A stretch of 64,000 nt of DNA from Gammaproteobacteria bacterium (GTDB lineage: Bacteria > Pseudomonadota > Gammaproteobacteria > Steroidobacterales > Steroidobacteraceae): positions 62,001 to 126,000 of the forward strand of contig JAJPKM010000044.1 in the NCBI GenBank assembly GCA_021323735.1, read 5' to 3'. The translations under genes were made by a program, and so were the position numbers. Within the stretch, counting starts at the first letter, position 1, and each line of letters opens with the position of its first letter. This document shows, piece after piece, positions 1 through 64,000 of this stretch. Under the pieces are notes generated by a model. It was not told the origin of the DNA. It did not search any database and was given only the letters and a program-made list of their open reading frames with translations.

Positions 1-203
1 GCGACTTGCACGTGGTGCGCCTGGACGGCCGGCCGGTGGATTGGGAGACGGCAATCGTGCGCGCGCTCGGCTGTTTCCTGTCGCTGTTCGTCGTGTTCCT
101 AGGCTTTATCTGGATTGCCTTCGACGCCAATAATCAGGCATGGCACGACAAGATCGCCGGGACGGTGGTGGTGCGGGCCAAGCGAGTCGTGCCGCTGCGG
201 TGA
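1..203 (+). CDS. RDD-family membrane protein, C-terminal end (partial)
   Basis: The reading frame is open from the left edge and stops at 201-203; the gene starts upstream of the window. The last 65 residues show one hydrophobic segment (ALGCFLSLFVVFLGFIWIAFD) followed by NNQAWHDKIAGTVVV, the usual end of an RDD domain (an aspartate-containing hydrophilic loop and the WHD-K-GT-VV tail). RDD proteins are small multi-spanning inner-membrane proteins of poorly defined, probably transport-related, role. The product cannot be named further because the arginine and aspartate signature segments lie outside. Confidence 0.8.
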   Translation, partial: DLHVVRLDGRPVDWETAIVRALGCFLSLFVVFLGFIWIAFDANNQAWHDKIAGTVVVRAKRVVPLR

Positions 204-245
204 GCCTCGCGGCCGAATCGCCGGGAGGCGAAGCCGGCGCCTGGT

Positions 246-1013
246 TCACAAACGCTCACGGATGGCGGCCGGGAGCAGCGCCTTGTATCGCCGGCTCAAG
301 GGAAGCCGCTCGCCGTTTCTCAGCAGCAATTCAAAGTCGCCGTGAAACATCGGCTGCAGCTCCGCAATGAAGCTGAGCTTCACCACGTGGGCGCGATGCA
401 CTTGGATGAACTCGCCGGCATCCAGCTGGGCGACCAGCGTGGCCAGCGGTTCACGCACCAGGTGCACTTTGCCGCCCGCGTGTATCTCGACATAGTTGCC
501 TGCCGCCGATAGCCGATCGATGCTGTCGACCGGAATGAAATAGGCGCGCGCGCGATCGCGTACCAGAATTTGCTTGAGGGGCGCTTGCTGCCCCTGCAGG
601 GCTGCCAAGACCCGCCGCACCCGTTCCTCGAAGTCGCCCTGATCGGGATCCGCCAGTTCGCTCTTGACGCGCTCGGCGCTGCGCAAAAATCGATCGCGGT
701 CGAAGGGCTTGAGCAAATAATCGAGCGCCTGCACGTCGAAGGCTCTGACGGCATACTCGGAATAGGCGGTCGTGAATACGATGTGGATGGAAACCAGCCC
801 GCGGATCGCTTCGATGACTTCAAAGCCGCTGTGATCGCCCAGCTGAATGTCCAGATACGCCACATCCGGCCGATGAGCCGTGATTTGCGTCACCGCGCTG
901 TCAACCGAATCCGCTTCGGCGACCACGCGAAATTCGGGCAGGAGCGCGAGGAAACGCCGAAGCTTGGCGCGTGCCGGCGGTTCATCGTCGACGATGATGA
1001 CCGAATGGGTCAA
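246..1013 (-). CDS. LytTR-family DNA-binding response regulator
   Basis: 255 residues. The N-terminal receiver domain (about 4-120) has the acidic pair in VIIVDDEPPARA, the phospho-acceptor Asp in DVAYLDIQLGDHSG and the Lys of LLKPFDRDRF. The C-terminal half (about 150-253) is a LytTR DNA-binding domain (IDRLSAAGNYVEIHAG and HRAHVVKLSFI motifs), as in AlgR/LytR/YehT. Its start overlaps the stop of the upstream kinase gene by four bases (ATGA), so the pair is translationally coupled and almost certainly forms a LytS/LytR-type two-component system. The target genes cannot be read from the sequence; the acyltransferase ahead in the operon is the nearest candidate. Confidence 0.92.
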   Translation of the reverse strand: MTHSVIIVDDEPPARAKLRRFLALLPEFRVVAEADSVDSAVTQITAHRPDVAYLDIQLGDHSGFEVIEAIRGLVSIHIVFTTAYSEYAVRAFDVQALDYLLKPFDRDRFLRSAERVKSELADPDQGDFEERVRRVLAALQGQQAPLKQILVRDRARAYFIPVDSIDRLSAAGNYVEIHAGGKVHLVREPLATLVAQLDAGEFIQVHRAHVVKLSFIAELQPMFHGDFELLLRNGERLPLSRRYKALLPAAIRERL

Positions 1014-2092
1014 TTCTCGACCGGAAAGCTCAAGGTAACCACGGTTCCTGTCGGCTCGCGCCTGCCCAAGCTGAATGTATGCGTTCCCGGAAACAGCAGC
1101 TCCAATCGTCGCGCCACATTGGAGAGCCCCGTGCCCGGCTTGATGGTCGTATCGCTCATGCCCATGCCATTATCGCTGATGGTATAGAGAAGGATCGAGC
1201 CCTGTCGCGACACGTCCACCCACAGATTGCCGCGACCCATGGGCAGTCCATGCTTCAGCGCATTTTCAACCAGCGGCTGCAACAGAAGACGGGGAACCTC
1301 CACTGCGTCGAGTCCCGGGGCGACTTTCAGGTCGAACGATAGTTGTCCGCGAAAGCGCTCCGTCATCATCGAGGCATAGCCTCGCAGCCATTCCAGCTCA
1401 CGCCCCAGCGGCACCAGAACATGATTGTCCGAGTCATAGGCGGCGCGCAGCAGTCCGCCCAAATCGCTGATCATACGGTCCGCGGCGTCCACGTCTTCAT
1501 GCATGCGATTGGAAATGGCATTGAGCGCATTGAAGAGAAAATGGGGTTCGATTTGCGCGGTCAAGTGCTTGAGGCGAGCCTGGCTGAGTTCGGTGGCAAG
1601 CTCTGCCGCGCGCAGCTCGCCGGTGCGCCTGACTTTGAATTCGCGGTTTGCAAAGATCACCACCAGGATGACCACGTAGGTGATGAGGTCTTTTTGCAGC
1701 TCGTAAAACGCCTGCACAGGAAGGCTATCCCAACCATAGTGCTGACCGACGGCAGCATACGCCAACTTGCGAAGGATCAGAATGCCGGCAACGTGCAGCG
1801 CGCAGAACACCAGCGCGGCGCATGCATGCGCCACGAAGACGGGCCATCGCGGACGTGCGTCCAATCGAAAGCGCCGCTCGAAGTGCACGATGAAGGGAAC
1901 GAGCGAAAAGACGACGATGGCACTGCTGATTTCCCACACCAGCGGCTTCCACGCCGCGATGTCCGGTTCGTTGCGCAGGCCGACGATCTGATTGATCCCA
2001 AGGTACACGCCGAGCAGCAAGACCAGGACCACGTACAGCGCCCATCTGGAACGAGTGGTGCGGAGCGGGCTGTCGTTGGGGAACGCGGCCAT
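1010..2092 (-). CDS. LytS/YehU-type sensor histidine kinase
   Basis: 360 residues from the ATG at 2092 (a GTG at 2110 is an alternative; neither has a strong ribosome site). Four or so hydrophobic segments occupy residues 15-140, then comes the His_kinase family motif LTAQIEPHFLFNALNAISN, with the phospho-accepting His in the HFLFN box, and an HATPase_c domain with LLLQPLVENALKHG and SDNGMGMS. This is the LytS/YehU/BtsS subfamily that partners LytTR regulators, matching the next gene. It lies 20 bp behind the acyltransferase gene on the same strand and overlaps the regulator start. The signal sensed is unknown. Confidence 0.9.
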   Translation of the reverse strand: MAAFPNDSPLRTTRSRWALYVVLVLLLGVYLGINQIVGLRNEPDIAAWKPLVWEISSAIVVFSLVPFIVHFERRFRLDARPRWPVFVAHACAALVFCALHVAGILILRKLAYAAVGQHYGWDSLPVQAFYELQKDLITYVVILVVIFANREFKVRRTGELRAAELATELSQARLKHLTAQIEPHFLFNALNAISNRMHEDVDAADRMISDLGGLLRAAYDSDNHVLVPLGRELEWLRGYASMMTERFRGQLSFDLKVAPGLDAVEVPRLLLQPLVENALKHGLPMGRGNLWVDVSRQGSILLYTISDNGMGMSDTTIKPGTGLSNVARRLELLFPGTHTFSLGRREPTGTVVTLSFPVEN

Positions 2093-2112
2093 CGGGTTGC
2101 TCTGACTCACGC

Positions 2113-3378
2113 CTAGTTGATGTCCTGGGGCACAGCGTGTTCCGGGGCAACGCGCTGGGCCACCGGCGCGTTGCCGCGGGCCGTGCGTTCGGGTGCAGCG
2201 CTGCACGCGCCGCGCTCGAGACCGAACACGGGGCGCAGCAACGGCACGCGCCGTATGACTTCATACCCTAGGAAACACGCTGCGACGGTGACCAGCACCA
2301 GTAACACCCCCTCCACCGGAGGATACAAATGCGACGGCTTCACGGCATGTGCCGTCACGACGATGACTGTCTGATGAAGTATATACACGGGGAATATCGC
2401 GGTGGTCAGGTAGCGCCGGGCTGCGCTGTCGTGGGTCAGATGGCGGTGGGCAAAGCCGACGACGGCGGCAATGGCCAGCCATTGCTCGGTGCCGTAAACA
2501 ACGCGCCCAAACAGGCGCAGTGCCTGCGGCGGTATGGCCGCATCATCGTTGTAGGCGCTGAAATAGGCACTCAAGAACGCCCAACCCAGAGCTGCGAGGC
2601 CCAAGGTCAGCCACCGGGCGCGGTTGAGCGTTGCCCAAGGCGCCCGCGTGCCCGCCAACGAGAACCCCAGCAGGAACACCCCGAAATACATGGCGTGGTT
2701 GTACCAATCGCCGGCCAAGGCGTGCGTGGAGGGAAATCTCGGTGCCAAACCGAAGCGAATGACGCACAAATAGGCCACCGGCCAGACCAGAATACCCAGC
2801 CCCGCCAGGTGCCGTTCGGCGAACCGGCGCAGCCACGGAATGATGGGCGGCGCGAGGCGTACCGCCGCGTAAAGCACCAGGGTGTAGACCCAGAGATAGG
2901 CCACGAACCACAAATGGTTCCATGTCGGCATGATCAGGCAGTCGGTGCCGCGGCAGAATCCGTGGAAGCCGGTGATGTACAGGCGAAAAAACTCGGCATA
3001 GCTGCCCGGGTAGCCGAGCTTCTCCACGACTTCCAGGTAGGACTGCGGTGGGACGATCACCAGCATGCCGAAGGCCAATGGGATCAGCAGACGAGTGGAG
3101 CGCTGGCCCAGGAAGCTGCGCGTTCCTTGCCGCGCCAACAAATAGCCGGTGGCGACCCCGGATACCAAGAACAACAGCGACAACCGCCACGGAGAGGTCA
3201 ACATCATCAGCGGCTCGATGTCGTGCGAGGCGTGTGGACTCTTCACATGCCAGTCCCAAGTCACGTAGTACATGCCGACGTGGTAGAAGATCAGCAGCAT
3301 GAACGCGCCGATCCTCACCCAATCGAGGTCGTAGCGGCGTTCACCCAGGTCTTCTTTGAAGAGAATCTGCGCGGTCAT
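2113..3378 (-). CDS. Acyltransferase family 3 membrane protein
   Basis: 421 residues, about ten membrane helices. The start at 3378 has a GGAGG site six bases upstream. RRYDLDWVRIGAFMLLIFYHVGMYY is the typical N-terminal acyltransferase-3 (OafA/OpgC-like) segment with the catalytic-type His in FYHVG; a second motif is the LWFVAYLWVYTLVLY segment. Such proteins O-acylate surface glycans or glucans at the inner membrane; the OpgC-like architecture suggests succinylation of periplasmic glucans or similar, but the substrate is not readable. First gene of an apparent operon with the LytS/LytTR pair, suggesting that this pair controls or is co-expressed with an envelope modification. Confidence 0.85.
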   Translation of the reverse strand: MTAQILFKEDLGERRYDLDWVRIGAFMLLIFYHVGMYYVTWDWHVKSPHASHDIEPLMMLTSPWRLSLLFLVSGVATGYLLARQGTRSFLGQRSTRLLIPLAFGMLVIVPPQSYLEVVEKLGYPGSYAEFFRLYITGFHGFCRGTDCLIMPTWNHLWFVAYLWVYTLVLYAAVRLAPPIIPWLRRFAERHLAGLGILVWPVAYLCVIRFGLAPRFPSTHALAGDWYNHAMYFGVFLLGFSLAGTRAPWATLNRARWLTLGLAALGWAFLSAYFSAYNDDAAIPPQALRLFGRVVYGTEQWLAIAAVVGFAHRHLTHDSAARRYLTTAIFPVYILHQTVIVVTAHAVKPSHLYPPVEGVLLVLVTVAACFLGYEVIRRVPLLRPVFGLERGACSAAPERTARGNAPVAQRVAPEHAVPQDIN

Positions 3379-3493
3379 AGGGCCTCCGATTTGATGTGGG
3401 CGAAAGCCTGGACGCGGTGAGCAATTGCCGCAACTCACCTGGGATAAGCGGGACTTAACGCAGGATGAACGGCGAATATGCCATCATTGGGCC

Positions 3494-3685
3494 GTGACCC
3501 AAGGCAATGACAATCCGCTCGAAGCGTATGTGCGCGAGGCGCTTACGCTGCAGGGCTATCGCTTCGATGAGGCAAAAATTGCCGAAATCGCTGCGCAATT
3601 CGCGCGCCTCGAAGCCATCGCGCGGACGGTCTTCGATTGGCCCCTGCCGTTCGCCTCGGAAGCGGCGCCGGTGTTTCGCCCGTGA
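3494..3685 (+). CDS. AtzG-like small subunit (DUF4089)
   Basis: 63 residues from the GTG at 3494 (VTQGNDNPLEAYVREALTLQ). A longer in-frame ATG exists at 3425, but the family is about 60 residues long and begins with this helix, so the GTG is preferred. The sequence DEAKIAEIAAQFARLEAIARTVFDWPL fits the DUF4089/AtzG-like family. AtzG forms a complex with the amidase AtzE in the cyanuric-acid pathway (1-carboxybiuret hydrolysis). The GTGA overlap with the next gene, an AtzE-like amidase, supports this pairing. Whether this copy acts on carboxybiuret or another amide is not known; no cyanuric acid hydrolase is in the window. Confidence 0.75.
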   Translation: MTQGNDNPLEAYVREALTLQGYRFDEAKIAEIAAQFARLEAIARTVFDWPLPFASEAAPVFRP

Positions 3686-5091
3686 TCGGTTCGGCCGCCG
3701 ACATCGTCCGCCAAATCGGGCGGGGTGAGCGCAGTGCCGCTTCGGTGCTGGCGGAAACCAAGGATTTGATCCGGACGCGCAACCCCGATTTGAACTGTTT
3801 CACCGCCACGACCTTCGAGCGTGCCGAGCGCGAAGCCGCCGCAATCGATGCACTGCGGGCGCAGGGCAAAACGCTGCCGCCGCTGGCGGGCGTGCCCTAT
3901 GCAGTGAAAAACCTGTTCGACATCGAAGGGATGGTGACGCTGGCGGGGGCGAAGGTGAATGCCGCCAACCCTCCGGCGGCCGCGGACGCCACCCTCGTCG
4001 CGCGCATGCGGCGCGCCGGTGCGGTGCTGGTGGGCGCGCTCAACATGGAGGAGCTCGCCTACGGATTCACCACGGAGAATCCTCACTACGGCACCACGCG
4101 CAATCCGCATGATCACTCGCGCGGCGCGGGCGGATCCTCGGGCGGCTCGGCCGCCGCGGTGGGCGCGGGCATGGTGCCGATAACCTTGGGCTCGGATACC
4201 AGTGGGTCGATTCGCGTGCCCGCGTCGCTGTGCGGTGTGTTTGGATTGAAGCCCACGTATGGACGCCTGTCGCGCAGCGGCACGTTTCCCTTCGTCAACA
4301 GCTTCGATCATGTGGGGCCCTTCGGCACCGGCGTCGCGGATCTCGCGCTTTCCTATGACGCCATGCAGGGACCTGATCCTAAGGACCCCGCCTGTGCGCA
4401 GCGTGCGGTGGAGGCGGTCGGCGCGGCGCCGATACTGAACCCTGGTCTGCGCATCGGTATCCTCGGCGGATGGTTCCAGGAGTGGGCAGGCCCTGCCGCC
4501 CGCCGTGCCGTGCAATTGGTGGCCGACGCCCTGGGGGCAACGCAGCGCTGCGAGCTTACGGGCGCCGAAGCGGCGCGCGCCGCCGCGTACATCGTGACCG
4601 GGGCCGAAGGCGGCGCATTGCACCGCCCGCGCTTGATCGAACGCTATGCGGAGTTCGGTCCGGCGGCGCGCGATCGCTTGGTGGCCGGCAGCTTGATCCC
4701 GGCCGACTGGGTGGTGCAGGCACAGCGTGTGCGCCAGAGCGTGCATCGAGAAGCGATGGAGCTGTTCCAGAGATTCGACCTGCTGCTGGCGGCAGCCTCC
4801 CCGGTGGTCGCTCCTCGCGTCGGTGAAGAGACGCTGCTGATCAATGACCGCAGTATTCCCACCAAGGCCGGTCTCGGCGTGCTCACACAGCCCATTTCGT
4901 GTATCGGACTGCCGGTGTGCACGGTCCCAGTCTGGCCCGGCGGCGATGGGCCCTCGAGAGGGCAGGATTTGCCCGTGGGCGTGCAGCTCATCGGGGCGCC
5001 TTGGCGCGAGGACCTATGCCTCAGCGCGGGCAACGTGCTCGAGCGCGCGGGCGTCGCGGCGTTTCGGCTACCTTACGGCGCAACGGGCTAG
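3682..5091 (+). CDS. AtzE-like amidase (amidase signature family)
   Basis: 469 residues from the GTG at 3682, which overlaps the stop of the small-subunit gene. Amidase-signature features are all present: the catalytic Lys in VPYAVKNLFDIEG, the glycine/serine-rich stretch RGAGGSSGGSAAAVGAGM with the cis-Ser, and the nucleophilic Ser region GSDTSGSIRVPAS. Pairing with a DUF4089 protein is characteristic of AtzE (1-carboxybiuret hydrolase) and its relatives. Four bases downstream begins a formamidase-family gene, so the three genes look like one operon for hydrolysing amide or urea-like compounds. The exact substrate is inference. Confidence 0.85.
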   Translation: MIGSAADIVRQIGRGERSAASVLAETKDLIRTRNPDLNCFTATTFERAEREAAAIDALRAQGKTLPPLAGVPYAVKNLFDIEGMVTLAGAKVNAANPPAAADATLVARMRRAGAVLVGALNMEELAYGFTTENPHYGTTRNPHDHSRGAGGSSGGSAAAVGAGMVPITLGSDTSGSIRVPASLCGVFGLKPTYGRLSRSGTFPFVNSFDHVGPFGTGVADLALSYDAMQGPDPKDPACAQRAVEAVGAAPILNPGLRIGILGGWFQEWAGPAARRAVQLVADALGATQRCELTGAEAARAAAYIVTGAEGGALHRPRLIERYAEFGPAARDRLVAGSLIPADWVVQAQRVRQSVHREAMELFQRFDLLLAAASPVVAPRVGEETLLINDRSIPTKAGLGVLTQPISCIGLPVCTVPVWPGGDGPSRGQDLPVGVQLIGAPWREDLCLSAGNVLERAGVAAFRLPYGATG

Positions 5092-5095
5092 TTTC

Positions 5096-6031
5096 ATGGA
5101 ACACATACTCGGCGCCGAACCCACTCACTCGCGCTGGAGCCGCGCCTTGCCGCCGCGCCTGTCCATCAACCCCGGCGACACGGTGCACATGGAATGTCAG
5201 GACTCGAGCGGCAGTCAGGTTCGGCCCGGCTCGACGCTGGCCGACTACCTCGCCGTCGACCGCAACAAAATCCATGCGCTCACCGGTCCCATCGAAATAC
5301 AGGGCGCCGAACCCGGCGATGTGCTGCAGATCGACATTCTCGAGGTCGTGCACAAAGGCTGGGCATGGTCCAGTGTGATCACCGGCCTAGGTTTCCTGAA
5401 GGAGCGCTTCACGGATCCCTATCTCTTTCACTGGAGCCTGGAACGCGACGTCACGCGCTCGCTGCATCCGGCGGTGGTGCCGCTGCGCCCCTTCTGCGGT
5501 GTGATGGGGGTTGCCGGTGCCCAGGATGGGGAGTTTCGCACCCGCCCGCCCGGAGCATTCGGCGGCAACATGGATGTGCGCGAGCTCAGTACCGGCGCCA
5601 CCCTGTACCTGCCGGTGTTCAACCGCGGGGCGCTGTTTTCCGCCGGCGATCCGCATGCCGCGCAGGGCGATGGCGAAGTCTGCATCAACGGCATGGAGTG
5701 CCCCGCGGACGCGACGCTGCGATTTCACATTCACAAGGGGCGCGCATTGCGCGGACCCTTGATCGAATCGACGGAATCCATGTGCACCGAGGGTGCGGCC
5801 GATTCCTGGGTGGTCGTGGAATCCGGCATTGATGCCTTGGCTGCCGCACGCGCCGCTACCTTGCGCATGATCGATTTGCTTACCGAGGTGTGGGGCTTCG
5901 AACCTGTGCAGGCCTATGTGCTGTGCAGCGTTGCGATGAAGCTGCGCTTGAGCCAGGTGGTCAATGAGCCGATGATCACGGTGAGCGCCGCGCTGGCCAA
6001 ACGCGTGCTGCCGCCGCGCAAGCTATTTTAA
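5096..6031 (+). CDS. Acetamidase/formamidase family protein
   Basis: 311 residues from the ATG at 5096, four bases after the amidase stop. The frame stays open upstream, inside the amidase gene, but only this start gives the family N-terminus (SRWSRALPPRLSINPGDTVHMEC). Typical FmdA/AmdA features follow: LTGPIEIQGAEPGDVLQIDIL, GAFGGNMDVRELSTGATLYLPV and GDPHAAQGDGEVCINGMEC, which contribute the metal-binding active site. Such enzymes release ammonia from formamide or short amides. In this operon it probably completes breakdown of an amide made available by the AtzE-like enzyme. Confidence 0.88.
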   Translation: MEHILGAEPTHSRWSRALPPRLSINPGDTVHMECQDSSGSQVRPGSTLADYLAVDRNKIHALTGPIEIQGAEPGDVLQIDILEVVHKGWAWSSVITGLGFLKERFTDPYLFHWSLERDVTRSLHPAVVPLRPFCGVMGVAGAQDGEFRTRPPGAFGGNMDVRELSTGATLYLPVFNRGALFSAGDPHAAQGDGEVCINGMECPADATLRFHIHKGRALRGPLIESTESMCTEGAADSWVVVESGIDALAAARAATLRMIDLLTEVWGFEPVQAYVLCSVAMKLRLSQVVNEPMITVSAALAKRVLPPRKLF

Positions 6032-6034
6032 TAT

Positions 6035-7003
6035 TCATAAGGGCCGCCGATGCCGGGTCAGGGTGGCGGCAATCGAGGCCAGCACGGCCATTCGTACCGC
6101 AACGCCGTTGTTCACCTGTTCGCGAATGACGGAACGCGGCCCGTCGGCCACTTCCGATGAGATTTCAACGCCCCGGTTCATGGGTCCCGGATGCATGACC
6201 AGCACGCTGGGCGCGGCCAACTTCAGCCGTTGCGGCGTCAATCCGAAATCCCGGAAGTAGGCGGCATCATCCAGCGCCGCGGCTTGCGCCATGCGTTCCT
6301 TTTGAATCCGCAGCATCATCACCACGTCGGCGCCCGCAATGCCGTCCTCGATGCGCGTGAAGCGCTGCGCCCCGCGGAACTCGGCTTCTTCCGGCAGCAA
6401 CGCCAGCGGCGCTACCAGCCGCACATCCGTGGTGCCCAAGGTGCTCAAGGCGGTGGCTGCCGATCGGGCCACCCGCGAGTGTTTGATGTCGCCCACGATG
6501 GCGACTTTGAGGCCGGCAAAGCGGCGCTTGTGGGTGCGAATCGTCAGCACGTCGAGCAAACCTTGGGTGGGATGCGACAAATGCGCCTCACCCGCGCTGA
6601 TCACCGACACATGCGGCGCGACGTGATCGATCAGGAATTCCGGCATGCCCGCTTCCGAGTCGCGAATGACGAACACGTCGGTGTTCATCGCCTCGAGCGT
6701 GTAGATCGTGTCCAACATGCTTTCGCCCTTGGCGCGCGAGCTGGAGTGCAGGTCGAGATTGAGGACATGGGCTCCCAAACGCCGGCTCGCGAGATCGAAC
6801 GAGGCGCGCGTGCGCGTGCTGGGTTCGAAAAATAAATTGGCCAGCGTGATGCCGGCCAGTTCGCGCCCCTCATAAGCCGGCTGTCCCGGCAGGCGGCGGT
6901 AGCGTTCCGCCCGGTCGAGAATTGCCGTCAGCGCATCGCGCGTCAGGCCGTCGAGCGTGATGAGGTGGCGCAAGCCCCCCGCGCTGTCTTGTTGTGATTG
7001 CAT
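6035..7003 (-). CDS. pyrB: Aspartate carbamoyltransferase catalytic chain
   Basis: 322 residues from the ATG at 7003, preceded by TGAGG. Signature motifs: FFEPSTRTRASFDLASRRLG (carbamoyl-phosphate binding), KGESMLDT, HPTQGLLDVLTI, GDIKHSRVARS, RIQKERM and VMHPGPMNRGVEI. It makes N-carbamoyl-aspartate from carbamoyl phosphate and aspartate, the committed step of pyrimidine synthesis. It follows ruvX by 8 bp, the common yqgE-ruvX-pyrB gammaproteobacterial order (pyrR is absent between them). No regulatory pyrI or dihydroorotase gene follows in the window. Confidence 0.95.
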   Translation of the reverse strand: MQSQQDSAGGLRHLITLDGLTRDALTAILDRAERYRRLPGQPAYEGRELAGITLANLFFEPSTRTRASFDLASRRLGAHVLNLDLHSSSRAKGESMLDTIYTLEAMNTDVFVIRDSEAGMPEFLIDHVAPHVSVISAGEAHLSHPTQGLLDVLTIRTHKRRFAGLKVAIVGDIKHSRVARSAATALSTLGTTDVRLVAPLALLPEEAEFRGAQRFTRIEDGIAGADVVMMLRIQKERMAQAAALDDAAYFRDFGLTPQRLKLAAPSVLVMHPGPMNRGVEISSEVADGPRSVIREQVNNGVAVRMAVLASIAATLTRHRRPL

Positions 7004-7011
7004 TCTGCGCC

Positions 7012-7452
7012 TCAGGTATTTTCGCTGAACCAACGTTCCAATATCACGCAGGCCGCTGCTGCGTCGACATCCGACTTTGCCACGCGCCGCCGCCTCGAGC
7101 CCGACTCGCGCGCCGATTTCAGGCGCGCCTGGGCTTCGAGCGAGGAGTAACGTTCGTCGATCATCGCAACTTCAAGTCCGTAGCGGCGCTTAAGCTCGGC
7201 CGCAAAGCTCCGAGCGGCCAAGGTCTGCCCGCTGTCGGAACCATCCACATTATACGGTAGCCCGACCACCGCCATGTCGGGTTGCCACTCGCGCATCAGC
7301 GAGGCGATGGCCGGCCAGGGCCCCGCCGAATCGACGGGAATCGACTTGAGGGCCGAAGCGCTGCGGCTCAGCGTGTCGCCGCAGGCAACGCCGATTCTGC
7401 GCCGGCCAAAATCGAAAGCCAGAACGACCTTCGGCCGGGACGACTCAGGCAT
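7012..7452 (-). CDS. ruvX: Putative Holliday junction resolvase / pre-16S rRNA nuclease YqgF
   Basis: 146 residues, family length. The RNase H-like fold is seen in VLAFDFGRRRIGVACGD (first catalytic Asp), VVGLPYNVDGSDSGQT, MIDERYSSLEAQ and KSDVDAAAACVILERWF. The family is implicated in 5'-end maturation of 16S rRNA and was earlier proposed as a Holliday junction resolvase. Its start lies inside the end of the yqgE gene (8-bp overlap), and pyrB follows immediately, so the three are probably cotranscribed. Confidence 0.95.
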   Translation of the reverse strand: MPESSRPKVVLAFDFGRRRIGVACGDTLSRSASALKSIPVDSAGPWPAIASLMREWQPDMAVVGLPYNVDGSDSGQTLAARSFAAELKRRYGLEVAMIDERYSSLEAQARLKSARESGSRRRRVAKSDVDAAAACVILERWFSENT

Positions 7453-8008
7453 TTCCGCCGATGGGGCTGACTCGGGACAATTCCACGCCGAGCAAGCGGC
7501 CGGCGGCCTGCCAGCGCGATTCGAACGGCAGATCGAAAATCAGCGCCGGATCCACCGGGGCGCTGAGCCAGGCGTTGGCGCGAAGCTCTTCTTCCAACTG
7601 GCCGCCGTCCCAGCCGGCGTAGCCCAAGGCAATGATGGCCTCGGCCGGACCCTGGCCTCGTCCCATGGCGGCCAGAATATCGCGTGAAGTCGTCACATGC
7701 AGCGTATCGGAAACCTTGAGCGTCGAATCCCATTCGCCATGGGGCCGGTGTACCACGAAGCCGCGATCGGTTTGCATGGGACCGCCGCGCAGGACCTGGC
7801 GGTCTCGCAGCGGCTCCTCCTTGAGCTCGATTTCCAGCTGTTCGAAAATTTCGCTCATGCGCATCGGCAGGGGTTTGTTGAGAATGAGGCCCAGCGCGCC
7901 GCGTGAAGTGTGATCGCAAATCAAGGCCACGGTCCGGGCAAAGTTCGGATCGCCCATGTAGGGCATGGCGATCAGTAGCTGGTTCGTCAGATAGCCGGAT
8001 TCGCTCAT
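7445..8008 (-). CDS. yqgE: UPF0301/AlgH family protein YqgE
   Basis: 187 residues. LTNQLLIAMPYMGDPNFARTVALICDHTSRGALGLILNKPLPM is the family N-terminus, with VLRGGPMQTDRGFVVH and GYAGWDGGQLEEELRANAW in the later part. The function is unsettled (AlgH was reported as an alginate regulator in Pseudomonas). It overlaps ruvX and follows the TonB-like gene by 21 bp on the same strand. Confidence 0.95.
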   Translation of the reverse strand: MSESGYLTNQLLIAMPYMGDPNFARTVALICDHTSRGALGLILNKPLPMRMSEIFEQLEIELKEEPLRDRQVLRGGPMQTDRGFVVHRPHGEWDSTLKVSDTLHVTTSRDILAAMGRGQGPAEAIIALGYAGWDGGQLEEELRANAWLSAPVDPALIFDLPFESRWQAAGRLLGVELSRVSPIGGNA

Positions 8009-8029
8009 GACTTTCGTATCGCCAGCAGC

Positions 8030-8980
8030 CTATGGCTTGTTCGGTTCCGCGTAGAACACACCCCCACCCTGCGAGGCTCCGCCGAGGAATTGCCACTCGT
8101 ACGCAATGCGTATTTGATCATGCTTCGAGGATAGATCGCTCGGAAATGGGTCGAACGGCGCGGCGAGCTTCAGAATTCTGATGGCGGCCGCGTCGATTTC
8201 CGCATGCCCGCTGCTGCGCCGGACGATGGTTTGCAGCAGCTTGCCGTCCGCGCCGATCGTCACCTCGATCACCGGGGTGCCGGAGAGCTTTTCGCGCCGC
8301 GCCACATCGGGGAAGTTCATCGTGCCGACGCGCTCGATCTTGCGCCGCCAGCTGTCCAAGTACACCGCGACGTCGGATTCGCGGGTGTCGGCGGCAATCC
8401 AGAGTTCGTGCTTCGCTTCGCCGCGCAAACGCAGCTCGATGCCGTCGTCGTTCGGCGTCATCGCGAGGTCGGGGCGCTTTTCGAGCAGCAGCGGCAGTTC
8501 GGAGGTGTCCCGCGCCGCGGCCGGCGAGGCGAAGTAGAAAATTTTCTGCGCTGGGCTGTGGGTGGCGACCAGTTCCTCGGCACCGGTATCGGCTCCGGAC
8601 TGCTGAATGTCCAATCCTTCGCCGCTAGGGACTCCCGGGCGGTCCACCGGCATCATGGACGACTTAGGGATGACGCTTCGCTCGGCTTTCAACGTGTTGC
8701 CCGAACCTAATTGGGTGCGCTGGGACAAGTAGCGGGCATTCGGGTTTTTCGCAACGGCGGGTGCTCGATCATTCACCAGGACTACCTCCAGCCCCGGTGC
8801 ACCCCCGTCACTCGAGCTGCTGCTGTCCGAACTGAAACTCACGCCCAGAATGATGATCCCATGCAGCAGCGCGGCGACGAAGCAGGTGGTCAGCATGCGG
8901 TCGCTGGCCGGAGGCAGGCCGGTGCGTACCCCATCGCCGCCTTGCAGCACCTCGCCCCCCTGATGCAGGTCGGAGGTCAT
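8030..8980 (-). CDS. TonB-family energy-transducing protein
   Basis: 316 residues from the ATG at 8980, whose first bases overlap the gshB stop (ATGA). One membrane helix near the N-terminus (about 28-48), a long hydrophilic periplasmic linker rather than a Pro-Lys-rich one, and a C-terminal TonB domain (RREKLSGTPVIEVTIGADGKLLQTIVRRSSGHAEIDAAAIRILKLAAPFDPFP). This is the TonB-like protein that typically follows gshB in this lineage. It would couple proton-motive force to outer-membrane receptors; no exbB/exbD genes are adjacent, so it may share a complex encoded elsewhere. Confidence 0.85.
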   Translation of the reverse strand: MTSDLHQGGEVLQGGDGVRTGLPPASDRMLTTCFVAALLHGIIILGVSFSSDSSSSSDGGAPGLEVVLVNDRAPAVAKNPNARYLSQRTQLGSGNTLKAERSVIPKSSMMPVDRPGVPSGEGLDIQQSGADTGAEELVATHSPAQKIFYFASPAAARDTSELPLLLEKRPDLAMTPNDDGIELRLRGEAKHELWIAADTRESDVAVYLDSWRRKIERVGTMNFPDVARREKLSGTPVIEVTIGADGKLLQTIVRRSSGHAEIDAAAIRILKLAAPFDPFPSDLSSKHDQIRIAYEWQFLGGASQGGGVFYAEPNKP

Positions 8981-9942
8981 GCGCTCACGATCCGGTCGAT
9001 TGCCGTTATCAGCATGGCACCAATATCGACACCATGCTTCTTGTTCAGTTCGCGGATGCCGGTGGGGCTGGTTACATTGATTTCCGTGACATAGTCGCCG
9101 ATCACGTCCAGTCCGACGAAGAGCATTCCCGCAGCGCGCATTTTGGGGCCGATCTGGGAGCATAGCCATCGATCGCGCTCATTGAGGGGGCGGCTTTCCG
9201 CGCGCGCCCCCGCAGCCAGGTTGCCGCGGTGGTCCTCCGGGGTCGGGATGCGTTGCAGCGCGAAGGGTACGGGTTCGCCGTCGACCAGAATGATGCGGCA
9301 ATCGCCCGCGGTGACGATTTCCGGCAGGTAGCGCTGGACGATGGCATATCGGGTGCCGTAGCCGGTCAGGGTTTCGAAGACGACATTGCGGTTCTTATCG
9401 CCCTGCTCGAGAACGAAGATGGATTTACCGCCCATGCCGTCCAGCGGCTTGCAGACCGCCTTGCCCTGCTCGCGCAGGAATTCGCCCATGGCGTGCATGT
9501 CGCGGGTGATGAGGGTGGGTGCGCAACACTCGGGAAACCACGCCGTGTAGACCTTTTCGTTCATGTCGCGCAAGCCCTGCGGGCGGTTGCAGACCAGGGC
9601 ACCCTGAAGCTGCGCGCGGTCGAGAATGTAGGTGCTGTAGATGTACTCGGCGTCGAACGGCGGGTCCTTGCGCATCAGAATCACGTCGAAACCGCCGAGT
9701 TTGGCGCTTGCCGGCGTTCCGAGCGCGAACCAGCCCGCGGGATCGTCCTTCACCTCGAGCGGCGCAACCCGGCCCCAGGCGATCCCGTCGCGCAGCCAAA
9801 GATCCTTAAGCTCGGCGTAGAAAAGCTCCCAACCTCGTGCCTGCGCCGCGAGCAGGATCCCCAGGGTGGTGTCCTTCGCGGGTTTGATGGTTCCAATGGG
9901 GTCCATGACCACAACGAGACGGACTCGGGACGACATGCTCAT
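8977..9942 (-). CDS. gshB: Glutathione synthetase
   Basis: 321 residues, the usual length. VVVMDPIGTIKPAKDTTLGILLAAQARGW is the family N-terminus; RKDPPFDAEYIYSTYILDRA, NRPQGLRDMNEKVYTAWFPE, KPLDGMGGKSIFVLEQGDKN and INVTSPTGIRELNKK are ATP-grasp glutathione synthetase motifs. It joins gamma-glutamylcysteine and glycine. It is divergent from pilG and leads a run of gshB, TonB-like, yqgE, ruvX and pyrB. Confidence 0.96.
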   Translation of the reverse strand: MSMSSRVRLVVVMDPIGTIKPAKDTTLGILLAAQARGWELFYAELKDLWLRDGIAWGRVAPLEVKDDPAGWFALGTPASAKLGGFDVILMRKDPPFDAEYIYSTYILDRAQLQGALVCNRPQGLRDMNEKVYTAWFPECCAPTLITRDMHAMGEFLREQGKAVCKPLDGMGGKSIFVLEQGDKNRNVVFETLTGYGTRYAIVQRYLPEIVTAGDCRIILVDGEPVPFALQRIPTPEDHRGNLAAGARAESRPLNERDRWLCSQIGPKMRAAGMLFVGLDVIGDYVTEINVTSPTGIRELNKKHGVDIGAMLITAIDRIVSA

Positions 9943-10068
9943 TATCTCCAGTCTAGCGCAGGCGGCTCATCGCCCGCCCTCTTGGGAAAACTGTGAACCA
10001 GACCACCGTTGTTTGGGCTGCCATGCCTCGAAATGTCGACGCCGTACCGTGGCTTGCGGGGGCTGGAT

Positions 10069-10512
10069 ATGTTAAAAAGCCACAAGATTCCGGTACCTAC
10101 GCACTTCATGGAGAGCATGATCACCAGCGGCAAGCCTAAACTCACGGGCCTCAAGGTTCTCGTGATCGACGACAGCAAAACTATTCGCCGGACCGCTGAA
10201 ACTCTGCTCAGCAAGGAGGGTTGCGAAGTGTTCACTGCCGTCGATGGATTCGATGCCCTATCGAAGATCGCCGACCATCAGCCGGACATCGTGTTCGTGG
10301 ATATCATGATGCCTCGTCTCGACGGATACCAGACCTGTTCTCTGATCAAGCACAACAAGATCTTCAAACAGATCCCGGTGATCATGCTGTCCAGCAAGGA
10401 TGGCTTGTTCGACCGGGCCCGCGGCCGCATCGTAGGATCGGAACATTACTTGACCAAACCGTTCACCAAAGACGAATTGCTGGGAGCGATCGAAGCTCAC
10501 GTCGGGAAATGA
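10069..10512 (+). CDS. pilG: Twitching-motility response regulator PilG
   Basis: 147 residues from the ATG at 10069, which has GGGGG upstream; shorter starts at 10108 and 10117 would give the usual length of about 130. Single receiver domain: LKVLVIDDSKTIRRTAETLL, phospho-acceptor in VFVDIMMPRLDGYQTC, and SEHYLTKPFTKDELLGAIEAHV, very close to Pseudomonas PilG. PilG is the ChpA output that promotes pilus extension through FimL/FimV and the adenylate cyclase CyaB. It is the first gene of a tight Pil-Chp operon. Confidence 0.93.
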   Translation: MLKSHKIPVPTHFMESMITSGKPKLTGLKVLVIDDSKTIRRTAETLLSKEGCEVFTAVDGFDALSKIADHQPDIVFVDIMMPRLDGYQTCSLIKHNKIFKQIPVIMLSSKDGLFDRARGRIVGSEHYLTKPFTKDELLGAIEAHVGK

Positions 10513-10525
10513 CGGAGAATATGCG

Positions 10526-10891
10526 ATGCCATTGATTTTAATCGTCGACGATTCGCCCACCGAGGTGTTCGTCATGCAGAAGGCGCTGGAGAAGCACGGC
10601 TTCAAGACCGCAGCGGCCGAGAACGGCGAAGAGGGTGTGCGCAAGGCCCGGGAAATGAAACCCGATCTGATTTTCATGGACATCGTCATGCCGGGCGTCA
10701 ACGGCTATCAGGCCACGCGCATGCTGATCAACGACCCCGAGACCAGTTTGATACCCATCATCATGGTGACCACCAAGGGTCAGGAAACGGATCGGGTCTG
10801 GGGTTTGCGGCAGGGTGCGGTGGACTATCTGGTCAAACCCGTGTCTGCGCAGGCCTTGGTCGAAAAGGCGCAGGCCGCACTGGCCACATGA
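10526..10891 (+). CDS. pilH: Twitching-motility response regulator PilH
   Basis: 121-residue stand-alone receiver: LILIVDDSPTEVFVMQKALE, phospho-acceptor Asp in DLIFMDIVMPGVNGYQATR, and GAVDYLVKPVSAQALV. In the Pil-Chp system PilH acts as a phosphate sink or promotes retraction. It begins 13 bp after pilG, and its stop overlaps the pilI start by four bases. Confidence 0.94.
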   Translation: MPLILIVDDSPTEVFVMQKALEKHGFKTAAAENGEEGVRKAREMKPDLIFMDIVMPGVNGYQATRMLINDPETSLIPIIMVTTKGQETDRVWGLRQGAVDYLVKPVSAQALVEKAQAALAT

Positions 10892-11466
10892 CGAGTACGA
10901 CTAGCGGCGCCGATACCAGTCTTCGCGGCTTGCGCGATCGGCCGTTCGAGTTGCTGAAGGAATTGGAGAAGCGCAGCCGAACCGTGGCGGCGAACAGCGT
11001 TGCCGAGGCGGATGCAGGCCGGGAATGGGTGGGCGTTGCCTTTCGCATGGGCGGCGAGACTTTCCTGGTGGCCCGCGAGGAGACGCGCGAGGTATTGGGC
11101 TATCCGGCGGCGGTCACCCGCATTCCCGGCGCGAAGAGCTGGGTCAGGGGACTGGCGAACGTTCGCGGAGCGCTCATGCCCATGCTGGATCTGCGGCAAT
11201 TCTTGGGCAGCGGCGCGACGACGCCGGGACGCAACACCCGGATCGTCGTAGTCAATCATCGGGACATTCCGGCCGGGCTGATGGTCGACGAGGTGCTCGG
11301 GTTCCGGCGGTTTGCGGAGTCGGAATTCGATGCCGAGGCGCCGCCGACCGTGATTCGCTGCGACAGCTACCTTGCCGGCGCCTTTCGCCGCGGGGGCGAA
11401 GTCTGGCCGGTCTTGAGTTTGAAGACGTTGGTAGAGAGTCAGAGCTTCTTACAGGCTGCAAGCTAA
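10888..11466 (+). CDS. pilI: CheW-like adaptor PilI
   Basis: 192 residues. After a hydrophilic N-terminal 40 residues comes a CheW domain (GVAFRMGGETFLVAREETREVLGYPAAVTRIPGAKSWVRGLANVRGALMPMLDL). PilI couples the receptor PilJ to the kinase ChpA. The RPFELLKELEKRS segment is typical of PilI N-termini. ATG overlaps the pilH stop (ATGA). Confidence 0.92.
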   Translation: MTSTTSGADTSLRGLRDRPFELLKELEKRSRTVAANSVAEADAGREWVGVAFRMGGETFLVAREETREVLGYPAAVTRIPGAKSWVRGLANVRGALMPMLDLRQFLGSGATTPGRNTRIVVVNHRDIPAGLMVDEVLGFRRFAESEFDAEAPPTVIRCDSYLAGAFRRGGEVWPVLSLKTLVESQSFLQAAS

Positions 11467-11477
11467 ATGTGGATCGC

Positions 11478-13532
11478 ATGACGAGCACACCGACGGAAAT
11501 CCCTTCCCGCATCAAGCTGCTGCCGATACTCGCCGGGCTGCTGGTGCTTTGCGTAGGCTTGGCGGCGGCCTTGACGGCAATGAGCGGCGGCGCAGCCCCG
11601 GTTGCGGCGCCCGCCGAGCAATTGTCGCTGGTGGTTCAGCGCATACCCTTCGAAGCGCAGAACGCCCTGCGCGGCGACGCGAGCGCCTTCGATGCCCTGG
11701 CCAAGAGCGCGGCACGCTTGAAGACGCTGCGTGCCGCCGCGCCGGACGGAAATGCCGCCGACTGGGGCAAGCTGAACGATGCCGTGACCGCGGTCGCGGA
11801 CGCCCGGCCCGCCGTGGAAGCGATCCAAAAGTCGAATCAAGAGGTGCGTGAACTGGCGCCGAAGCTGTTGTCCGAACTAGGCGATCTAGGCAGTTCGGTC
11901 GGCGTCCAGAAGCTCGAAGGTATGACCCGCTATCTGGAGCGCTTCGAACTCACCGTGCAGCGCATTCAGCAGGACTTGAACGGGTTGAGCTCCGGCGTCG
12001 GCGACGCCGGACCCAGCGCGCAGCGCTTGGCGGACAGCCTGGAATTCTTGAATCAGGTGATCCGCGGTTTGTCGGGAGAAGAATCCGGTATCGCCATCCA
12101 GAAGGTGACGGGTTCGGATCCCGAACAGCGGCTGAAGACGGTGGTACAGCGCAATCAGCAGTACGCCGGGAGCGTACGAAAGGCGATCGGTGCCGCCGAC
12201 GCGCTGGCCAAAGCGCAGGCCGCGGCTCGAGCGCTGCCGGCAGCGGCGAATACCCTCGCGACCGAGTTGAGCAATGCGGCGCCGCAGGCGCAGAGCGGCG
12301 GCAACTACAAGGACTGGATCGTGTCCTTGCTGTTGTTGGCGGTACTGCTCGTGGCGGCATTGGCCTGGACCTATTCCAAGACCGCGAACCAGCGCCGCAC
12401 GAACGAGCAGCGTGTGCGCGAGAACGATCGCAACCAAGAGGCCATCATGCGCCTGTTGGATGAGTTGTCGAGTCTGGCGGACGGCGATCTTACGGTGCAG
12501 GCAACGGTCACCGAAGATATCACCGGTGCAATCGCCGATTCGATCAACTATGCCATTGAAGCGCTGCGTGAGCTGGTCGCCACCATCAACAACAGCGCCA
12601 TTCAGCTGGACGGTGCCGCCAAACAAACCCAGGCGGTTGCTGCGCACATGGCCAAGGCCAGCAGCGCGCAGTCGCGGCAGATTTCCTCGGCCAGCGAATC
12701 CATGGCCGACATGGCGGCGTCCATCGAGGAGGTGTCCGGAAACTCCGAACGCTGTTCCGACGTCGCGCGCCATTCCGTCGACGTGGCGCACAAGGGCGGC
12801 GATGCGGTACGGCGCACCATCGACGGCATGAATGCCATACGCGAAACCATCCAGGAGACCAGTAAGCGCATCAAGCGTCTCGGCGAAAGCTCTCAGGAAA
12901 TCGGCAACATCGTCGAGCTGATCAATGACCTCGCCGAGCAGACCAATATCCTCGCGCTCAACGCCTCGATCCAGGCGTCCATGGCCGGCGAGGCAGGCCG
13001 CGGTTTCGCCGTCGTTGCCGATGAGGTACAGAGGCTGGCCGAACGCGCCGCCCACGCGACCAAACAGATCGAAGTTCTGGTGCGCACCATCCAGACGGAT
13101 ACCAATGAAGCCGTCGTGTCCATGGAGCGCAGCACCACCGACGTGGTGGGCGGTGCGCTGCTGGCGGAAAATGCCGGCGCGGCGCTCGAAGAGATCGAGC
13201 AGGTTTCCAATCAGATCGCCAGCTTGGTGCAGAATATTTCCGCCAGCGCGCGCCAGCAAGCCGCCGCGTCCGGCGACATTTCGAAGAACATGCAGGTGGT
13301 GCGCGAGATTTCATCGCAGACCGCCGAAGGCTCGACCGCGACTTCCACATCGATCGCCAAACTGGCCGCGCTGTCGGCGCAGCTGCGGAAGTCGGTCGCC
13401 GGTTTCCGGCTTCCCGATTTCGGCGGCGCCGCCGCGCCGCCTGCGAATCCGGTAAAGCCGCCGGCGCTGGCACAGTCGGCCGGTCCGGTCAGTCCTCCAA
13501 AGATGCGCAAGGCAAGCGGCATCGGAGCTTAG
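11478..13532 (+). CDS. pilJ: Type IV pilus methyl-accepting chemotaxis receptor PilJ
   Basis: 684 residues from the ATG at 11478, 11 bp after pilI. Membrane helices near residues 13-35 and 283-302 bracket a periplasmic PilJ-type helical sensor. A HAMP-like segment (RLLDELSSLADGDLTVQATVTEDITGAIADSINY) and the MCP signalling hairpin (LAEQTNILALNASIQASMAGEAGRGFAVVADEVQRLAERA) follow. PilJ senses surface contact, in Pseudomonas through PilA interaction. No methyltransferase (pilK) follows, unlike in Pseudomonas. Confidence 0.94.
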   Translation: MTSTPTEIPSRIKLLPILAGLLVLCVGLAAALTAMSGGAAPVAAPAEQLSLVVQRIPFEAQNALRGDASAFDALAKSAARLKTLRAAAPDGNAADWGKLNDAVTAVADARPAVEAIQKSNQEVRELAPKLLSELGDLGSSVGVQKLEGMTRYLERFELTVQRIQQDLNGLSSGVGDAGPSAQRLADSLEFLNQVIRGLSGEESGIAIQKVTGSDPEQRLKTVVQRNQQYAGSVRKAIGAADALAKAQAAARALPAAANTLATELSNAAPQAQSGGNYKDWIVSLLLLAVLLVAALAWTYSKTANQRRTNEQRVRENDRNQEAIMRLLDELSSLADGDLTVQATVTEDITGAIADSINYAIEALRELVATINNSAIQLDGAAKQTQAVAAHMAKASSAQSRQISSASESMADMAASIEEVSGNSERCSDVARHSVDVAHKGGDAVRRTIDGMNAIRETIQETSKRIKRLGESSQEIGNIVELINDLAEQTNILALNASIQASMAGEAGRGFAVVADEVQRLAERAAHATKQIEVLVRTIQTDTNEAVVSMERSTTDVVGGALLAENAGAALEEIEQVSNQIASLVQNISASARQQAAASGDISKNMQVVREISSQTAEGSTATSTSIAKLAALSAQLRKSVAGFRLPDFGGAAAPPANPVKPPALAQSAGPVSPPKMRKASGIGA

Positions 13533-13550
13533 GCTCCCGACGTTTCCCGC

Positions 13551-16500
13551 ATGACCGACATCAGTTCTCAAACCCTGCACCTCGTCGCCAAGGAACTCAC
13601 GGCGACCTTGAACGACGCCCGCACGGCGCTCGAGGCGTATGCCGAACGCTCGGATCAGCGGGAGCTGCTCGAGAAGTGCGCCGACCAATTGCATTCGGCC
13701 CATGGAGTGCTGCGCCTGGTCGAAGTCTACGGCGCGGCGCTGCTCGCGGAGGAGATGGAGCACGTCACACGTTACCTGTTGAGTTCCGGCAGCGACCAGA
13801 AGCGGCAGATCGACGGCCTGGACGCCCTGATGCGCGCCATGGTGCAACTCCCGACCTACCTCGAGCGCGTTTTGTCCGGCGGCCGCGATCTGGCGCTGGT
13901 GCTGCTGCCCTTGCTCAACGATTTGCGGTCCGTGCGCGGCAGTCCGCTGCTGTCCGAAGGCACCTTGCTGCTGCTCAACCTCAAATCGGACCAGACCGCC
14001 CAGCCGCAGCTGACCCAGGGTGAGCAATCGATTTCCGTCGCGCAGTGGGCGCGGCGTCTGCGGCCGCGATTTCAAATCGGCCTGTTGGGATACATTCGCG
14101 GCGAGCGCACCATGCAGAATTTGGAAATCCTGGCAAAGGTGACCGAAAAGCTGGAACAGGTTGCCACGACGCAGCCGGTGTTCCAATTATGGTGGGTCGT
14201 CGGCGCCGTTCTCGAGGCGGTCCGTGCCAATGGTCTCGAAGGCAGCGCGACGCTGAAGCGTCTGCTCGGCCAGGCGGACCGGCAGATCAAGGTATTGTAC
14301 GAAATCGGCGAGGCACGCTATTGCGAAGACCCGCCGATCGATTTGCTGAACAACTTGCTGTACTACGTCGCGCGTGCGACCACCGCCGGCGGCCGGATAA
14401 GCGCGGTACGCGCATCGTTCAAGCTGGCCGAGCTGCTGCCCGTGGACGACTCGATCGAGCAGGAGCGGGAGAGCCTGTCGGCGCCCAGCGTCAAATTGAT
14501 GCGCACGGTGGCGGTCGCCATCAAAGAGGACCTCTCGAAGGTCAAGGACGTGCTCGATATCTTCGTGCGTCGCGGCAGCGGCCAAAGCGCCGAGCTCCTG
14601 CCGCAGCTCGAGCTTCTGAAGAAGATCAGCGATACCCTGGGTGTGCTGGGTCTCGGCGAATTGCGTCAGCGTGTCCAAGATGAAATTTCGGCGCTCTCGC
14701 AAATCGTCGCCGACGGCAAGCCGCCGCCCCAGGAATCCTTGGTGAGGGTGGCCGGTGTGCTGCTGTCGGTCGAAGACAGTCTCGACGATCAGCTCGTGCG
14801 TCTGATCCTGCCCGCCCCGAGCAACGAGTCTGCCGCCGATCCGTCGCCCGACCAGGACCACGAGTTCCGGCAGGTCAGCGAGGCTGTCCTGCGCGAATGC
14901 ATCGTGAATCTCGCGCGCATCAAGGAGGCGGTGTCCACCGCCGTGCAAAAGCCGAATGAATTCACGCCCCAGGGCCTGGACAACGTGCCGCAGTTGTTGC
15001 GCGGTATCACCGCGGGCCTGCTCATGCTGGGCAAGGGCCGCGCGGTGGAATTGATGGATGCCGTCGGCGAGCAGGTCCGCAAGCTCATCGAGCCCGGTGC
15101 ACCGCTGCCCGACCCTGTGCGCCTGGAACGGGTGGCCGATGCCATCGTCAGCATCGAGTACTACATGGAGACGCTGCAGAACGGGCGCACCGATCCATGG
15201 TACATGCTGGACAATGCGGAGATGTGTCTGAAGACACTGGCCGATAACGAAGCGCTGTCGCGAGTACCGAATCTGAATCTGACGAGCAGCGAAGCGGCCA
15301 AGACCATGAGGCTGGATCCGGTGGAAACGATCGCCATGGAGCGCACCAAGCGCGCTCACGCGGCGACCAACCCGCTCATCCAAGTGCCCGAGCCGGAGGC
15401 GATCGACCCGCAATTCGTCGAGCTGTTCATCGAGGAGGCCAAAGAGGAAATCGCCTCGGTTCAAAAAACCTTCCCGCTGTGGGACCAGAATCCCATGGAC
15501 CTCGATTCATTGTCGTCGATGCGCCGCAGCTTCCATACGTTGAAGGGCAGCGGACGAATGGTCGGCGCGCGTTCGATCGCGGAGTTCGCCTGGTCGATCG
15601 AGAATCTCCTGAATCGGATCATCGACAAAACGCTGTCGCGCACGCCGGGCATGATGGCACTGCTGCGCAGTTCGGTCGCCGCCCTGCCGCAATTGGTCGA
15701 ACAGTTGGAGACGGGACGTCCGAGCTCCACGCCCATCGAGCTTTTGATGAGCCGCGCATTCGCCTTCGCCGACGGCCGCGATCCGGAACAGGCAAAGGCC
15801 CAGGTAGCGCCCGAGGATCGTGGAGGCTCCGATGCCGCTGCCGCGACGGCAAGTTGGGGAGGTGCGGTGGCCGCACCTCAAAGGCCGACGATGGACCCGG
15901 TGCTGCACGAAATCTACAGCAAGGAATCCTCGAGTCATCTGGCGGAAATCCGTGACTATGTGCGTAAACGCGCGGGTCAGCCTGCGCCGCATGAATTGCC
16001 GGAGACGGTGTATCGGGCCATCCATACCTTGAGCGGCAGCTCAAAGATGGCGGAGGCGCGCCATGGCATTCGCATCACCGAGCCTCTGAATCACGTCATG
16101 CGCAAGGTCTTCGACAGCGGGCAGGGATTGTCCGATGCCGGCCTGGCGACTCTTGGGCAATCGGTGCGTGCCATCGAGAACGTGCTGTCGCACATCGATG
16201 AGGCAACGGGATTTTTCGCGGACCAGCCGGCGCTGCTGGCCAGTTTGCGCGAGTTGGAATCCGAGGTCGATGCCATGATCGCCCGCCAGCCCAGCGATAC
16301 CGGTGCCTCGGCGATCATGCCGGCGCTAGCCCCGCCCGCCGCCTTGCCCCCGCTCCCAAGCGCGCCCGCGCCCGCAGCAGCACCCGCAGCAGCACCGGCG
16401 CGTGTAGCAGCGCCCGCATACGCAGCAACGCCTGCCGAGGCGGCGGAAGCAGAGCAGCCTGCGGAGGATTTCGATCATGAGATTGCCAACATTTACAGTG

Positions 16501-18992
16501 AAGAGGCGACCGAGCTACTCGAGTCCGCACACGCCTCTTTGAGCGTTTGGAACAAAGATCGCCGCGACAAACAGCCGGTCGCCGAGCTGCAGCGCCAATT
16601 GCATACCCTGAAAGGCGGCGCTCGCATGGCCGGGATCATGGCCATGGGCGATCTCAGCCATGAACTCGAGACGCTGGTGCTGCAAATCGACAGCGGCGCG
16701 GTGCCGGGCAACGACCACGCACATGCCGTCATGCAAGCCAGCCTGGATGAACTCTCGCGCATGCGCGATTTGGTGAGCGCCGGAATGCTTCCCGGCAATG
16801 CGCGCGACCTCATCGCACAGATCCGCGGCGTGGCGCATGAGTCTGGAGCGCCGCAGGCGGCCAGCGTAACGAACCACGCCGCAGCGGCGCCGGCCACCGT
16901 ACCCACCACCCCCGCCGTCGCACCCGCCGTGGTCGCACTGGCCGTGGTCGCACCGGCCGTTGTCCCGGCGGCTGCAATTGCCCCGGCCGTAGTTGCTCCT
17001 GCTGTAGCCCGTGCGCTTGAGGCGAGGCCGCAGCCCGCTGCCGGCGCAACGCATTTGCCATCGGCGGTTCCGGAAAGGCTACCGCGACCTGTAGCCGCGA
17101 GCGCAGATGCGGCCGGCATGGAAGTCAGCGGCCCACCGGTACTGCCGGGCCGCGAGGCAGCGCCCGTGGAGCGGGTGGAGATGGCGCGCGTTGACGCGGA
17201 TCTGCTCGACACCATGCTCAACAATGCCGGCGAGGTCAGCATCTTTCGCGCCCGCCTCGATCAACAGGTCAACTCGATCGATTTCAATCTGGCGGAGTTG
17301 GCGCGTACGGTGACGCGCCTGAAGGAGCAGCTGCGCGGGCTGGAAATAGAGACCGAGGCACAGGTGCTGCATCGGCACCAGGATATGGAGCCGCGGCGTG
17401 ACGATTTCGATCCGCTCGAGCTGGATCGATACTCGGCCTTGCAGCAGTTCTCGCGCGCATTGGCCGAGACATCCGGCGATGTGGCGAGCATTCAAGGTCT
17501 GCTCGAAACCCTGACGCGGGAGGCGCAGAGCCTGTTGACGCAACAGGCTCGGGTGATTACCGAATTGCAAAACAGTCTGATGCGCACGCGCATGGTGCCT
17601 TTCCAGCGGCACGTGCAGCGCCTGACGCGTTTGGTGCGCCAGGCAGCCAACGACACGGGCAAGCGCGCGGAACTTGCCGTGCAGGGCGCGGCCGCGGAAC
17701 TGGATCGCCAGATGCTGGAACGCATGGTGGCCCCGCTCGAACACATGCTGCGCAACTCGGTGGTGCACGGCATCGAAGCACCCGATCGGCGCGCCTTGTT
17801 GGGCAAACCGGATGTCGGCCGGATTTCCATCAGCTTGGAGCGCGACGGGGCGGAAATCGTCATCGTGGTGGCGGACGACGGCGCCGGCATCAACGTCAAG
17901 CTGATCCGCGAGAAGGCCATCGCGCTCGGACTGGCCGATGCCCACGCAAAACTGACGGACGAAGAAGCCGTCCAACTCATCCTGGAGCCCGGCTTCAGTA
18001 CGGCAGGCCACGTGACCCAAGCAGCGGGCCGCGGGGTCGGCATGGACGTCGTGGCCACGGAAGTGAAAAAGCTCGGTGGCGGCCTGTTCATAGACTCGAC
18101 CCATGGCAAGGGATCGCGATTCACGATTCGGCTGCCTTTCACGCTGGCCATCAGTCAGGCGCTCATCGTTCGCGTCGCGGAGGAGACTTACGCATTGCCG
18201 CTGGCGACGGTCGAGGGTGTGGTGCGGCTGCCCAGGAATATCGTGGCCAGGCACTTGGGTAAGGAAGCTCCGCCGTTCGAATACGGTGGTCAGAAATACC
18301 GCTTCCAGCACCTCGGCTCGTTCGTCGGCTTGGGTGCGACGCGCCTGCCGGAGCTGGATGTGTCGATGTCGGTGGTGTTGATCAGGGCGGGCGAACATTC
18401 CACGGCGCTGGTGACCGATGAATTGGTCGGCAGCCGGGAGATCGTCGTGAAGTCCCTGGGTCCACAGATATCGGCGATCCGCGGCATCGCCGGCGCAACC
18501 ATTTTGGGAGACGGACGCATCGTCCTGATTCTGGACATGGGCTCGCTGGTGCGTTCGGAATGGCGTGCGCGGCCCACGGAGACCGTGGTTCTCGATCAGC
18601 GTGATCGGCGTACGTTTGCGCTGGTCGTGGACGATTCGATTACCGTGCGGCGAGTGACGCAGCGGCTGCTGGAGCGTAACGGCATGCGGGTGCTGACCGC
18701 CAAAGACGGCGTCGATGCCGTGTCGCTGCTGCAGGAAAATCTTCCGGATATCATCCTGTTGGACATCGAAATGCCGCGCATGGACGGTTACGAAGTGGCG
18801 GCGCACGTGCGCAACGATCCGCGCCTGAAGGAAATTCCTATCGTGATGATCACCTCGAGGGTGAGTGAAAAGCACCGCGCACGAGCCATCGAGCTCGGCG
18901 TCGATGATTATCTGGGCAAACCGTACCAGGAAAGCCAGCTGCTCGACGCCATCGAGCCGCTCGTCAATCGCCGCACCGCCGTCGCTCGATAG
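13551..18992 (+). CDS. chpA: ChpA/PilL hybrid chemosensory histidine kinase
   Basis: 1813 residues, shorter than Pseudomonas ChpA (about 2480). Three canonical Hpt boxes with phospho-accepting His at 662 (FHTLKGSGRM), 825 (IHTLSGSSKM) and 1018 (LHTLKGGARM), plus an N-terminal Hpt-like helix bundle with His48/His51. Helical repeats at about 200-570 look like Hpt relatives without the motif. Two Ala/Pro/Val-rich linkers (about 925-965 and 1115-1190) precede the dimerisation region, the HATPase domain (about 1396, MLRNSVVHGIEAPDR), a CheW-like domain and a C-terminal receiver with Asp1738 (IILLDIEMPRMDG). It phosphorylates PilG and PilH to steer pilus extension and retraction. Confidence 0.95.
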   Translation: MTDISSQTLHLVAKELTATLNDARTALEAYAERSDQRELLEKCADQLHSAHGVLRLVEVYGAALLAEEMEHVTRYLLSSGSDQKRQIDGLDALMRAMVQLPTYLERVLSGGRDLALVLLPLLNDLRSVRGSPLLSEGTLLLLNLKSDQTAQPQLTQGEQSISVAQWARRLRPRFQIGLLGYIRGERTMQNLEILAKVTEKLEQVATTQPVFQLWWVVGAVLEAVRANGLEGSATLKRLLGQADRQIKVLYEIGEARYCEDPPIDLLNNLLYYVARATTAGGRISAVRASFKLAELLPVDDSIEQERESLSAPSVKLMRTVAVAIKEDLSKVKDVLDIFVRRGSGQSAELLPQLELLKKISDTLGVLGLGELRQRVQDEISALSQIVADGKPPPQESLVRVAGVLLSVEDSLDDQLVRLILPAPSNESAADPSPDQDHEFRQVSEAVLRECIVNLARIKEAVSTAVQKPNEFTPQGLDNVPQLLRGITAGLLMLGKGRAVELMDAVGEQVRKLIEPGAPLPDPVRLERVADAIVSIEYYMETLQNGRTDPWYMLDNAEMCLKTLADNEALSRVPNLNLTSSEAAKTMRLDPVETIAMERTKRAHAATNPLIQVPEPEAIDPQFVELFIEEAKEEIASVQKTFPLWDQNPMDLDSLSSMRRSFHTLKGSGRMVGARSIAEFAWSIENLLNRIIDKTLSRTPGMMALLRSSVAALPQLVEQLETGRPSSTPIELLMSRAFAFADGRDPEQAKAQVAPEDRGGSDAAAATASWGGAVAAPQRPTMDPVLHEIYSKESSSHLAEIRDYVRKRAGQPAPHELPETVYRAIHTLSGSSKMAEARHGIRITEPLNHVMRKVFDSGQGLSDAGLATLGQSVRAIENVLSHIDEATGFFADQPALLASLRELESEVDAMIARQPSDTGASAIMPALAPPAALPPLPSAPAPAAAPAAAPARVAAPAYAATPAEAAEAEQPAEDFDHEIANIYSEEATELLESAHASLSVWNKDRRDKQPVAELQRQLHTLKGGARMAGIMAMGDLSHELETLVLQIDSGAVPGNDHAHAVMQASLDELSRMRDLVSAGMLPGNARDLIAQIRGVAHESGAPQAASVTNHAAAAPATVPTTPAVAPAVVALAVVAPAVVPAAAIAPAVVAPAVARALEARPQPAAGATHLPSAVPERLPRPVAASADAAGMEVSGPPVLPGREAAPVERVEMARVDADLLDTMLNNAGEVSIFRARLDQQVNSIDFNLAELARTVTRLKEQLRGLEIETEAQVLHRHQDMEPRRDDFDPLELDRYSALQQFSRALAETSGDVASIQGLLETLTREAQSLLTQQARVITELQNSLMRTRMVPFQRHVQRLTRLVRQAANDTGKRAELAVQGAAAELDRQMLERMVAPLEHMLRNSVVHGIEAPDRRALLGKPDVGRISISLERDGAEIVIVVADDGAGINVKLIREKAIALGLADAHAKLTDEEAVQLILEPGFSTAGHVTQAAGRGVGMDVVATEVKKLGGGLFIDSTHGKGSRFTIRLPFTLAISQALIVRVAEETYALPLATVEGVVRLPRNIVARHLGKEAPPFEYGGQKYRFQHLGSFVGLGATRLPELDVSMSVVLIRAGEHSTALVTDELVGSREIVVKSLGPQISAIRGIAGATILGDGRIVLILDMGSLVRSEWRARPTETVVLDQRDRRTFALVVDDSITVRRVTQRLLERNGMRVLTAKDGVDAVSLLQENLPDIILLDIEMPRMDGYEVAAHVRNDPRLKEIPIVMITSRVSEKHRARAIELGVDDYLGKPYQESQLLDAIEPLVNRRTAVAR

Positions 18993-19000
18993 AACATTCC

Positions 19001-19474
19001 ATGTCCGAATTGCGCGATGAACTGTACAGCTTGCTGGTGCCCCTGGCCGGAGAGCGCTTGATCGTGCCGCGCGCCTGCGTCGCCGAAGTCATCGGCTATC
19101 AGGCTCCGGCCGACATGACCAATGCGCCGCCTTGGTATGCCGGCGTCGTGAGTTGGAACGGCCGCAACGTACCGGTGGTTTCGTTCGAGGGGGCGATGGG
19201 CCAGCCGTTGCCCAGCATTTCCACGCGAACCCGCATCGTGATTTTCCATGCCGCCGGCGGCCAGGTGAAGGCCGGTTATTTCGGCATGCTGACGCAAGGA
19301 TTCCCGCAGCTGGTGCGCGTCAACGCCGATGTGGTGCGTGCGGATCCGACCCGCAGTTTTCCGGAGCGATCGCCGGTCATGTGCCAGGTGCGGATGGTCA
19401 ACGAGACGCCGTTGATTCCGGATTTGCAGAGACTCGAGGAAATGATTGCCGAGGAAACCTCGGTACTGCAGTGA
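19001..19474 (+). CDS. chpC: CheW-like adaptor ChpC
   Basis: 157 residues, starting 8 bp after chpA. CheW domain: LYSLLVPLAGERLIVPRACVAEVIGY, PPWYAGVVSWNGRNVPVVSFEGAMG. In Pseudomonas ChpC is a second CheW-like protein thought to link extra receptors to ChpA. Last gene of the Pil-Chp operon here; the following gene is convergent, 20 bp away. Confidence 0.85.
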   Translation: MSELRDELYSLLVPLAGERLIVPRACVAEVIGYQAPADMTNAPPWYAGVVSWNGRNVPVVSFEGAMGQPLPSISTRTRIVIFHAAGGQVKAGYFGMLTQGFPQLVRVNADVVRADPTRSFPERSPVMCQVRMVNETPLIPDLQRLEEMIAEETSVLQ

Positions 19475-19494
19475 GACTTAGGTAGCGGCCGGCG

Positions 19495-21360
19495 CTAGTG
19501 TAAGAGCCCGAACACCGCCACCGCGTTGGTGGTGCCGATGAACACCTTGCCGTCGGCAATCGTCGGGGTGATGTATTTGTTGCCCGGACCGAACTGATCC
19601 CGGTTGCCCGCCGCCTGATTGCTGTTGTACAGCTCGTGCGCGAGATTGGTTGCATCGTAGGCGTGCAGCACCGCAGGACTCGTGTTTTCATGGGCCCACA
19701 CGATGCCGCCGGTGGTTCCGTTGGCGGATACGCTCGGCGCAGTTCCCGGATAGATGAATTGCGTGGAGGATTGCGATTGCGGCGCGGCGATGAGCTTGGC
19801 GCTCGAGATCGTAAATGCCTTCAACGTGCCGGACACGTCGCCGTAGTACAGGGTGCCATTGAAATAAGCCGGCGTGGACCAGATGCCACCCGGCAAAACT
19901 CCGTGTAGCGTTTGATAGTTAGTGTCGTTGTTGGAGTTGAACTTGCCCATGGCATCCAGGTCGACCACGTAGATATTGCCATCCTTGCCCGCGCCGACGA
20001 TCAAATGCCGGACGGTGCCGGCGGAATCCATCAAATCAGGCAGCAGCATTTCACCGCCGGAGCCCAAATCCAGGTCGGTACTCGATTCGGCCACCTCATT
20101 CGACATCGTGAAATAATCCAGCACAGCCAGGCCGGCGCCCGCGTTGGATATCTTGAGAAATGAATTACCGTAATCCTGGTTGCCGGGGAAGCCGTTGACG
20201 TCCATCGTGGTTTCGAAGGCACCATTCGCGGAAAGCAGGTAGATATTGCCGGCGGCGTCGACCGCAGGGCCGCCTCCCGCCATCCAGATGGCCGGTCCCG
20301 CGGAGCTATGGGCCGCAATGTTCAGCGCGCCGTTGCGTGCCAGCGTGGACTGCGCAAAGCTGATTATCCAGCCGCCATACGGTGCGATGTCGCAATGCGA
20401 CGCCCAACTCGTATAGATCGTGCCGTTGAGCAGCAGCAGTGCGGCGCGCTCTTCGTAGCTCTTTGCATCGAAAGAGGAAGTCGCGGTCCCCTTGGCTGGA
20501 AACGAGGCGCTGATCTCAACCGGGCCGTTCAGCAGTTCCGCGCCGGTGACGACATCTAGCGCATGCAGGCGCTGGTGATATGTCGAGTTGCCGTCGATGG
20601 ACATGGCAACCACATAGATGGTGCCGTTTGGACCGGCGCTGCGATCGATGACGGGGGTCGAGGTGATGCCGATTTCAGGAATGACCTGGCCGCAGCCACG
20701 GGCATCGCTCGTCGTCTCTCCCTTACCCAGCAAGGATACGCGCCACAAGATTGCGCCCGAATCCGAATCGAAGGCATAAACCGACCCATGCTCCGTGGCG
20801 ACGAATACCGCGTTAAAAAAATTGCTGCCCACGGCAAGCTTCGATAGGTACAGCGGCTGTGCGTCGACTTTACCGTCCACGGGTAAGAGGCGCAGCAATC
20901 CGAAAGTCGCGGAGGCCACGTTCGCGGGTGTGAGCGACGATTCCGATAGGTTTTGGCCGCTGCGGTTCAGGTCATTTTTGTAGGTAGTTACATCGATCCC
21001 CTGCGGCATCGGTGCGATGGGCGCGACCGTCAGCGTGGCGCTGCTGCTTGTCACGCTGCCGGCGGAATTGGAAACGACCACTTGGAAGGTGGCGCCCTCA
21101 TCGGCCAGCGTCGTCGCGGGGGTCGTGTAGCTCGACGCCGTTGCACCCGAGATGGCCGTGGTGCCTTTCTGCCATTGATAGCTAAGCGGCGCGGTGCCGT
21201 TTGCGGAGACGGTAAATGTGGCCGTTGCTCCGGTGACCACGCGTTGGTCGGCAGGTTGTGCCGTGATGGTGGGTGCAACCGCCGCAGCGCCGCCGTTCCC
21301 GCCGCCGCAACCGGCCAGAGACAGCTGCGCCGCGAGTGCGAGCCAGATTCTCGACTTCAT
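19495..21360 (-). CDS. Secreted lipoprotein with Ig-like domain and PQQ-like repeat domain
   Basis: 621 residues from the ATG at 21360 (a second ATG lies six bases upstream). Lipoprotein signal MKSRIWLALAAQLSLAGCGGG with the lipobox Cys at 19, then an Ig-like domain (about 33-113: PTITAQPADQRVVTGATATFTVSANGTAPLSYQW) and a beta-propeller-like region with PQQ/Kelch-type repeats (VFVATEHGSVYAFDSDSGAILWRVSLLG, GSGGEMLLPDLM, YGDVSGTLKAFTI). No catalytic residues are recognised. It is probably surface or periplasmic; role unknown. Confidence 0.75.
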   Translation of the reverse strand: MKSRIWLALAAQLSLAGCGGGNGGAAAVAPTITAQPADQRVVTGATATFTVSANGTAPLSYQWQKGTTAISGATASSYTTPATTLADEGATFQVVVSNSAGSVTSSSATLTVAPIAPMPQGIDVTTYKNDLNRSGQNLSESSLTPANVASATFGLLRLLPVDGKVDAQPLYLSKLAVGSNFFNAVFVATEHGSVYAFDSDSGAILWRVSLLGKGETTSDARGCGQVIPEIGITSTPVIDRSAGPNGTIYVVAMSIDGNSTYHQRLHALDVVTGAELLNGPVEISASFPAKGTATSSFDAKSYEERAALLLLNGTIYTSWASHCDIAPYGGWIISFAQSTLARNGALNIAAHSSAGPAIWMAGGGPAVDAAGNIYLLSANGAFETTMDVNGFPGNQDYGNSFLKISNAGAGLAVLDYFTMSNEVAESSTDLDLGSGGEMLLPDLMDSAGTVRHLIVGAGKDGNIYVVDLDAMGKFNSNNDTNYQTLHGVLPGGIWSTPAYFNGTLYYGDVSGTLKAFTISSAKLIAAPQSQSSTQFIYPGTAPSVSANGTTGGIVWAHENTSPAVLHAYDATNLAHELYNSNQAAGNRDQFGPGNKYITPTIADGKVFIGTTNAVAVFGLLH

Positions 21361-21414
21361 ACACATCCCGGCGAAATGTCTGTCACCCGCTTATAGCCTT
21401 AGGTACCGGTGGGA

Positions 21415-22227
21415 TCAAGCGCCTGCTGCGCGCGATGCATCGTCGGATACCGCCGACATGTCGCCGAATCGAGCTTGCAGCACGGCGATTGCCGCGATGG
21501 CTGCGGTTTCCGTGCGCAGCACGCGTGGACCGAGCGCGACGCGCAAGAATGCCGACAGCCTGAAGGCTTCGAGCTCCTCGGGCCCGAAGCCGCCCTCAGG
21601 TCCGATGGCAATGACCGCGCCCGCGACATCCGCCGCCCGGTTCAGATGCGACATCTTGCCCAAGGCCGGAGCCTCGAGCTCAGGCTCCAAGACCAGGCGC
21701 AGAAGTCCGTCGGTTGTGCCGGAAGCGGTGCCGGGAGCCAGTGCGCCGAGGTAGTCGAGCAGCGGCTGCGGTGTTTGCACGGTGGGTAGGCGATTGCGGC
21801 CGCATTGCTCGCATGCGCTCACCGCCACTGCCTGCCAATGCGCCCGCTTCGACGCGGCTTGGGTCTGGTCGAGCCGCACCACGCTGCGCTGGCTCAGAAC
21901 CGGTGTGATGCATGCGACGCCGAGCTCCGTGGCTTTTTGCACGATGAAATCCATGCGATCGCCGCGCGGCACGCATTGCACGAGGGTCAGCGTGAAAGGC
22001 GATTCCCGCTCGATGGTGCGCGCCGCACCGACGGCCGCCGAGACGTGCTGCCCGCGCACGGTCTCGATGACGGCGGGGAACTCGCGGCCGTCGCCATTGA
22101 AGAGCACGACTTCATCGCCGCTTCGGGCCCGCAGGACCTTTGCCACGTGCGCTCCGGCATCGCGCGGTAGATCCACGATGCTCCCGGAATCCAAAGCGCC
22201 ATCGAAGAACAAACGCGTCAAACGCAT
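21415..22227 (-). CDS. rsmE: 16S rRNA (uracil-1498-N3)-methyltransferase
   Basis: 270 residues. N-terminal PUA-like part (RLFFDGALDSGSIVDLPRDAGAHVAKVLRARSGDEVVLFNGDG) and a C-terminal SPOUT knot domain (VPRGDRMDFIVQKATELGVACITPVLSQRSVVR, AIGPEGGFGPEELEAFRLSAFLRVALGPRVLRTETAAIAA). It methylates U1498 of 16S rRNA with S-adenosylmethionine. In many gammaproteobacteria rsmE sits close to gshB, yqgE and ruvX; here the Pil-Chp operon intervenes. Confidence 0.95.
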   Translation of the reverse strand: MRLTRLFFDGALDSGSIVDLPRDAGAHVAKVLRARSGDEVVLFNGDGREFPAVIETVRGQHVSAAVGAARTIERESPFTLTLVQCVPRGDRMDFIVQKATELGVACITPVLSQRSVVRLDQTQAASKRAHWQAVAVSACEQCGRNRLPTVQTPQPLLDYLGALAPGTASGTTDGLLRLVLEPELEAPALGKMSHLNRAADVAGAVIAIGPEGGFGPEELEAFRLSAFLRVALGPRVLRTETAAIAAIAVLQARFGDMSAVSDDASRAAGA

Positions 22228-22279
22228 TTATGTTCGGCCGCGCGTGCGTTTGGCATTCATATGCCGGTGATTGTCGCAT

Positions 22280-22879
22280 ATGCTAGCGGGCGTATCGGCG
22301 GCGAAGAGGGCATTGAAATTGCAGGTCGATCCGGAAACCGGACTGATGCGGGGTGCCGCGCAGGTGCCCTCGCCGAATTGCGATGGCCGCCCTCCCGGCG
22401 TGGATGCCGAGCTGATCGTCGTGCACGGCATCAGCCTGCCGCCCGGTGAATTTGGCGGCCCGTGGATCGAGCGGCTGTTCACCAATTCGTTGCCGCTCGA
22501 TAGGCATCCTTACTTTGCCGAAATCGGCGCGCTCAAAGTGTCATCCCATCTGCTCGTGGCGCGCGATGGCAGCCTTACCCAGTTCGTCAGGTTTACCGAT
22601 CGAGCCTGGCACGCCGGCGCGTCCTGTTATGCAGGGAGGATCGCCTGCAATGATTTCTCGATCGGCGTGGAGCTCGAAGGAGCGGATACGATTCCCTACG
22701 AGACGGCTCAATACGACGCGCTCGGCGCACTCGTGGCCGCGCTGTGTAATGCTTATCCTCGGCTCTCTCCCCAACGGGTAGTCGGTCACAGCGATATTTC
22801 ACCCGGACGAAAGACCGACCCGGGGCCTGCATTCGACTGGGAAAGAGCCCGACGCAGTATCGCGGCCGCTCTCGGCTGA
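22280..22879 (+). CDS. ampD: 1,6-anhydro-N-acetylmuramyl-L-alanine amidase AmpD
   Basis: 199 residues from the ATG at 22280. Amidase_2 fold with zinc ligands visible in LIVVHGISLPPGEFGG (His), RAWHAGAS and VVGHSDISPGRKTDPGPAFDW (His and Asp). It cleaves the peptide from anhydro-muropeptides in the cytoplasm during cell-wall recycling and so sets the AmpR inducer level where ampC/ampR exist; neither is in the window. It is divergent from rsmE. Confidence 0.95.
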   Translation: MLAGVSAAKRALKLQVDPETGLMRGAAQVPSPNCDGRPPGVDAELIVVHGISLPPGEFGGPWIERLFTNSLPLDRHPYFAEIGALKVSSHLLVARDGSLTQFVRFTDRAWHAGASCYAGRIACNDFSIGVELEGADTIPYETAQYDALGALVAALCNAYPRLSPQRVVGHSDISPGRKTDPGPAFDWERARRSIAAALG

Positions 22880-22896
22880 GGCGAAAGCCGCCGCGC

Positions 22897-23454
22897 TCAA
22901 GCCGGGGGCGCGCCGGTTCGGCGCCAGACGACTTCGCCGTCCGCGCTTCGCGCCAGTACGCGGGCGACGACGAATAGCAGGTCCGAAAGCCGATTCAAAT
23001 ACTTCAGCGCGTCGGGCGAGACGGGCTCGGCGCGTGCCAGCGACCAACAACGACGCTCCGCGCGGCGGGTGACGGCACGCGCGAGATGACAGGCGGCTGC
23101 GGATTGGCCGCCGCCGGGCAGAATGAACTCCTTCAGCGCGGGCAGGCTTGCGTTGAATGCGTCCAACTCCTGCTCGAGCCGCTCGATGTGCGCCGCACCG
23201 ATCATGACATGGCCGGGAATGCACAGCTCGCCGCCCAGATCGAACAAGTCGTGCTGGATCTGCGTCAGGCAGCGCCTAATTTCCGGGGAAAGGCTGGGTA
23301 CGCCCAGTACGGTGCCCACGGCGCTGTTGGCTTCATCCACCGTGCCGAAGGCTTCGACGCGCAGGCTGTCCTTGGCGACGCGAGTCCCATCGCCGAGGCC
23401 CGTACTGCCGTCATCGCCCGTACGCGTATAGATTTTGCTGAGGCGATTGCCCAT
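22897..23454 (-). CDS. PduO-type corrinoid adenosyltransferase
   Basis: 185 residues from the ATG at 23454 (MGNRLSKIYTRTGDDGSTGLGDGTRVAKDSLRVEAFGTVDEANSAVG). A longer frame would start inside the divergent cysQ leader. The C-terminal helix has the ACHLARAVTRRAERRCW signature. It transfers the adenosyl group of ATP to cob(I)alamin. No cobalamin riboswitch is visible upstream in the 52-bp gap to cysQ. Confidence 0.93.
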   Translation of the reverse strand: MGNRLSKIYTRTGDDGSTGLGDGTRVAKDSLRVEAFGTVDEANSAVGTVLGVPSLSPEIRRCLTQIQHDLFDLGGELCIPGHVMIGAAHIERLEQELDAFNASLPALKEFILPGGGQSAAACHLARAVTRRAERRCWSLARAEPVSPDALKYLNRLSDLLFVVARVLARSADGEVVWRRTGAPPA

Positions 23455-23506
23455 GGTTCGACCCTCGAAGATGCGACGGTAGCACAAGGTTTGATATGGT
23501 GGTGTC

Positions 23507-24271
23507 ATGAACCATTCACCAGAACTTCAAGCGGCGCTGGATGCGGCCGACAGAGCCGCCGACATCGCCCGCTCCTTGTACCGGCACAATGTCGAAGTTC
23601 GCATCAAGGCGGACAAGTCGCCGGTCACCGAGGCGGACGTGCGCTGCGAATTGGCGATTCGCGAGATCATCGAAACGCGCTTCCCGGCCCACGGGTTTCT
23701 TGGCGAGGAAACCGGGTCGCATCACGAAGATGCCGAATACCTGTGGCTGGTGGACCCCATCGACGGCACCAAGGCTTTCGTGCGCGAGTACGCCATGTTT
23801 TCGACCCAAATCGCATTGATGCGCAGGGGGGAGCTGGTGCTGGGCGTGTCGAGCGCGCCGATCTATGGCGAGATCGCATACGCGGAGCGCGGCCGTGGCG
23901 CTTATCTCAATGACAAACCGGTATCGGTGAGCAATATCTCTTCCATCGAGGCCGCCGCGCTGTCGTCCGGCAACATGAAAAGCCTTGCCACGGGTCCGCA
24001 GTGGGCGCGCTACGGTGCGATGATTGCGCAAGCCGGCCGCATCCGCGGCTACGGCGACTTTCTGCACTACCATCTGCTCGCGGCCGGGAAGCTCGATGCG
24101 GTGATCGAAACCGACATCAATATCCTCGATATCGCGGCCTGCGTGGCCATCGTGACCGAAGCCGGAGGCCGCTGCACGCAGTTGGACGGCGCACCGATTA
24201 CGCTGGAGTCAACCAGTATTCTGGCGAGCAACGGACCCATGCACGCCCCCGTGTTGGCGGCGTTGGGCTAG
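23507..24271 (+). CDS. cysQ: 3'(2'),5'-bisphosphate nucleotidase CysQ
   Basis: 254 residues. Inositol-monophosphatase superfamily metal site: FLGEETGSHHEDAEYLWLVDPIDGTKAFVREYAMFSTQIALM, with INILDIAACVAIVTEAGG at the C-terminus. It dephosphorylates 3'-phosphoadenosine-5'-phosphate, relieving inhibition of sulfur-assimilation enzymes. Its stop overlaps by four bases the stop of the convergent downstream gene. Confidence 0.93.
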   Translation: MNHSPELQAALDAADRAADIARSLYRHNVEVRIKADKSPVTEADVRCELAIREIIETRFPAHGFLGEETGSHHEDAEYLWLVDPIDGTKAFVREYAMFSTQIALMRRGELVLGVSSAPIYGEIAYAERGRGAYLNDKPVSVSNISSIEAAALSSGNMKSLATGPQWARYGAMIAQAGRIRGYGDFLHYHLLAAGKLDAVIETDINILDIAACVAIVTEAGGRCTQLDGAPITLESTSILASNGPMHAPVLAALG

Positions 24272-25062
24272 CGCCCGGCTGAAAGATGCGGCGGGTCCGC
24301 GCTGCCGGCCGGCCAACGGATTTCGAGCGCCGTGGCCGGGCCGATGACCACCTCGTCCAAGCTCTCGGGTTGCTGCCACCGATCGGCACTCAGCATCCGC
24401 CTTCCTGCCATCAGTTCCGCGGCACGCTGCGGATAGAGCGGTACTTGGCGCGGATCTCCATAACCGTCAGGGAAACGCGGCGCGTCGTTGCCGGGTGAGT
24501 ACTTGTCGCTGGCACCCAACGTGTGCAGCAATTCATGGGCGATCACCACGTCGTTCGCGCCGTTCATTTCCGGCGCAGCGAAAGCGTAGACCACGCCGAT
24601 GAGGCCCTTGGTCAGTCCCAGCGAATGCGGTACCACCGGAGTCAAGGCGGGATCGTGATAGAGCACGAAAATCCTGATGTCTTCAGGCTCGCCCACATGG
24701 CCGCTGGCGCGCCAAGCCCAGTAGCGCAGCCTAAGACTCCAGAAGGCGGTCGCCAAAATGCCCGCCGACGGCGAGCGCCGCGGAGGTTGATCGTCGAGTG
24801 GGGTTCGCAGCCTGGTTTTGACGGGCTCGCGCACATCCAGCCGGTATCGTGCCGCCTCACGCGTGAAGAACAAATCGATCGGCTGGAACCGCGCTGCATC
24901 GAGAGATGCGAGGTAGCGGGACGTCACGGCGCTGTCATCTGCCGCGATGGGATAGATGGCTACGTAGAGCGGTGTGCGCCAGCGTGTGCTGCGATATCGG
25001 TCAGCCCAAGTCGACAGCGCGACCCCCAGCAACACCAGCAGTAAGACGAGGATGCGCAGCAT
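24268..25062 (-). CDS. Putative membrane-anchored zinc metalloprotease-like protein
   Basis: 264 residues from the ATG at 25062; a TTG 42 bases upstream overlaps the preceding stop and is less likely. An N-terminal hydrophobic helix (MLRILVLLLVLLGVALSTW) anchors a domain carrying VVIAHELLHTLGASDKY, an HExxH zinc-protease motif with a downstream Asp as possible third ligand. The N-terminal half (TPLYVAIYPIAADDSAVTSRYLASL) matches no family I can name. Proteolytic activity is inference from the motif. It is followed convergently by cysQ. Confidence 0.65.
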   Translation of the reverse strand: MLRILVLLLVLLGVALSTWADRYRSTRWRTPLYVAIYPIAADDSAVTSRYLASLDAARFQPIDLFFTREAARYRLDVREPVKTRLRTPLDDQPPRRSPSAGILATAFWSLRLRYWAWRASGHVGEPEDIRIFVLYHDPALTPVVPHSLGLTKGLIGVVYAFAAPEMNGANDVVIAHELLHTLGASDKYSPGNDAPRFPDGYGDPRQVPLYPQRAAELMAGRRMLSADRWQQPESLDEVVIGPATALEIRWPAGSADPPHLSAGR

Positions 25063-25100
25063 CTTGAGTCCGCCGCGGGAAGGCGAATCTACGCGTGGCT

Positions 25101-25289
25101 TCAATCAGAGGCTTCCACGCTGAAGCCGGTGATTTCGCCGTTGGCGGCGCTGTACGACACGATCAGGGGCTTGCAGCAAACGGGGCAGTCTTCGATATAA
25201 GACTGGCCGGAGACCGACAGATCCAGGCTGAGGGTGATGGGTTCCCAGCAGTGCGGGCATGTGGCTGCCTGGCCTTGGATGAGGATCAT
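25101..25289 (-). CDS. CPXCG-motif cysteine-rich zinc-ribbon protein
   Basis: 62 residues. Two knuckles, ATCPHCWEPITL and EDCPVCCKPLIV, form a small zinc ribbon typical of the CPXCG family (usually about 60-65 residues). Its biological role is unknown. It precedes the putative metalloprotease gene by 38 bp on the same strand and may share its transcript. Confidence 0.85.
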   Translation of the reverse strand: MILIQGQAATCPHCWEPITLSLDLSVSGQSYIEDCPVCCKPLIVSYSAANGEITGFSVEASD

Positions 25290-25613
25290 GGGTCGCCGCC
25301 GTAAGAGAATTTACATTTATCGATAAATTTCAATAAGTTAACGAAGCTAGTCGCGCTCGGCTCAAGTCTACCCGGCCGCTTGGCGCCCCCGCAAGTTGCG
25401 CCTTGAACCCTGCCTCGCAGGTCGAAGGCCTCGCAAGTCGCTGCTCCAGACGCTCCCACTGCCTGCCGCGCCTAAAGACCCGGCAGGTTGCCCCGTTAGG
25501 ACCCGGCAAGCCGCCGCGTGCATTCGTCTCGGTCTTCCCGTCCGTAACGCCGTATCCTTGAGGTCTGACCGTTATACTTCGCATGAGGCTGCGCGCTAGA
25601 ATCACGAGGAAAC
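25290..25613. other. Intergenic region between divergent genes
   Basis: No gene is supported here. It separates the minus-strand zinc-ribbon gene from the plus-strand oxidoreductase operon, so it should hold promoters for both. A perfect 14-bp palindrome, ATTTATCGATAAAT, lies at 25315-25328, close to the zinc-ribbon start. A TATACT near 25572 could be a -10 for the oxidoreductase operon, but no matching -35 is visible. Short open frames in the GC-rich middle have no recognisable products. Confidence 0.5.
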
Positions 25614-27407
25614 ATGGAGCCGACCGATACTTCAAAACCTGATTACTTCCATCGGGTTGTAGATTGCCAATGGGCCTGTCCCGCGCACACCGACGTGCCA
25701 GAGTACATCCGCCTGATCGCGCAGGGTGAGTTCACCGAAGCTTACATGGTGAACCGCGAATCCAATGTCTTTCCGGGGATTCTGGGCCGCGTTTGCGATC
25801 GACCCTGCGAGCCCGCTTGCCGCCGGGGGCGTATCGAAGAGAAGCCCGTGGCCATCTGCAGGCTGAAGCGGGTCGCCTCCGACAACCGCGACGACATTAC
25901 CGCGCTCTTGCCGAAGGCGCCGCGCGAGAAGAACGGCAAGCGCATCGCCTGTATCGGCGCCGGTCCGGCCTCGCTGACGGTGGCCAACGATCTGTTGCCG
26001 CTAGGCTATGAGGTCACGATTTTCGAACAGTACGGCGTGCCCGGCGGCTTGATGCGCACCAACATTCCGGCGTTCAGACTTCCGGCCAATGTGCTCGATG
26101 AGGAAATAGGCTACATCGTCGATATGGGCGCCGACCTCAAACTGAATACGCCGATCAAGAGCATGAAGCGGTTGCTCGACGCCCAAGAATTCGATGCGGT
26201 TTTCGTCGGGTCGGGGGCGCCCAAGGGCAAGGAGCTGGATTTGCCGGGCCGCCGCGACACCGATCGCATTCACATCGGCATTACCTGGTTGGAGTCGGTG
26301 GCGTTCGGACATGTCGAGAGTGTGGGCGAGCGCGTGCTCATCATCGGCGTCGGCAATACCGCCATGGATTGCTGCCGCAGTTCGCTGCGCCTCGGCGCCA
26401 AGGACGTGAAGGTCATGGCGCGCAAACCGCGTCAGTTCTTCAAGGCTTCCGAATGGGAGCTCGAGGATGCGGAAGCCGAAAAAGTCGACATCGTCATCAA
26501 TCACGCACCCAAGTCCTTCGTCGTCGAGGGCGGCCGGCTGATGGGCATGATGTTCGAAAAATTGGAATACGACATCGAGAACGGCGATATCAAGGCAACC
26601 CGCTCGTTGGGCGACGTGTTCTTCCCCTGCGATGACGTCATTCTCGCCATCGGCCAGGAGAATGCCTTTCCCTGGATCGAAAAGGGGCTCGGTATCGAAT
26701 TGGACAAATGGAATGTGCCCAAGGTCAACGCGACCACCTTCCAGTCGACCCGGCCGGAAGTATTCTTCGGCGGCGATGCGGCCTTCGGACCGAAGAACAT
26801 CATTTGGTCGGTGGAGCATGGGCATCAGGCAGCCATCTCGATTCACAAGTTCTGCCATGACGAAGCGATCGAGCAGCGCATGCCCCGCGGGGTGAGCTTG
26901 TCCAGCCGCAAAATGGGCATGCACGAGTTGGCCTATAAGAATGAATACAACGGCGTGGAGCGGCGGCTGGTGCCGCATGTCGGACTCGTCGAGCGCTTCA
27001 AGAAGATCAATATTGAAGTAGAACTGGGGTTCACCGCCGAGGAGGCGGCCCTGGAGGTACAACGGTGCCTGAACTGCGACGTTCAGACCGTGTTCGCCGC
27101 GAAACTGTGCATCGAATGCGATGCCTGCATCGACATTTGCCCCGTGGATTGCCTCACCATCGCCCCGAATGGGCCCGAGGCCGATCTGCGCGCCCGGTTG
27201 ACGGCGCCGGCGACCAATCCCTCGCAGGCGCTGTATGTGTCGGCTGCGCTGCCGCAAACCGGGCGCGTCATGGTGAAGGATGAAGACGTGTGCGTGCATT
27301 GCGGATTGTGCGCCGAGCGCTGCCCGACGGCGGCATGGGACATGCAAAAGTCGACCATCCGGATTCCGTTCGCGATCGATGAGGAGGTTCGTGCATGCCC
27401 AGCCTGA
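25614..27407 (+). CDS. FAD-dependent glutamate synthase small-subunit-like oxidoreductase with ferredoxin domain
   Basis: 597 residues. N-terminal cysteine cluster (CQWACPAHTDVPEYI, GRVCDRPCEPACRRG) as in GltD/NfnB, then FAD (IACIGAGPASLTVANDLL) and NAD(P)-binding (VLIIGVGNTAMDCCRSSLRLG) folds, and a C-terminal pair of 4Fe-4S motifs (CIECDACIDICPVDCL and CVHCGLCAERCPTAAW). It is the first gene of an operon with the alpha/gamma and beta subunits of a 2-oxoacid:ferredoxin oxidoreductase; ATG of the next gene overlaps its end by 13 bp. Likely role: passing electrons between the oxidoreductase (via ferredoxin) and NAD(P)H. Confidence 0.88.
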   Translation: MEPTDTSKPDYFHRVVDCQWACPAHTDVPEYIRLIAQGEFTEAYMVNRESNVFPGILGRVCDRPCEPACRRGRIEEKPVAICRLKRVASDNRDDITALLPKAPREKNGKRIACIGAGPASLTVANDLLPLGYEVTIFEQYGVPGGLMRTNIPAFRLPANVLDEEIGYIVDMGADLKLNTPIKSMKRLLDAQEFDAVFVGSGAPKGKELDLPGRRDTDRIHIGITWLESVAFGHVESVGERVLIIGVGNTAMDCCRSSLRLGAKDVKVMARKPRQFFKASEWELEDAEAEKVDIVINHAPKSFVVEGGRLMGMMFEKLEYDIENGDIKATRSLGDVFFPCDDVILAIGQENAFPWIEKGLGIELDKWNVPKVNATTFQSTRPEVFFGGDAAFGPKNIIWSVEHGHQAAISIHKFCHDEAIEQRMPRGVSLSSRKMGMHELAYKNEYNGVERRLVPHVGLVERFKKINIEVELGFTAEEAALEVQRCLNCDVQTVFAAKLCIECDACIDICPVDCLTIAPNGPEADLRARLTAPATNPSQALYVSAALPQTGRVMVKDEDVCVHCGLCAERCPTAAWDMQKSTIRIPFAIDEEVRACPA

Positions 27408-29233
27408 TTGCGGAGGCCACCCGCGTCAACGATTTCGTGGTGAAGTTCGCGAACGTCAACGGCACCGGATCCGCCAGCGCCAATTCGCTCATCATGAAGG
27501 CGATCTTTCGCATGGGCGTGCCGGTCACCAGCAAGAATTACTTCCCTTCCAACATTCAAGGCCTGCCGACTTGGTATGAGATTCGCGTGACCCGGGACGG
27601 CTACGCGGCGCGCGCCAGCCATGTCGACATCATGGTGGCGATGAATGCGGAAACCTATTCGAAGGACATCCGTGAATTGCGTTCCGGCGGATATCTGATC
27701 TATGACTCGACTTGGCCCCGCAGCGCGCTCTTGCAGCGCGGCGACATCACGGTCATTCCGGTGCCGCTCGCCAAGCTGGTGAATGAAAACTTCGATGGTG
27801 TGCGCAATCGAATCCTTCTGAAGAACATCGCCTATGCCGGCGTACTCGCGGCACTGCTCGATGTAGATCTCGAAGTGATCAACGGTCTATTGAGCGAGAG
27901 CTACGGTAAGAAGCCGAAATTGCTCGACTCGAACACCAAGGCCCTGCGCCTGGGGTATGACTACGTCAAGCAGCACCTGAGCTCTCCGTTGCCGCTGCGC
28001 GTGGAGCATATGGACAAGACCCGTGGTCACATCATGATCGACGGCAACACCGCGGCCGGCTTGGGCTGCGTCTATGCGGGCGCCACCGTGGGTGCGTGGT
28101 ATCCCATCACGCCATCGACGTCGTTGATGGACGCCTTCAAGGGTTTTTGCGAGCGCTATCGCGTCGATGCGCAAACGGGTGAGCGAAATTTCGCCGTGCT
28201 GCAGGCGGAAGACGAACTGGCGGCCGTTGGGATGGTGCTCGGTGCCTCCTGGAACGGCGCGCGGGCGTTTACCCCGACCAGCGGGCCCGGCATTTCGCTG
28301 ATGAACGAATTCATCGGACTGTCGTATTACGCGGAAGTACCCTGCGTCATTTTCGACGTTCAGCGCGTCGGGCCCTCCACGGGCATGCCGACGCGGACTC
28401 AGCAGGGCGATATCATGCTTTGTGCGTACGCTTCGCATGGCGATACGCGTCACGTGCTGCTGTTCCCCGCCAACCCGGAAGAATGCTTCTACATGGCGGT
28501 GCAGGCCTTCGATCTCGCCGAACGGCTGCAGACCCCGGTTTTCGTGCTGTCGGATCTGGACATCGGCATGAACGACTGGATGTGTCCGGATCTCAAGTGG
28601 GACGATGCCTACAAGCCCGATCGAGGCAAGGTCCTGTCGAAGCAGGATCTGGACGGCTTGGAGAAATTCTACCGCTATCTGGACCGGGACGATGATGCCA
28701 TTCCCTACCGGACGCTGCCGGGCACGAGTTCCAAGGGCGCCTACTTCACGCGCGGTTCGGGCCACAATCAGTATGGCGGTTACACCGAGGATTCCGCGGA
28801 GTATCAGGTGGTGCTCGACCGCCTGAAGCGCAAGTTCACGACCGCGGCGAAGTATGTTCCGAAACCCGTGTTGATCGGCAAAGGGACCCATGCCGTGGGC
28901 ATCGTGAGCATCGGCAGCTGCGATGGCGCCATCCGCGAGGCGCTCGACGTTCTTGCACAGCAGAAAATCGATGTGGACTATCTACGCGTCAAGGCGTTTC
29001 CATTCAACAGCGACGTAGAAGCATTTTTGAAATCGCATTCCACGATTTTCGTGGTGGAACAAAATCGCGACGGGCAGATGAAGTCCCTGCTGACCCTGGA
29101 AACCGCGGTGGATAAGTCCAAACTGCATTCGATCTTGAGCTATAGCGGGCTGCCCATCTCGGCCCAACCCATCGTCGATGAAATCCGCGCCAAACTCGCC
29201 GAGGCGCCGCGCTTGGCCGCGGTTCCGCGCTGA
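27395..29233 (+). CDS. korA: 2-oxoacid:ferredoxin oxidoreductase, fused gamma-alpha subunit (KorA type)
   Basis: 612 residues. Residues 1-190 are the gamma domain (VNDFVVKFANVNGTGSASANSLIMKAIFRMGVPVTSKNYFPSNIQG) and 205-600 the alpha pyrimidine-binding and C-terminal domains (DGNTAAGLGCVYAGATVGAWYPITPSTSLMD, TPTSGPGISLMNEFIGLSYYAEVPCVIFDVQRVGPSTGMPTRTQQGD). It works with the beta subunit encoded next on CoA-dependent oxidative decarboxylation of a 2-oxoacid, or the reverse carboxylation. 2-Oxoglutarate is the likeliest substrate for this gamma-alpha fusion form, but this is family-based inference. Confidence 0.88.
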   Translation: MPSLIAEATRVNDFVVKFANVNGTGSASANSLIMKAIFRMGVPVTSKNYFPSNIQGLPTWYEIRVTRDGYAARASHVDIMVAMNAETYSKDIRELRSGGYLIYDSTWPRSALLQRGDITVIPVPLAKLVNENFDGVRNRILLKNIAYAGVLAALLDVDLEVINGLLSESYGKKPKLLDSNTKALRLGYDYVKQHLSSPLPLRVEHMDKTRGHIMIDGNTAAGLGCVYAGATVGAWYPITPSTSLMDAFKGFCERYRVDAQTGERNFAVLQAEDELAAVGMVLGASWNGARAFTPTSGPGISLMNEFIGLSYYAEVPCVIFDVQRVGPSTGMPTRTQQGDIMLCAYASHGDTRHVLLFPANPEECFYMAVQAFDLAERLQTPVFVLSDLDIGMNDWMCPDLKWDDAYKPDRGKVLSKQDLDGLEKFYRYLDRDDDAIPYRTLPGTSSKGAYFTRGSGHNQYGGYTEDSAEYQVVLDRLKRKFTTAAKYVPKPVLIGKGTHAVGIVSIGSCDGAIREALDVLAQQKIDVDYLRVKAFPFNSDVEAFLKSHSTIFVVEQNRDGQMKSLLTLETAVDKSKLHSILSYSGLPISAQPIVDEIRAKLAEAPRLAAVPR

Positions 29234-29244
29234 GAGAGAATTCC

Positions 29245-30303
29245 ATGTCGTACATCAATAAACCCAAGGTCGCCCACCCCTCGTTGCCGACGAATTCACT
29301 GGGGCTTACCCGGCGGCAATACGAAGGCAGCATGTCCACGCTGTGCGCCGGATGCGGCCACGATTCGGTGACCGCGGCCATCGTCGAGGCCTGCTGGGGG
29401 TTGTCTTTGCAGCCGGAGCAACTGGTCAAGCTGTCAGGTATAGGCTGCTCGTCGAAGACCACGGCATATTTCGTCGGCGGTTCGCATGGATTCAATTCCG
29501 TCCACGGCCGCATGCCGTCGATCGCCAGCGGCGCAAATGCCGCCAATCGCGGACTTACCTATGTTGGCATATCGGGTGACGGCGATTCACTTTCCATCGG
29601 CATCGGCCAGCTGGTGCATGCCATTCGGCGCAACGTGAACATGCTGTACTTGATCGAAAATAACGGCGTCTATGGGCTGACCAAGGGTCAGTTCTCCGCT
29701 TCCGCCGACGTAGGCACCAAGGCGAAGCGCGGCGAGACCAATTCATCGCCGCCCATCGACCCGGTGCTGTTGGCGTTGACGCTGGGAGCGACCTTCGTCG
29801 CGCGCAGTTTTTCCGGCGACAAGGCGCAGCTGGTGCCGCTGATCCAAGCCGGCATGCGCCACAATGGATTCGCCTTGATCGACGTGCTTTCGCCGTGCGT
29901 GACCTTCAACGATCACGAGGGTTCGACCAAGAGCTACGGATTTACCCGCGAGCACTATCACGCGGCGGTCGAGGCGGATTTCGTCCCGCGCGCCGAAGAG
30001 ATCGCGGTGAACTACCCGGAGGGAGAGGCCATCCCGGTCAGTCTGCATGACGGCAGCCGCGTGGTGCTGCGTAAGCTCGATCCTTCCTACGACCCGAAGG
30101 ATCGCACCGCCGCCTATCACTATATCGAGAACAAGCTGAAGCAGAACGAGTACGTGACCGGCCTAATTCATATCGATGAGGCGGACAATACCGAGTTCCA
30201 CAACTTGAACCGCACCGCGAAGACGCCTCTAAACAGCATTCCCTTCGAGAAACTCTCACCCGGCAGCGCGACGCTCCACAAGCTGATGACGCGATATCGC
30301 TAG
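29245..30303 (+). CDS. korB: 2-oxoacid:ferredoxin oxidoreductase beta subunit (KorB type)
   Basis: 352 residues. Thiamine-diphosphate-binding subunit: STLCAGCGHDSVTAAIVEACWG (a conserved Cys pair for 4Fe-4S), ISGDGDSLSIGIGQLVHAIRRNVNMLYLIENNGVYGLTKGQ (the GDG-to-N motif for Mg-ThDP), and DVLSPCVTFND. Starts 11 bp after korA. The oxygen-tolerant KorAB type would let an aerobe run this reaction beside, or in place of, the 2-oxoglutarate dehydrogenase complex. Confidence 0.92.
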   Translation: MSYINKPKVAHPSLPTNSLGLTRRQYEGSMSTLCAGCGHDSVTAAIVEACWGLSLQPEQLVKLSGIGCSSKTTAYFVGGSHGFNSVHGRMPSIASGANAANRGLTYVGISGDGDSLSIGIGQLVHAIRRNVNMLYLIENNGVYGLTKGQFSASADVGTKAKRGETNSSPPIDPVLLALTLGATFVARSFSGDKAQLVPLIQAGMRHNGFALIDVLSPCVTFNDHEGSTKSYGFTREHYHAAVEADFVPRAEEIAVNYPEGEAIPVSLHDGSRVVLRKLDPSYDPKDRTAAYHYIENKLKQNEYVTGLIHIDEADNTEFHNLNRTAKTPLNSIPFEKLSPGSATLHKLMTRYR

Positions 30304-30372
30304 ACCGCAGAACCGAAGATCGGATTGCACCGGAAGTACCTGCCCAATCCTCCCTGCTGGATCTGTTTTGAT

Positions 30373-31134
30373 TCAGTGGTGTCGCAGATGCGTGGCCGCG
30401 AGAAACATCCGTACCGCCTCGCCCAGCATTTCATAGACGGCGGTGTTGGAGCGTTGTAGCGCCTCTGCACTGGGTAGGAAGCGGGGAATGCCGCTATCCC
30501 GACGCGCCAGGATCCCGACGGGTGCCGGAACGACCTCGAGCCCGGTGCCGCGGAATTCTTCCACCGAGCGCGCCATGTGAGTGCCGCGAGTGACCAGGAC
30601 GACGCGGTGCACGCCGGCGTCTTTGAGCAGCAGCGCCGAATTGCGCGCATTTTGAAAAGTGTCATAGGCGCGATCGTCGATCCAGCGCGTCTCGACGCCG
30701 AAATTCCGCTGCAGGGTGTCGTGCATGGCGTGTGCCTCGACTTTGAACCCGGTGACGAGTATGGGCAGACCGGTCTTCCGGGCGAGGTACGCGCCATAGC
30801 TCAGTCTTTCCAGCAGGAAGGGTTCCGCAGCCGGCCCCGCGTATTCCGGCGCAAGGGCGCGTTGGCCCCCGCCGCCTAAGATCACGATGGCCTGTGCGCC
30901 CTCAACCCGTTGCAGCTCCAGCGGCGGATAGCGTTCCACCAAGCCCGTGATCCCGTCCGACACGATAGGGGTGGCCAACAACCATAGCGACCCTATCCCG
31001 GCGATCAGGCAAATGCGTGCCGGCACCGCGCGGCGCTTGAACAGCGCAAGGCCGATCAATGCCAGTAACAGTGAACCGGCCGGGGGAAGCACCAGATCCT
31101 TCAACACCGTCTTGAGTTCCAGCAACCACATCAT
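30373..31134 (-). CDS. DUF218 / YdcF-ElyC-SanA family membrane protein
   Basis: 253 residues. Two N-terminal hydrophobic helices (LLLALIGLALF; ICLIAGIGSLWLLATPIVS) and a DUF218 domain (AQAIVILGGGGQRALAPEYAGPAAEPFLLERLSYGAYLARKTGLPILVTG, VVLVTRGTHMARSVEEFR). ElyC in E. coli affects envelope biogenesis and lipid-carrier metabolism, but the biochemical activity is not settled. It is divergent from the VPEID-CTERM peptide gene. Confidence 0.88.
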   Translation of the reverse strand: MMWLLELKTVLKDLVLPPAGSLLLALIGLALFKRRAVPARICLIAGIGSLWLLATPIVSDGITGLVERYPPLELQRVEGAQAIVILGGGGQRALAPEYAGPAAEPFLLERLSYGAYLARKTGLPILVTGFKVEAHAMHDTLQRNFGVETRWIDDRAYDTFQNARNSALLLKDAGVHRVVLVTRGTHMARSVEEFRGTGLEVVPAPVGILARRDSGIPRFLPSAEALQRSNTAVYEMLGEAVRMFLAATHLRHH

Positions 31135-31271
31135 GGGAGGGCCGGCACGCCCGGTCGGCCGCTCAATCTATTTAACATATTGCAATTTGACCTGCGGAGC
31201 TAATCACACCACCGTCTGTGTGGTAGGGTAATATTTCGCTGGTAAGGTTATTTCAAAGGACTGGAACAGAC

Positions 31272-31487
31272 ATGTTGAAATTGATTGCCGCACTCATCCT
31301 GTCGATCTCGAGCATTGCCACCGTGGTCTATATAGCGCCTCCGTCATTTTGGCACGGCGACCACGACGGCCACCACCATCATACTTTCGCGGCACCGGAA
31401 ATCGACGCCTCATCGGCCATGGGTGCCCTCACCTTGCTGATGGGTGGCGTGCTGGTCTTGCGCAGCCGCGTTGCCGCGAAGCGCTAA
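31272..31487 (+). CDS. Small VPEID-CTERM sorted protein (exosortase E substrate)
   Basis: 71 residues, AAAGGA site 14 bases upstream of the ATG. An N-terminal hydrophobic signal (3-22) is followed by a His/Asp-rich stretch HGDHDGHHHH (28-37), then APEIDASS (41-48), a hydrophobic helix ALTLLMGGVLVL (52-63) and a basic end RSRVAAKR. That tripartite C-terminus is a VPEID-CTERM sorting signal, with Ala in place of the first Val. The mature peptide left after processing would be only about 20 residues, mostly histidine and acidic. The convergent neighbour 67 bp away is the matching exosortase E/protease fusion, so the two form a substrate-enzyme pair. Function unknown; metal binding is a guess from the His run. 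Confidence 0.8.
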   Translation: MLKLIAALILSISSIATVVYIAPPSFWHGDHDGHHHHTFAAPEIDASSAMGALTLLMGGVLVLRSRVAAKR

Positions 31488-31554
31488 GCTTCACCGCAGC
31501 TAGTGCCTCATCGCGGGGAGCTTCATCGTAGGGAGCTTCTCTGCAGCTCGAGCT

Positions 31555-33180
31555 CTACCACAGTTGCCATTGATCCAAGCACAGGACTTGGAGGGCAATC
31601 AACATGTTTGTCGTCGCGTGAGCGGCGACAGACTCGCCAAGCCTCCCCGTCTTGACGGCCACCGCGCCATAGGCCAATCCCGCGACGATACCCGGGAACC
31701 ATAGGCTGCCATGCATGATGCCAAACACGACGGCGCTCGAGGCGACCGCCGGCCAGCGTACGGATTGCAGCGGAACGGACTCGAACGCCTCGCCGACGAT
31801 ACGGCGCATTAGAAATCCTCGGTAGGCAAGTTCTTCGGCGATCGGCACCGTGATGATGGCCGCTGCCGCGCGGCATCCGATCCAGGCGGCGCGTGCAGGA
31901 CCCGTCAAATGTGCGAGGCCATCGGGCATCGGCGCGGGCGTCGTCACGAAATGCGCGACAGCCGTCCACACGAGGAACACGGCCACGCCGGTGCCAATAC
32001 CGCGCCAGCTGATTCCCCAATCCAGGCCGCCATATCCGCGGTGGTAGGCCCAGAGCGCAGCCACGGCACAGACGATGCGCAGGGGATACAAAAAATCGAA
32101 GCCCGCGGACAGGGCGTGCGCGAGCATGCCGGCCGCAAGAATTGCCAGCAGCGGCATGAGATAGGCCGGCGTTGCGTCGTATGCACCAGGAGCGGGACGG
32201 GAAGCGGCGCGGTTCAGCCAGCTGCTGTGCTTGGCCGTGTACGCAACACCGAAAGCGGCCACGTTGAAGGCGATCCATCCCGCCTGCGAGTGAAACCCCA
32301 CCGTGGCAATGCTTTCATACCCAGCGTCTCCGATGACCAGCAAGGCGGCGATGCGCAGGGTGTTCAACAGAAATATGAGCGTCACGGCAGCCGGCACGAT
32401 GATGAGCGCGCGGGGGAAAATATATTCGCGGCGGAAATACCAAAGCCATGCCGTGCAGAAGGCAATCATCAGCCCGACGCCCTCGAGCCCCGAACATGTT
32501 TCCGACACCTGTACGGCGAAATGATCGGTGATCAAAGTCAGCGTTGCCACATCGGCATGCAGCGACGGAATCAGCGGTCGCACCACCAAGCCGACCAGCC
32601 GAAAAGTGAGCGCAGCCGCCGGAGCCCACAGCAACTGGGCCAATTTGAATACCAGCATGGCGCCTGAGGCCGGCACCAAGGCGTAGAGGGGAAGCGCTCC
32701 CGTTTGGCGCACAGCATTCATCCAAATGCGCAGCGGCGCCATTCCGGCAAAAAGGGCCATGGCTGCGGCAAGGCCGCACGCATGCCATCCGAGGCTGAGC
32801 TGCGCAAATGGCAGCGCACCGCCGCGGTAGAGCAGCGAGGATAGCAAGGCAAAGGGCGCCAGCAGCGCGACATGCACCAGCAACCAAGGAATGCGCACCG
32901 GCGCGGTGGCGATGATTGCCGGAAAGGCGGCGATGTTACCGCGCAGATACAGTAGGATGGCGCAGGACCCGGCGTAGGCGATCACGAAGCGAAACACCCA
33001 GTGCTGAAGATCGTGCGTCAGTTTTGCCGCACCGGTGAGATCGTCCAGCGCAGGGCTTTGGATCAGTCCGGATATCAGAAGCGTCTCTATCGCGAGCAAC
33101 GCGACTGCCACCAGCAGTCGCGTTGCCAAGCCAAACCGGGGCGGCGGTATGGCAGCGGAATTAGTCAATGGCACGCTCAC
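31555..33180 (-). CDS. Exosortase E / CAAX-type protease fusion (VPEID-CTERM system)
   Basis: 541 residues, polytopic. The exosortase half (1-320) has the catalytic triad-like residues Cys229 (VSETCSGLEGVG), Arg276 (LLNTLRIAALLVIG) and His297 (GFHSQAGWIAF). The C-terminal half (335-541) is a CPBP/CAAX-type intramembrane protease with the EExxxR motif at 449-454 (AEELAYRGFLMRR), His490 (FGIMHGSLWFPG) and HATTN at 521-525. This fusion defines the exosortase E/protease family, which processes VPEID-CTERM proteins at the inner membrane. No EPS operon is adjacent, so this looks like a dedicated, stand-alone sorting system. Confidence 0.9.
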   Translation of the reverse strand: MSVPLTNSAAIPPPRFGLATRLLVAVALLAIETLLISGLIQSPALDDLTGAAKLTHDLQHWVFRFVIAYAGSCAILLYLRGNIAAFPAIIATAPVRIPWLLVHVALLAPFALLSSLLYRGGALPFAQLSLGWHACGLAAAMALFAGMAPLRIWMNAVRQTGALPLYALVPASGAMLVFKLAQLLWAPAAALTFRLVGLVVRPLIPSLHADVATLTLITDHFAVQVSETCSGLEGVGLMIAFCTAWLWYFRREYIFPRALIIVPAAVTLIFLLNTLRIAALLVIGDAGYESIATVGFHSQAGWIAFNVAAFGVAYTAKHSSWLNRAASRPAPGAYDATPAYLMPLLAILAAGMLAHALSAGFDFLYPLRIVCAVAALWAYHRGYGGLDWGISWRGIGTGVAVFLVWTAVAHFVTTPAPMPDGLAHLTGPARAAWIGCRAAAAIITVPIAEELAYRGFLMRRIVGEAFESVPLQSVRWPAVASSAVVFGIMHGSLWFPGIVAGLAYGAVAVKTGRLGESVAAHATTNMLIALQVLCLDQWQLW

Positions 33181-33321
33181 GCAGCGAGTCTAGCGCGCCT
33201 CTCGTGGGCGGGCGAGGATACCGGCATAAGGTGATGAAAGTTTCGGGACGTGAATCCGCCGCAAGAAGGTGTCACTATCCGCAATTCATAGCGCAACACA
33301 CGATTCTAGAAGGGACCGGCG

Positions 33322-35178
33322 ATGCAAAAACTCACCATCAGCGCAACCATTCTCGTGATGGCCGCCTTGAGCCCTCTCGGGCACGCGCAAGGAGCGCTCG
33401 GGATACAGTCCTGCGAGTCCACGCCGCAGCCTGCCTTTTGCAGTGCCGTGCGCGGCGTGCGATCGGAAGGGTGGCCGGCGCAGAGCCGCTCCGAGGTGAT
33501 GGCGCAGCATGGGATGGTCGTGACCAGTCAGCCGCTGGCCGCGCAGGCAGGTTTGCAGATTCTCAAGCTAGGCGGCAACGCGGTCGATGCCGCGGTGGCA
33601 ACCGCCGCCATGCTCAACGTGACGGAGCCGATGATGGTGGGTATGGGCGGGGATATTTTCGCCGTCATCTACGTGGCCAAGGAACGGAAGATCTACGTGC
33701 TCAATGCCAGCGGGATGGCGCCGACCGGCGCCAGCGTCGAGCATTACAACAAATTGGGCTATGCCTGGAACCCTAAGAATTGGGGGCCGGGTTCCGGCAT
33801 GCCGACGCACGGAATATTGACGGTGACGGTACCCGGTGCCGTGTGGGGATGGCAGTCCGCGCTGCAGCGCTTCGGCAAGCTGACATTCAAAGAGGTGCTG
33901 GAACCCGCCGCGCGGTACGCGCAAGACGGTTTTCCGGTCTCCGAACGCATTGCGCATGATTGGGTGTTGCCGGATGCGTTGCCGCTCGAGGCCTGCTGTA
34001 CGTCATTGGATCCGGATTCCGTCAAGACTTGGTACATCAACGGCGTGGCACCGCGTGCCGGTCAGATTTTCCGGAACACCGAACTTGCGCGGGCGTTTCG
34101 GACGCTGCAGGCCAAGGGAAGCGACGCATTCTACAAGGGCGAGATCGCCCAGGCGATTGTCGCGAAGTCGCAGGCTCTGGGCGGAACGATGACGCTCGAT
34201 GACCTGGCGAACTACAAGGGGGAATGGGTCGAGCCCGCCCATACTCAGTACCATGGTTACGACATCCTGGAGCTGCCACCGCCCGCGCAGGCTTGGGCCG
34301 CGAATGAAATCCTGAATATATTGCAAGCCTGCGTTCCGCAATGGGTCCCCGGCCAGACCCTCGCATCGCTGGGCCCGTCGAATGCCGAGTATTGGCATCT
34401 GTTCATCGAGGCGAAGAAACTCGCCTATGCGGACCTTTATCAATACAACGCGGATCCGAATTTTGTCGCCGTGCCGCTGGCAAAATTACTCTCCGATGCC
34501 CACGCGGCGTCGCTCTGCAAGAAAGTCGACCCACAGCGCGCTTCCACCCCCGGCCCCGAGGGGAATTTCCCCATGCCGGGCGACACCATCGTACTGTCGA
34601 CGGCGGACAGCGAAGGCAACATGGTTTCTTGGGTGAACAGCAACTTCAACGCCTTCGGCTCCGGGATCACCGTGCCCAAATATGGTTTCATCCTGCACAA
34701 TCGCGGTGCGCTATTCACCCTCAATCCGCGCAGCCCGAATATCATCAAGGCGCACAAGAGGCCATTCAATACGCTGTCCGCGGGCTTCGTGATGCATGAC
34801 GGGCAGCCGCTGATGACGGTGACCTTGATGGGCGGTGACATGCAGGCGCAGGGTCATGCGCAGACCTTGGTGGACATTCTGGATCTCGGCGCAAACCTGC
34901 AGGCCTCCGCCGACATGGCGAGGTTTCGTCATTCGCAGGTCTCCAATACGTTGAGCCTGGAAACACCGCTATATGATGTCGTCGGCGCCAAACTCACGGC
35001 GATGGGACATAGCGTGAGGGCCGCCAGCGGCGAGGAAATGGGCGGAGTTCAAGTCCTCATGTACGTGCATGATGCGGATGCGGCGCACGCCGACACCTCG
35101 AGCTCTTCCAAACAAGTCGCCGGTTACTACCGCTCGGGTTCTGATTTCCGCAAGGACGGTGAAGCCGTAGGCTGGTAG
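33322..35178 (+). CDS. ggt: Gamma-glutamyltransferase family protein
   Basis: 618 residues with a cleavable signal peptide (MQKLTISATILVMAALSPLGHAQG). Large-subunit motifs: GMVVTSQPLAAQAGLQILKLGGNAVDAAVATAAMLNVTEPMMVGMGGDIFAVI. The autoprocessing nucleophile should be Thr422 in PMPGDTIVLSTADSEGNMVSW; the motif is DT-I-V-L rather than the TTH of classical Ggt, placing it in the wider family that includes cephalosporin acylase-like members. GSGITVPKYGFILHNRG and GGDMQAQGHAQTLVDILD support the small subunit. Periplasmic; glutathione or other gamma-glutamyl compounds are the likely substrates. Confidence 0.88.
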   Translation: MQKLTISATILVMAALSPLGHAQGALGIQSCESTPQPAFCSAVRGVRSEGWPAQSRSEVMAQHGMVVTSQPLAAQAGLQILKLGGNAVDAAVATAAMLNVTEPMMVGMGGDIFAVIYVAKERKIYVLNASGMAPTGASVEHYNKLGYAWNPKNWGPGSGMPTHGILTVTVPGAVWGWQSALQRFGKLTFKEVLEPAARYAQDGFPVSERIAHDWVLPDALPLEACCTSLDPDSVKTWYINGVAPRAGQIFRNTELARAFRTLQAKGSDAFYKGEIAQAIVAKSQALGGTMTLDDLANYKGEWVEPAHTQYHGYDILELPPPAQAWAANEILNILQACVPQWVPGQTLASLGPSNAEYWHLFIEAKKLAYADLYQYNADPNFVAVPLAKLLSDAHAASLCKKVDPQRASTPGPEGNFPMPGDTIVLSTADSEGNMVSWVNSNFNAFGSGITVPKYGFILHNRGALFTLNPRSPNIIKAHKRPFNTLSAGFVMHDGQPLMTVTLMGGDMQAQGHAQTLVDILDLGANLQASADMARFRHSQVSNTLSLETPLYDVVGAKLTAMGHSVRAASGEEMGGVQVLMYVHDADAAHADTSSSSKQVAGYYRSGSDFRKDGEAVGW

Positions 35179-35251
35179 CGGCCATCCACCGGCGGTTGGT
35201 CGATGGTAGGGGTAATCGATGGCCGGCAGGCGGCTGCGCGGTTAGTGGCCA

Positions 35252-35270
35252 CATATAGTTGCATAGCTAA
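35252..35270. promoter_or_regulatory. Candidate MarR operator copy 1
   Basis: The 19 bases CATATAGTTGCATAGCTAA end four bases before the MarR gene start and recur identically at 35726-35744. The inner part is an imperfect palindrome (TAG-n-T-n4-A-n-CTA), as expected for a MarR dimer site. Placed on the MarR start it would give autorepression. Confidence 0.7.
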
Positions 35271-35274
35271 CGAT

Positions 35275-35709
35275 ATGCGCTATACTGCAGCTGTGTTCGA
35301 CCACTGCCTCTATTTCAATACGTCGGCGCTCGCGCGCCGTCTCGAGCGCGAATGGAGCGCAGCCTTCGAGCCCTTTGACTTGACGCCGCCGCAGGCCTTC
35401 ATGCTGCGCGCGGTGATCGAGAGGCAGGGGTTGCTGCAGAGTGAGTTGTCCGAGGCGCTGTCCATTGCACGTCCCACCGCGACGCGGGCACTCGATGGAC
35501 TGGAGGCGAAGGGCTACGTCGAACGCTACCGGTCGGCCGTCGACGGCAGGGAGGTATCGATCTTGCCCACGCCGAAGGCGGTTCGCCTGAGGAATGCGCT
35601 GAACGAGGCGAGCGGCGCGGTAACCGCCAGGCTCAAAAAGGAGCTCGGCGGCGGCGCGTTCGCCGGCGCGGTCGCGGTCATTCGAGGCATTCGGTCCGCA
35701 CTCGAGTGA
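35275..35709 (+). CDS. MarR-family transcriptional regulator
   Basis: 144 residues from the ATG at 35275; longer frames upstream run through the operator and are unlikely. Winged-helix MarR core: LTPPQAFMLRAVIERQGLLQSELSEALSIARPTATRALDGLEAKGYVERYRSAVDGREVSILPTPKAVRL. It lies upstream of a tautomerase gene in the same orientation; both promoters share an identical 19-bp element, so it probably represses itself and the tautomerase. The ligand is unknown. A shared operator in only these two places suggests a local regulator. Confidence 0.9.
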   Translation: MRYTAAVFDHCLYFNTSALARRLEREWSAAFEPFDLTPPQAFMLRAVIERQGLLQSELSEALSIARPTATRALDGLEAKGYVERYRSAVDGREVSILPTPKAVRLRNALNEASGAVTARLKKELGGGAFAGAVAVIRGIRSALE

Positions 35710-35725
35710 GCACATTTTTTCGGCC

Positions 35726-35744
35726 CATATAGTTGCATAGCTAA
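35726..35744. promoter_or_regulatory. Candidate MarR operator copy 2
   Basis: Identical 19-base copy of the element at 35252-35270, here 14 bases before the tautomerase start and just upstream of its AGGAGA ribosome site. Its position between regulator and target gene fits repression of the tautomerase by the MarR protein. Confidence 0.7.
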
Positions 35745-35758
35745 TTACAGGAGATATC

Positions 35759-36151
35759 ATGCCGATTCTTAACGTCAAGGTTAGCGCGCGCCGATCCAGC
35801 GAGATGACCCGCAAGATTTGCACGCTGCTCTCGGAACTTACGACTCGCATCCTCGGCAAGGATCCGCGAGTCACTTCGATTGCCGTCGATTATGTCGATC
35901 CCAATGATTGGCTGGTCGGTGGAAAATCGTTGTCGGAGCAGGGAAAAAGCAGCGTGTACTTCGATATCAAAATTACCGACGAGACCAACACGAAGGCCGA
36001 AAAGGCGGCCTATATCCGCGAGGCGTTCGCCGCATTTGCGGATTTATTGGGTGATTTGCACGAAGAAAGTTACATCTATGTGCAAGACGTCCGGGCCACG
36101 GCCTATGGATACGGTGGGAAGACGCAGGAGCTTCGCTACCATCAGCGCTGA
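35759..36151 (+). CDS. Tautomerase (4-oxalocrotonate tautomerase superfamily)
   Basis: 130 residues with a clear CAGGAGATATC site before the ATG. The catalytic Pro follows the initiator Met (MPILNVKVSARRSSEMTRKICTLLSELTTRILGKDPRVTSIAVDYVDPNDWLVGGKS). The body is a double-length 4-OT/MIF-like fold. It probably keto-enol isomerises an aromatic or dienol intermediate; the inducer of the neighbouring MarR would be a related compound. The exact substrate is unknown. Confidence 0.88.
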   Translation: MPILNVKVSARRSSEMTRKICTLLSELTTRILGKDPRVTSIAVDYVDPNDWLVGGKSLSEQGKSSVYFDIKITDETNTKAEKAAYIREAFAAFADLLGDLHEESYIYVQDVRATAYGYGGKTQELRYHQR

Positions 36152-36296
36152 CGCTCGCACGGCACGGCCGCCGAAGTGTAGGGCGCAATTCGCGTTGGCA
36201 TAGATTATTTTTATGTGGGAAGAGCCAGGCGCCGTACACGGAGGCGGCGCAATCGGCTTGCGAAACAGCGCGCCGGGGCTATCGACCGGAAGTCGT

Positions 36297-36704
36297 TCAT
36301 GCGGTCTCGTCGGGTATCACCGCCGTGGCTTCTATTTCCACGAGTGCGCGCGGCTCCACCAATCCACGTACTTCGACGACCGACATGGTCGGAAAGTGCT
36401 TGCCCAGTATCTCGCGGTAAGCGGCGCCGATTTCCCGCGTTTCCGCAAGATAGGCATCCTTACTCAAGACATACCAGGTGAGCCTGACCAAGTGACGCGG
36501 CTCTGCCTGTGCCTCCGCGAGCACGCGGACAATGTTGCGCAGGGCCTGCTTGACCTGACCTGTCAGGGTTTCGCTGGTGAAGCATCCCTGCTCGTCCCAC
36601 CCGACCTGACCGGAAATGAAAATCATACGGCCGCGCGCGGCCATGCCGTTGGCATAGCCCTTAGGGCTGGGCCACTCCTTAGGCTGCAGCGTCTCGATGC
36701 TCAT
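36297..36704 (-). CDS. RidA (YjgF/YER057c/UK114) family protein
   Basis: 135 residues. SPKGYANGMAARGRMIFISGQVGWDEQGCFTSETLTGQVKQALRNIVRVLAEA and the C-terminal VEPRALVEIEATAVIP (conserved Arg and Glu of the enamine/imine deaminase site) identify the family. It is the last gene of the aromatic catabolic block, three bases after the enoyl-CoA hydratase stop. In 2-aminobenzoyl-CoA degradation clusters a RidA-like protein is commonly present and would suit hydrolysis of an enamine/imine intermediate. Confidence 0.9.
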   Translation of the reverse strand: MSIETLQPKEWPSPKGYANGMAARGRMIFISGQVGWDEQGCFTSETLTGQVKQALRNIVRVLAEAQAEPRHLVRLTWYVLSKDAYLAETREIGAAYREILGKHFPTMSVVEVRGLVEPRALVEIEATAVIPDETA

Positions 36705-36707
36705 GGC

Positions 36708-37523
36708 TCAGGTACCTTTGAAAGCGGGGTGCTGCTTGGCTGAAAAAGCGTCATAGGCGCGGCGAAAATCTTCGCTCTGCATGCACAGCGCCTGGGCCTG
36801 CGCTTCGGATTCCAATGCCTGCTCCAGCCCCATGTTCCACTCTTGATTCAGCATGACTTTGGTCATGCCGTGAGCGAACGTCGGCCCGTCGGCGAGCTCC
36901 TGCGAGAGCTGCGCTGCCGCCGCGTGTAATTCTTCGACCGGGATCACCCGGCTGTAGAATCCGCAGGCGAGCGCTTCATCGGCCCCCATGCTGCGTCCGG
37001 TCAGCAACAACTCGGCGGCGCGGCCGTGACCGATGATTCGCGGCAGTATGGCGCAAGCTCCCATGTCGCAGCCCGCGAGCCCCACGCGCGTGAACAGAAA
37101 CGCGGTCTTCGAACGGGGTGAGCTGAGACGAATGTCCGAGCACATGGCCAAAATGGCGCCGGCCCCCGCACAGACGCCATCGACGGCGGCGACGATGGGC
37201 TGGGGGCAGGCGCGCATGGCTTTGACCAAGTCACCGGTCATCCGTGTAAAGCCCAACAGTTCGGGCATGCTCATGCGCGTGAGCGGACCGATGATCTCCT
37301 GGACGTCGCCCCCCGAACAAAAGTTGCCGCCGGTGCCGCCGATGACCACGACCTTGACGTCTTGCGAGTAGGGCAGGCGGCGCATGAGGTCCCGCAGCTC
37401 CGCATAGCTGTCGAAAGTCAGCGGGTTCTTCTTCTCAGGCCGATTCAATGTAATCCAGCCGACGCGATCGTTCAATGACCAGAGGAAATGCCGGGCTTGG
37501 TAATCGGTCAATGTCTGTTTCAT
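36708..37523 (-). CDS. Enoyl-CoA hydratase/isomerase family protein
   Basis: 271 residues. Crotonase fold: [23 protein letters not shown], the first oxyanion-hole stretch [16 protein letters not shown], and [66 protein letters not shown]. It overlaps the MarR stop by four bases (ATGA). Probable role: hydration or ring-opening chemistry in CoA-thioester aromatic breakdown. Confidence 0.9.
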
Positions 37524-37999
37524 GATGATTCCTGCGTCAGCTGCGCCCGCAGCCGCAACAAAGATTCGTTCAATGCGCGCTGCTCGCGCTTCGGAATACC
37601 GGAGAAGAGGGACACGATCCAGGATTCGTGCTGCGCGGCCATCTGCGCGAATAGGCGCCGGCCTTCCTTCGTCAGCTTGACCAGATAGGCACGCCGGTCC
37701 GCCGGATCCTCCGCTCTCACGATCAGCCCGGCGCGCTCCAGCTGATCGACGATGCCGGTGATGTTGCCGCCGGTTACCAGCATGCGCCGTGAGAGTTCGC
37801 CCATCTTCAGTCCTTGCGGTGCCCGCTCCAGCTGGGCCATGAGATCAAAGCGCGGCAGCGTGGTTTTGAATTGCGTCGCCAAAGCCTTGCGTACATGGGT
37901 CTCGATGAGATGCGTACAGGTCAGCAATCGCAGCCACAGACGCAACGACTCGTGATGATCGTCGGTCAGTCGAGTATCCAAGCCGGAAACCGCGTTCAC
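37520..37999 (-). CDS. MarR-family regulator of the aromatic CoA block
   Basis: 159 residues from the GTG at 37999, which overlaps the SDR stop and has a GGGGGAGAG site upstream; longer frames run inside the SDR gene. Winged helix: [78 protein letters not shown]. Embedded in the operon between SDR and hydratase, it probably senses an aryl-CoA intermediate and controls the operon. An AT-rich imperfect inverted repeat ahead of the monooxygenase gene (41075-41096) is a candidate site. Confidence 0.9.
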
Positions 38000-38781
38000 A
38001 TCAACTCTCCCCCTGCGACGACGATGCTCTGTCCGGTGATCGATTCGCTGCCAGGCATGCACAGCCATGCCACCGCATTGGCGACTTCGTCCGGCTGAAT
38101 GAGGCGGCCTTGCGGATTCGACTTGGTCATGGCCTGCAATGCCTCCTCCGCTTTCCGGCCGGTCACCGCCGATATCTTCGCGGCTGCCTCCCGGACCAGA
38201 TCGGTATCGGTGTATCCGGGGCACACCGCGTTGACGGTGATGTTGCGTGCGGCGACTTCACGGGCCACGGCCCGCGTCAGACCGATAACACCGTGCTTCG
38301 CCGCGCAATAGGCGGCAACGTAGGGATAGCCGGTGAGTCCCGCGGTACTGGCAATGTTGATGATTCGTCCGAAGCCCCCTTGAAGCATGTCGGGGAGAGC
38401 CGCCTGAATGCCGAAGTAGGTGCCCGACAGATTGACGGCCAGCAAACGCTCCCAGAGTGCCTCGTCGCGCTTGGTGATCGGCGCGCTGACGGCCTGGCCG
38501 GCATTGTTCACCAGGATCTCGACCGGTCCAAATCGCGTACGCGCCGCGGCGAAGGCGGCATCCACGGACTCTCGCCTGGCGACATCGGCCGTGGCACAGA
38601 AGACCTGTGCGCCGGAGGAGCTCAAGTCCGCGGCAAGCGCCTCGAGCGTGGCCGCCGCGCGCCCTAGCATGCTCACTCGGGCGCCGCGCGCGACCAGCGA
38701 GCGCACGATGCTGGCGCCGATTCCCCGGCCCCCGCCGGTAACCAGTGCATGTCGGCCCTGCAGCGACCCGTTGGCGCTCAT
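37996..38781 (-). CDS. SDR-family NAD(P)-dependent oxidoreductase
   Basis: 261 residues from the ATG at 38781, overlapping the monooxygenase stop (ATGA). Rossmann motif [33 protein letters not shown], and catalytic YVAAYCAAK with the upstream Ser in [11 protein letters not shown]. It likely acts as a 3-hydroxyacyl-CoA dehydrogenase on a ring-cleaved or alicyclic CoA intermediate, as in the 2-aminobenzoyl-CoA cluster of Azoarcus. The substrate assignment is inference from context. Confidence 0.9.
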
Positions 38782-41057
38782 ACGGCACCCGTGACGGCCG
38801 CACGCTCTGCCGCGCGCTCCAGCTGGCTCTTGGCAGAGCGATACGGCTCCGGCCACCACTGCTCGGAGAATCCTTGCGCCGCGGCTGCCGCGAGCGTCCA
38901 CGCGGGATGTGCCAGGTGCGGACGTGCAATCGCGCACAGGTCCGCGCGGCCGGCCGCGATGATGGAGTTCACGTGGTCGGCTTCGAAAATATTGCCCACC
39001 GCGATGGTAGGCACCCTGACCAAGTTGCGCACCATGTCGGCGAGCGGTGTCTGCCACATGCGGCCGTAAACCGGCCGCTGCGTGGCAACGGTCTGGCCGC
39101 TGGAAATATCCAGAATATCGGCGCCTTCCGCTGCCATGGTGCGCGCAATGGCGATCACGTCGGATTCGCTGATGCCGTCATCCGCCCAGTCACAGGCAGA
39201 CAGGCGCACGCTCAAGGGCCTTGCCTTGGGCCATGCGGCGCGCACCGCCTGCAGGATTTCAAGGGGGTATCTCAAGCGGTTCTCCACGCATCCCCCGTAC
39301 TCATCGGTGCGCACATTGGTCAAGGGCGAAAGAAAACTGGCCAGCAAGTAGCCGTGCGCCATGTGCAATTCGAGCATGTCAAAGCCGGCTTGGGCGCCCA
39401 GCGTGGCCGCCCGGACAAAATCGCTCTTGACCGTTTGCATCTGAACCGGCGTCATTTCCCGAGGTACCTGGCTGATGCCCGGCAGATAGGGGAGCGGCGA
39501 GGGTGCCCATACGGGCCAATTGCCGGACGCGAGCGGATGGTCCGGCGACTGCCAGCCCAGTTGGGTGGAACCCTTGCGGCCGGCGTGGCCGATCTGCAGA
39601 CAGAATCGCGCCTGGGACTCTGCGTGAATGAACTCCACGATGCGCTGCCACGCGGTGCACTGCGTCTCGCTCCACAATCCCGTGCAGCCCGGCGAGATGC
39701 GGGCGTCGGCCGAGGTGCAGGTCATTTCGGTGAACACCAGGCCTGCCCCGCCGGTCGCCCGCGCACCATAGTGAACCAGATGCCAGTCCCCGGGTACGCC
39801 GTCGAGCGCTCGATACTGCGCCATCGGCGACACCACCACCCGATTGACCAGGTGCATGTCGCGCAATTGGAACGGCAGAAACATCGGCGGACGCGGTTTC
39901 GCAAGCCCATGGCTGCGTGCCAGATTCGTCTCGACCCGGTCGGTGAACGGCGGGTCGCGCAGCTTGAGGTTCGCATGGCCGATGCGCTGGCTTCCCGACA
40001 ACAGGCTGTAAGCGAATTGCAGCGGCTCCATGTTTTCATAACGGTGCACGTTCTCGAACCACTCCATCCGGTTGCGGGCGGCGTTCTGCAGCTTCAGCGC
40101 CTCGGTGCTGCGCTCCGCCTGGTAGGACTCGAGGCCGCTCCTGACGTCCGCCGCATTGCTCACGTGCCGGACCAGAGAGATGGCGTCTTCCATCGCCAGC
40201 TTGGTGCCCGAGCCGATCGAAAAGTGCGCCGTGTGCGCGGCGTCTCCGATGAGCACGCGGTTGCCATCGTGCCAACGCCCGCAGACCACGCGGTGGAAAT
40301 TGAGCCAGGGCGAACCGCGCAGGTGCCGTGCATTGGACAAAAGCGGTGAATTGCCGAGATAAGCACCGAACAATCTCTCGCAAAAGGCAATGGACTCATC
40401 GATCCCGGCCTTGTCCAGGCCGTGCGCAGCCCAGGTCTCCTCGCGCGTCTCGACGATGACGGTCGACAGGTCTCTGCTGAATTGGTAGGCGTGGATCTGA
40501 AACCAGCCGAATTCGGTCTTTTCGAAGGCAAAAGTGAACGCGGAGAACTTCTGCGTGGTTCCCAGCCAAATGTAACGGCAACGGCGAACATCGATGCTGG
40601 GACCGAACCGATCGGCCTGCGCGGCGCGTGCCTTGCTGTTGGCCCCTTCTGCAATCACCACCAGATCCGCATCGTCGAATTGCGCGGGATCGTCGATCTC
40701 GACTTGAAAGGACTGCCGCACACCGAGGGATGCGGCGCGCTTTTGCAGAATATTCAACAGCTTCCGGCGCGAGATGCCGGCAAAGCCATGACCGCCGGAA
40801 CGGATGGTCCGTCCCTTGAAGTGTACGTCTATGTCATCCCAATGATAGAACTCATCGACCACGCGGGCGTGCGAAGCCGCATCGGCCTCGAGGAAGTTGC
40901 CCATGGTCTTGTCCGAGAACACCACCCCCCAGCCGAAGGTGTCTTCGGCGCGATTGCGCTCGAAAACCTCGACGCTCACCGTGGGCAGCGTCTTCTTGAA
41001 CAGAATCGCGGAGTACAGACCAGCCGGCCCGCCGCCCACGCAGACGATTCGCTTCAT
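38778..41057 (-). CDS. Bifunctional aryl-CoA monooxygenase/old-yellow-enzyme reductase (2-aminobenzoyl-CoA or salicylyl-CoA type)
   Basis: 759 residues. The N-terminal half is a flavoprotein hydroxylase ([65 protein letters not shown]). From about residue 390 an old-yellow-enzyme FMN domain begins ([76 protein letters not shown]). Only 2-aminobenzoyl-CoA monooxygenase/reductase and close relatives annotated as salicylyl-CoA 5-hydroxylase/oxidoreductase have this fusion. It hydroxylates the aryl-CoA ring, then reduces it. The cognate CoA ligase is not in the window, so the substrate stays open. Confidence 0.9.
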
Positions 41058-41074
41058 GCTTCATTATACTATGG

Positions 41075-41096
41075 CTTAAATATTTTAGATATAAAG
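41075..41096. promoter_or_regulatory. AT-rich inverted repeat, candidate MarR operator/promoter
   Basis: Eighteen bases upstream of the monooxygenase start, arms CTTAAATAT and ATATAAAG face each other around TTTAG. On the minus strand a perfect TATAAT follows at 41068-41063, only a few bases before the start codon. The low-GC stretch stands out in GC-rich surroundings and is the only plausible control site in the 146-bp gap after the iorB gene. Confidence 0.45.
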
Positions 41097-41203
41097 AATA
41101 TCGGCGGACTCCCAAACAGTAGTCACCGGGTTCTGCGCGGGTCAAAGCTGCCGGGGCTGATCGCGTCGATCCTGCCGCAGCGGCCGAGGCCGCGCTCCGA
41201 GCC

Positions 41204-42736
41204 TCAGGCCGCGTGCGAAGGGGGCAGCAGGGAAACGGCGCGCTGCAGCTGCGCGCCGCTGTCGTCCGCCAGCGCTGCTTCGCGCAGCTCGCGCAGACGC
41301 CGCGCGGCTTGGGGGTCGCCCGCGAGCCTGGTTGCCAGTGCGGAAATCCGGCTGAAGGCAGACCAGCCGCGCTCATGCGTATCACCGTAGCCTTTCACCA
41401 GCGTCTGGCACTCGGCCAGCTCCACCGCCAGGCCGTAGTCGCGCGGGGCAAATTGCTTGATTTGTACGAGCCATGCCTCGATGCGCTGATTTTCGGTATG
41501 GAAGCGCAGGGTGACGCGGCGCAGGCGGCGCAGGGCGGCGATGCCCTTCAGCAGCGCAAAGCCGCTGATGGTCGAAGTTGAAATGCGGCGGCCGGCGGTC
41601 AATCGACCGAGCCAGCGGCGTGCATGCGTCGAGGCCAGAATGCGCCGGCCAAGACCCACGGGCAGCGTACCGCAAATCTCCTCGACCCGCGGCTTGACGA
41701 ACTCACGCACTTGGACAAGATCGTTCGGGCCGGCGCGCACTTCGCGGCGAATACGCTCGGCGCGACCGCGCCGCGTCTTGACCTGCGCCACGCGCATCAC
41801 GTCCTCGAAACTCATCCACAATGCCAGCGCGCGTGCGGTGGCAGCGGTCAGTTTGGGTTCCGCGGGTTTAGCTGCCTCGCGCGCCAAGACCCGCTCGAGC
41901 CGGTGCAAGAACAAAGCGGCATAGGCGTCGTCCTGATAGTCGGACAGGCGGGCGGCGCCCATTCCCAGCAACTCGTGCAAAGCGGCGGGAAACCGTTCTT
42001 GGATACGTTCCCGCAGGGGTCTCGACAGCGCTTCGAGCCGGTAGTCCGCGGCATCGATGATGCCTTGATTTTCCGCAAACGCCGATGCGCTGAGCGGTTT
42101 CGCCTGCGCGGCAACCGCCGCCTGGCGCCCGGCCTCGAATGCCGACAGACTGGCCTCGACGCCGACGCCCGATTCCCGGATGGCGTGGTGATAGTCCTCC
42201 AGCTGCCAAGGCAGCACACCAGCACCCGCGATGCCGCCGAAAATGACGGCACTGATTCTACCGCCCGCGGCATCCGCCACTTGTGCCATGTCGAAGCCGA
42301 TCAGCTTCGCCGCCGTCGCCGCAGCGATCTCGAACAATTCGCGCGAGCTGACCCTGCCCTCGCCGAGCGCCATCTTCTCGCCGATGGTGTAGTCGCGGTG
42401 AGTCGATGCGATCAGCGTGGTGCGCTCCTTCGTGACCAGGCCGCGATTGATCGCCCTGCCGGCCTCCATCCATTCCGAGGCGACGACGATGTCCACGTCG
42501 CCGGGATTGGGCATCAATGCCATCACCGGCTCTTGGGTTCCCGGCGCGTCGGCGCGCGCAAAGAACTCCAGATAATAAATGGTGGCTCCGGTGCGCTGTG
42601 CCACGCCGGGCACCGATGTGGCCTGGACGAAATAGCCGGCCTTGCGGGCCGCCACGACCAGCCAGTCGGTCACGACGCCGCCGCCTTGGCCGCCCAAAGC
42701 CGCGATGGTGAGCGTGATGGGACGCGGCCGCTTCAC
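41204..42736 (-). CDS. iorB: Indolepyruvate:ferredoxin oxidoreductase beta subunit with C-terminal extension
   Basis: 510 residues from the GTG at 42736, which overlaps the iorA stop (GTGA). The N-terminal 200 residues are the IorB gamma-type domain (LTIAALGGQGGGVVTDWLVVAARKAGYFVQATSVPGVAQRTGATIYYLEFF). The remainder (helical, Arg/Ala-rich, about 210-510) is the long extension seen in aerobic proteobacterial IorB (DUF6537-like), whose function is unknown. With IorA it converts indole-3-pyruvate or other arylpyruvates to arylacetyl-CoA, reducing ferredoxin. Confidence 0.88.
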   Translation of the reverse strand: MKRPRPITLTIAALGGQGGGVVTDWLVVAARKAGYFVQATSVPGVAQRTGATIYYLEFFARADAPGTQEPVMALMPNPGDVDIVVASEWMEAGRAINRGLVTKERTTLIASTHRDYTIGEKMALGEGRVSSRELFEIAAATAAKLIGFDMAQVADAAGGRISAVIFGGIAGAGVLPWQLEDYHHAIRESGVGVEASLSAFEAGRQAAVAAQAKPLSASAFAENQGIIDAADYRLEALSRPLRERIQERFPAALHELLGMGAARLSDYQDDAYAALFLHRLERVLAREAAKPAEPKLTAATARALALWMSFEDVMRVAQVKTRRGRAERIRREVRAGPNDLVQVREFVKPRVEEICGTLPVGLGRRILASTHARRWLGRLTAGRRISTSTISGFALLKGIAALRRLRRVTLRFHTENQRIEAWLVQIKQFAPRDYGLAVELAECQTLVKGYGDTHERGWSAFSRISALATRLAGDPQAARRLRELREAALADDSGAQLQRAVSLLPPSHAA

Positions 42737-44820
42737 GCCAGCCAGCCGATGACGGTCGAACGCAGCCGTGCCTTGAGCCGATCCCAGGTGCTCGGGTTCA
42801 CGATGACGTCGGCTCGGTAAAATGAGGGGCAGAGCACCGCCGCGTGTGCGACTTCTCCGCACACGCCACAGCCTACGCAGCTGTTGTCGACATGGGCCAC
42901 GGGGTCGCGCCGCAGCGGGTCAGGATTGCTCTTGACGGTGAGCGACGGGCAGCCGGAGAGGCGGATGCAGGAATGATCGCCGGTGCACACCTCCGAGTCG
43001 ATACCGAAGCGCTCGCGCACCACCCGCCGACCCGCACCGATCAGTGCTTTGATCGCCGGGGCGACCCGGCGTTGGCGGCTGAGCTGGCACTCGCCCTCTG
43101 CGATGACGATCTTGGGCCCGGTAAACTTGGTGAGTAACGCTTCCCTCAAGACCGACATCGTCTGCTTCATGTCGTAGGTGCGGATGGTGCGCACCCACTC
43201 GACGCCGACGCCGCGCACGGCGGCTTCGATGCGATTTCGGCCCCGGCGGCCCTTGATCTCGGCCGAAGAGGATGGAATGTACTGGCCGCCGGTGGCGGCC
43301 GAGTAGCCGTTGTCCACAATGATGGTGACGCCGTCATGGCGATTGAAAACGGCGTTGCCGATGCCGCTGGTCAAACCGTTGTGCCAGAAGCCGCCGTCGC
43401 CCATCATGGACAGCGCGCGCCGCGGATTGGGAACATTGAACGACGCACCGCCCGCCGCACCCAGCCCATACCCCATGATGGTGCCCCCGAGATCGAACGG
43501 CGGCAGTGTCGAGAATGAATGGCAGCCGATATCGGCGCTCACCTGCATCGGGCCCATTTCGCGTGCCAGGAGTTTCATGGAGGCAAATAGCGGACGCTCG
43601 GGGCAGCCGGTGCACAGCCCCGACGGGCGCACGGGGACATTGCGCGCCAGCATGGCCGCCGGCAGCAACGGAATATCCGCGGCCGGCAATCGGCCGAACT
43701 CGGCCAAGAACTTGCGGATGCCGGCGATGACGACGGCACCGGTATATTCGCCCGCCATGGGCAGCGGACCCTTGCCGACGATGCGGGTCTGCACATCCGC
43801 CTGCCGAAAGAACAGGCTTGCCGCCTGCTCGATGAATTCGGGCTGGCCCTCTTCGATGATCAGAATGGCGCGTTTGCCCGCCGCGAAGGTGGTGAATTCT
43901 TCCGGCAGCAACGGGTAGGTGACGTTGAGCACGTACAGAGGAATCTTGGTTGCGCCGAAGACGTCGGCCAGCCCCAAGCGCTCGAGCGCGCGCAGCACCG
44001 TGTTGTACAGCCCGCCTTGCAGCACGATGCCCACATCGCAGGCATTGTCGGTGCCGAAATATTCGTTCAGCTTGCGATCACGGATGAACTTGACGGCCGC
44101 CGGCCAGCGCTGTTCGACCTTCGCGCGCTCCTGTGCGTAAGTGGACGGTGGCAGGATGATCTTGTCGAACGTTCGACTGGGATGGTCCATGGCCTGCTGC
44201 AGCGTAAATGCCGGGCGGCGGTTGTCCTTCGCGCGGAACCTGCCTACCACGTGACAGGCGCGGATGCGCAGCATGAGCATGACCGGTGAGTTGCTTGCCT
44301 CGGACAGCTCGAAACCCTGCTCCACGGCCTGCACGATGCACGGCAGATTCGGCCGCGGATCGAGCAGCCACATTTGGGATTTCATGGCGAACGCATGCGT
44401 ACGTTCCTGCATGATGCTGGCGCCTTCGCCGTAGTCCTCGCCCAGTACGATGAGCGCGCCGCCGATGACGCCCGCGGACGCCAAGTTGGACAGCGCATCG
44501 GAGGCCACATTGGTGCCGACCGTGGATTTCCAGGTGACGGCGCCGCGGATGGGATAGTTGACCGAGGCAGCCAGCATCGCCGCCGCGGTTGCTTCGCTTG
44601 CCGAGGACTCGAACCGTACGCCCAGATCGCTCAAGATGGCGCTGGCGTCGGCCAGCACATCCATCAAGTGAGAGATGGGTGCGCCTTGATAGCCACCTAC
44701 ATAGCCGACGCCCGATTGCAGCAGCGCCTTGGTGACGGCCAAGATGCCTTCGCCTTCGAACTCGGCGCCCGCGCTCAAGCGCAGTGACTGGACTTCCTTC
44801 GCGAACGAGCGTTCAGCCAT
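42733..44820 (-). CDS. iorA: Indolepyruvate:ferredoxin oxidoreductase alpha subunit
   Basis: 695 residues with an AAGGAG site seven bases upstream of the ATG. Pyrimidine-binding domain first (GVGYVGGYQGAPISHLMDVLADA), ThDP-binding PP domain in the middle (SADIGCHSFSTLPPFDLGGTIMGYGLGAAGGASFNVPNPRRALSMMGDGGFWHNGLTSGIGNAVFNRHDGVTIIVDNGYSAATGGQ), and a C-terminal cysteine region (SCVGCGVCGEVAHAAVLCPSF) in which the iron-sulfur motif is reduced compared with archaeal IorA. It follows pdxH by 27 bp, so pyridoxal-phosphate supply for the transaminase step may be co-expressed. Confidence 0.9.
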   Translation of the reverse strand: MAERSFAKEVQSLRLSAGAEFEGEGILAVTKALLQSGVGYVGGYQGAPISHLMDVLADASAILSDLGVRFESSASEATAAAMLAASVNYPIRGAVTWKSTVGTNVASDALSNLASAGVIGGALIVLGEDYGEGASIMQERTHAFAMKSQMWLLDPRPNLPCIVQAVEQGFELSEASNSPVMLMLRIRACHVVGRFRAKDNRRPAFTLQQAMDHPSRTFDKIILPPSTYAQERAKVEQRWPAAVKFIRDRKLNEYFGTDNACDVGIVLQGGLYNTVLRALERLGLADVFGATKIPLYVLNVTYPLLPEEFTTFAAGKRAILIIEEGQPEFIEQAASLFFRQADVQTRIVGKGPLPMAGEYTGAVVIAGIRKFLAEFGRLPAADIPLLPAAMLARNVPVRPSGLCTGCPERPLFASMKLLAREMGPMQVSADIGCHSFSTLPPFDLGGTIMGYGLGAAGGASFNVPNPRRALSMMGDGGFWHNGLTSGIGNAVFNRHDGVTIIVDNGYSAATGGQYIPSSSAEIKGRRGRNRIEAAVRGVGVEWVRTIRTYDMKQTMSVLREALLTKFTGPKIVIAEGECQLSRQRRVAPAIKALIGAGRRVVRERFGIDSEVCTGDHSCIRLSGCPSLTVKSNPDPLRRDPVAHVDNSCVGCGVCGEVAHAAVLCPSFYRADVIVNPSTWDRLKARLRSTVIGWLA

Positions 44821-44847
44821 GTCGGACTCCTTATAAAGGTTGCGACA

Positions 44848-45549
44848 TCAAGGTTGCAACCGAGTGGCTGACCAGGCAGTGGCCCCCGTGCCGGCGGCCC
44901 CATGCAGGGATCGGGTCCAGCGTGCGCGGTCGTGGATACGGTATTCGCCCTCCACCCAAAGCTCCACGGCATCGACATACAGCCGATAACCGCCCCAGTG
45001 GGGAGGTCGTGGCACCGTCACGGAGATTTCGTCGGGCTCGGCCGAACCCGGGCCATCATAAGGAATACCGAAGCGCTGCGCCTCGCGTGCCACGGCGGCG
45101 GCGAGCGCCTGGCGCGACTCCACGGGCTGGCTCTGCCGGCTTGCCCAGACCCCGACCTGTTTTTGCCAGGGACGGGTTCGATGATAGGCATCATTCTCCA
45201 GGTCCGAGAGCGGCTGGACCTGGCCCTCGGCGCGTACTTGGCGATGCAGATGGTCCCAATGGAATACGATGGCTGCCCGGGGATTGGCCTTGAGCTCGCT
45301 GCCCTTGCGCGAAGCATAGTTGGTGTAAAAGAGTAGATAGCCCTGCTGCGCCGCAATTTCCTTGCAGAGCACTACGCGGGCTGAAGGATGGCCGCGGTCG
45401 TCGACAGTCGCCAGGACCATGGCGTCCGGGTTGGGCTGGGCGGCATGCCGCTTGGCCTCTGCCAACCATTGCGCCGCGAGGTCGAGCGGGTTTGCGGGCA
45501 GGGGGTCGGGCAGGGTTTCGGTCCAAAATGTCTTTTTGTTGCTGCTCAT
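44848..45549 (-). CDS. pdxH: Pyridoxamine 5'-phosphate oxidase
   Basis: 233 residues. FMN-binding split-barrel: NPDAMVLATVDDRGHPSARVVLCKEIAAQQGYLLFYTNYASRKGSELKANPRAAIVFHWDHLHRQVRAEGQV, and the C-terminal PHWGGYRLYVDAVELWVEGEYRIHDRARW signature. It oxidises pyridoxine/pyridoxamine phosphate to pyridoxal phosphate. It ends with a nonstandard extension after the usual RxxP end (SLHGAAGTGATAWSATRLQP). Divergent from tyrA. Confidence 0.94.
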   Translation of the reverse strand: MSSNKKTFWTETLPDPLPANPLDLAAQWLAEAKRHAAQPNPDAMVLATVDDRGHPSARVVLCKEIAAQQGYLLFYTNYASRKGSELKANPRAAIVFHWDHLHRQVRAEGQVQPLSDLENDAYHRTRPWQKQVGVWASRQSQPVESRQALAAAVAREAQRFGIPYDGPGSAEPDEISVTVPRPPHWGGYRLYVDAVELWVEGEYRIHDRARWTRSLHGAAGTGATAWSATRLQP

Positions 45550-45593
45550 AAGAGAATGTTAGCTGTGCCGATGGAAACATGGAGCTTTGTTTA

Positions 45594-46697
45594 ATGAATC
45601 TGGATGAATTGCGTTCGGCATTGACGGACCTCGACGGTCAGTTGTTGGAGTTGGTGGCGCGCCGCCAGGCTTTGAGTCAGCAGGTGGCCGCCGTGAAGCG
45701 CTCCACGGGGCGGGCGACCCGGGATTTCGCGCGCGAGCGCGATGTGATCTTGCGTGGCCGTACAACGGCGGAACGTCTGGGAATTTCGGCCGACCTGGCC
45801 GAATCGCTGCTGCGCCAGCTGATCCAGTCCTCCCTGGCCACCCAGGAGCAGGCTCGCGTGGCCGCGCAGGCGCATGGGAGCGGCAAACGTGCCTTGGTCA
45901 TTGGGGGGCATGGCAAGATGGGCGGTTGGTTCGCCGAGTTCTTGGCCTCTCAGGGGTTTCGCGTCGCCATTGCGGATCCTAAAGGGGGGCTGGCGGGCTT
46001 TGACGTCGTCGCGGACTGGCAGACGGATCCCTTGGATTTCGATCTCATCGTGCTCGCCACGCCGCTGTCCGCCACGGCCAGCCTGCTTCAGGTGCTGGCG
46101 CGCCGCGCGCCGCGGGGCCTGATTTTCGATTTGGGTTCGCTCAAGACCCCGCTGCGGGCGGGGCTGGATGCCCTGGTCAAGGCCGGCTGCCGGGTGACGT
46201 CGGTGCATCCGATGTTCGGACCCGACACCGAATTATTGTCCGGCCGGCACGTGATCTTCATCGACCTCGGAAATTCCGAGGCACTGGCGCAGGCCCAGGA
46301 ATTGTTCGCACCCACCATGGCCGAGCGGGTGGTCATGGATCTTGACGAACACGATCGCTTGATTGCCTACGTACTGGGCCTGTCGCACGCCCTGAATATC
46401 GCCTTCTTCACGGCGCTTGCCGACAGCGGCGAAGCGGCGCCTAGATTGGCGAAGCTGTCGAGCACGACCTTCGATGCTCAGCTGGAGGTGGCAAGCCGGG
46501 TGGCGGCTGAGAGCCCTGATCTGTATTTTGAAATCCAAAGCTTGAACGACTACGGCAGTGAATCGCTGCTGGCGCTGCAGAATGCCGTGGAGCGGCTGGT
46601 GACCACCGTCGGAACCAGGAATGCGACGGAGTTCACGGCGCTCATGAATCGCGGCAGAGCTTACTTGGACGTGCGCGCGGCGGCCCGCGCGGGTTGA
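45594..46697 (+). CDS. tyrA: Fused chorismate mutase / prephenate dehydrogenase
   Basis: 367 residues from the ATG at 45594 (GGAG ten bases upstream). AroQ chorismate mutase domain at 1-90 ([34 protein letters not shown]) and a prephenate dehydrogenase domain from about 100 ([66 protein letters not shown]). It makes 4-hydroxyphenylpyruvate for tyrosine, as in enterobacterial TyrA. Confidence 0.94.
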
Positions 46698-46707
46698 AGG
46701 AATGACC

Positions 46708-47805
46708 ATGCCTGAAGTCGACGAGAGCCGGGAGAACGACGACCTTCGCAAACGCCTCGCGGAAATGACGGCGGAGGCCTCGAACAACGAGACCATCATG
46801 AAGCGCACGCAGGCGCGCGAACTGACGCTGCTGCGCGCCGACACGTTATCGCAGCTGCTACATGTCATGGTCGACGGTCTGCGCGAGTCGTATGCGCTCG
46901 ACGCTGTGAGCGTGGTGTTGCTCGATCCGCAGCACGAAGTACGGCATTTGCTGGTCGCCGGGGGAGATCGCCCAGAGGAGTTCAAGCAAATTTTCTTCGT
47001 CGACTCCCTGGTGGGGCTGGCCCCGCAGCTCGCTGTGCTGCACAAGCCCTGGCTCGGCCCCTTCGTGGGAGCCGACCACCACCTGCTCTTCCCGGGGATC
47101 GGGAATCTGAAGAGCGTCGCCTTGGTGCCGTTGCCGCGCAAGGATCGGGTTACCGGTGCCCTGTGCTTCGGCAGCCGCGACGCGGCGCGCTTTACGCGCC
47201 ATCACGGAACGGATTTCCTGTCGCATTTGGGGGCGGTCGGCGCGGTGTGTATCGAGAATGCCGTCAACCGCGCGCGGCTGCTGCGCGCCGGCATCACGGA
47301 CTTCCTGACCGGTTGGCACAATCGACGCTACTTGCAGCAGCGCCTGAAGGAAGAACTGGCCCGCGCGCAACGGCGCGGCGGCAGCATTGCCTGCTTGATG
47401 ATCGACATCGATCGATTCAAGGCCGTCAACGACGGATATGGGCATTTGGCGGGCGATAACGCACTCAAAGAGGTCGCGCACCGCATCGAGGGGCAGATTC
47501 GCAGCATGGACACCGCCGCGCGCTTCGGCGGCGACGAACTGGCCATCCTATTGCCCGAAGCCACGGCGGCAGAGGCGGCAAGGCTGGGGGAGCGCATTCG
47601 AGACGTGATTGCCGCGCAACCGTTCGCACTCAATTCGCAGATTTCTCGCGGCCTGACCGTTTCCGTGGGCGTTGCCGCCGTCTCTCCCGGTAGAGACGAT
47701 GCGGATTTGAAGGCGCTGGCGGACCGCCTGGTTGCCGATGCCGACGCGGCGCTGTATCGCGCCAAGGCGCTGGGCAGGAATCGGGTTCAAGTGGGGGCCG
47801 GCTAA
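46708..47805 (+). CDS. Diguanylate cyclase with DUF484/GAF-like sensor
   Basis: 365 residues from the ATG at 46708, which sits six bases after AAGGA (an ATG at 46702 touches that site and is less likely). Residues 1-190 form a coiled segment and GAF/DUF484-like domain; 195-365 a GGDEF domain (ITDFLTGWHNRRYLQQRLKEELARAQRRGGSIACLMIDIDRFKAVNDGYGHLAGDNAL). The active-site loop reads FGGDEL instead of GGDEF, and an RSMD I-site lies five residues before it. It likely makes cyclic di-GMP with product inhibition; no EAL domain. It follows tyrA by 10 bp. Confidence 0.9.
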   Translation: MPEVDESRENDDLRKRLAEMTAEASNNETIMKRTQARELTLLRADTLSQLLHVMVDGLRESYALDAVSVVLLDPQHEVRHLLVAGGDRPEEFKQIFFVDSLVGLAPQLAVLHKPWLGPFVGADHHLLFPGIGNLKSVALVPLPRKDRVTGALCFGSRDAARFTRHHGTDFLSHLGAVGAVCIENAVNRARLLRAGITDFLTGWHNRRYLQQRLKEELARAQRRGGSIACLMIDIDRFKAVNDGYGHLAGDNALKEVAHRIEGQIRSMDTAARFGGDELAILLPEATAAEAARLGERIRDVIAAQPFALNSQISRGLTVSVGVAAVSPGRDDADLKALADRLVADADAALYRAKALGRNRVQVGAG

Positions 47806-47889
47806 CAGCGCGCTCCGCGATAGCCGGTTACTGGCCCATCGCTACTGCAGCGCAATAGACAATCCATTAAATTCGATGGCTCTATTGAA

Positions 47890-47905
47890 CTGTATTTATA
47901 TACAG
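47890..47905. promoter_or_regulatory. LexA (SOS) box
   Basis: CTGT-N8-ACAG with an AT-only middle; extended sequence AACTGTATTTATATACAGTT (47888-47907) is palindromic at almost every position and matches the gammaproteobacterial LexA consensus TACTG(TA)5CAGTA closely. It lies 57 bp before the start of the unknown gene at 47963, in a 157-bp gap otherwise empty. Confidence 0.75.
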
Positions 47906-47962
47906 TTAGCGACCTGTATGCTACATTTCTACGCAGCGATAATCAGCGGGAGCGAGGAAACT

Positions 47963-48373
47963 ATGGTTACGCGGCAGCGCTCGTCAAAGACCCGGCGGCC
48001 TGGAAGTAGACCCCTCACCACGCCGGACGACGTGCAAAATCGGCACGAGTATGGTGTGCCGGTCCCAAAACGTCTGCGGGAAGCGATCCAAGCCGAACGC
48101 GACAACCTCTGCAAAGCCGAGTCGCTGCTCGCCTGCATGGCCGTCTCGTTGGAATATCAAGACGATCCCTTCAACGGCCCGTACTTTCCCCCGGTGGCGC
48201 AGCTGGCGCGCGAGTTGGTGGCGCGGTCCATCGACGGTTTGGATCCGGGAGTGTTGCGCGAGCGCCTGCTGCGAAACAAGGTCAAGGAGGAGTTTTGCGC
48301 GGTTCTCGAAACCCGGGCAGCCGTCTTTATACAAGGCGAGTTGGTCGTAAACCCTTACCGCTGCGCCGCCTAG
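47963..48373 (+). CDS. Hypothetical protein, predicted SOS-regulated
   Basis: 136 residues from the ATG at 47963 with GAGGAAA two bases upstream. No family is recognised. Basic N-terminus (MVTRQRSSKTRRPGSRP) suggests nucleic-acid contact; the rest is helical and mixed charge (VPVPKRLREAIQAERDNLCKAESLLACMAVSLEYQDDPFNGPYFPPVAQLARELVARSIDGLDP). No signal peptide or membrane helix. A near-perfect LexA box sits 57 bp upstream, so expression should rise on DNA damage. Its position at the edge of the accessory island leaves open whether it belongs to the core chromosome. Confidence 0.65.
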   Translation: MVTRQRSSKTRRPGSRPLTTPDDVQNRHEYGVPVPKRLREAIQAERDNLCKAESLLACMAVSLEYQDDPFNGPYFPPVAQLARELVARSIDGLDPGVLRERLLRNKVKEEFCAVLETRAAVFIQGELVVNPYRCAA

Positions 48374-48395
48374 CCAGTCCATGACGTTGTGCCGG

Positions 48396-49442
48396 TCAGA
48401 TGGGACGCTCGGATTTCTTGTTGAGCTCGGAGCAGAATGCCATTACGGCCGCTGAGCCGAAATACTCCCGAAACAGTGTCACATAGTGCTGGCGTCGGTG
48501 TGCCGAAAGGGTTTCGGGTCGGCACCCGAAGAAGCCCGCGGTTTGCGCACGAGTCGCGATCTTACGACTGACAATGTATGACGCACAGACGGCGCGAATC
48601 ATGGGCAGCGGGCGCTTTCGCGAATGAGAGCACAGATGATCGAGTGTCACGGTGCGTTTCCAGGCCCGCGCTTGGCGAGCTATCAGCTCTTTATCGCACA
48701 TGGCATCGAATTGCCGAACTACGTCCAGTACCGCGTCCCGAACCGCATTGCCGTGGGCTGCTACTCGTTCCCGACGCGGCGGCTGTTGACGGGTGGCGTT
48801 CCATTGCTCCTCCCTGAACTCTCTATCGCCTAACATGCGAGGGTCCTCGGGTGACCCGTGCGCGAAAAGCCATACATGTTCGGGATCCGGCGCTTTGTCG
48901 AAGCGCTCACGATAGGTGTGCTGTTGCAGTTCACGGCGACGTGCACCGCCGGACAAGATGCGAAATACGGCGTGAGTGATGAGCCCTCGCTGCCGCAAGT
49001 GTCCACGGTATACAGCGTCGCTATTCCACGAGTGCTCTGCTTCGCCGGATTGCGGTGGTCGAAGCTTAGGAATCCAGTGGATGAAATGAACGACGGGCAC
49101 GAGCCACCGTCGTGGTTGAATCAACAGGATATGAGCATGTGATCGAAACAGGCCGCCACTCTCACCGTGCGCACGGTTGAATCGTCGAGCGTACTCATGG
49201 CAGAGGTTACGCACAATGGCGCTAACGGGTGCAACGCCACTTCGAATCGCGAGATGCACTTCACTCTTTGCAACGTACCCACCATGCAACTCCGCGCCCT
49301 TTTTGTGAAGCGTCACGCGCATGACCTCTAGGAACATCCGTATATCCGCGGCACCAGTGATAAGGCGACGCCCATGCTCAGCGCGCAGCGCGATGTAGTA
49401 CGACCCGTAGGGGATGGGTGGTAATCGCTTTAGCCGGGGCAT
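48396..49442 (-). CDS. REP-associated tyrosine transposase (RAYT, IS200-like Y1 family), possibly inactive
   Basis: 348 residues from the ATG at 49442, six bases after AGGAGG. Y1-transposase fold (PIPYGSYYIALRAEHGRRLITGAADIRMFLEVMRVTLHKKGAELHGGYVAKSEVHLAIR), with the Tyr-containing helix VRNLCHEYARRFNRAHGESGGLFRSHAHILLI, and a C-terminal DnaA-like helix-turn-helix (about 270-330). The usual MPNHxHLL metal motif here reads KSEVHLAI, so the first His of the HUH pair is Glu. It marks the left edge of the accessory island. No flanking terminal repeats are obvious. Confidence 0.8.
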   Translation of the reverse strand: MPRLKRLPPIPYGSYYIALRAEHGRRLITGAADIRMFLEVMRVTLHKKGAELHGGYVAKSEVHLAIRSGVAPVSAIVRNLCHEYARRFNRAHGESGGLFRSHAHILLIQPRRWLVPVVHFIHWIPKLRPPQSGEAEHSWNSDAVYRGHLRQRGLITHAVFRILSGGARRRELQQHTYRERFDKAPDPEHVWLFAHGSPEDPRMLGDREFREEQWNATRQQPPRRERVAAHGNAVRDAVLDVVRQFDAMCDKELIARQARAWKRTVTLDHLCSHSRKRPLPMIRAVCASYIVSRKIATRAQTAGFFGCRPETLSAHRRQHYVTLFREYFGSAAVMAFCSELNKKSERPI

Positions 49443-50002
49443 TCGCATCCTCCTTGCGTACTGCCTGAATATCGATCACGGCAGTGATTCCATCTCGTCT
49501 GCGCGTCGACTATAAGTGCTGGCGAACAGTCCCGGCAATACCCGGCAGTTATGCATGTTTTGCAGTGTCGGGTAGAACTGCTTTCATGATGTGTCGCTGA
49601 ATGGACTTGCCGGTTGTTTCATCGATGCGGTGTCGGACAGCAGCCACCGCAGATAAGAATGCGAACGCGTTCTACTGGTGGTCATAAAATGACCATCGCG
49701 GTCGCCGCGTCATTTCAATTCCACCAAAGGCGCAGCTGCAAAGCGATCTGTAATTTCGCGATTGAGCCGTAACAACACATGGCAAGCACGATTTCTGCCG
49801 CAATTGCATGCATTCATCGGCCCCCAACATTGGGGATTTCCCTCATGCGGTCGTACAGCGTTTTCCCTGCAGTGCCACACCCCGGAAAATTACAGACCCA
49901 CACGAATTGAAATATCGCGTTGACAAAGCGATCGGGGCATAGTCAGGTTTGTCGTGCCAATTGGCGAACTCACCGAACATCAACTTAATTCAGGAGATTG
50001 AC
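49443..50002. other. Intergenic region upstream of the lasso peptide operon
   Basis: 560 bp without a supportable gene; no second precursor peptide is seen. GC is lower than in the flanks. A perfect TTGACA at 49920-49925 sits about 78 bases before the precursor start, but its -10 partner is weak (CAGGTT at 18-bp spacing), so the promoter is only tentative. AGGAG at 49992-49996 is the precursor's ribosome site. Confidence 0.5.
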
Positions 50003-50146
50003 ATGGAGCAGGTAAAAATTGATGAGGCCGAGCGAGTGTTGAATGAAGCATCGACGCTCGTTGATATGGGGCGCGTCTCGGAGGAAACAAAGGGAATCGT
50101 CGGTCTGGAGTTCGAGGGGCCAATGCCCACCGGCTTACCCCTCTAA
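50003..50146 (+). CDS. Lasso peptide precursor
   Basis: 47 residues from the ATG at 50003, AGGAG six bases upstream. Leader residues 1-30 carry LVDMGRVSEETK: a Leu-x3-Gly-x5-Thr-x pattern with Thr29 at the penultimate leader position, which lasso proteases need. The predicted core (50093-50143) is GIVGLEFEGPMPTGLPL: Gly1 would bond to Glu8 to give an eight-residue ring and a nine-residue tail. Glu6 would give an unprecedentedly small ring. The tail has no aromatic or Arg plug residue, only Met and Leu. The maturation genes follow directly downstream. The identity is firm from context; the core is not one I recognise. Confidence 0.88.
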   Translation: MEQVKIDEAERVLNEASTLVDMGRVSEETKGIVGLEFEGPMPTGLPL

Positions 50147-50166
50147 GTAAGCTAGCGGTGCATCTT

Positions 50167-50193
50167 GCGGCGCACCACATTCTGGTGCGCCGC
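50167..50193 (+). promoter_or_regulatory. Perfect stem-loop between lasso precursor and B gene
   Basis: Arms GCGGCGCACCA and TGGTGCGCCGC pair over 11 bp around the loop CATTC, 20 bases after the precursor stop and 37 bases before the B start. No U-tract follows, so it is probably not a full terminator. In proteobacterial lasso operons a hairpin at this place is known and is thought to keep precursor transcript in excess over the enzymes by stabilising its 3' end or attenuating read-through. Confidence 0.85.
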
Positions 50194-50230
50194 TCCTCGA
50201 AAACGAAAATTACTAATTCCGGTTCGGATC

Positions 50231-50950
50231 ATGCAATCCCGCGACTATTTCCTTCGAAGCCACATTTTCTTCTGTCTAACAGAGACATTCTGCTTCATTT
50301 TGGACTTGAAAATGGATCGGTATCTGAGTCTCGATTCACGCAGTTTCAAGTCACTCGGGCCTCACCTCCACGGATGGCCAGCTAAAGCTTTCGGCACTTC
50401 TGCAGGCTCAGAGTTGGCCCCCGCCGCAGCTAGTCTCGCTGCGGAACTAGTCGCCGCGGGAATACTCGGCATGGACCGCAATGACTCCAAGGAGGCGCGA
50501 CCAACTACGTGGCGGCTACCAACACATACGCTGCTCGACCGACCAGAACACGCATCTGCGTTGTATTGCACATCTATCTTCGCAAACTTCCTCAAGGCAA
50601 CTACGAGAGTCAATCGGCAATTGCGGGAGTCGTCATTGGAGTCAATTATTGGTTCGATCGCGAAACGAAGGGAGGCTTATGCAAGAGTTGTTCAGGCGTT
50701 CGACCGTGATTGTGCCAAATTGACGAGTGCATTCAGCAAGCTAAGGCCTGTATTCCCCAGAAACTACTTATGCCTTTTTGATTCAATAGCGCTCATTGAA
50801 TTTCTCTCCCAATACAGAATCTTCCCCACATTGGTATTTGGAGTTAGACCTGAGCCGTTCGGCGCTCATTGCTGGGTGCAAATGGCAGACATGGTCTTAA
50901 ACGACACCGTTGAGTACGCAAGTGCGTTCACTCCGATAATGGCGATCTAG
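50231..50950 (+). CDS. Lasso peptide maturation protein B (fused B1 recognition element and B2 cysteine protease)
   Basis: 239 residues from the ATG at 50231; ribosome site weak. The first 80 residues are the PqqD-like leader-recognition domain (YFLRSHIFFCLTETFCFILDLKMDRYLSLD). Residues 100-239 are the transglutaminase-like protease with catalytic Cys181 (RNYLCLFDSIALIEFL), His213 (PFGAHCWVQM) and Asp225 (VLNDTVEYASAFTPIMAI). It removes the leader so that the core N-terminus can be cyclised. Base composition is lower in GC than the core genes around the island. It ends 18 bp before the cyclase gene. Confidence 0.93.
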   Translation: MQSRDYFLRSHIFFCLTETFCFILDLKMDRYLSLDSRSFKSLGPHLHGWPAKAFGTSAGSELAPAAASLAAELVAAGILGMDRNDSKEARPTTWRLPTHTLLDRPEHASALYCTSIFANFLKATTRVNRQLRESSLESIIGSIAKRREAYARVVQAFDRDCAKLTSAFSKLRPVFPRNYLCLFDSIALIEFLSQYRIFPTLVFGVRPEPFGAHCWVQMADMVLNDTVEYASAFTPIMAI

Positions 50951-50968
50951 CTTCGAGACAGAAAGTCC

Positions 50969-52819
50969 ATGTACCGTTACGTTGGCCTTCTTTGGGACCC
51001 GCACACCGTCGGTGCGCCCCAAGTGGCCGCGGCATTCAGTTCGCAACTCGACCATACGACGGGCTGGGTCCGTAGGCTCAACCTGCCGGGCATGATCGTC
51101 TTTGATCGAGCGACGCAGAGGGAAGGAATGCACACATACCTTCTGCCCGGAGACAGCGGTGTCGTCCTTGGCAGACTGTTTCCGCTCAAGCTTGACGAGT
51201 GGACACCAACATGGCGTGCAGCCATTGGCTTGGCGGAAGCGCGCAAGATGGCCTCGACCGGTGGTCGCACCTTAGTAGAGAACTACTGGGGAAGTTACGT
51301 CGCGTTCCTCAACAACGCAGATGACAAGCGCCGGCACGCTATCAGGGACTGCTCGGGAAAGATTCCCTGTTACAGAACCAGAATCAATGAGGTCGAAATA
51401 ATCTTCGCGGACGTTGGAGATATTGACCATCTAGACATTCTCCGCTTTACCGTCAACTGGGGCTATGTCGCGGCGTTTATGTCGTCGAGTGAACTACAGA
51501 TTAGAGAGACAGGTCTCAACGAAGTAACTGAGCTATTGGCAGGGGAGTCCTTCACCGACGACTCGAACGCCCGACGACAAATTTCGCTCTGGGATCCTAA
51601 AATATTTTGCGCGGAGCCAATCGAGGATGGGCTAGAAGCAGCAGGCCGGTTGCTGCATACAACACAGCAGTGCATTAGCGCATGGGCGTCAATCTATGAA
51701 AATATACTTCACGGCCTCTCAGGCGGATTCGACTCCGCAGTAGTACTCGGCTGTTTGTTGAGAGCGCCAATCCGACCCGAAATCACCTGCCTAAATCGCT
51801 TTAGCAGCGATGCGCAAGGAGATGAACGGAACTTCGCCAGAATTGCCGCAGCCAAAGCACGCGTGAAACTGCTCGAACAGCCTTGGAATGCGAGCAAGCG
51901 ACTGCTCGGCGACTGCCTGCCGAACGCAACAAAAATGTTAAAGCCCACCATTCCGGCCTTCGTTGGAATTCCCATTCTGGACGGTAGAAACGAAGTGGCC
52001 AGACAGGTTGACGCGCACGTTTATTGGACCGGCGAGGGGGGCGATCATCTCTTCTTTCAAATGAAATCTTTGCTTGGAGCGGCGGACTACGTGCAATGTC
52101 ATGGCATGAGTCGGCGATTGCCGAGGATCGTCGGAGACGCCGCTCGCCTCACGAAAGTGTCTTACTGGCATGCGCTGCGCGCGGCATTGGTGTTGGGTCG
52201 GTCCGAATTGCCGTGGAGCCCAGGAGAGAGAGCACGCAGTACTGCCGGATTCCTAAGTATTGGTGCACTAGAGGTCGCCACCTGTACCACTAATCCGTGG
52301 GTGGAAAACCCCGAAGGGATTTCGAAGGGTAAGCAGCTACAAATTCACTATCTTTCAGAGCTTCTAAACCGCGGACGTCCGCTTCCCGGTGTTGAATATG
52401 CCCCAGAGCACCATCCCCTGTTATCGCAGCCCCTTATGGAGCTCTGTCTGCGAATCCCTGTATATCTTTTGGTACAAGGCGGACGATCGCGCGGCCTAGC
52501 CAGGTGTGCGTTCCGACATACTGTGCCTTCAGAGATCATTAATCGCGAAACCAAGGGAACATCCACGGAATACATTCTAGAATTGCTGCACCGAAGCCGC
52601 GATAACATATCGGGACTACTTTTGGATGGGGTTCTAATGCGACAAGGTATTCTCAGTCGGAAAGCATTGGAGCCATGTGTCTTCCGCCGTCAACCTTTGC
52701 GTACCGAACAGTTGACCCCGCTGTTGGCATGCGTTGCGGCGGAGGTTTGGGTACGTAGTTGGTCGGATTCCATACGCCGAGCGGCAGTTGGTGACGATTG
52801 CGGGCAGTCGCAGGCGTGA
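50969..52819 (+). CDS. Lasso peptide macrolactam synthetase (asparagine-synthetase-like protein C)
   Basis: 616 residues, the usual size. An N-terminal glutaminase-like fold without the catalytic Cys1 is followed by the ATP-pyrophosphatase loop SGGFDS at 251-256 (ILHGLSGGFDSAVVLGCLL), DAQGDERNFARIAAAKARVKL and VYWTGEGGDHLFFQMKS. It adenylates the Glu8 side chain of the core and joins it to Gly1 to close the ring around the threaded tail. Operon order A-B-C; it ends 22 bp from the stop of the convergent isopeptidase gene. Confidence 0.93.
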   Translation: MYRYVGLLWDPHTVGAPQVAAAFSSQLDHTTGWVRRLNLPGMIVFDRATQREGMHTYLLPGDSGVVLGRLFPLKLDEWTPTWRAAIGLAEARKMASTGGRTLVENYWGSYVAFLNNADDKRRHAIRDCSGKIPCYRTRINEVEIIFADVGDIDHLDILRFTVNWGYVAAFMSSSELQIRETGLNEVTELLAGESFTDDSNARRQISLWDPKIFCAEPIEDGLEAAGRLLHTTQQCISAWASIYENILHGLSGGFDSAVVLGCLLRAPIRPEITCLNRFSSDAQGDERNFARIAAAKARVKLLEQPWNASKRLLGDCLPNATKMLKPTIPAFVGIPILDGRNEVARQVDAHVYWTGEGGDHLFFQMKSLLGAADYVQCHGMSRRLPRIVGDAARLTKVSYWHALRAALVLGRSELPWSPGERARSTAGFLSIGALEVATCTTNPWVENPEGISKGKQLQIHYLSELLNRGRPLPGVEYAPEHHPLLSQPLMELCLRIPVYLLVQGGRSRGLARCAFRHTVPSEIINRETKGTSTEYILELLHRSRDNISGLLLDGVLMRQGILSRKALEPCVFRRQPLRTEQLTPLLACVAAEVWVRSWSDSIRRAAVGDDCGQSQA

Positions 52820-52841
52820 GTCGTGGGACAGCGGGCAATAG

Positions 52842-55106
52842 TTAGTGCGGACGCCCTGCAACTACTACTTGCCAATCTTTTGACATCTGATCCCAGCGGA
52901 TATATTCCGCGCTCTTATGGGGATCGGCGTCGCGCCTACCAACGAGCCAAAAGTCGAACCAGTCGAGGTTTTGTGTCATGGCGGCTTCACGATGGCGTGG
53001 CTGCCAAAATACGTGCGCCTCCGAAGGGTAGACAAAGAGCTCCGTCGGCACTTGTGCGTCCTTTAGCAGTTGGTCCATTTCCAACGCATCTTTTGCGGCA
53101 ACCAGTGTGAACTGCTGCAGGAGAGGGCCTGCGAAGCTCCGGGCCCGAGCTGATGGAGAAAACGCCAAATAGTTCGGGTAGACGTTTGGATCGAATACCG
53201 TTCCGCCGAACAAGTTCTTGTAGACATTGCGAAAGAACGCGGGTCCCCCCCAGAAGCCACCGGCGTCCCACCAAGTGGCATCTGCGCTGGAAGCGGCCGA
53301 AAAGGACGAAGAGTGGCTCATAGCGAACCTGGCAATCGTAGCCCCCCTGCTGTATCCAGCAATTCCAACCATGGAGGATTCCACGTCGCCACTCTTAACT
53401 AGCGCTGAAACCGCGGCTTCCATGCTCGCCAGAGGGTTGTAAGCTTCCTCAAATTGCTGCCGAGCGATGTCAACATCCTCCGCGCCGGGGTTATAAGGCC
53501 GCGGCACGTCACGATTATGCTGGGGCTCGTTTACTGATAACACGAAGTAACCGCGCTCCGCGAAGACCTGTATTGGAAACTCCCATTGGAAGCCGTCGTC
53601 GGCGAATCGGTTTCTCGCGTCTCTGGCGTGCGTGACAACAATTGCCGGATATTTGGTGCCGGCCACGTAGTGGCGCGGGTAGGTGATATAGCCTGTATTC
53701 GAAAAGCCAAAGCGATTGACCCAGCGTGCCGCGACAGTACGAAGGGGAGCCACTTCGTCGTATTTTGCGTTCGGCCGGGCTATGACAGTTACTTTCCTGT
53801 TCGTCAGAGTGACAGCTATTAGCCGTGGAGCAAGTGTTAACGTCTCTTGACTGCAGGCGCCAAAACTCAAGTCAGAGTTGAATGCGCAAGCGCTTAAATG
53901 TGAGTGAGCTGTCTCCAGCTCGGTCCAGTTTGACGTCGGCGAAGCGCTCATTAGCCCATCATGATCGTCAAAGCTGGCCGCCAGAACTAGGCGGCTGCTG
54001 CGCTCATTTCGCCACACGCCAAGCTGTGCACCAATATGCTCAGCGCCGATCCGACCGTAGTCCCTCACAACTCGCCCATCCAAGTCTATGTTGGAAAGAC
54101 GACGTTCTGCACCGACCGTCTTCACGGTAAGCGCTCCCTCCGGCGTCGGCACCGAATAATAGATTTGTTCTGGAGAGTCCATCGCTAGCCGTTGCAGCTG
54201 CCCCGTAAGAACGTCAAACCGCCACAGAGAGAGTCTTTGATGTTTGCCGACAAGCCCGCGTAACCTGTATTGAATGTGTGTGGAGTCAACCCAACGAGCG
54301 CTTCCTGCCCGGCGCCGAAAAGCCTCAGAATTTTCTAGCACGTCGGTCGGAGCGAATGCGATCATACGATCGACATCCGCGCTCGGACTTAAAACGTGAA
54401 GCTCCGTGCCCAACAATTGTACGGAACGCTCGGTGTCTTGAATGCTGGCACCTAGCATTGCGGCATCGTCGTAGCGAACTCCCTGGTCAAGCAATGCCTG
54501 CTGTTCGGAGCCAGAGCGAATGCGCAGGCGCGAGTACCAAAGCTTGCTGCCATCGGGTGCCCATTCATAGGAGAGGATGCCGGTCTTTCTTGGCTCCTCG
54601 AAAGAACTCACGACCAGGCCCTCGGATCCACCGACAACGGCAGTAGCCTCGCTTGAAATAAGACGCGCAACGTGGCCGTTTTCAGCCACGTCATATAGCT
54701 GAACGCCGTCTCCGAAATCTGCGCGCACCGTCCAATTGTGAGTACCGGGATGCCAACTAAGATCGTCGAGAAAATCGGCCTCCAACAGCTTTGCGGGAGA
54801 GTTTGGATGACGCAGATCCACAACATACAAGCCAAAGTGATTCCTGCCATCCACAATAGAGGGCTGTTTCAGTATGAATGCCGTAACGTTCGTCGCACCC
54901 CTAATGGCGATACTGGAGATCCGAGTAACTTCGACGATGTCGGTGGCGGTCCACAATCTGCGCCACTGATTGTCAGTGCTTGAGTGGGGTACGTTCGGCA
55001 ACGTATCGGCAAATCCCGCGGTCCAATACAACGATCCGGCTGCTAGCAGAATGGACAAGGACATTGTGACTCGCGCTGGAGCAGTGCGCCTCTTCGAGGT
55101 GCTCAC
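52842..55106 (-). CDS. Lasso peptide isopeptidase (S9 prolyl-oligopeptidase family, AtxE-like)
   Basis: 754 residues from the GTG at 55106, overlapping the receptor stop (GTGA). Signal peptide, then a beta-propeller-like N-terminal half and an alpha/beta-hydrolase C-terminal half with Ser586 in GIAGYSRGATIARF, an Asp at 673 or 678 (AAKDALEMD) and His698 (SEAHVFWQPRHREAAM). AtxE-type enzymes cut the isopeptide bond of their own lasso peptide, turning it linear. Position next to a lasso A-B-C operon and coupling to a TonB receptor make this assignment strong. Expected location periplasm or cytoplasm, depending on signal-peptide use. Confidence 0.88.
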   Translation of the reverse strand: MSTSKRRTAPARVTMSLSILLAAGSLYWTAGFADTLPNVPHSSTDNQWRRLWTATDIVEVTRISSIAIRGATNVTAFILKQPSIVDGRNHFGLYVVDLRHPNSPAKLLEADFLDDLSWHPGTHNWTVRADFGDGVQLYDVAENGHVARLISSEATAVVGGSEGLVVSSFEEPRKTGILSYEWAPDGSKLWYSRLRIRSGSEQQALLDQGVRYDDAAMLGASIQDTERSVQLLGTELHVLSPSADVDRMIAFAPTDVLENSEAFRRRAGSARWVDSTHIQYRLRGLVGKHQRLSLWRFDVLTGQLQRLAMDSPEQIYYSVPTPEGALTVKTVGAERRLSNIDLDGRVVRDYGRIGAEHIGAQLGVWRNERSSRLVLAASFDDHDGLMSASPTSNWTELETAHSHLSACAFNSDLSFGACSQETLTLAPRLIAVTLTNRKVTVIARPNAKYDEVAPLRTVAARWVNRFGFSNTGYITYPRHYVAGTKYPAIVVTHARDARNRFADDGFQWEFPIQVFAERGYFVLSVNEPQHNRDVPRPYNPGAEDVDIARQQFEEAYNPLASMEAAVSALVKSGDVESSMVGIAGYSRGATIARFAMSHSSSFSAASSADATWWDAGGFWGGPAFFRNVYKNLFGGTVFDPNVYPNYLAFSPSARARSFAGPLLQQFTLVAAKDALEMDQLLKDAQVPTELFVYPSEAHVFWQPRHREAAMTQNLDWFDFWLVGRRDADPHKSAEYIRWDQMSKDWQVVVAGRPH

Positions 55107-57757
55107 CAGTCCTTCCTCAGCGTCAGGGAAACGAAACGCCCCAGCGGCGACGCATTGGTCGAGTCAAAGCCAATGGCGCGAGGGAACGTGCTGTTTGCTC
55201 TGAGCGCGGGTGGGTTGCGATTGAGTATATTTTGCGATGCCACACTGATTCCAATTCCGTGAAAGAATCCGCCCCAATTGGACGTGTCATACTTGATCTG
55301 CGCGTCCATCGTCGTCCACGAAGCAACATCAACTGGCAGTGAAGAGTTCGTATTGTCCGTTTCCCTACTAACGTAGTTGAGGAACGAGGCTGTTGACCAT
55401 GCGTCGCGCTGCCATGTTATGCCGAGTCTCGATCTGAGCTTGGGTGGGTAGAAGACGGTGCCGCTGATGGTCTCCTCTGGAGAAGTTGGAGTAAGCATCT
55501 GAGCGAGAGTGAGCCAGGTCGCGCTGACCGACAGGTCGAGATTGCCAGAGAACGCACGCAAGCCGTAGTGGCCACTGAAATCCACTCCGTGAGCCTGCTG
55601 TGCGGTCGTATTCTGGTACTGACCTGCGATTAGTGCGATGGCCTTTTGTGGATCGTAGGCGCTCCCAGTGAAGTTATAAATGAGAGTGTCTGGCGCGTTA
55701 AATATTGCGGACTGGAGCGACGCGCTGGGGTTACGAGTCACAAAGGGAGCATAGGCGGGGTTCGAGAGCGATGCGGTGAAATTGGCAATGGGCAGCGTGA
55801 TGCGATTTCGATAGTCAATATTGTAGTACGTCAGACTGGCGTGCAATGTGGGTGCCCAGTCTGGCTTGTAGTCGAAACCGGCCGTCCATGAGCGCGCCGT
55901 CTCAGGATTTAGGAATGGGTTTCCGCCCGATTGAAAAAGAGCCTCCGCTCCGACCGGGTACGTACCGAAAAATGAGGCGGGATAAATGGCTAGTTCGCGT
56001 CGCGAGTATTCGGTTGCTAAATCAGGTGCCCTGAATGCCTTTCCCCAAGAACCTCTCACACTGAGATCGCGGGTCGGCGCATAAAGAATCCCTATTTTTG
56101 GCGATGTATTCGTGCCGAAGTCGCTGTAGTCCTCATGTCGTCCGGAAACCGATAGTTCGAGCCGTTCAAGGCCGAGCCTGTCGATATTGGCGTGGACCAT
56201 TGGTATTCGTAATTCCGCGAATTCGTAGTCGAGGTGGCGTTGCGCAATCGTGCCGCCACTATCATGGTAGCTCTCGCTTCGATATCCAGTGCCTAGCGCG
56301 GCCTGGATCGGACCTGATGGTAATGCGAAGAGTGTACCAGTCGTATTTGCTTCGACTGATGATGTGCGGTTGGCATAGTAGTAGCTCAACGCCGCTGGAG
56401 CGCCGGCAAGCGTGTAGTAAACTGTGCCAGAATCTTTTCCGCTCGACAATGTGCCGTCAAGTGATGCTGTCCAGGTTTTGGCGAGTTCGATCGTGGCCCC
56501 ACTCGACACTGAAAATATTGTCGTGCTAACCGGAGAAAAGTCGGGTCCCGCTACATTCGTAATTACCTCGGACTTCCTGTTCGAATATAGCCCTTCCACG
56601 TATGTGGAAACGTTGTCGGACACGTTCTGGTGTGCGTTAGCGAACACCGAACTCCTATTTTGACTTGGGAGAAGCGTCTCGGGATTAAGTGCAGATGAGG
56701 AGAATGAGCGCTCTGATGTTAGTAGATTGTTTTGATCGTAAAATTCGTAGCTGACCATGGCATTGCCACTGCCCCATTTGGTGCCCAGTAATTGACTCGC
56801 CTCCCGTTCAGTCGCTCCGCCATTGCTGGTGCCTCCGAAGTGTGCACTGGTCTCCACACCCTCATAGTTTCTTTTAAGAATGAAGTTGGCCACACCCGCG
56901 ACTGCGTCGGATCCGTAAACGGACGACGCTGAATCCGTTAGGATCTCGACGCGCTCAATCGCCGCCAGCGGGATGGCGGATATGTCGAAAGAACTCGTGA
57001 ATCCGTCGACGGCGAGGCGGTGCCCATCGATCAGAGTCAAAGTCGAATCGGATCCCAGTCCGCGAAGATTTACTGTCGATGAAGCTGAAACGTTTTGGGA
57101 GGTAACGACATTCGCCGTACCGACAACGCCTGGATTAATGCCTCCCCCGAAGGACTCCGGAATACTTCGGATGACGTCTCCAATGGTCGAGTAGCCCGAG
57201 TTTGAAATGTCAGTACCGCTCACGATATGGAGAGGCGAACCGACCGGCACAGCGCCGGTGATGTGGGTCCCGGTGACGACAATCTCCTCGAGATCTCTGT
57301 TCTCGGCGGTCGGCGATGGCGGGTTGTCATTTGAATTCCCAGCGGTTGCGGCAGCCTGCGACGGCTTCTCGTCGCTGGACTCGGTTGCTGAAGATGTTTT
57401 GGCCCACAGGAGTTTCCTCTCTCGAGAGTCGGCCGTGGAGGCATCTGCGGCGGCGATCACAATCGTGTGGTCGTCCAGGTGCTTCGGCCGCAATCCTGTT
57501 CCGGCGAGCACGCGCGTGAGCGCGCCGTCCACCGTGAGATCTGCCTTGAGTGGTGGTGCCAGAAGGCCCTCGACCTGACTCGCTCTGAAGCCCACATCGG
57601 TATTTGTCGCCGCTCCAATCGCCACAAGCGATTGCGCCAGGGGTTGGGCGGGTAAGTCGAAGTGAACAAGGTTCTGAGCTCCAGCCGCGGCGCACCACAA
57701 TGCCGCCGCCATGAAAATCGTCAATGTAGAGCGAACCCGACAAAAGGTTCTACGCAT
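55103..57757 (-). CDS. TonB-dependent receptor with N-terminal signalling (STN) domain
   Basis: 884 residues, GGGAGGT before the ATG. Signal peptide (1-27), STN domain at about 30-100 (VHFDLPAQPLAQSLVAIGAATNTDVGFRASQVEGLLAPPLKADLTVDGALTRVLAGTGLRPKH), TonB-box-like DLEEIVVTGTHI, plug domain (VESILTDSASSVYGSDAVAGVANFILKR type motif), and a 22-strand barrel ending in LGRFVSLTLRKDW. The STN domain implies transmembrane signalling to an anti-sigma factor, and a fecR/fecI pair lies 0.9 kb away. In lasso loci it is thought to import the lasso peptide, perhaps loaded with a ligand. Confidence 0.93.
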   Translation of the reverse strand: MRRTFCRVRSTLTIFMAAALWCAAAGAQNLVHFDLPAQPLAQSLVAIGAATNTDVGFRASQVEGLLAPPLKADLTVDGALTRVLAGTGLRPKHLDDHTIVIAAADASTADSRERKLLWAKTSSATESSDEKPSQAAATAGNSNDNPPSPTAENRDLEEIVVTGTHITGAVPVGSPLHIVSGTDISNSGYSTIGDVIRSIPESFGGGINPGVVGTANVVTSQNVSASSTVNLRGLGSDSTLTLIDGHRLAVDGFTSSFDISAIPLAAIERVEILTDSASSVYGSDAVAGVANFILKRNYEGVETSAHFGGTSNGGATEREASQLLGTKWGSGNAMVSYEFYDQNNLLTSERSFSSSALNPETLLPSQNRSSVFANAHQNVSDNVSTYVEGLYSNRKSEVITNVAGPDFSPVSTTIFSVSSGATIELAKTWTASLDGTLSSGKDSGTVYYTLAGAPAALSYYYANRTSSVEANTTGTLFALPSGPIQAALGTGYRSESYHDSGGTIAQRHLDYEFAELRIPMVHANIDRLGLERLELSVSGRHEDYSDFGTNTSPKIGILYAPTRDLSVRGSWGKAFRAPDLATEYSRRELAIYPASFFGTYPVGAEALFQSGGNPFLNPETARSWTAGFDYKPDWAPTLHASLTYYNIDYRNRITLPIANFTASLSNPAYAPFVTRNPSASLQSAIFNAPDTLIYNFTGSAYDPQKAIALIAGQYQNTTAQQAHGVDFSGHYGLRAFSGNLDLSVSATWLTLAQMLTPTSPEETISGTVFYPPKLRSRLGITWQRDAWSTASFLNYVSRETDNTNSSLPVDVASWTTMDAQIKYDTSNWGGFFHGIGISVASQNILNRNPPALRANSTFPRAIGFDSTNASPLGRFVSLTLRKDW

Positions 57758-57938
57758 CGTGACCTCCCGTTATCCGCGCAGTGCGCCGCGCTCGTTAATT
57801 TGCTTCCCTACGGGCAGAGGACGAATCAGCAAAAGTAATCAGAAGCTACAAGATCATTTTCTTGCGGCCGCAACTTCTGATGTGGATTCGGCGATAAACG
57901 AACTTTTGGTGCCGGTCACGGATGAGCCGGGCGGGGTG

Positions 57939-58124
57939 TTACTTCAATCGTGCTGGGAGCCGCTCGTGTCGAATACGCTCGTAGACTTCTTCGCGATGAA
58001 CGGCGATGTCCTTGGGTGCGTCGATTCCGATGCGTATCTGGCTGTCCTTCACGCCGATGATCGCGACGGTAATGGTGTCGCCGATCATCACCGTCTCACC
58101 CACTCTTCTCGTCAGTATCAGCAT
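57939..58124 (-). CDS. csrA: CsrA/RsmA-family RNA-binding regulator
   Basis: 61 residues with AAGGA upstream. [51 protein letters not shown] is a complete CsrA with the RNA-contact residues at both edges (LTRRVGE and the [10 protein letters not shown] Arg). It sits inside the lasso island between receptor and XRE genes, away from the usual alaS/recX context, so it is probably an accessory copy. It may act post-transcriptionally on island mRNAs; the precursor ribosome site CAGGAGA contains an A-x-GGA core. Confidence 0.92.
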
Positions 58125-58229
58125 GGCTGGTCCTTAGCGCTGTTGAGGAACCGAGAATCCCTATCGTGAGAATCGGGACATTCAGGGGAACAATGGCCCT
58201 TTGCCGGCATTTGCCAGCAATGCCACCCA

Positions 58230-58282
58230 ATACTAAGAAAGTCTGAGTATTCAGTCAACGCCAAAGCTAAGAGTCTCTGAGC
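58230..58282. promoter_or_regulatory. Two-site operator array upstream of XRE gene 1
   Basis: Two imperfect inverted repeats with centres 34 bp apart: ATACTAAGA-N3-TCTGAGTAT (58230-58250) and GCTAAGA-N3-TCTGAGC (58266-58282). The second ends 19 bp before the ATG. The same pair, same centre distance and a shared GTCAACGC spacer occur before XRE gene 2 (60136-60189). Consensus CTAAGA-N3-TCTnAG. A natural target for the paralogous repressors themselves. Confidence 0.75.
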
Positions 58283-58301
58283 CTATCGGAAAGGGGCGCA
58301 G

Positions 58302-58607
58302 ATGGCTGGGATTTCTATTGTTGCAAAGCACCTTAAGGCGGCGCGGCTGCGCGCGGGCCTATCCCAGAAGCAGCTTGGCATCAAGGCGGGGATCGATGAG
58401 TTTTCCGCCAGCGCACGCATCAACCAGTACGAGCGCGGGAAGCATATGCCGGATCTTTTGACGCTGACGCGCCTGGCCGCTGTAATGCATGTGCCCGCCC
58501 CGTATTTCTATTGCGAGGATGAGGAACTCGCTGGCGTCATTCTCAAGTTTGCAGCCTTGGGGAAGGCGCAACGAAGACGGTTGCTCGGTTCACTGGACGA
58601 GCTATAG
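58302..58607 (+). CDS. XRE-family helix-turn-helix regulator (copy 1)
   Basis: 101 residues. HTH_3 domain at about 6-65 (KHLKAARLRAGLSQKQLGIKAGIDEFSASARINQYERGKHMPDLLTLTRLAAVMHVPAPYFYCEDEELAGVILKF). A close paralogue lies at 60210. It is convergent with fecR, 9 bp apart. The operator array directly upstream suggests autoregulation and cross-regulation with copy 2; csrA reads away on the other side, so both may share the control region. Confidence 0.9.
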   Translation: MAGISIVAKHLKAARLRAGLSQKQLGIKAGIDEFSASARINQYERGKHMPDLLTLTRLAAVMHVPAPYFYCEDEELAGVILKFAALGKAQRRRLLGSLDEL

Positions 58608-58616
58608 ACCCTGCGC

Positions 58617-59612
58617 TCATTGGGCCGTCGGCGGGGGGAGCGTTGGGGGTCGGGACAGTACGATGTCGGCCCCGGTTCGTTCAGCCCGCAGTCCAAAGGT
58701 CGCCGTCACAATTTTCACGAATTCGGCGGAGTCGCCGGCACGAAATACTCCGCCGATGCGCAGCCGGGCAACCTCGGTATCCGGAATAACCAGGCGGGTG
58801 GTCGTGTAGCGATTCATCTCGGTGGCTGCATCCTCGAGGGCCGTCGCGTCGAACTCCACCCGGCCGCGCTCCCACGCGGTCACGCGGCTCAATTCGGGGC
58901 GATCCACGGCCGGTGCATGATGTTGCGAAATGATCAGCCTTTGACCGGGAACCAGGACTTGCGGAGCTTGGTGCTGTTCCGTGCCATTCTCGGGAACAGG
59001 GGCGACACTGATCTGTCCGTCGACCAGCGTGATCGACAAGTCCTGATCATTGTCATGGCGCACGATGAAAGAGGTGCCCAGGGCGCGGATCTCTTGGTCG
59101 CCTACGCTGACGAGGAAGGGCCAGGTTGGGCGCTTGGAGACGTCGAACCGGGCCTCCCCGCGTACCAGCCGCACGCGGCGTGCATGTTCGTCATAGTCCA
59201 CTTCGATGCGGGTGTCCGTGTTCAACGAGACACGCGTGCCGTCCCGTAGCACCCGGACTCGTTGTTGCCCAACAGCGGTTGTAAAGGCGTTGTCGCGCCA
59301 GTAGAGCGACGCGATGACCACCAGCGCCAGCGCAGCAGCGGCCGCGGCCATCCAAGGAGAAAATAGCGACCGTCCGCTCCGGGTAGCCGAGACATCGGCC
59401 TGCGCGCGCATCCGAATACTGCCCGCTTGCTCCCAGACCTGTGTCATGCGCTTGAACGCGCGCTGGTGTTCGGTGCTCCTGCCAAGCCACTCCTTAAGCT
59501 CCGCTTCCACATGGGGATCACGCTGTGTGTCGCGCAGCCGCGCCATCCAGGTGGCTGCTTCGACACGTACCTCTTCGGACATGACGGAATCGTTCTGCCG
59601 GGTCAGGCTCAT
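58617..59612 (-). CDS. fecR: FecR-family anti-sigma factor
   Basis: 331 residues from the ATG at 59612, overlapping the sigma-factor stop (ATGA). N-terminal cytoplasmic anti-sigma region (AATWMARLRDTQRDPHVEAELKEWLGRSTEHQRAFKRMTQVWEQAG), one membrane helix (about 90-108, AAAAAALALVVIASLYW), and a periplasmic FecR domain (RVRVLRDGTRVSLNTDTRIEVDYDEHARRVRLVRGEARFDVSKRPTWPFLV). It would relay occupancy of the STN receptor to the sigma factor. Some lasso loci carry fecIR in this way. Confidence 0.92.
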   Translation of the reverse strand: MSLTRQNDSVMSEEVRVEAATWMARLRDTQRDPHVEAELKEWLGRSTEHQRAFKRMTQVWEQAGSIRMRAQADVSATRSGRSLFSPWMAAAAAALALVVIASLYWRDNAFTTAVGQQRVRVLRDGTRVSLNTDTRIEVDYDEHARRVRLVRGEARFDVSKRPTWPFLVSVGDQEIRALGTSFIVRHDNDQDLSITLVDGQISVAPVPENGTEQHQAPQVLVPGQRLIISQHHAPAVDRPELSRVTAWERGRVEFDATALEDAATEMNRYTTTRLVIPDTEVARLRIGGVFRAGDSAEFVKIVTATFGLRAERTGADIVLSRPPTLPPPTAQ

Positions 59613-60127
59613 CCGCGTAACAGCTCGTTGTCGATGAGTATCAGGGCTTTCGCGATATGGTTCGTGACCGCCCGGGTGGAAATGTTAAACCGTTGTGCGA
59701 TTTCTGCGCAGCTCATTCCATCGAAGCGGTGCAACAAAAAGGCTTCTCGCGTCCGGGGGCTGGCGGCGGCAAGGCTTCGTTCGACGCGCTCGATCAACTC
59801 GTGAGCCTCGGCCACCTGCTCAGGCAAACTTGCCGTATCCACGCAGTCGACCTCCTCGATGGGCTGCTCCGAGAAAATACGCCGGGTGAGGGTGGCCCGA
59901 CGCAGGCGGTCGATGTGCACTTTCTCCACGACATCCACGAGAAATGCGACCCGATCGCGTACCGGCGTCTTCTGCTCCTGTTCGTACAGGCAGAGCCGTA
60001 GACATCCTTCCTGAATCAGGTCGTCCAGATCCGCGCCCCGCGATCGCCCGCGTTGGATCAGGCGGCGGCGCAGCGATACAAGCTGCCCCAAGAGTCCGCT
60101 GCCTAGGTCCTTCGTCCTTGCGTTCAT
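59609..60127 (-). CDS. fecI: ECF sigma factor (FecI-like)
   Basis: 172 residues. Sigma-70 region 2 (LDDLIQEGCLRLCLYEQEQKTPVRDRVAFLVDVVEKVHIDRLRRATLTRR) and region 4 helix-turn-helix (LAAASPRTREAFLLHRFDGMSCAEIAQRFNISTRAVTNHIAKALILIDNEL). Paired with the overlapping fecR. Likely regulon is the receptor-isopeptidase operon and perhaps the peptide operon. Its own start is 9 bp from the palindromic site shared with XRE gene 2, so the XRE proteins may repress it. Confidence 0.92.
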   Translation of the reverse strand: MNARTKDLGSGLLGQLVSLRRRLIQRGRSRGADLDDLIQEGCLRLCLYEQEQKTPVRDRVAFLVDVVEKVHIDRLRRATLTRRIFSEQPIEEVDCVDTASLPEQVAEAHELIERVERSLAAASPRTREAFLLHRFDGMSCAEIAQRFNISTRAVTNHIAKALILIDNELLRG

Positions 60128-60135
60128 CCTCGGTC

Positions 60136-60189
60136 GATACTAAGAAATTCTTAGTATCGCGTCAACGCAAAAACTAAGACTCTCTTAGT
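60136..60189. promoter_or_regulatory. Two-site operator array between fecI and XRE gene 2
   Basis: Perfect palindrome of 11-bp arms GATACTAAGAA / TTCTTAGTATC around a single A (60136-60158) and a second site ACTAAGA-CTC-TCTTAGT (60173-60189), centres 34 bp apart, exactly as upstream of XRE gene 1. It lies between divergent fecI and XRE copy 2, so one protein could control both promoters. Confidence 0.8.
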
Positions 60190-60209
60190 CCTTAAGGGAC
60201 TCAGGGCAA

Positions 60210-60518
60210 ATGGGTCGGATGTCGATCCTCGCGAAACGTCTGGCGGAGGCGCGCAAGCGCGCTGGCATATCATCCCAGCGGGAGCTCGGCGTCATGGCGG
60301 GATTGCATATATCCGGTGCCGACGTTCGCATGTTCTACTACGAGGCGGGCCAGAATCAGCCCAAATTATCGCTTATGAAGCGTATAGCTGCCGAGCTGCA
60401 CACGCCTCTCCCGTATTTTTATTGTGAGGACGACGTCCTTGCGAACCTCATCCTCAAGTTTGGAACTTTAGACGAGGCGCAAAAGAAGAAGTTGCTCGAC
60501 TTCGTGGACACGCTATAG
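60210..60518 (+). CDS. XRE-family helix-turn-helix regulator (copy 2)
   Basis: 102 residues, clear paralogue of the 58302 gene along its whole length (MSILAKRLAEARKRAGISSQRELGVMAGLHISGADVRMFYYEAGQNQPKLSLMKRIAAELHTPLPYFYCEDDVLANLILKFGTLDEAQKKKLLDFVDTL). The ATG at 60210 is chosen because it aligns with the copy 1 start. It is divergent from fecI over a palindromic operator array and forms the right end of the island. Confidence 0.9.
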   Translation: MGRMSILAKRLAEARKRAGISSQRELGVMAGLHISGADVRMFYYEAGQNQPKLSLMKRIAAELHTPLPYFYCEDDVLANLILKFGTLDEAQKKKLLDFVDTL

Positions 60519-60827
60519 GAGCCGCCAGCTTTGCCCGCCCCGGATAGCGTTGGTGGTGAACCTGTTCGCCGGATCGACTTCTCGAGCAGGGGGTTCAAAC
60601 GGTCGGCCCGATCTCCATCATAGGTGCGAAAATCGCGCCGCTCGGTCGTAGTATCCGCCATGACGGCCATTCGGGTGAGTAGAACGACGGATGCCCCATC
60701 TCAGATACCCCCAAAACACTTCGGCGGTACTCGTACGGACCGCGTAGTGGGCCAGGTAGCAGGGCTCCATCCTGAGGCCATGCCGCAATGCGGCCAAAAG
60801 CGGCCCGCGATGTGGAACAATTGACCC
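60519..60827. other. Intergenic region at the island's right edge
   Basis: 309 bp with no supportable gene, tRNA or attachment site. Short frames on the minus strand give no recognisable family and run into rppH. It should contain the rppH promoter, which I cannot pinpoint. Confidence 0.5.
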
Positions 60828-61373
60828 ATGCCCACCGTGCCACCCACCGACTACATCGATAAGGATGGATTTCGCGCCAATGTGGGCATTGTGCTGACGC
60901 GCGGTCCCGGCGAGGTGTTCCTGGGCGGGCGCGTCGGCGGGCGTGGATGGCAGTTCCCGCAAGGCGGCGTCAATCGTGGCGAGCAGGTCGAACACGCCCT
61001 GTTTAGGGAGCTCAAGGAGGAAATCGGCCTGGGCTCAGAGGATGTCAAGATCCTCGGGTCCACTCAGGGCTGGTTGCGTTACCGCCTGCCGCGTCAGTAC
61101 GTGCGCGACCGCTGCATCGGCCAGAAGCAGCGCTGGTATCTGCTCAAGCTCGTGAGCGACGAATCGAAACTGCGCTTCGATCTCACCACTCAGCCGGAGT
61201 TCGACCGCTGGCGCTGGACTGACTATTGGACCCCGGTGCGCGAGGTGGTGTACTTCAAGCGGCGGGTCTACGTTCGCGCGCTACAGACTCTGGGCAAGTA
61301 CCTGTATCCGGAAGGACTGCCGCCTTATCCTGACTGGTGGCAGGAAATCCAGGCGGTTAAAAACCAGGCTTGA
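60828..61373 (+). CDS. rppH: RNA pyrophosphohydrolase RppH
   Basis: 181 residues. Nudix box GGVNRGEQVEHALFRELKEEIGL, preceded by DGFRANVGIVLTRGPGEVFLGGRVGGRGWQFPQ and followed by RYRLPRQYVRDRCIGQKQRWYLLKL, the RppH/NudH signature. It removes pyrophosphate from mRNA 5' ends and so triggers RNase E decay. Its 3' end overlaps the convergent hemJ by 17 bp. Confidence 0.96.
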   Translation: MPTVPPTDYIDKDGFRANVGIVLTRGPGEVFLGGRVGGRGWQFPQGGVNRGEQVEHALFRELKEEIGLGSEDVKILGSTQGWLRYRLPRQYVRDRCIGQKQRWYLLKLVSDESKLRFDLTTQPEFDRWRWTDYWTPVREVVYFKRRVYVRALQTLGKYLYPEGLPPYPDWWQEIQAVKNQA

Positions 61374-61776
61374 CCACCGCGAGAATCACGATGCCCACCA
61401 GCAGCAGCGAGGGTACCTCGTTGAATGCTCGCAGCCACCTGGCGCTGCGCCGATTGCGCTGTGCGGCAAAATCGCGCAGCAGCTTGTAGCAATATCCGTG
61501 GTAGGCAATGACCAGTGCCACCAGCAGCAATTTGATCTCGAGCCAGCCCATCTGCAAGTACAGAGGGAATGCGATCAGCATCGTGAGTCCGAAAAAAATG
61601 CTGGCCGCGGCGCCGATGGTCATGAGAGTGAATAGGCGCCGCTCCATGATCTCGAAGCGCTGCATGCTGATCGCGTCCTTCGCATCCGCGTGATAGACGT
61701 AGAGGCGCGGCAGATAGAACAGGCCCGCAAACCAGGTGACCACCGCGATGACGTGCAATGCCTTCAACCAGAGCAT
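61357..61776 (-). CDS. hemJ: Protoporphyrinogen IX oxidase HemJ
   Basis: 139 residues, four membrane helices. WLKALHVIAVVTWFAGLFYLPRLYVYHAD (conserved His and the WxAGLFYLPRLFVYH box), MERRLFTLMTIGAA and LEIKLLLVALVIAYHGYCYKLLRDFA identify HemJ (often annotated CopD family). It catalyses the penultimate step of haem synthesis at the inner membrane. Confidence 0.93.
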   Translation of the reverse strand: MLWLKALHVIAVVTWFAGLFYLPRLYVYHADAKDAISMQRFEIMERRLFTLMTIGAAASIFFGLTMLIAFPLYLQMGWLEIKLLLVALVIAYHGYCYKLLRDFAAQRNRRSARWLRAFNEVPSLLLVGIVILAVVKPGF

Positions 61777-61920
61777 GGGCTTTCCGGGGCGTCGGTGTGG
61801 GTGTGGCTAAGAATGTGAGTGTGAGTGAGACTGAAAATAGATGATAACGTGAGATCCTGCCCCGCGGGGGCTGTGTTCGTATAATGGCATTTGATCATTC
61901 AGGAGCGGTAAACCTACGCC

Positions 61921-62712
61921 ATGGCTGATTCGTCCGGCAAATTGGTCGTACGATCCTATGCGCCGAAGCGCCGTGCGGTGCTGTGGACGCTCGCGGCGCT
62001 GCTTGCCGCCGGCATCCTGTATGCGGCGTTCGAGCTGGGGCGTTACGAGGCGGGATTTCGCGTGGTCGACTCCGTGCGCGGTGCGCTCTCGGCCAGCCGC
62101 CGCCTCCGGTCGCTCGAAACGGAGAACGAGAATCAGCGTCGTCAACTCGAGGCTGCGGAAACCGCGCGGCGCGTCGACCGCGAAGGCTACGCCCAAGTCG
62201 AGCGAAGTCTCGGCGACATGCAGAGCCAGATTGCGCGGCTCAACCAGGACTTGTCGTTCTATCGTGGTTTGGTGCAACCGGAATCGCTCATCCACGTCAA
62301 GGTGCAGCAGATGCAAATCGTCCCGGACGGACCCGCAGGCCAGTATCACCTCAAGTTCGTGTTGATGCAGACCGGTAAGCCGCAGAAAGAGGTGGTCGGC
62401 AATGCGGCCATCACCCTGGATGGGCTGCTTCAGGGCAAGCCGCTGAGCCTAAGCTATGCGCAAGTCTCGCCTAACCATCGGATCAGCCTGGCATACTCTC
62501 TGAAGTACTTTCAGGAATACAACGAACCCATCGAATTGCCGGCGGGTTTCGAGCCGACGCGAGTCGGCGTGGAGATCCACAGCGGCAAGGACGCGAATCA
62601 CAGCTTCCGGCAAGCCTTCGTGTGGAAAACACAGGGGATGTCGGTGGAAACCGAGGCGAATCGCGACATCCTCAGTAAAGGTGAGGCAGATGTTCAAACC
62701 GAAACCGAGTAA
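61921..62712 (+). CDS. Membrane-anchored coiled-coil protein (DUF6776-like)
   Basis: 263 residues. One membrane helix (about 19-38), a coiled coil (about 55-115: SRRLRSLETENENQRRQLEAAETARRVDREGYAQVERSLGDMQSQIARLNQDLSFYRGLV) and a beta-rich periplasmic C-terminal domain (HVKVQQMQIVPDGPAGQYHLKFVLMQTGK). The arrangement and position ahead of bactofilin recur in gammaproteobacteria. Role unknown, probably cell-envelope scaffolding. Its 3' end overlaps the bactofilin start by 23 bp. Confidence 0.8.
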   Translation: MADSSGKLVVRSYAPKRRAVLWTLAALLAAGILYAAFELGRYEAGFRVVDSVRGALSASRRLRSLETENENQRRQLEAAETARRVDREGYAQVERSLGDMQSQIARLNQDLSFYRGLVQPESLIHVKVQQMQIVPDGPAGQYHLKFVLMQTGKPQKEVVGNAAITLDGLLQGKPLSLSYAQVSPNHRISLAYSLKYFQEYNEPIELPAGFEPTRVGVEIHSGKDANHSFRQAFVWKTQGMSVETEANRDILSKGEADVQTETE

Positions 62713-63112
62713 GAAAGCAGAAATCGACACGCTGGTCGGCGCGAAGACCCGGATCAACGGCGATGTCGAGTTCGTCGGCGGATTTCATCTGGACGGGTAC
62801 ATCAACGGCAACGTCAGAAGCGAATTGGACAGCGGGTCGACGCTGTCGGTGAGCGAACAGGGCTGCATCGAGGGGTCGGTGATCGTCACCCACATGGTCT
62901 TGAATGGCCTGGTGAAGGGCGATATCGAGGCCGGCGACCGGGTGGAACTCGGCCCAAAGGCGCGGGTTCTGGGCAGTGTGCACTACACCACCATTGAAAC
63001 CGCCGTGGGCGCCCAAATCAATGGAAAACTGGTTCATAGGACCAAGGCCGGCCCCGAGTCGCTCGAAACGGCCGCGGACGGGGCGGACGCAGGTCCCAAA
63101 GGCAGTGCATAA
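62690..63112 (+). CDS. Bactofilin
   Basis: 140 residues from the ATG at 62690 with GTGAGG just upstream, inside the end of the preceding gene. Right-handed beta-helix bactofilin domain (IDTLVGAKTRINGDVEFVGGFHLDGYINGNVRSELDSGSTLSVSEQGCIEGSVIVTHMVLNGLVKGDIEAGDRVELGPKARVLGSVHYTTIETAVGAQINGKL). Bactofilins polymerise at the membrane and organise cell shape or polar machinery. The overlap with the coiled-coil gene suggests that the two act together. Confidence 0.94.
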   Translation: MFKPKPSKKAEIDTLVGAKTRINGDVEFVGGFHLDGYINGNVRSELDSGSTLSVSEQGCIEGSVIVTHMVLNGLVKGDIEAGDRVELGPKARVLGSVHYTTIETAVGAQINGKLVHRTKAGPESLETAADGADAGPKGSA

Positions 63113-63150
63113 CTTTGATTGGCCATGCCGCGCCGGAGTAGAATGAGACT

Positions 63151-63537
63151 ATGAGTATGACTTCTGCATCGATGGCCGACGCCGGCGTTGATATGCCTCC
63201 CGCGGCGCCCAATGTGCTGATTTTCACCGATGCTGCGGCGGGCAAGGTCGGTGAACTCATCCGCGAGGAGGCGAATCCGAACCTGAAGTTGCGCGTTTTC
63301 GTGTCCGGTGGCGGTTGTTCGGGATTTCAGTATGGATTCACCTTCGATGAGAAGATCGAAGACGGCGATTTCTGTGTCGAAAATCATGGCGTCCAATTGC
63401 TGGTCGATCCGATGAGCGCTCAATATCTCATGGGCGCGGAAATCGACTACAAGGAGGATCTGCAGGGCGCGCAGTTCGTCATTCGTAACCCCAACGCAAA
63501 AACAACCTGCGGTTGCGGGTCTTCGTTCTCGGCCTAA
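63151..63537 (+). CDS. erpA: Iron-sulfur cluster insertion protein ErpA
   Basis: 128 residues (an ATG at 63157 is equally possible). A-type carrier: [30 protein letters not shown] and the C-terminal [11 protein letters not shown] give the three conserved cysteines that hold the cluster. It delivers 4Fe-4S clusters to apo-enzymes including IspG. Follows bactofilin by 38 bp in the common order. Confidence 0.94.
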
Positions 63538-63564
63538 GAGCCCGTCCAAATGTTGATCGTGTAG

Positions 63565-64000
63565 ATGAGCGGCGGTAGGGTCGTGCCCGACGTGCTCGCC
63601 GCCGTCGACTTAGGCTCCAACAGTTTTCACATGGTGGTCGCGCGCCACTCGCACGGCCAGCTCGTCATTCTCGATAGGCTGCGTGAAATGGTGCGCCTGG
63701 CGGCGGGTTTGGGCGCCAGCGGCCGGCTGGACGACGCAGCCGCCGATCGGGCGCTGCGCTGCCTGGAGCGCTTCGGACAGCGCCTGCGAGCCATGCGCGC
63801 GGACAGTGTGCGAGTGGTCGGCACCAATGCCCTGAGGCACGCCAAACGCAAGCGCTGGTTCCTGGAGCGTGCGCGCGCGGCGCTCGGCCACCCCATCGAA
63901 ATCATCTCGGGATTGGAAGAGGCGCGCCTGATTTATTCAGGCGTGGCGCACACCAGTCCGATGAATCCGGACAAACGATTGGTGATCGACATCGGTGGCG
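63565..64000 (+). CDS. ppx: Exopolyphosphatase / pppGpp phosphohydrolase, N-terminal part (partial)
   Basis: Frame open from the ATG at 63565 to the right edge, 145 codons. VLAAVDLGSNSFHMVVARHSHGQLVILDRLREMVRLAAGLG is the N-terminal ASKHA phosphate-1 motif of Ppx/GppA; VRVVGTNALRHAKRKRWFLERARAALGHPIEIISGLEEARLIYSGV and LVIDIGG (start of phosphate-2) follow. It degrades polyphosphate or pppGpp; Ppx and GppA cannot be separated from this portion. Confidence 0.93.
   Translation, partial: MSGGRVVPDVLAAVDLGSNSFHMVVARHSHGQLVILDRLREMVRLAAGLGASGRLDDAAADRALRCLERFGQRLRAMRADSVRVVGTNALRHAKRKRWFLERARAALGHPIEIISGLEEARLIYSGVAHTSPMNPDKRLVIDIGG

Follow-up and report, generated by a model that had tools for sequence, protein, structure and literature searches.

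The window analysed here, a 64-kb (64,000-nucleotide) stretch from a Steroidobacteraceae genome of 4.19 Mb in 58 contigs, carries lasso peptide genes and thereby raises the questions of which kind of cluster they form, whether their core peptide is new, and what is likely to become of the product. An earlier note on this DNA had placed the operon at 50003-52819, where the A, B and C genes are indeed real, but these coordinates omit the minus-strand genes for uptake and hydrolysis (52842-60127), which make up the other half of the locus. The plus strand holds, in order, precursor A, fused RRE-protease B and cyclase C, and convergent to them lie genes for an isopeptidase, an STN-type TonB receptor, CsrA, FecR and a FecI sigma factor, as follows.

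50003..50146, plus strand: precursor A, 47 aa; an ORF with a Shine-Dalgarno sequence, weak subterisin/benenodin matches and a leader end common to relatives
50003..50092, plus strand: leader, 30 aa; its last 12-13 residues match the whole leaders of relatives
50093..50143, plus strand: predicted core GIVGLEFEGPMPTGLPL; Thr-2/Gly1 rule, with Glu8 in most relatives
50167..50193, plus strand: A-B intergenic hairpin; 11-bp stem, 5-nt loop
50231..50950, plus strand: B, RRE (about residues 4-84) and cysteine protease; profile matches, AlphaFold model and PDB match
50969..52819, plus strand: C, Asn-synthetase-like lasso cyclase with SGGFDS; profile match and motif
52842..55106, minus strand: lasso isopeptidase, AtxE2/SpI-IsoP-like, with putative signal peptide; 5jrk and AtxE2 alignments
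55103..57757, minus strand: TonB-dependent receptor with STN domain; ORF and profile match
57939..58124, minus strand: CsrA paralogue, 61 aa; PF02599, 83.5 bits
58617..59612, minus strand: FecR-type anti-sigma/signalling protein; profile match, the only FecR of the genome
59609..60127, minus strand: FecI-like ECF sigma factor; profile match

It is the isopeptidase, TonB receptor, FecI/FecR and CsrA genes beyond the first three that decide the kind of cluster. Given this convergent gene set, which includes the TonB-dependent transporter and sigma/anti-sigma pair typical of isopeptidase-type clusters, the locus is very probably an isopeptidase-type proteobacterial lasso cluster with a new core and an uptake-and-release cycle. 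The set equals that reviewed for isopeptidase clusters, save for an absent GntR gene and an added CsrA gene (PMC9266682). A GntR regulator before the precursor is almost constant in such clusters (PMC9266682); none was seen before A, and 49450-50002 held no other long ORF. The locus likewise contains no exporter. The large ORF upstream (48396-49448, minus strand, 350 aa) is without a Pfam match and, by eye, resembles a REP-associated transposase. The B-type protease family (PF13471) and FecR each occur once in the whole genome, both at this locus, and a second lasso cluster in the genome was rejected, as searches for C and for the B protease family found none.

The precursor itself is borne out by the ORF at 50003-50146, which has the 47 residues and the L-x3-G-x5-T-x leader end claimed earlier, and whose start is preceded by a good Shine-Dalgarno sequence, CAGGAGATTGACATG. 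Its leader is MEQVKIDEAERVLNEASTLVDMGRVSEETK, and it combines Thr-2, a small first core residue and an acidic residue (Asp/Glu) within core positions 7-9 (T-K before G, and Glu8). A search for this type of pattern returned one ORF in the 64-kb window versus 0.3 per shuffled window; a chance ORF was rejected in view of this rarity and of the position directly before B and C. Matches to the benenodin (NF033522) and subterisin (PF24178) models were weak (22.0 versus a cut-off of 33 and 22.6 versus 27, respectively; E about 1e-4), below the curated cut-offs of both families. The core, which the earlier note had found unfamiliar, is undescribed and found nowhere else: no paper in the open literature contained the sequence, RODEO/BAGEL lists lying outside this search. 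With a Gly1-Glu8 ring and loss of one water, the predicted product has an [M+H]+ of 1708.898.

The cut site and ring proposed in the earlier note could be compared with related loci. C homologues were present in 53 of the 217 genomes of the family, with a best identity of 42%, and no closer ones occurred among 369 drawn genomes of the class outside the family (E 1e-80); a named-genome scan with the C protein of the window alone gave no match, and an alignment-based scan gave one. Precursors were legible in more than 20 fetched loci, and their leader ends have in common a Gly at position -8 and a Thr at position -2, frequently as G-x-V-S-x-x-T-K. The predicted ring acid stands at position 8 in most relatives and at 9 in same-genus loci. 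Comparison of these 20 or more precursors supports the predicted Lys/Gly cut and Glu8 as acceptor. The core of L045 (GIVGQYPEGNLNFGAEQA) begins GIVGQYPEG; it agrees with the present core in its GIVG start and in Glu8-Gly9, lacks Glu6, and so supports the Gly1-Glu8 ring. A ring closed on Glu6 rather than Glu8, or a shifted cut site, is very improbable: Glu6 is present in the core, and four relatives among the closest by C protein (L031, L032, L033 and L035) have an acid at position 7, but Glu8 fits most relatives, the L045 core lacks Glu6, Thr-2/Gly1 is conserved, and we know of no six-residue ring described for a lasso peptide.

Read from the ATG at 50231, B contains Cys181, His213 and Asp225; the fused B1-B2 protease of the earlier note is upheld by residues, profiles and modelled RRE fold alike. 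Across 12-16 relatives, C181, H213 and N224 do not vary. B matched Transglut_core3 (64.8 bits, cut-off 26) and lasso_biosyn_B2 (NF033537; 66.4 bits, cut-off 33), and its AlphaFold model had a pLDDT of 89.6. The best PDB match of the modelled N-terminal domain was the lasso B1-leader complex 6jx3 (Z 6.9), with 5v1u and 5v1v also matched, and the modelled C-terminal domain resembles papain-type proteases; these structural Z values are middling, and the RRE matches are of the expected family. The model thus predicts for B an RRE fold as in lasso B1 RREs bound to leaders, joined to a B2 cysteine protease with its Cys/His/Asp residues. C matched Asn_synthase (PF00733; 62.7 bits, cut-off 21) and carries the ATP-binding SGGxDS cyclase motif, as claimed earlier, in the form SGGFDS at residues 251-256, of which S251, G252, G253, D255 and S256 are invariant in nine homologues.

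The leader had been called short, but its 30 residues fall within the usual lasso range of 20-40 given in a 2026 review (PMC13352647) and exceed most leaders of the clade (12-17 aa). About eighteen related loci have leaders of 12-17 residues, with the start codon after a strong Shine-Dalgarno sequence, and the terminal 12-13 residues of the present leader, LVDMGRVSEETK, match the entire leaders of relatives; the leader of the window is the short module of the clade plus an N-terminal extension. Leaders of 12-13 residues were observed in L032, L036, L037, L038, L040-L042, L044, L045, L047, L048 and L062-L066, and some of these precursors have no alternative in-frame start. Such natural leaders suggest how short a leader can be in this clade; a phrase search of the literature on leader length returned nothing on point. 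Predicted cores with a first residue unusual for ring closure were also observed among the relatives, namely Asp1 (L064 and L068), Gln1 (L065 and L070), His1 (L066) and Arg1 (the second cluster of L046); metanodin (Asn1) is the sole tested case of a non-usual first residue found from the Steroidobacteraceae lineage.

Directly after the precursor stop lies the hairpin at 50167-50193, with an intergenic MFE of -30.8 (z -3.25). Each of the 20 relatives examined carries a strong GC-rich hairpin in the corresponding position, with differing sequences, and hairpin removal is among the changes listed for astexin-1 production (table in PMC7549694). The hairpin probably favours the output of A over that of B and C.

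On the opposite strand, the isopeptidase aligned with 5jrk, the solved sphingopyxin I isopeptidase, over residues 46-745 (E 1.6e-84), which is its nearest solved relative (AtxE2, E 7e-32), and it keeps the Ser-Glu/Asp-His triad as Ser586/Glu676/His698. Its score against NF033523 (204.9 bits) was below the equivalog cut-off of 400, and it is therefore assigned by sequence to the same superfamily branch and not as a strict AtxE2 equivalog. The end of the TonB receptor gene and the start of the isopeptidase gene share 4 nt. These genes bear on whether the peptide is threaded. After Glu8 the tail has no aromatic or basic residue, with Leu, Met and Pro as its sole bulky ones, and heat stability is lacking in some lasso peptides of class II (table in PMC7549694), both of which would suit a branched-cyclic product in which the ring closes and the tail slips out. 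Such an unthreaded product is nevertheless improbable, as AtxE2 requires a threaded substrate (PMC9266682) and the locus has retained an intact isopeptidase gene. Similar tails, moreover, recur in relatives, so that the earlier description of this tail as unusual does not hold: aromatic residues are lacking from the tails of L032, L034, L036, L037, L041, L042 and L048, and basic residues also from those of L032, L034, L036 and L037.

The same genes bear on function. If the peptide were mainly an antibacterial weapon entering rivals via their TonB receptors, the isopeptidase could protect the producer; this reading is unlikely, given that the locus contains no ABC exporter or immunity gene, that peptides of isopeptidase clusters mostly lack antimicrobial activity (PMC9266682), and that a TonB receptor and FecI/FecR of its own speak for self-uptake. 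The product is probably a class II lasso peptide with an eight-residue ring that is re-imported and linearised, a reading of the cluster based on gene content, catalytic residues, the conserved leader module and domain folds, with threading predicted.

The CsrA gene (57939-58124), placed between FecR and the receptor, is the only one of the genome near a FecR, and represents the one element off the textbook map of lasso clusters, both here and at many related loci. Among 40 fetched lasso loci, 14 held 15 CsrA copies versus 0.29 expected from genome density, an enrichment whose P value overstates independence because the loci are related. CsrA adjoins FecR at L040, L043, L048, L050, L052-L058, L063, L064 and L067; the copy beside alaS (L095) is likely the housekeeping one. 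The host genome (G000) has seven CsrA genes, and lasso-free relatives usually have one. Within genus g2, at least two CsrA genes were found in 28/33 genomes with lasso C versus 4/25 without (Fisher 1.6e-7; size-matched, 1.4e-6), whereas the link is mostly absent from genus g21 genomes, and some FecR-CsrA pairs have no detected C gene on the same contig. CsrA as a general companion of FecR is disfavoured because FecR-rich relatives hold only one or two copies (42 FecR and 2 CsrA in G011; 5 and 1 in G004). Two similar small HTH genes (58302-58607 and 60210-60518, plus strand) also lie near FecI/FecR on the opposite strand, and no match to them was found in the lasso loci of relatives. The simplest guess is that CsrA switches synthesis or uptake at the post-transcriptional level; a Steroidobacteraceae-lineage subtype, in which a dedicated CsrA together with FecR/FecI controls synthesis or uptake after transcription and replaces GntR, can be put forward only tentatively, at somewhat less than even chance. 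Eight papers mention both CsrA and lasso peptides, and judged by title and abstract none of them concerns a CsrA gene within such a cluster. CsrA travelling with the clusters offers a testable handle on the timing of peptide production.

Taken together, A would be produced in larger amounts than B and C, aided by the hairpin. The RRE of B would bind the last 12-13 residues of the leader, and its protease would cleave between Lys-1, which follows Thr-2, and Gly1. C, following the chemistry of its family, would activate the Glu8 side chain and couple it to the amine of Gly1, which would give an eight-residue ring and a nine-residue tail. The lasso peptide would leave the cell, and the STN-type TonB receptor would bind it and bring it back in, signalling via FecR/FecI for higher expression of its own operon; the isopeptidase, with its putative signal peptide, would open the re-imported peptide, and CsrA may add a layer of post-transcriptional control. 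The whole would form an uptake-and-release cycle like the one proposed for astexin/sphingopyxin clusters. The locus offers a new core for a poorly studied lasso group whose peptides are first produced and later retrieved and linearised. Further attention is merited by the tie between CsrA and these clusters and, among relatives, by the minimal leaders and the unusual residues with which some cores begin.

Among known systems, the benenodin and subterisin precursor families are partly alike in the leader end, and the core is barely or not matched. The sphingopyxin I and astexin-2/-3 clusters share with the present locus the A-B-C genes without an ABC exporter, the isopeptidase, the TonB receptor, the sigma/anti-sigma pair and a class II peptide; here, however, the core is unrelated, no GntR gene was seen before A, the isopeptidase-receptor set is convergent to A-B-C, and CsrA stands between FecR and the receptor. 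Xanthomonins, which are likewise gammaproteobacterial, hold a threaded topology without a large aromatic plug and differ in their seven-residue ring and their core. Metanodin (BGC 89), a lasso peptide from a Steroidobacteraceae-related metagenome contig, comes from the same or a neighbouring family and is alike in its classical ABC order, peptidase/isopeptidase gene and Thr-2, but its core is unrelated, beginning with Asn1 and closing on Asp, whereas the core described here has Gly1 and Glu8 (PMC12670498).
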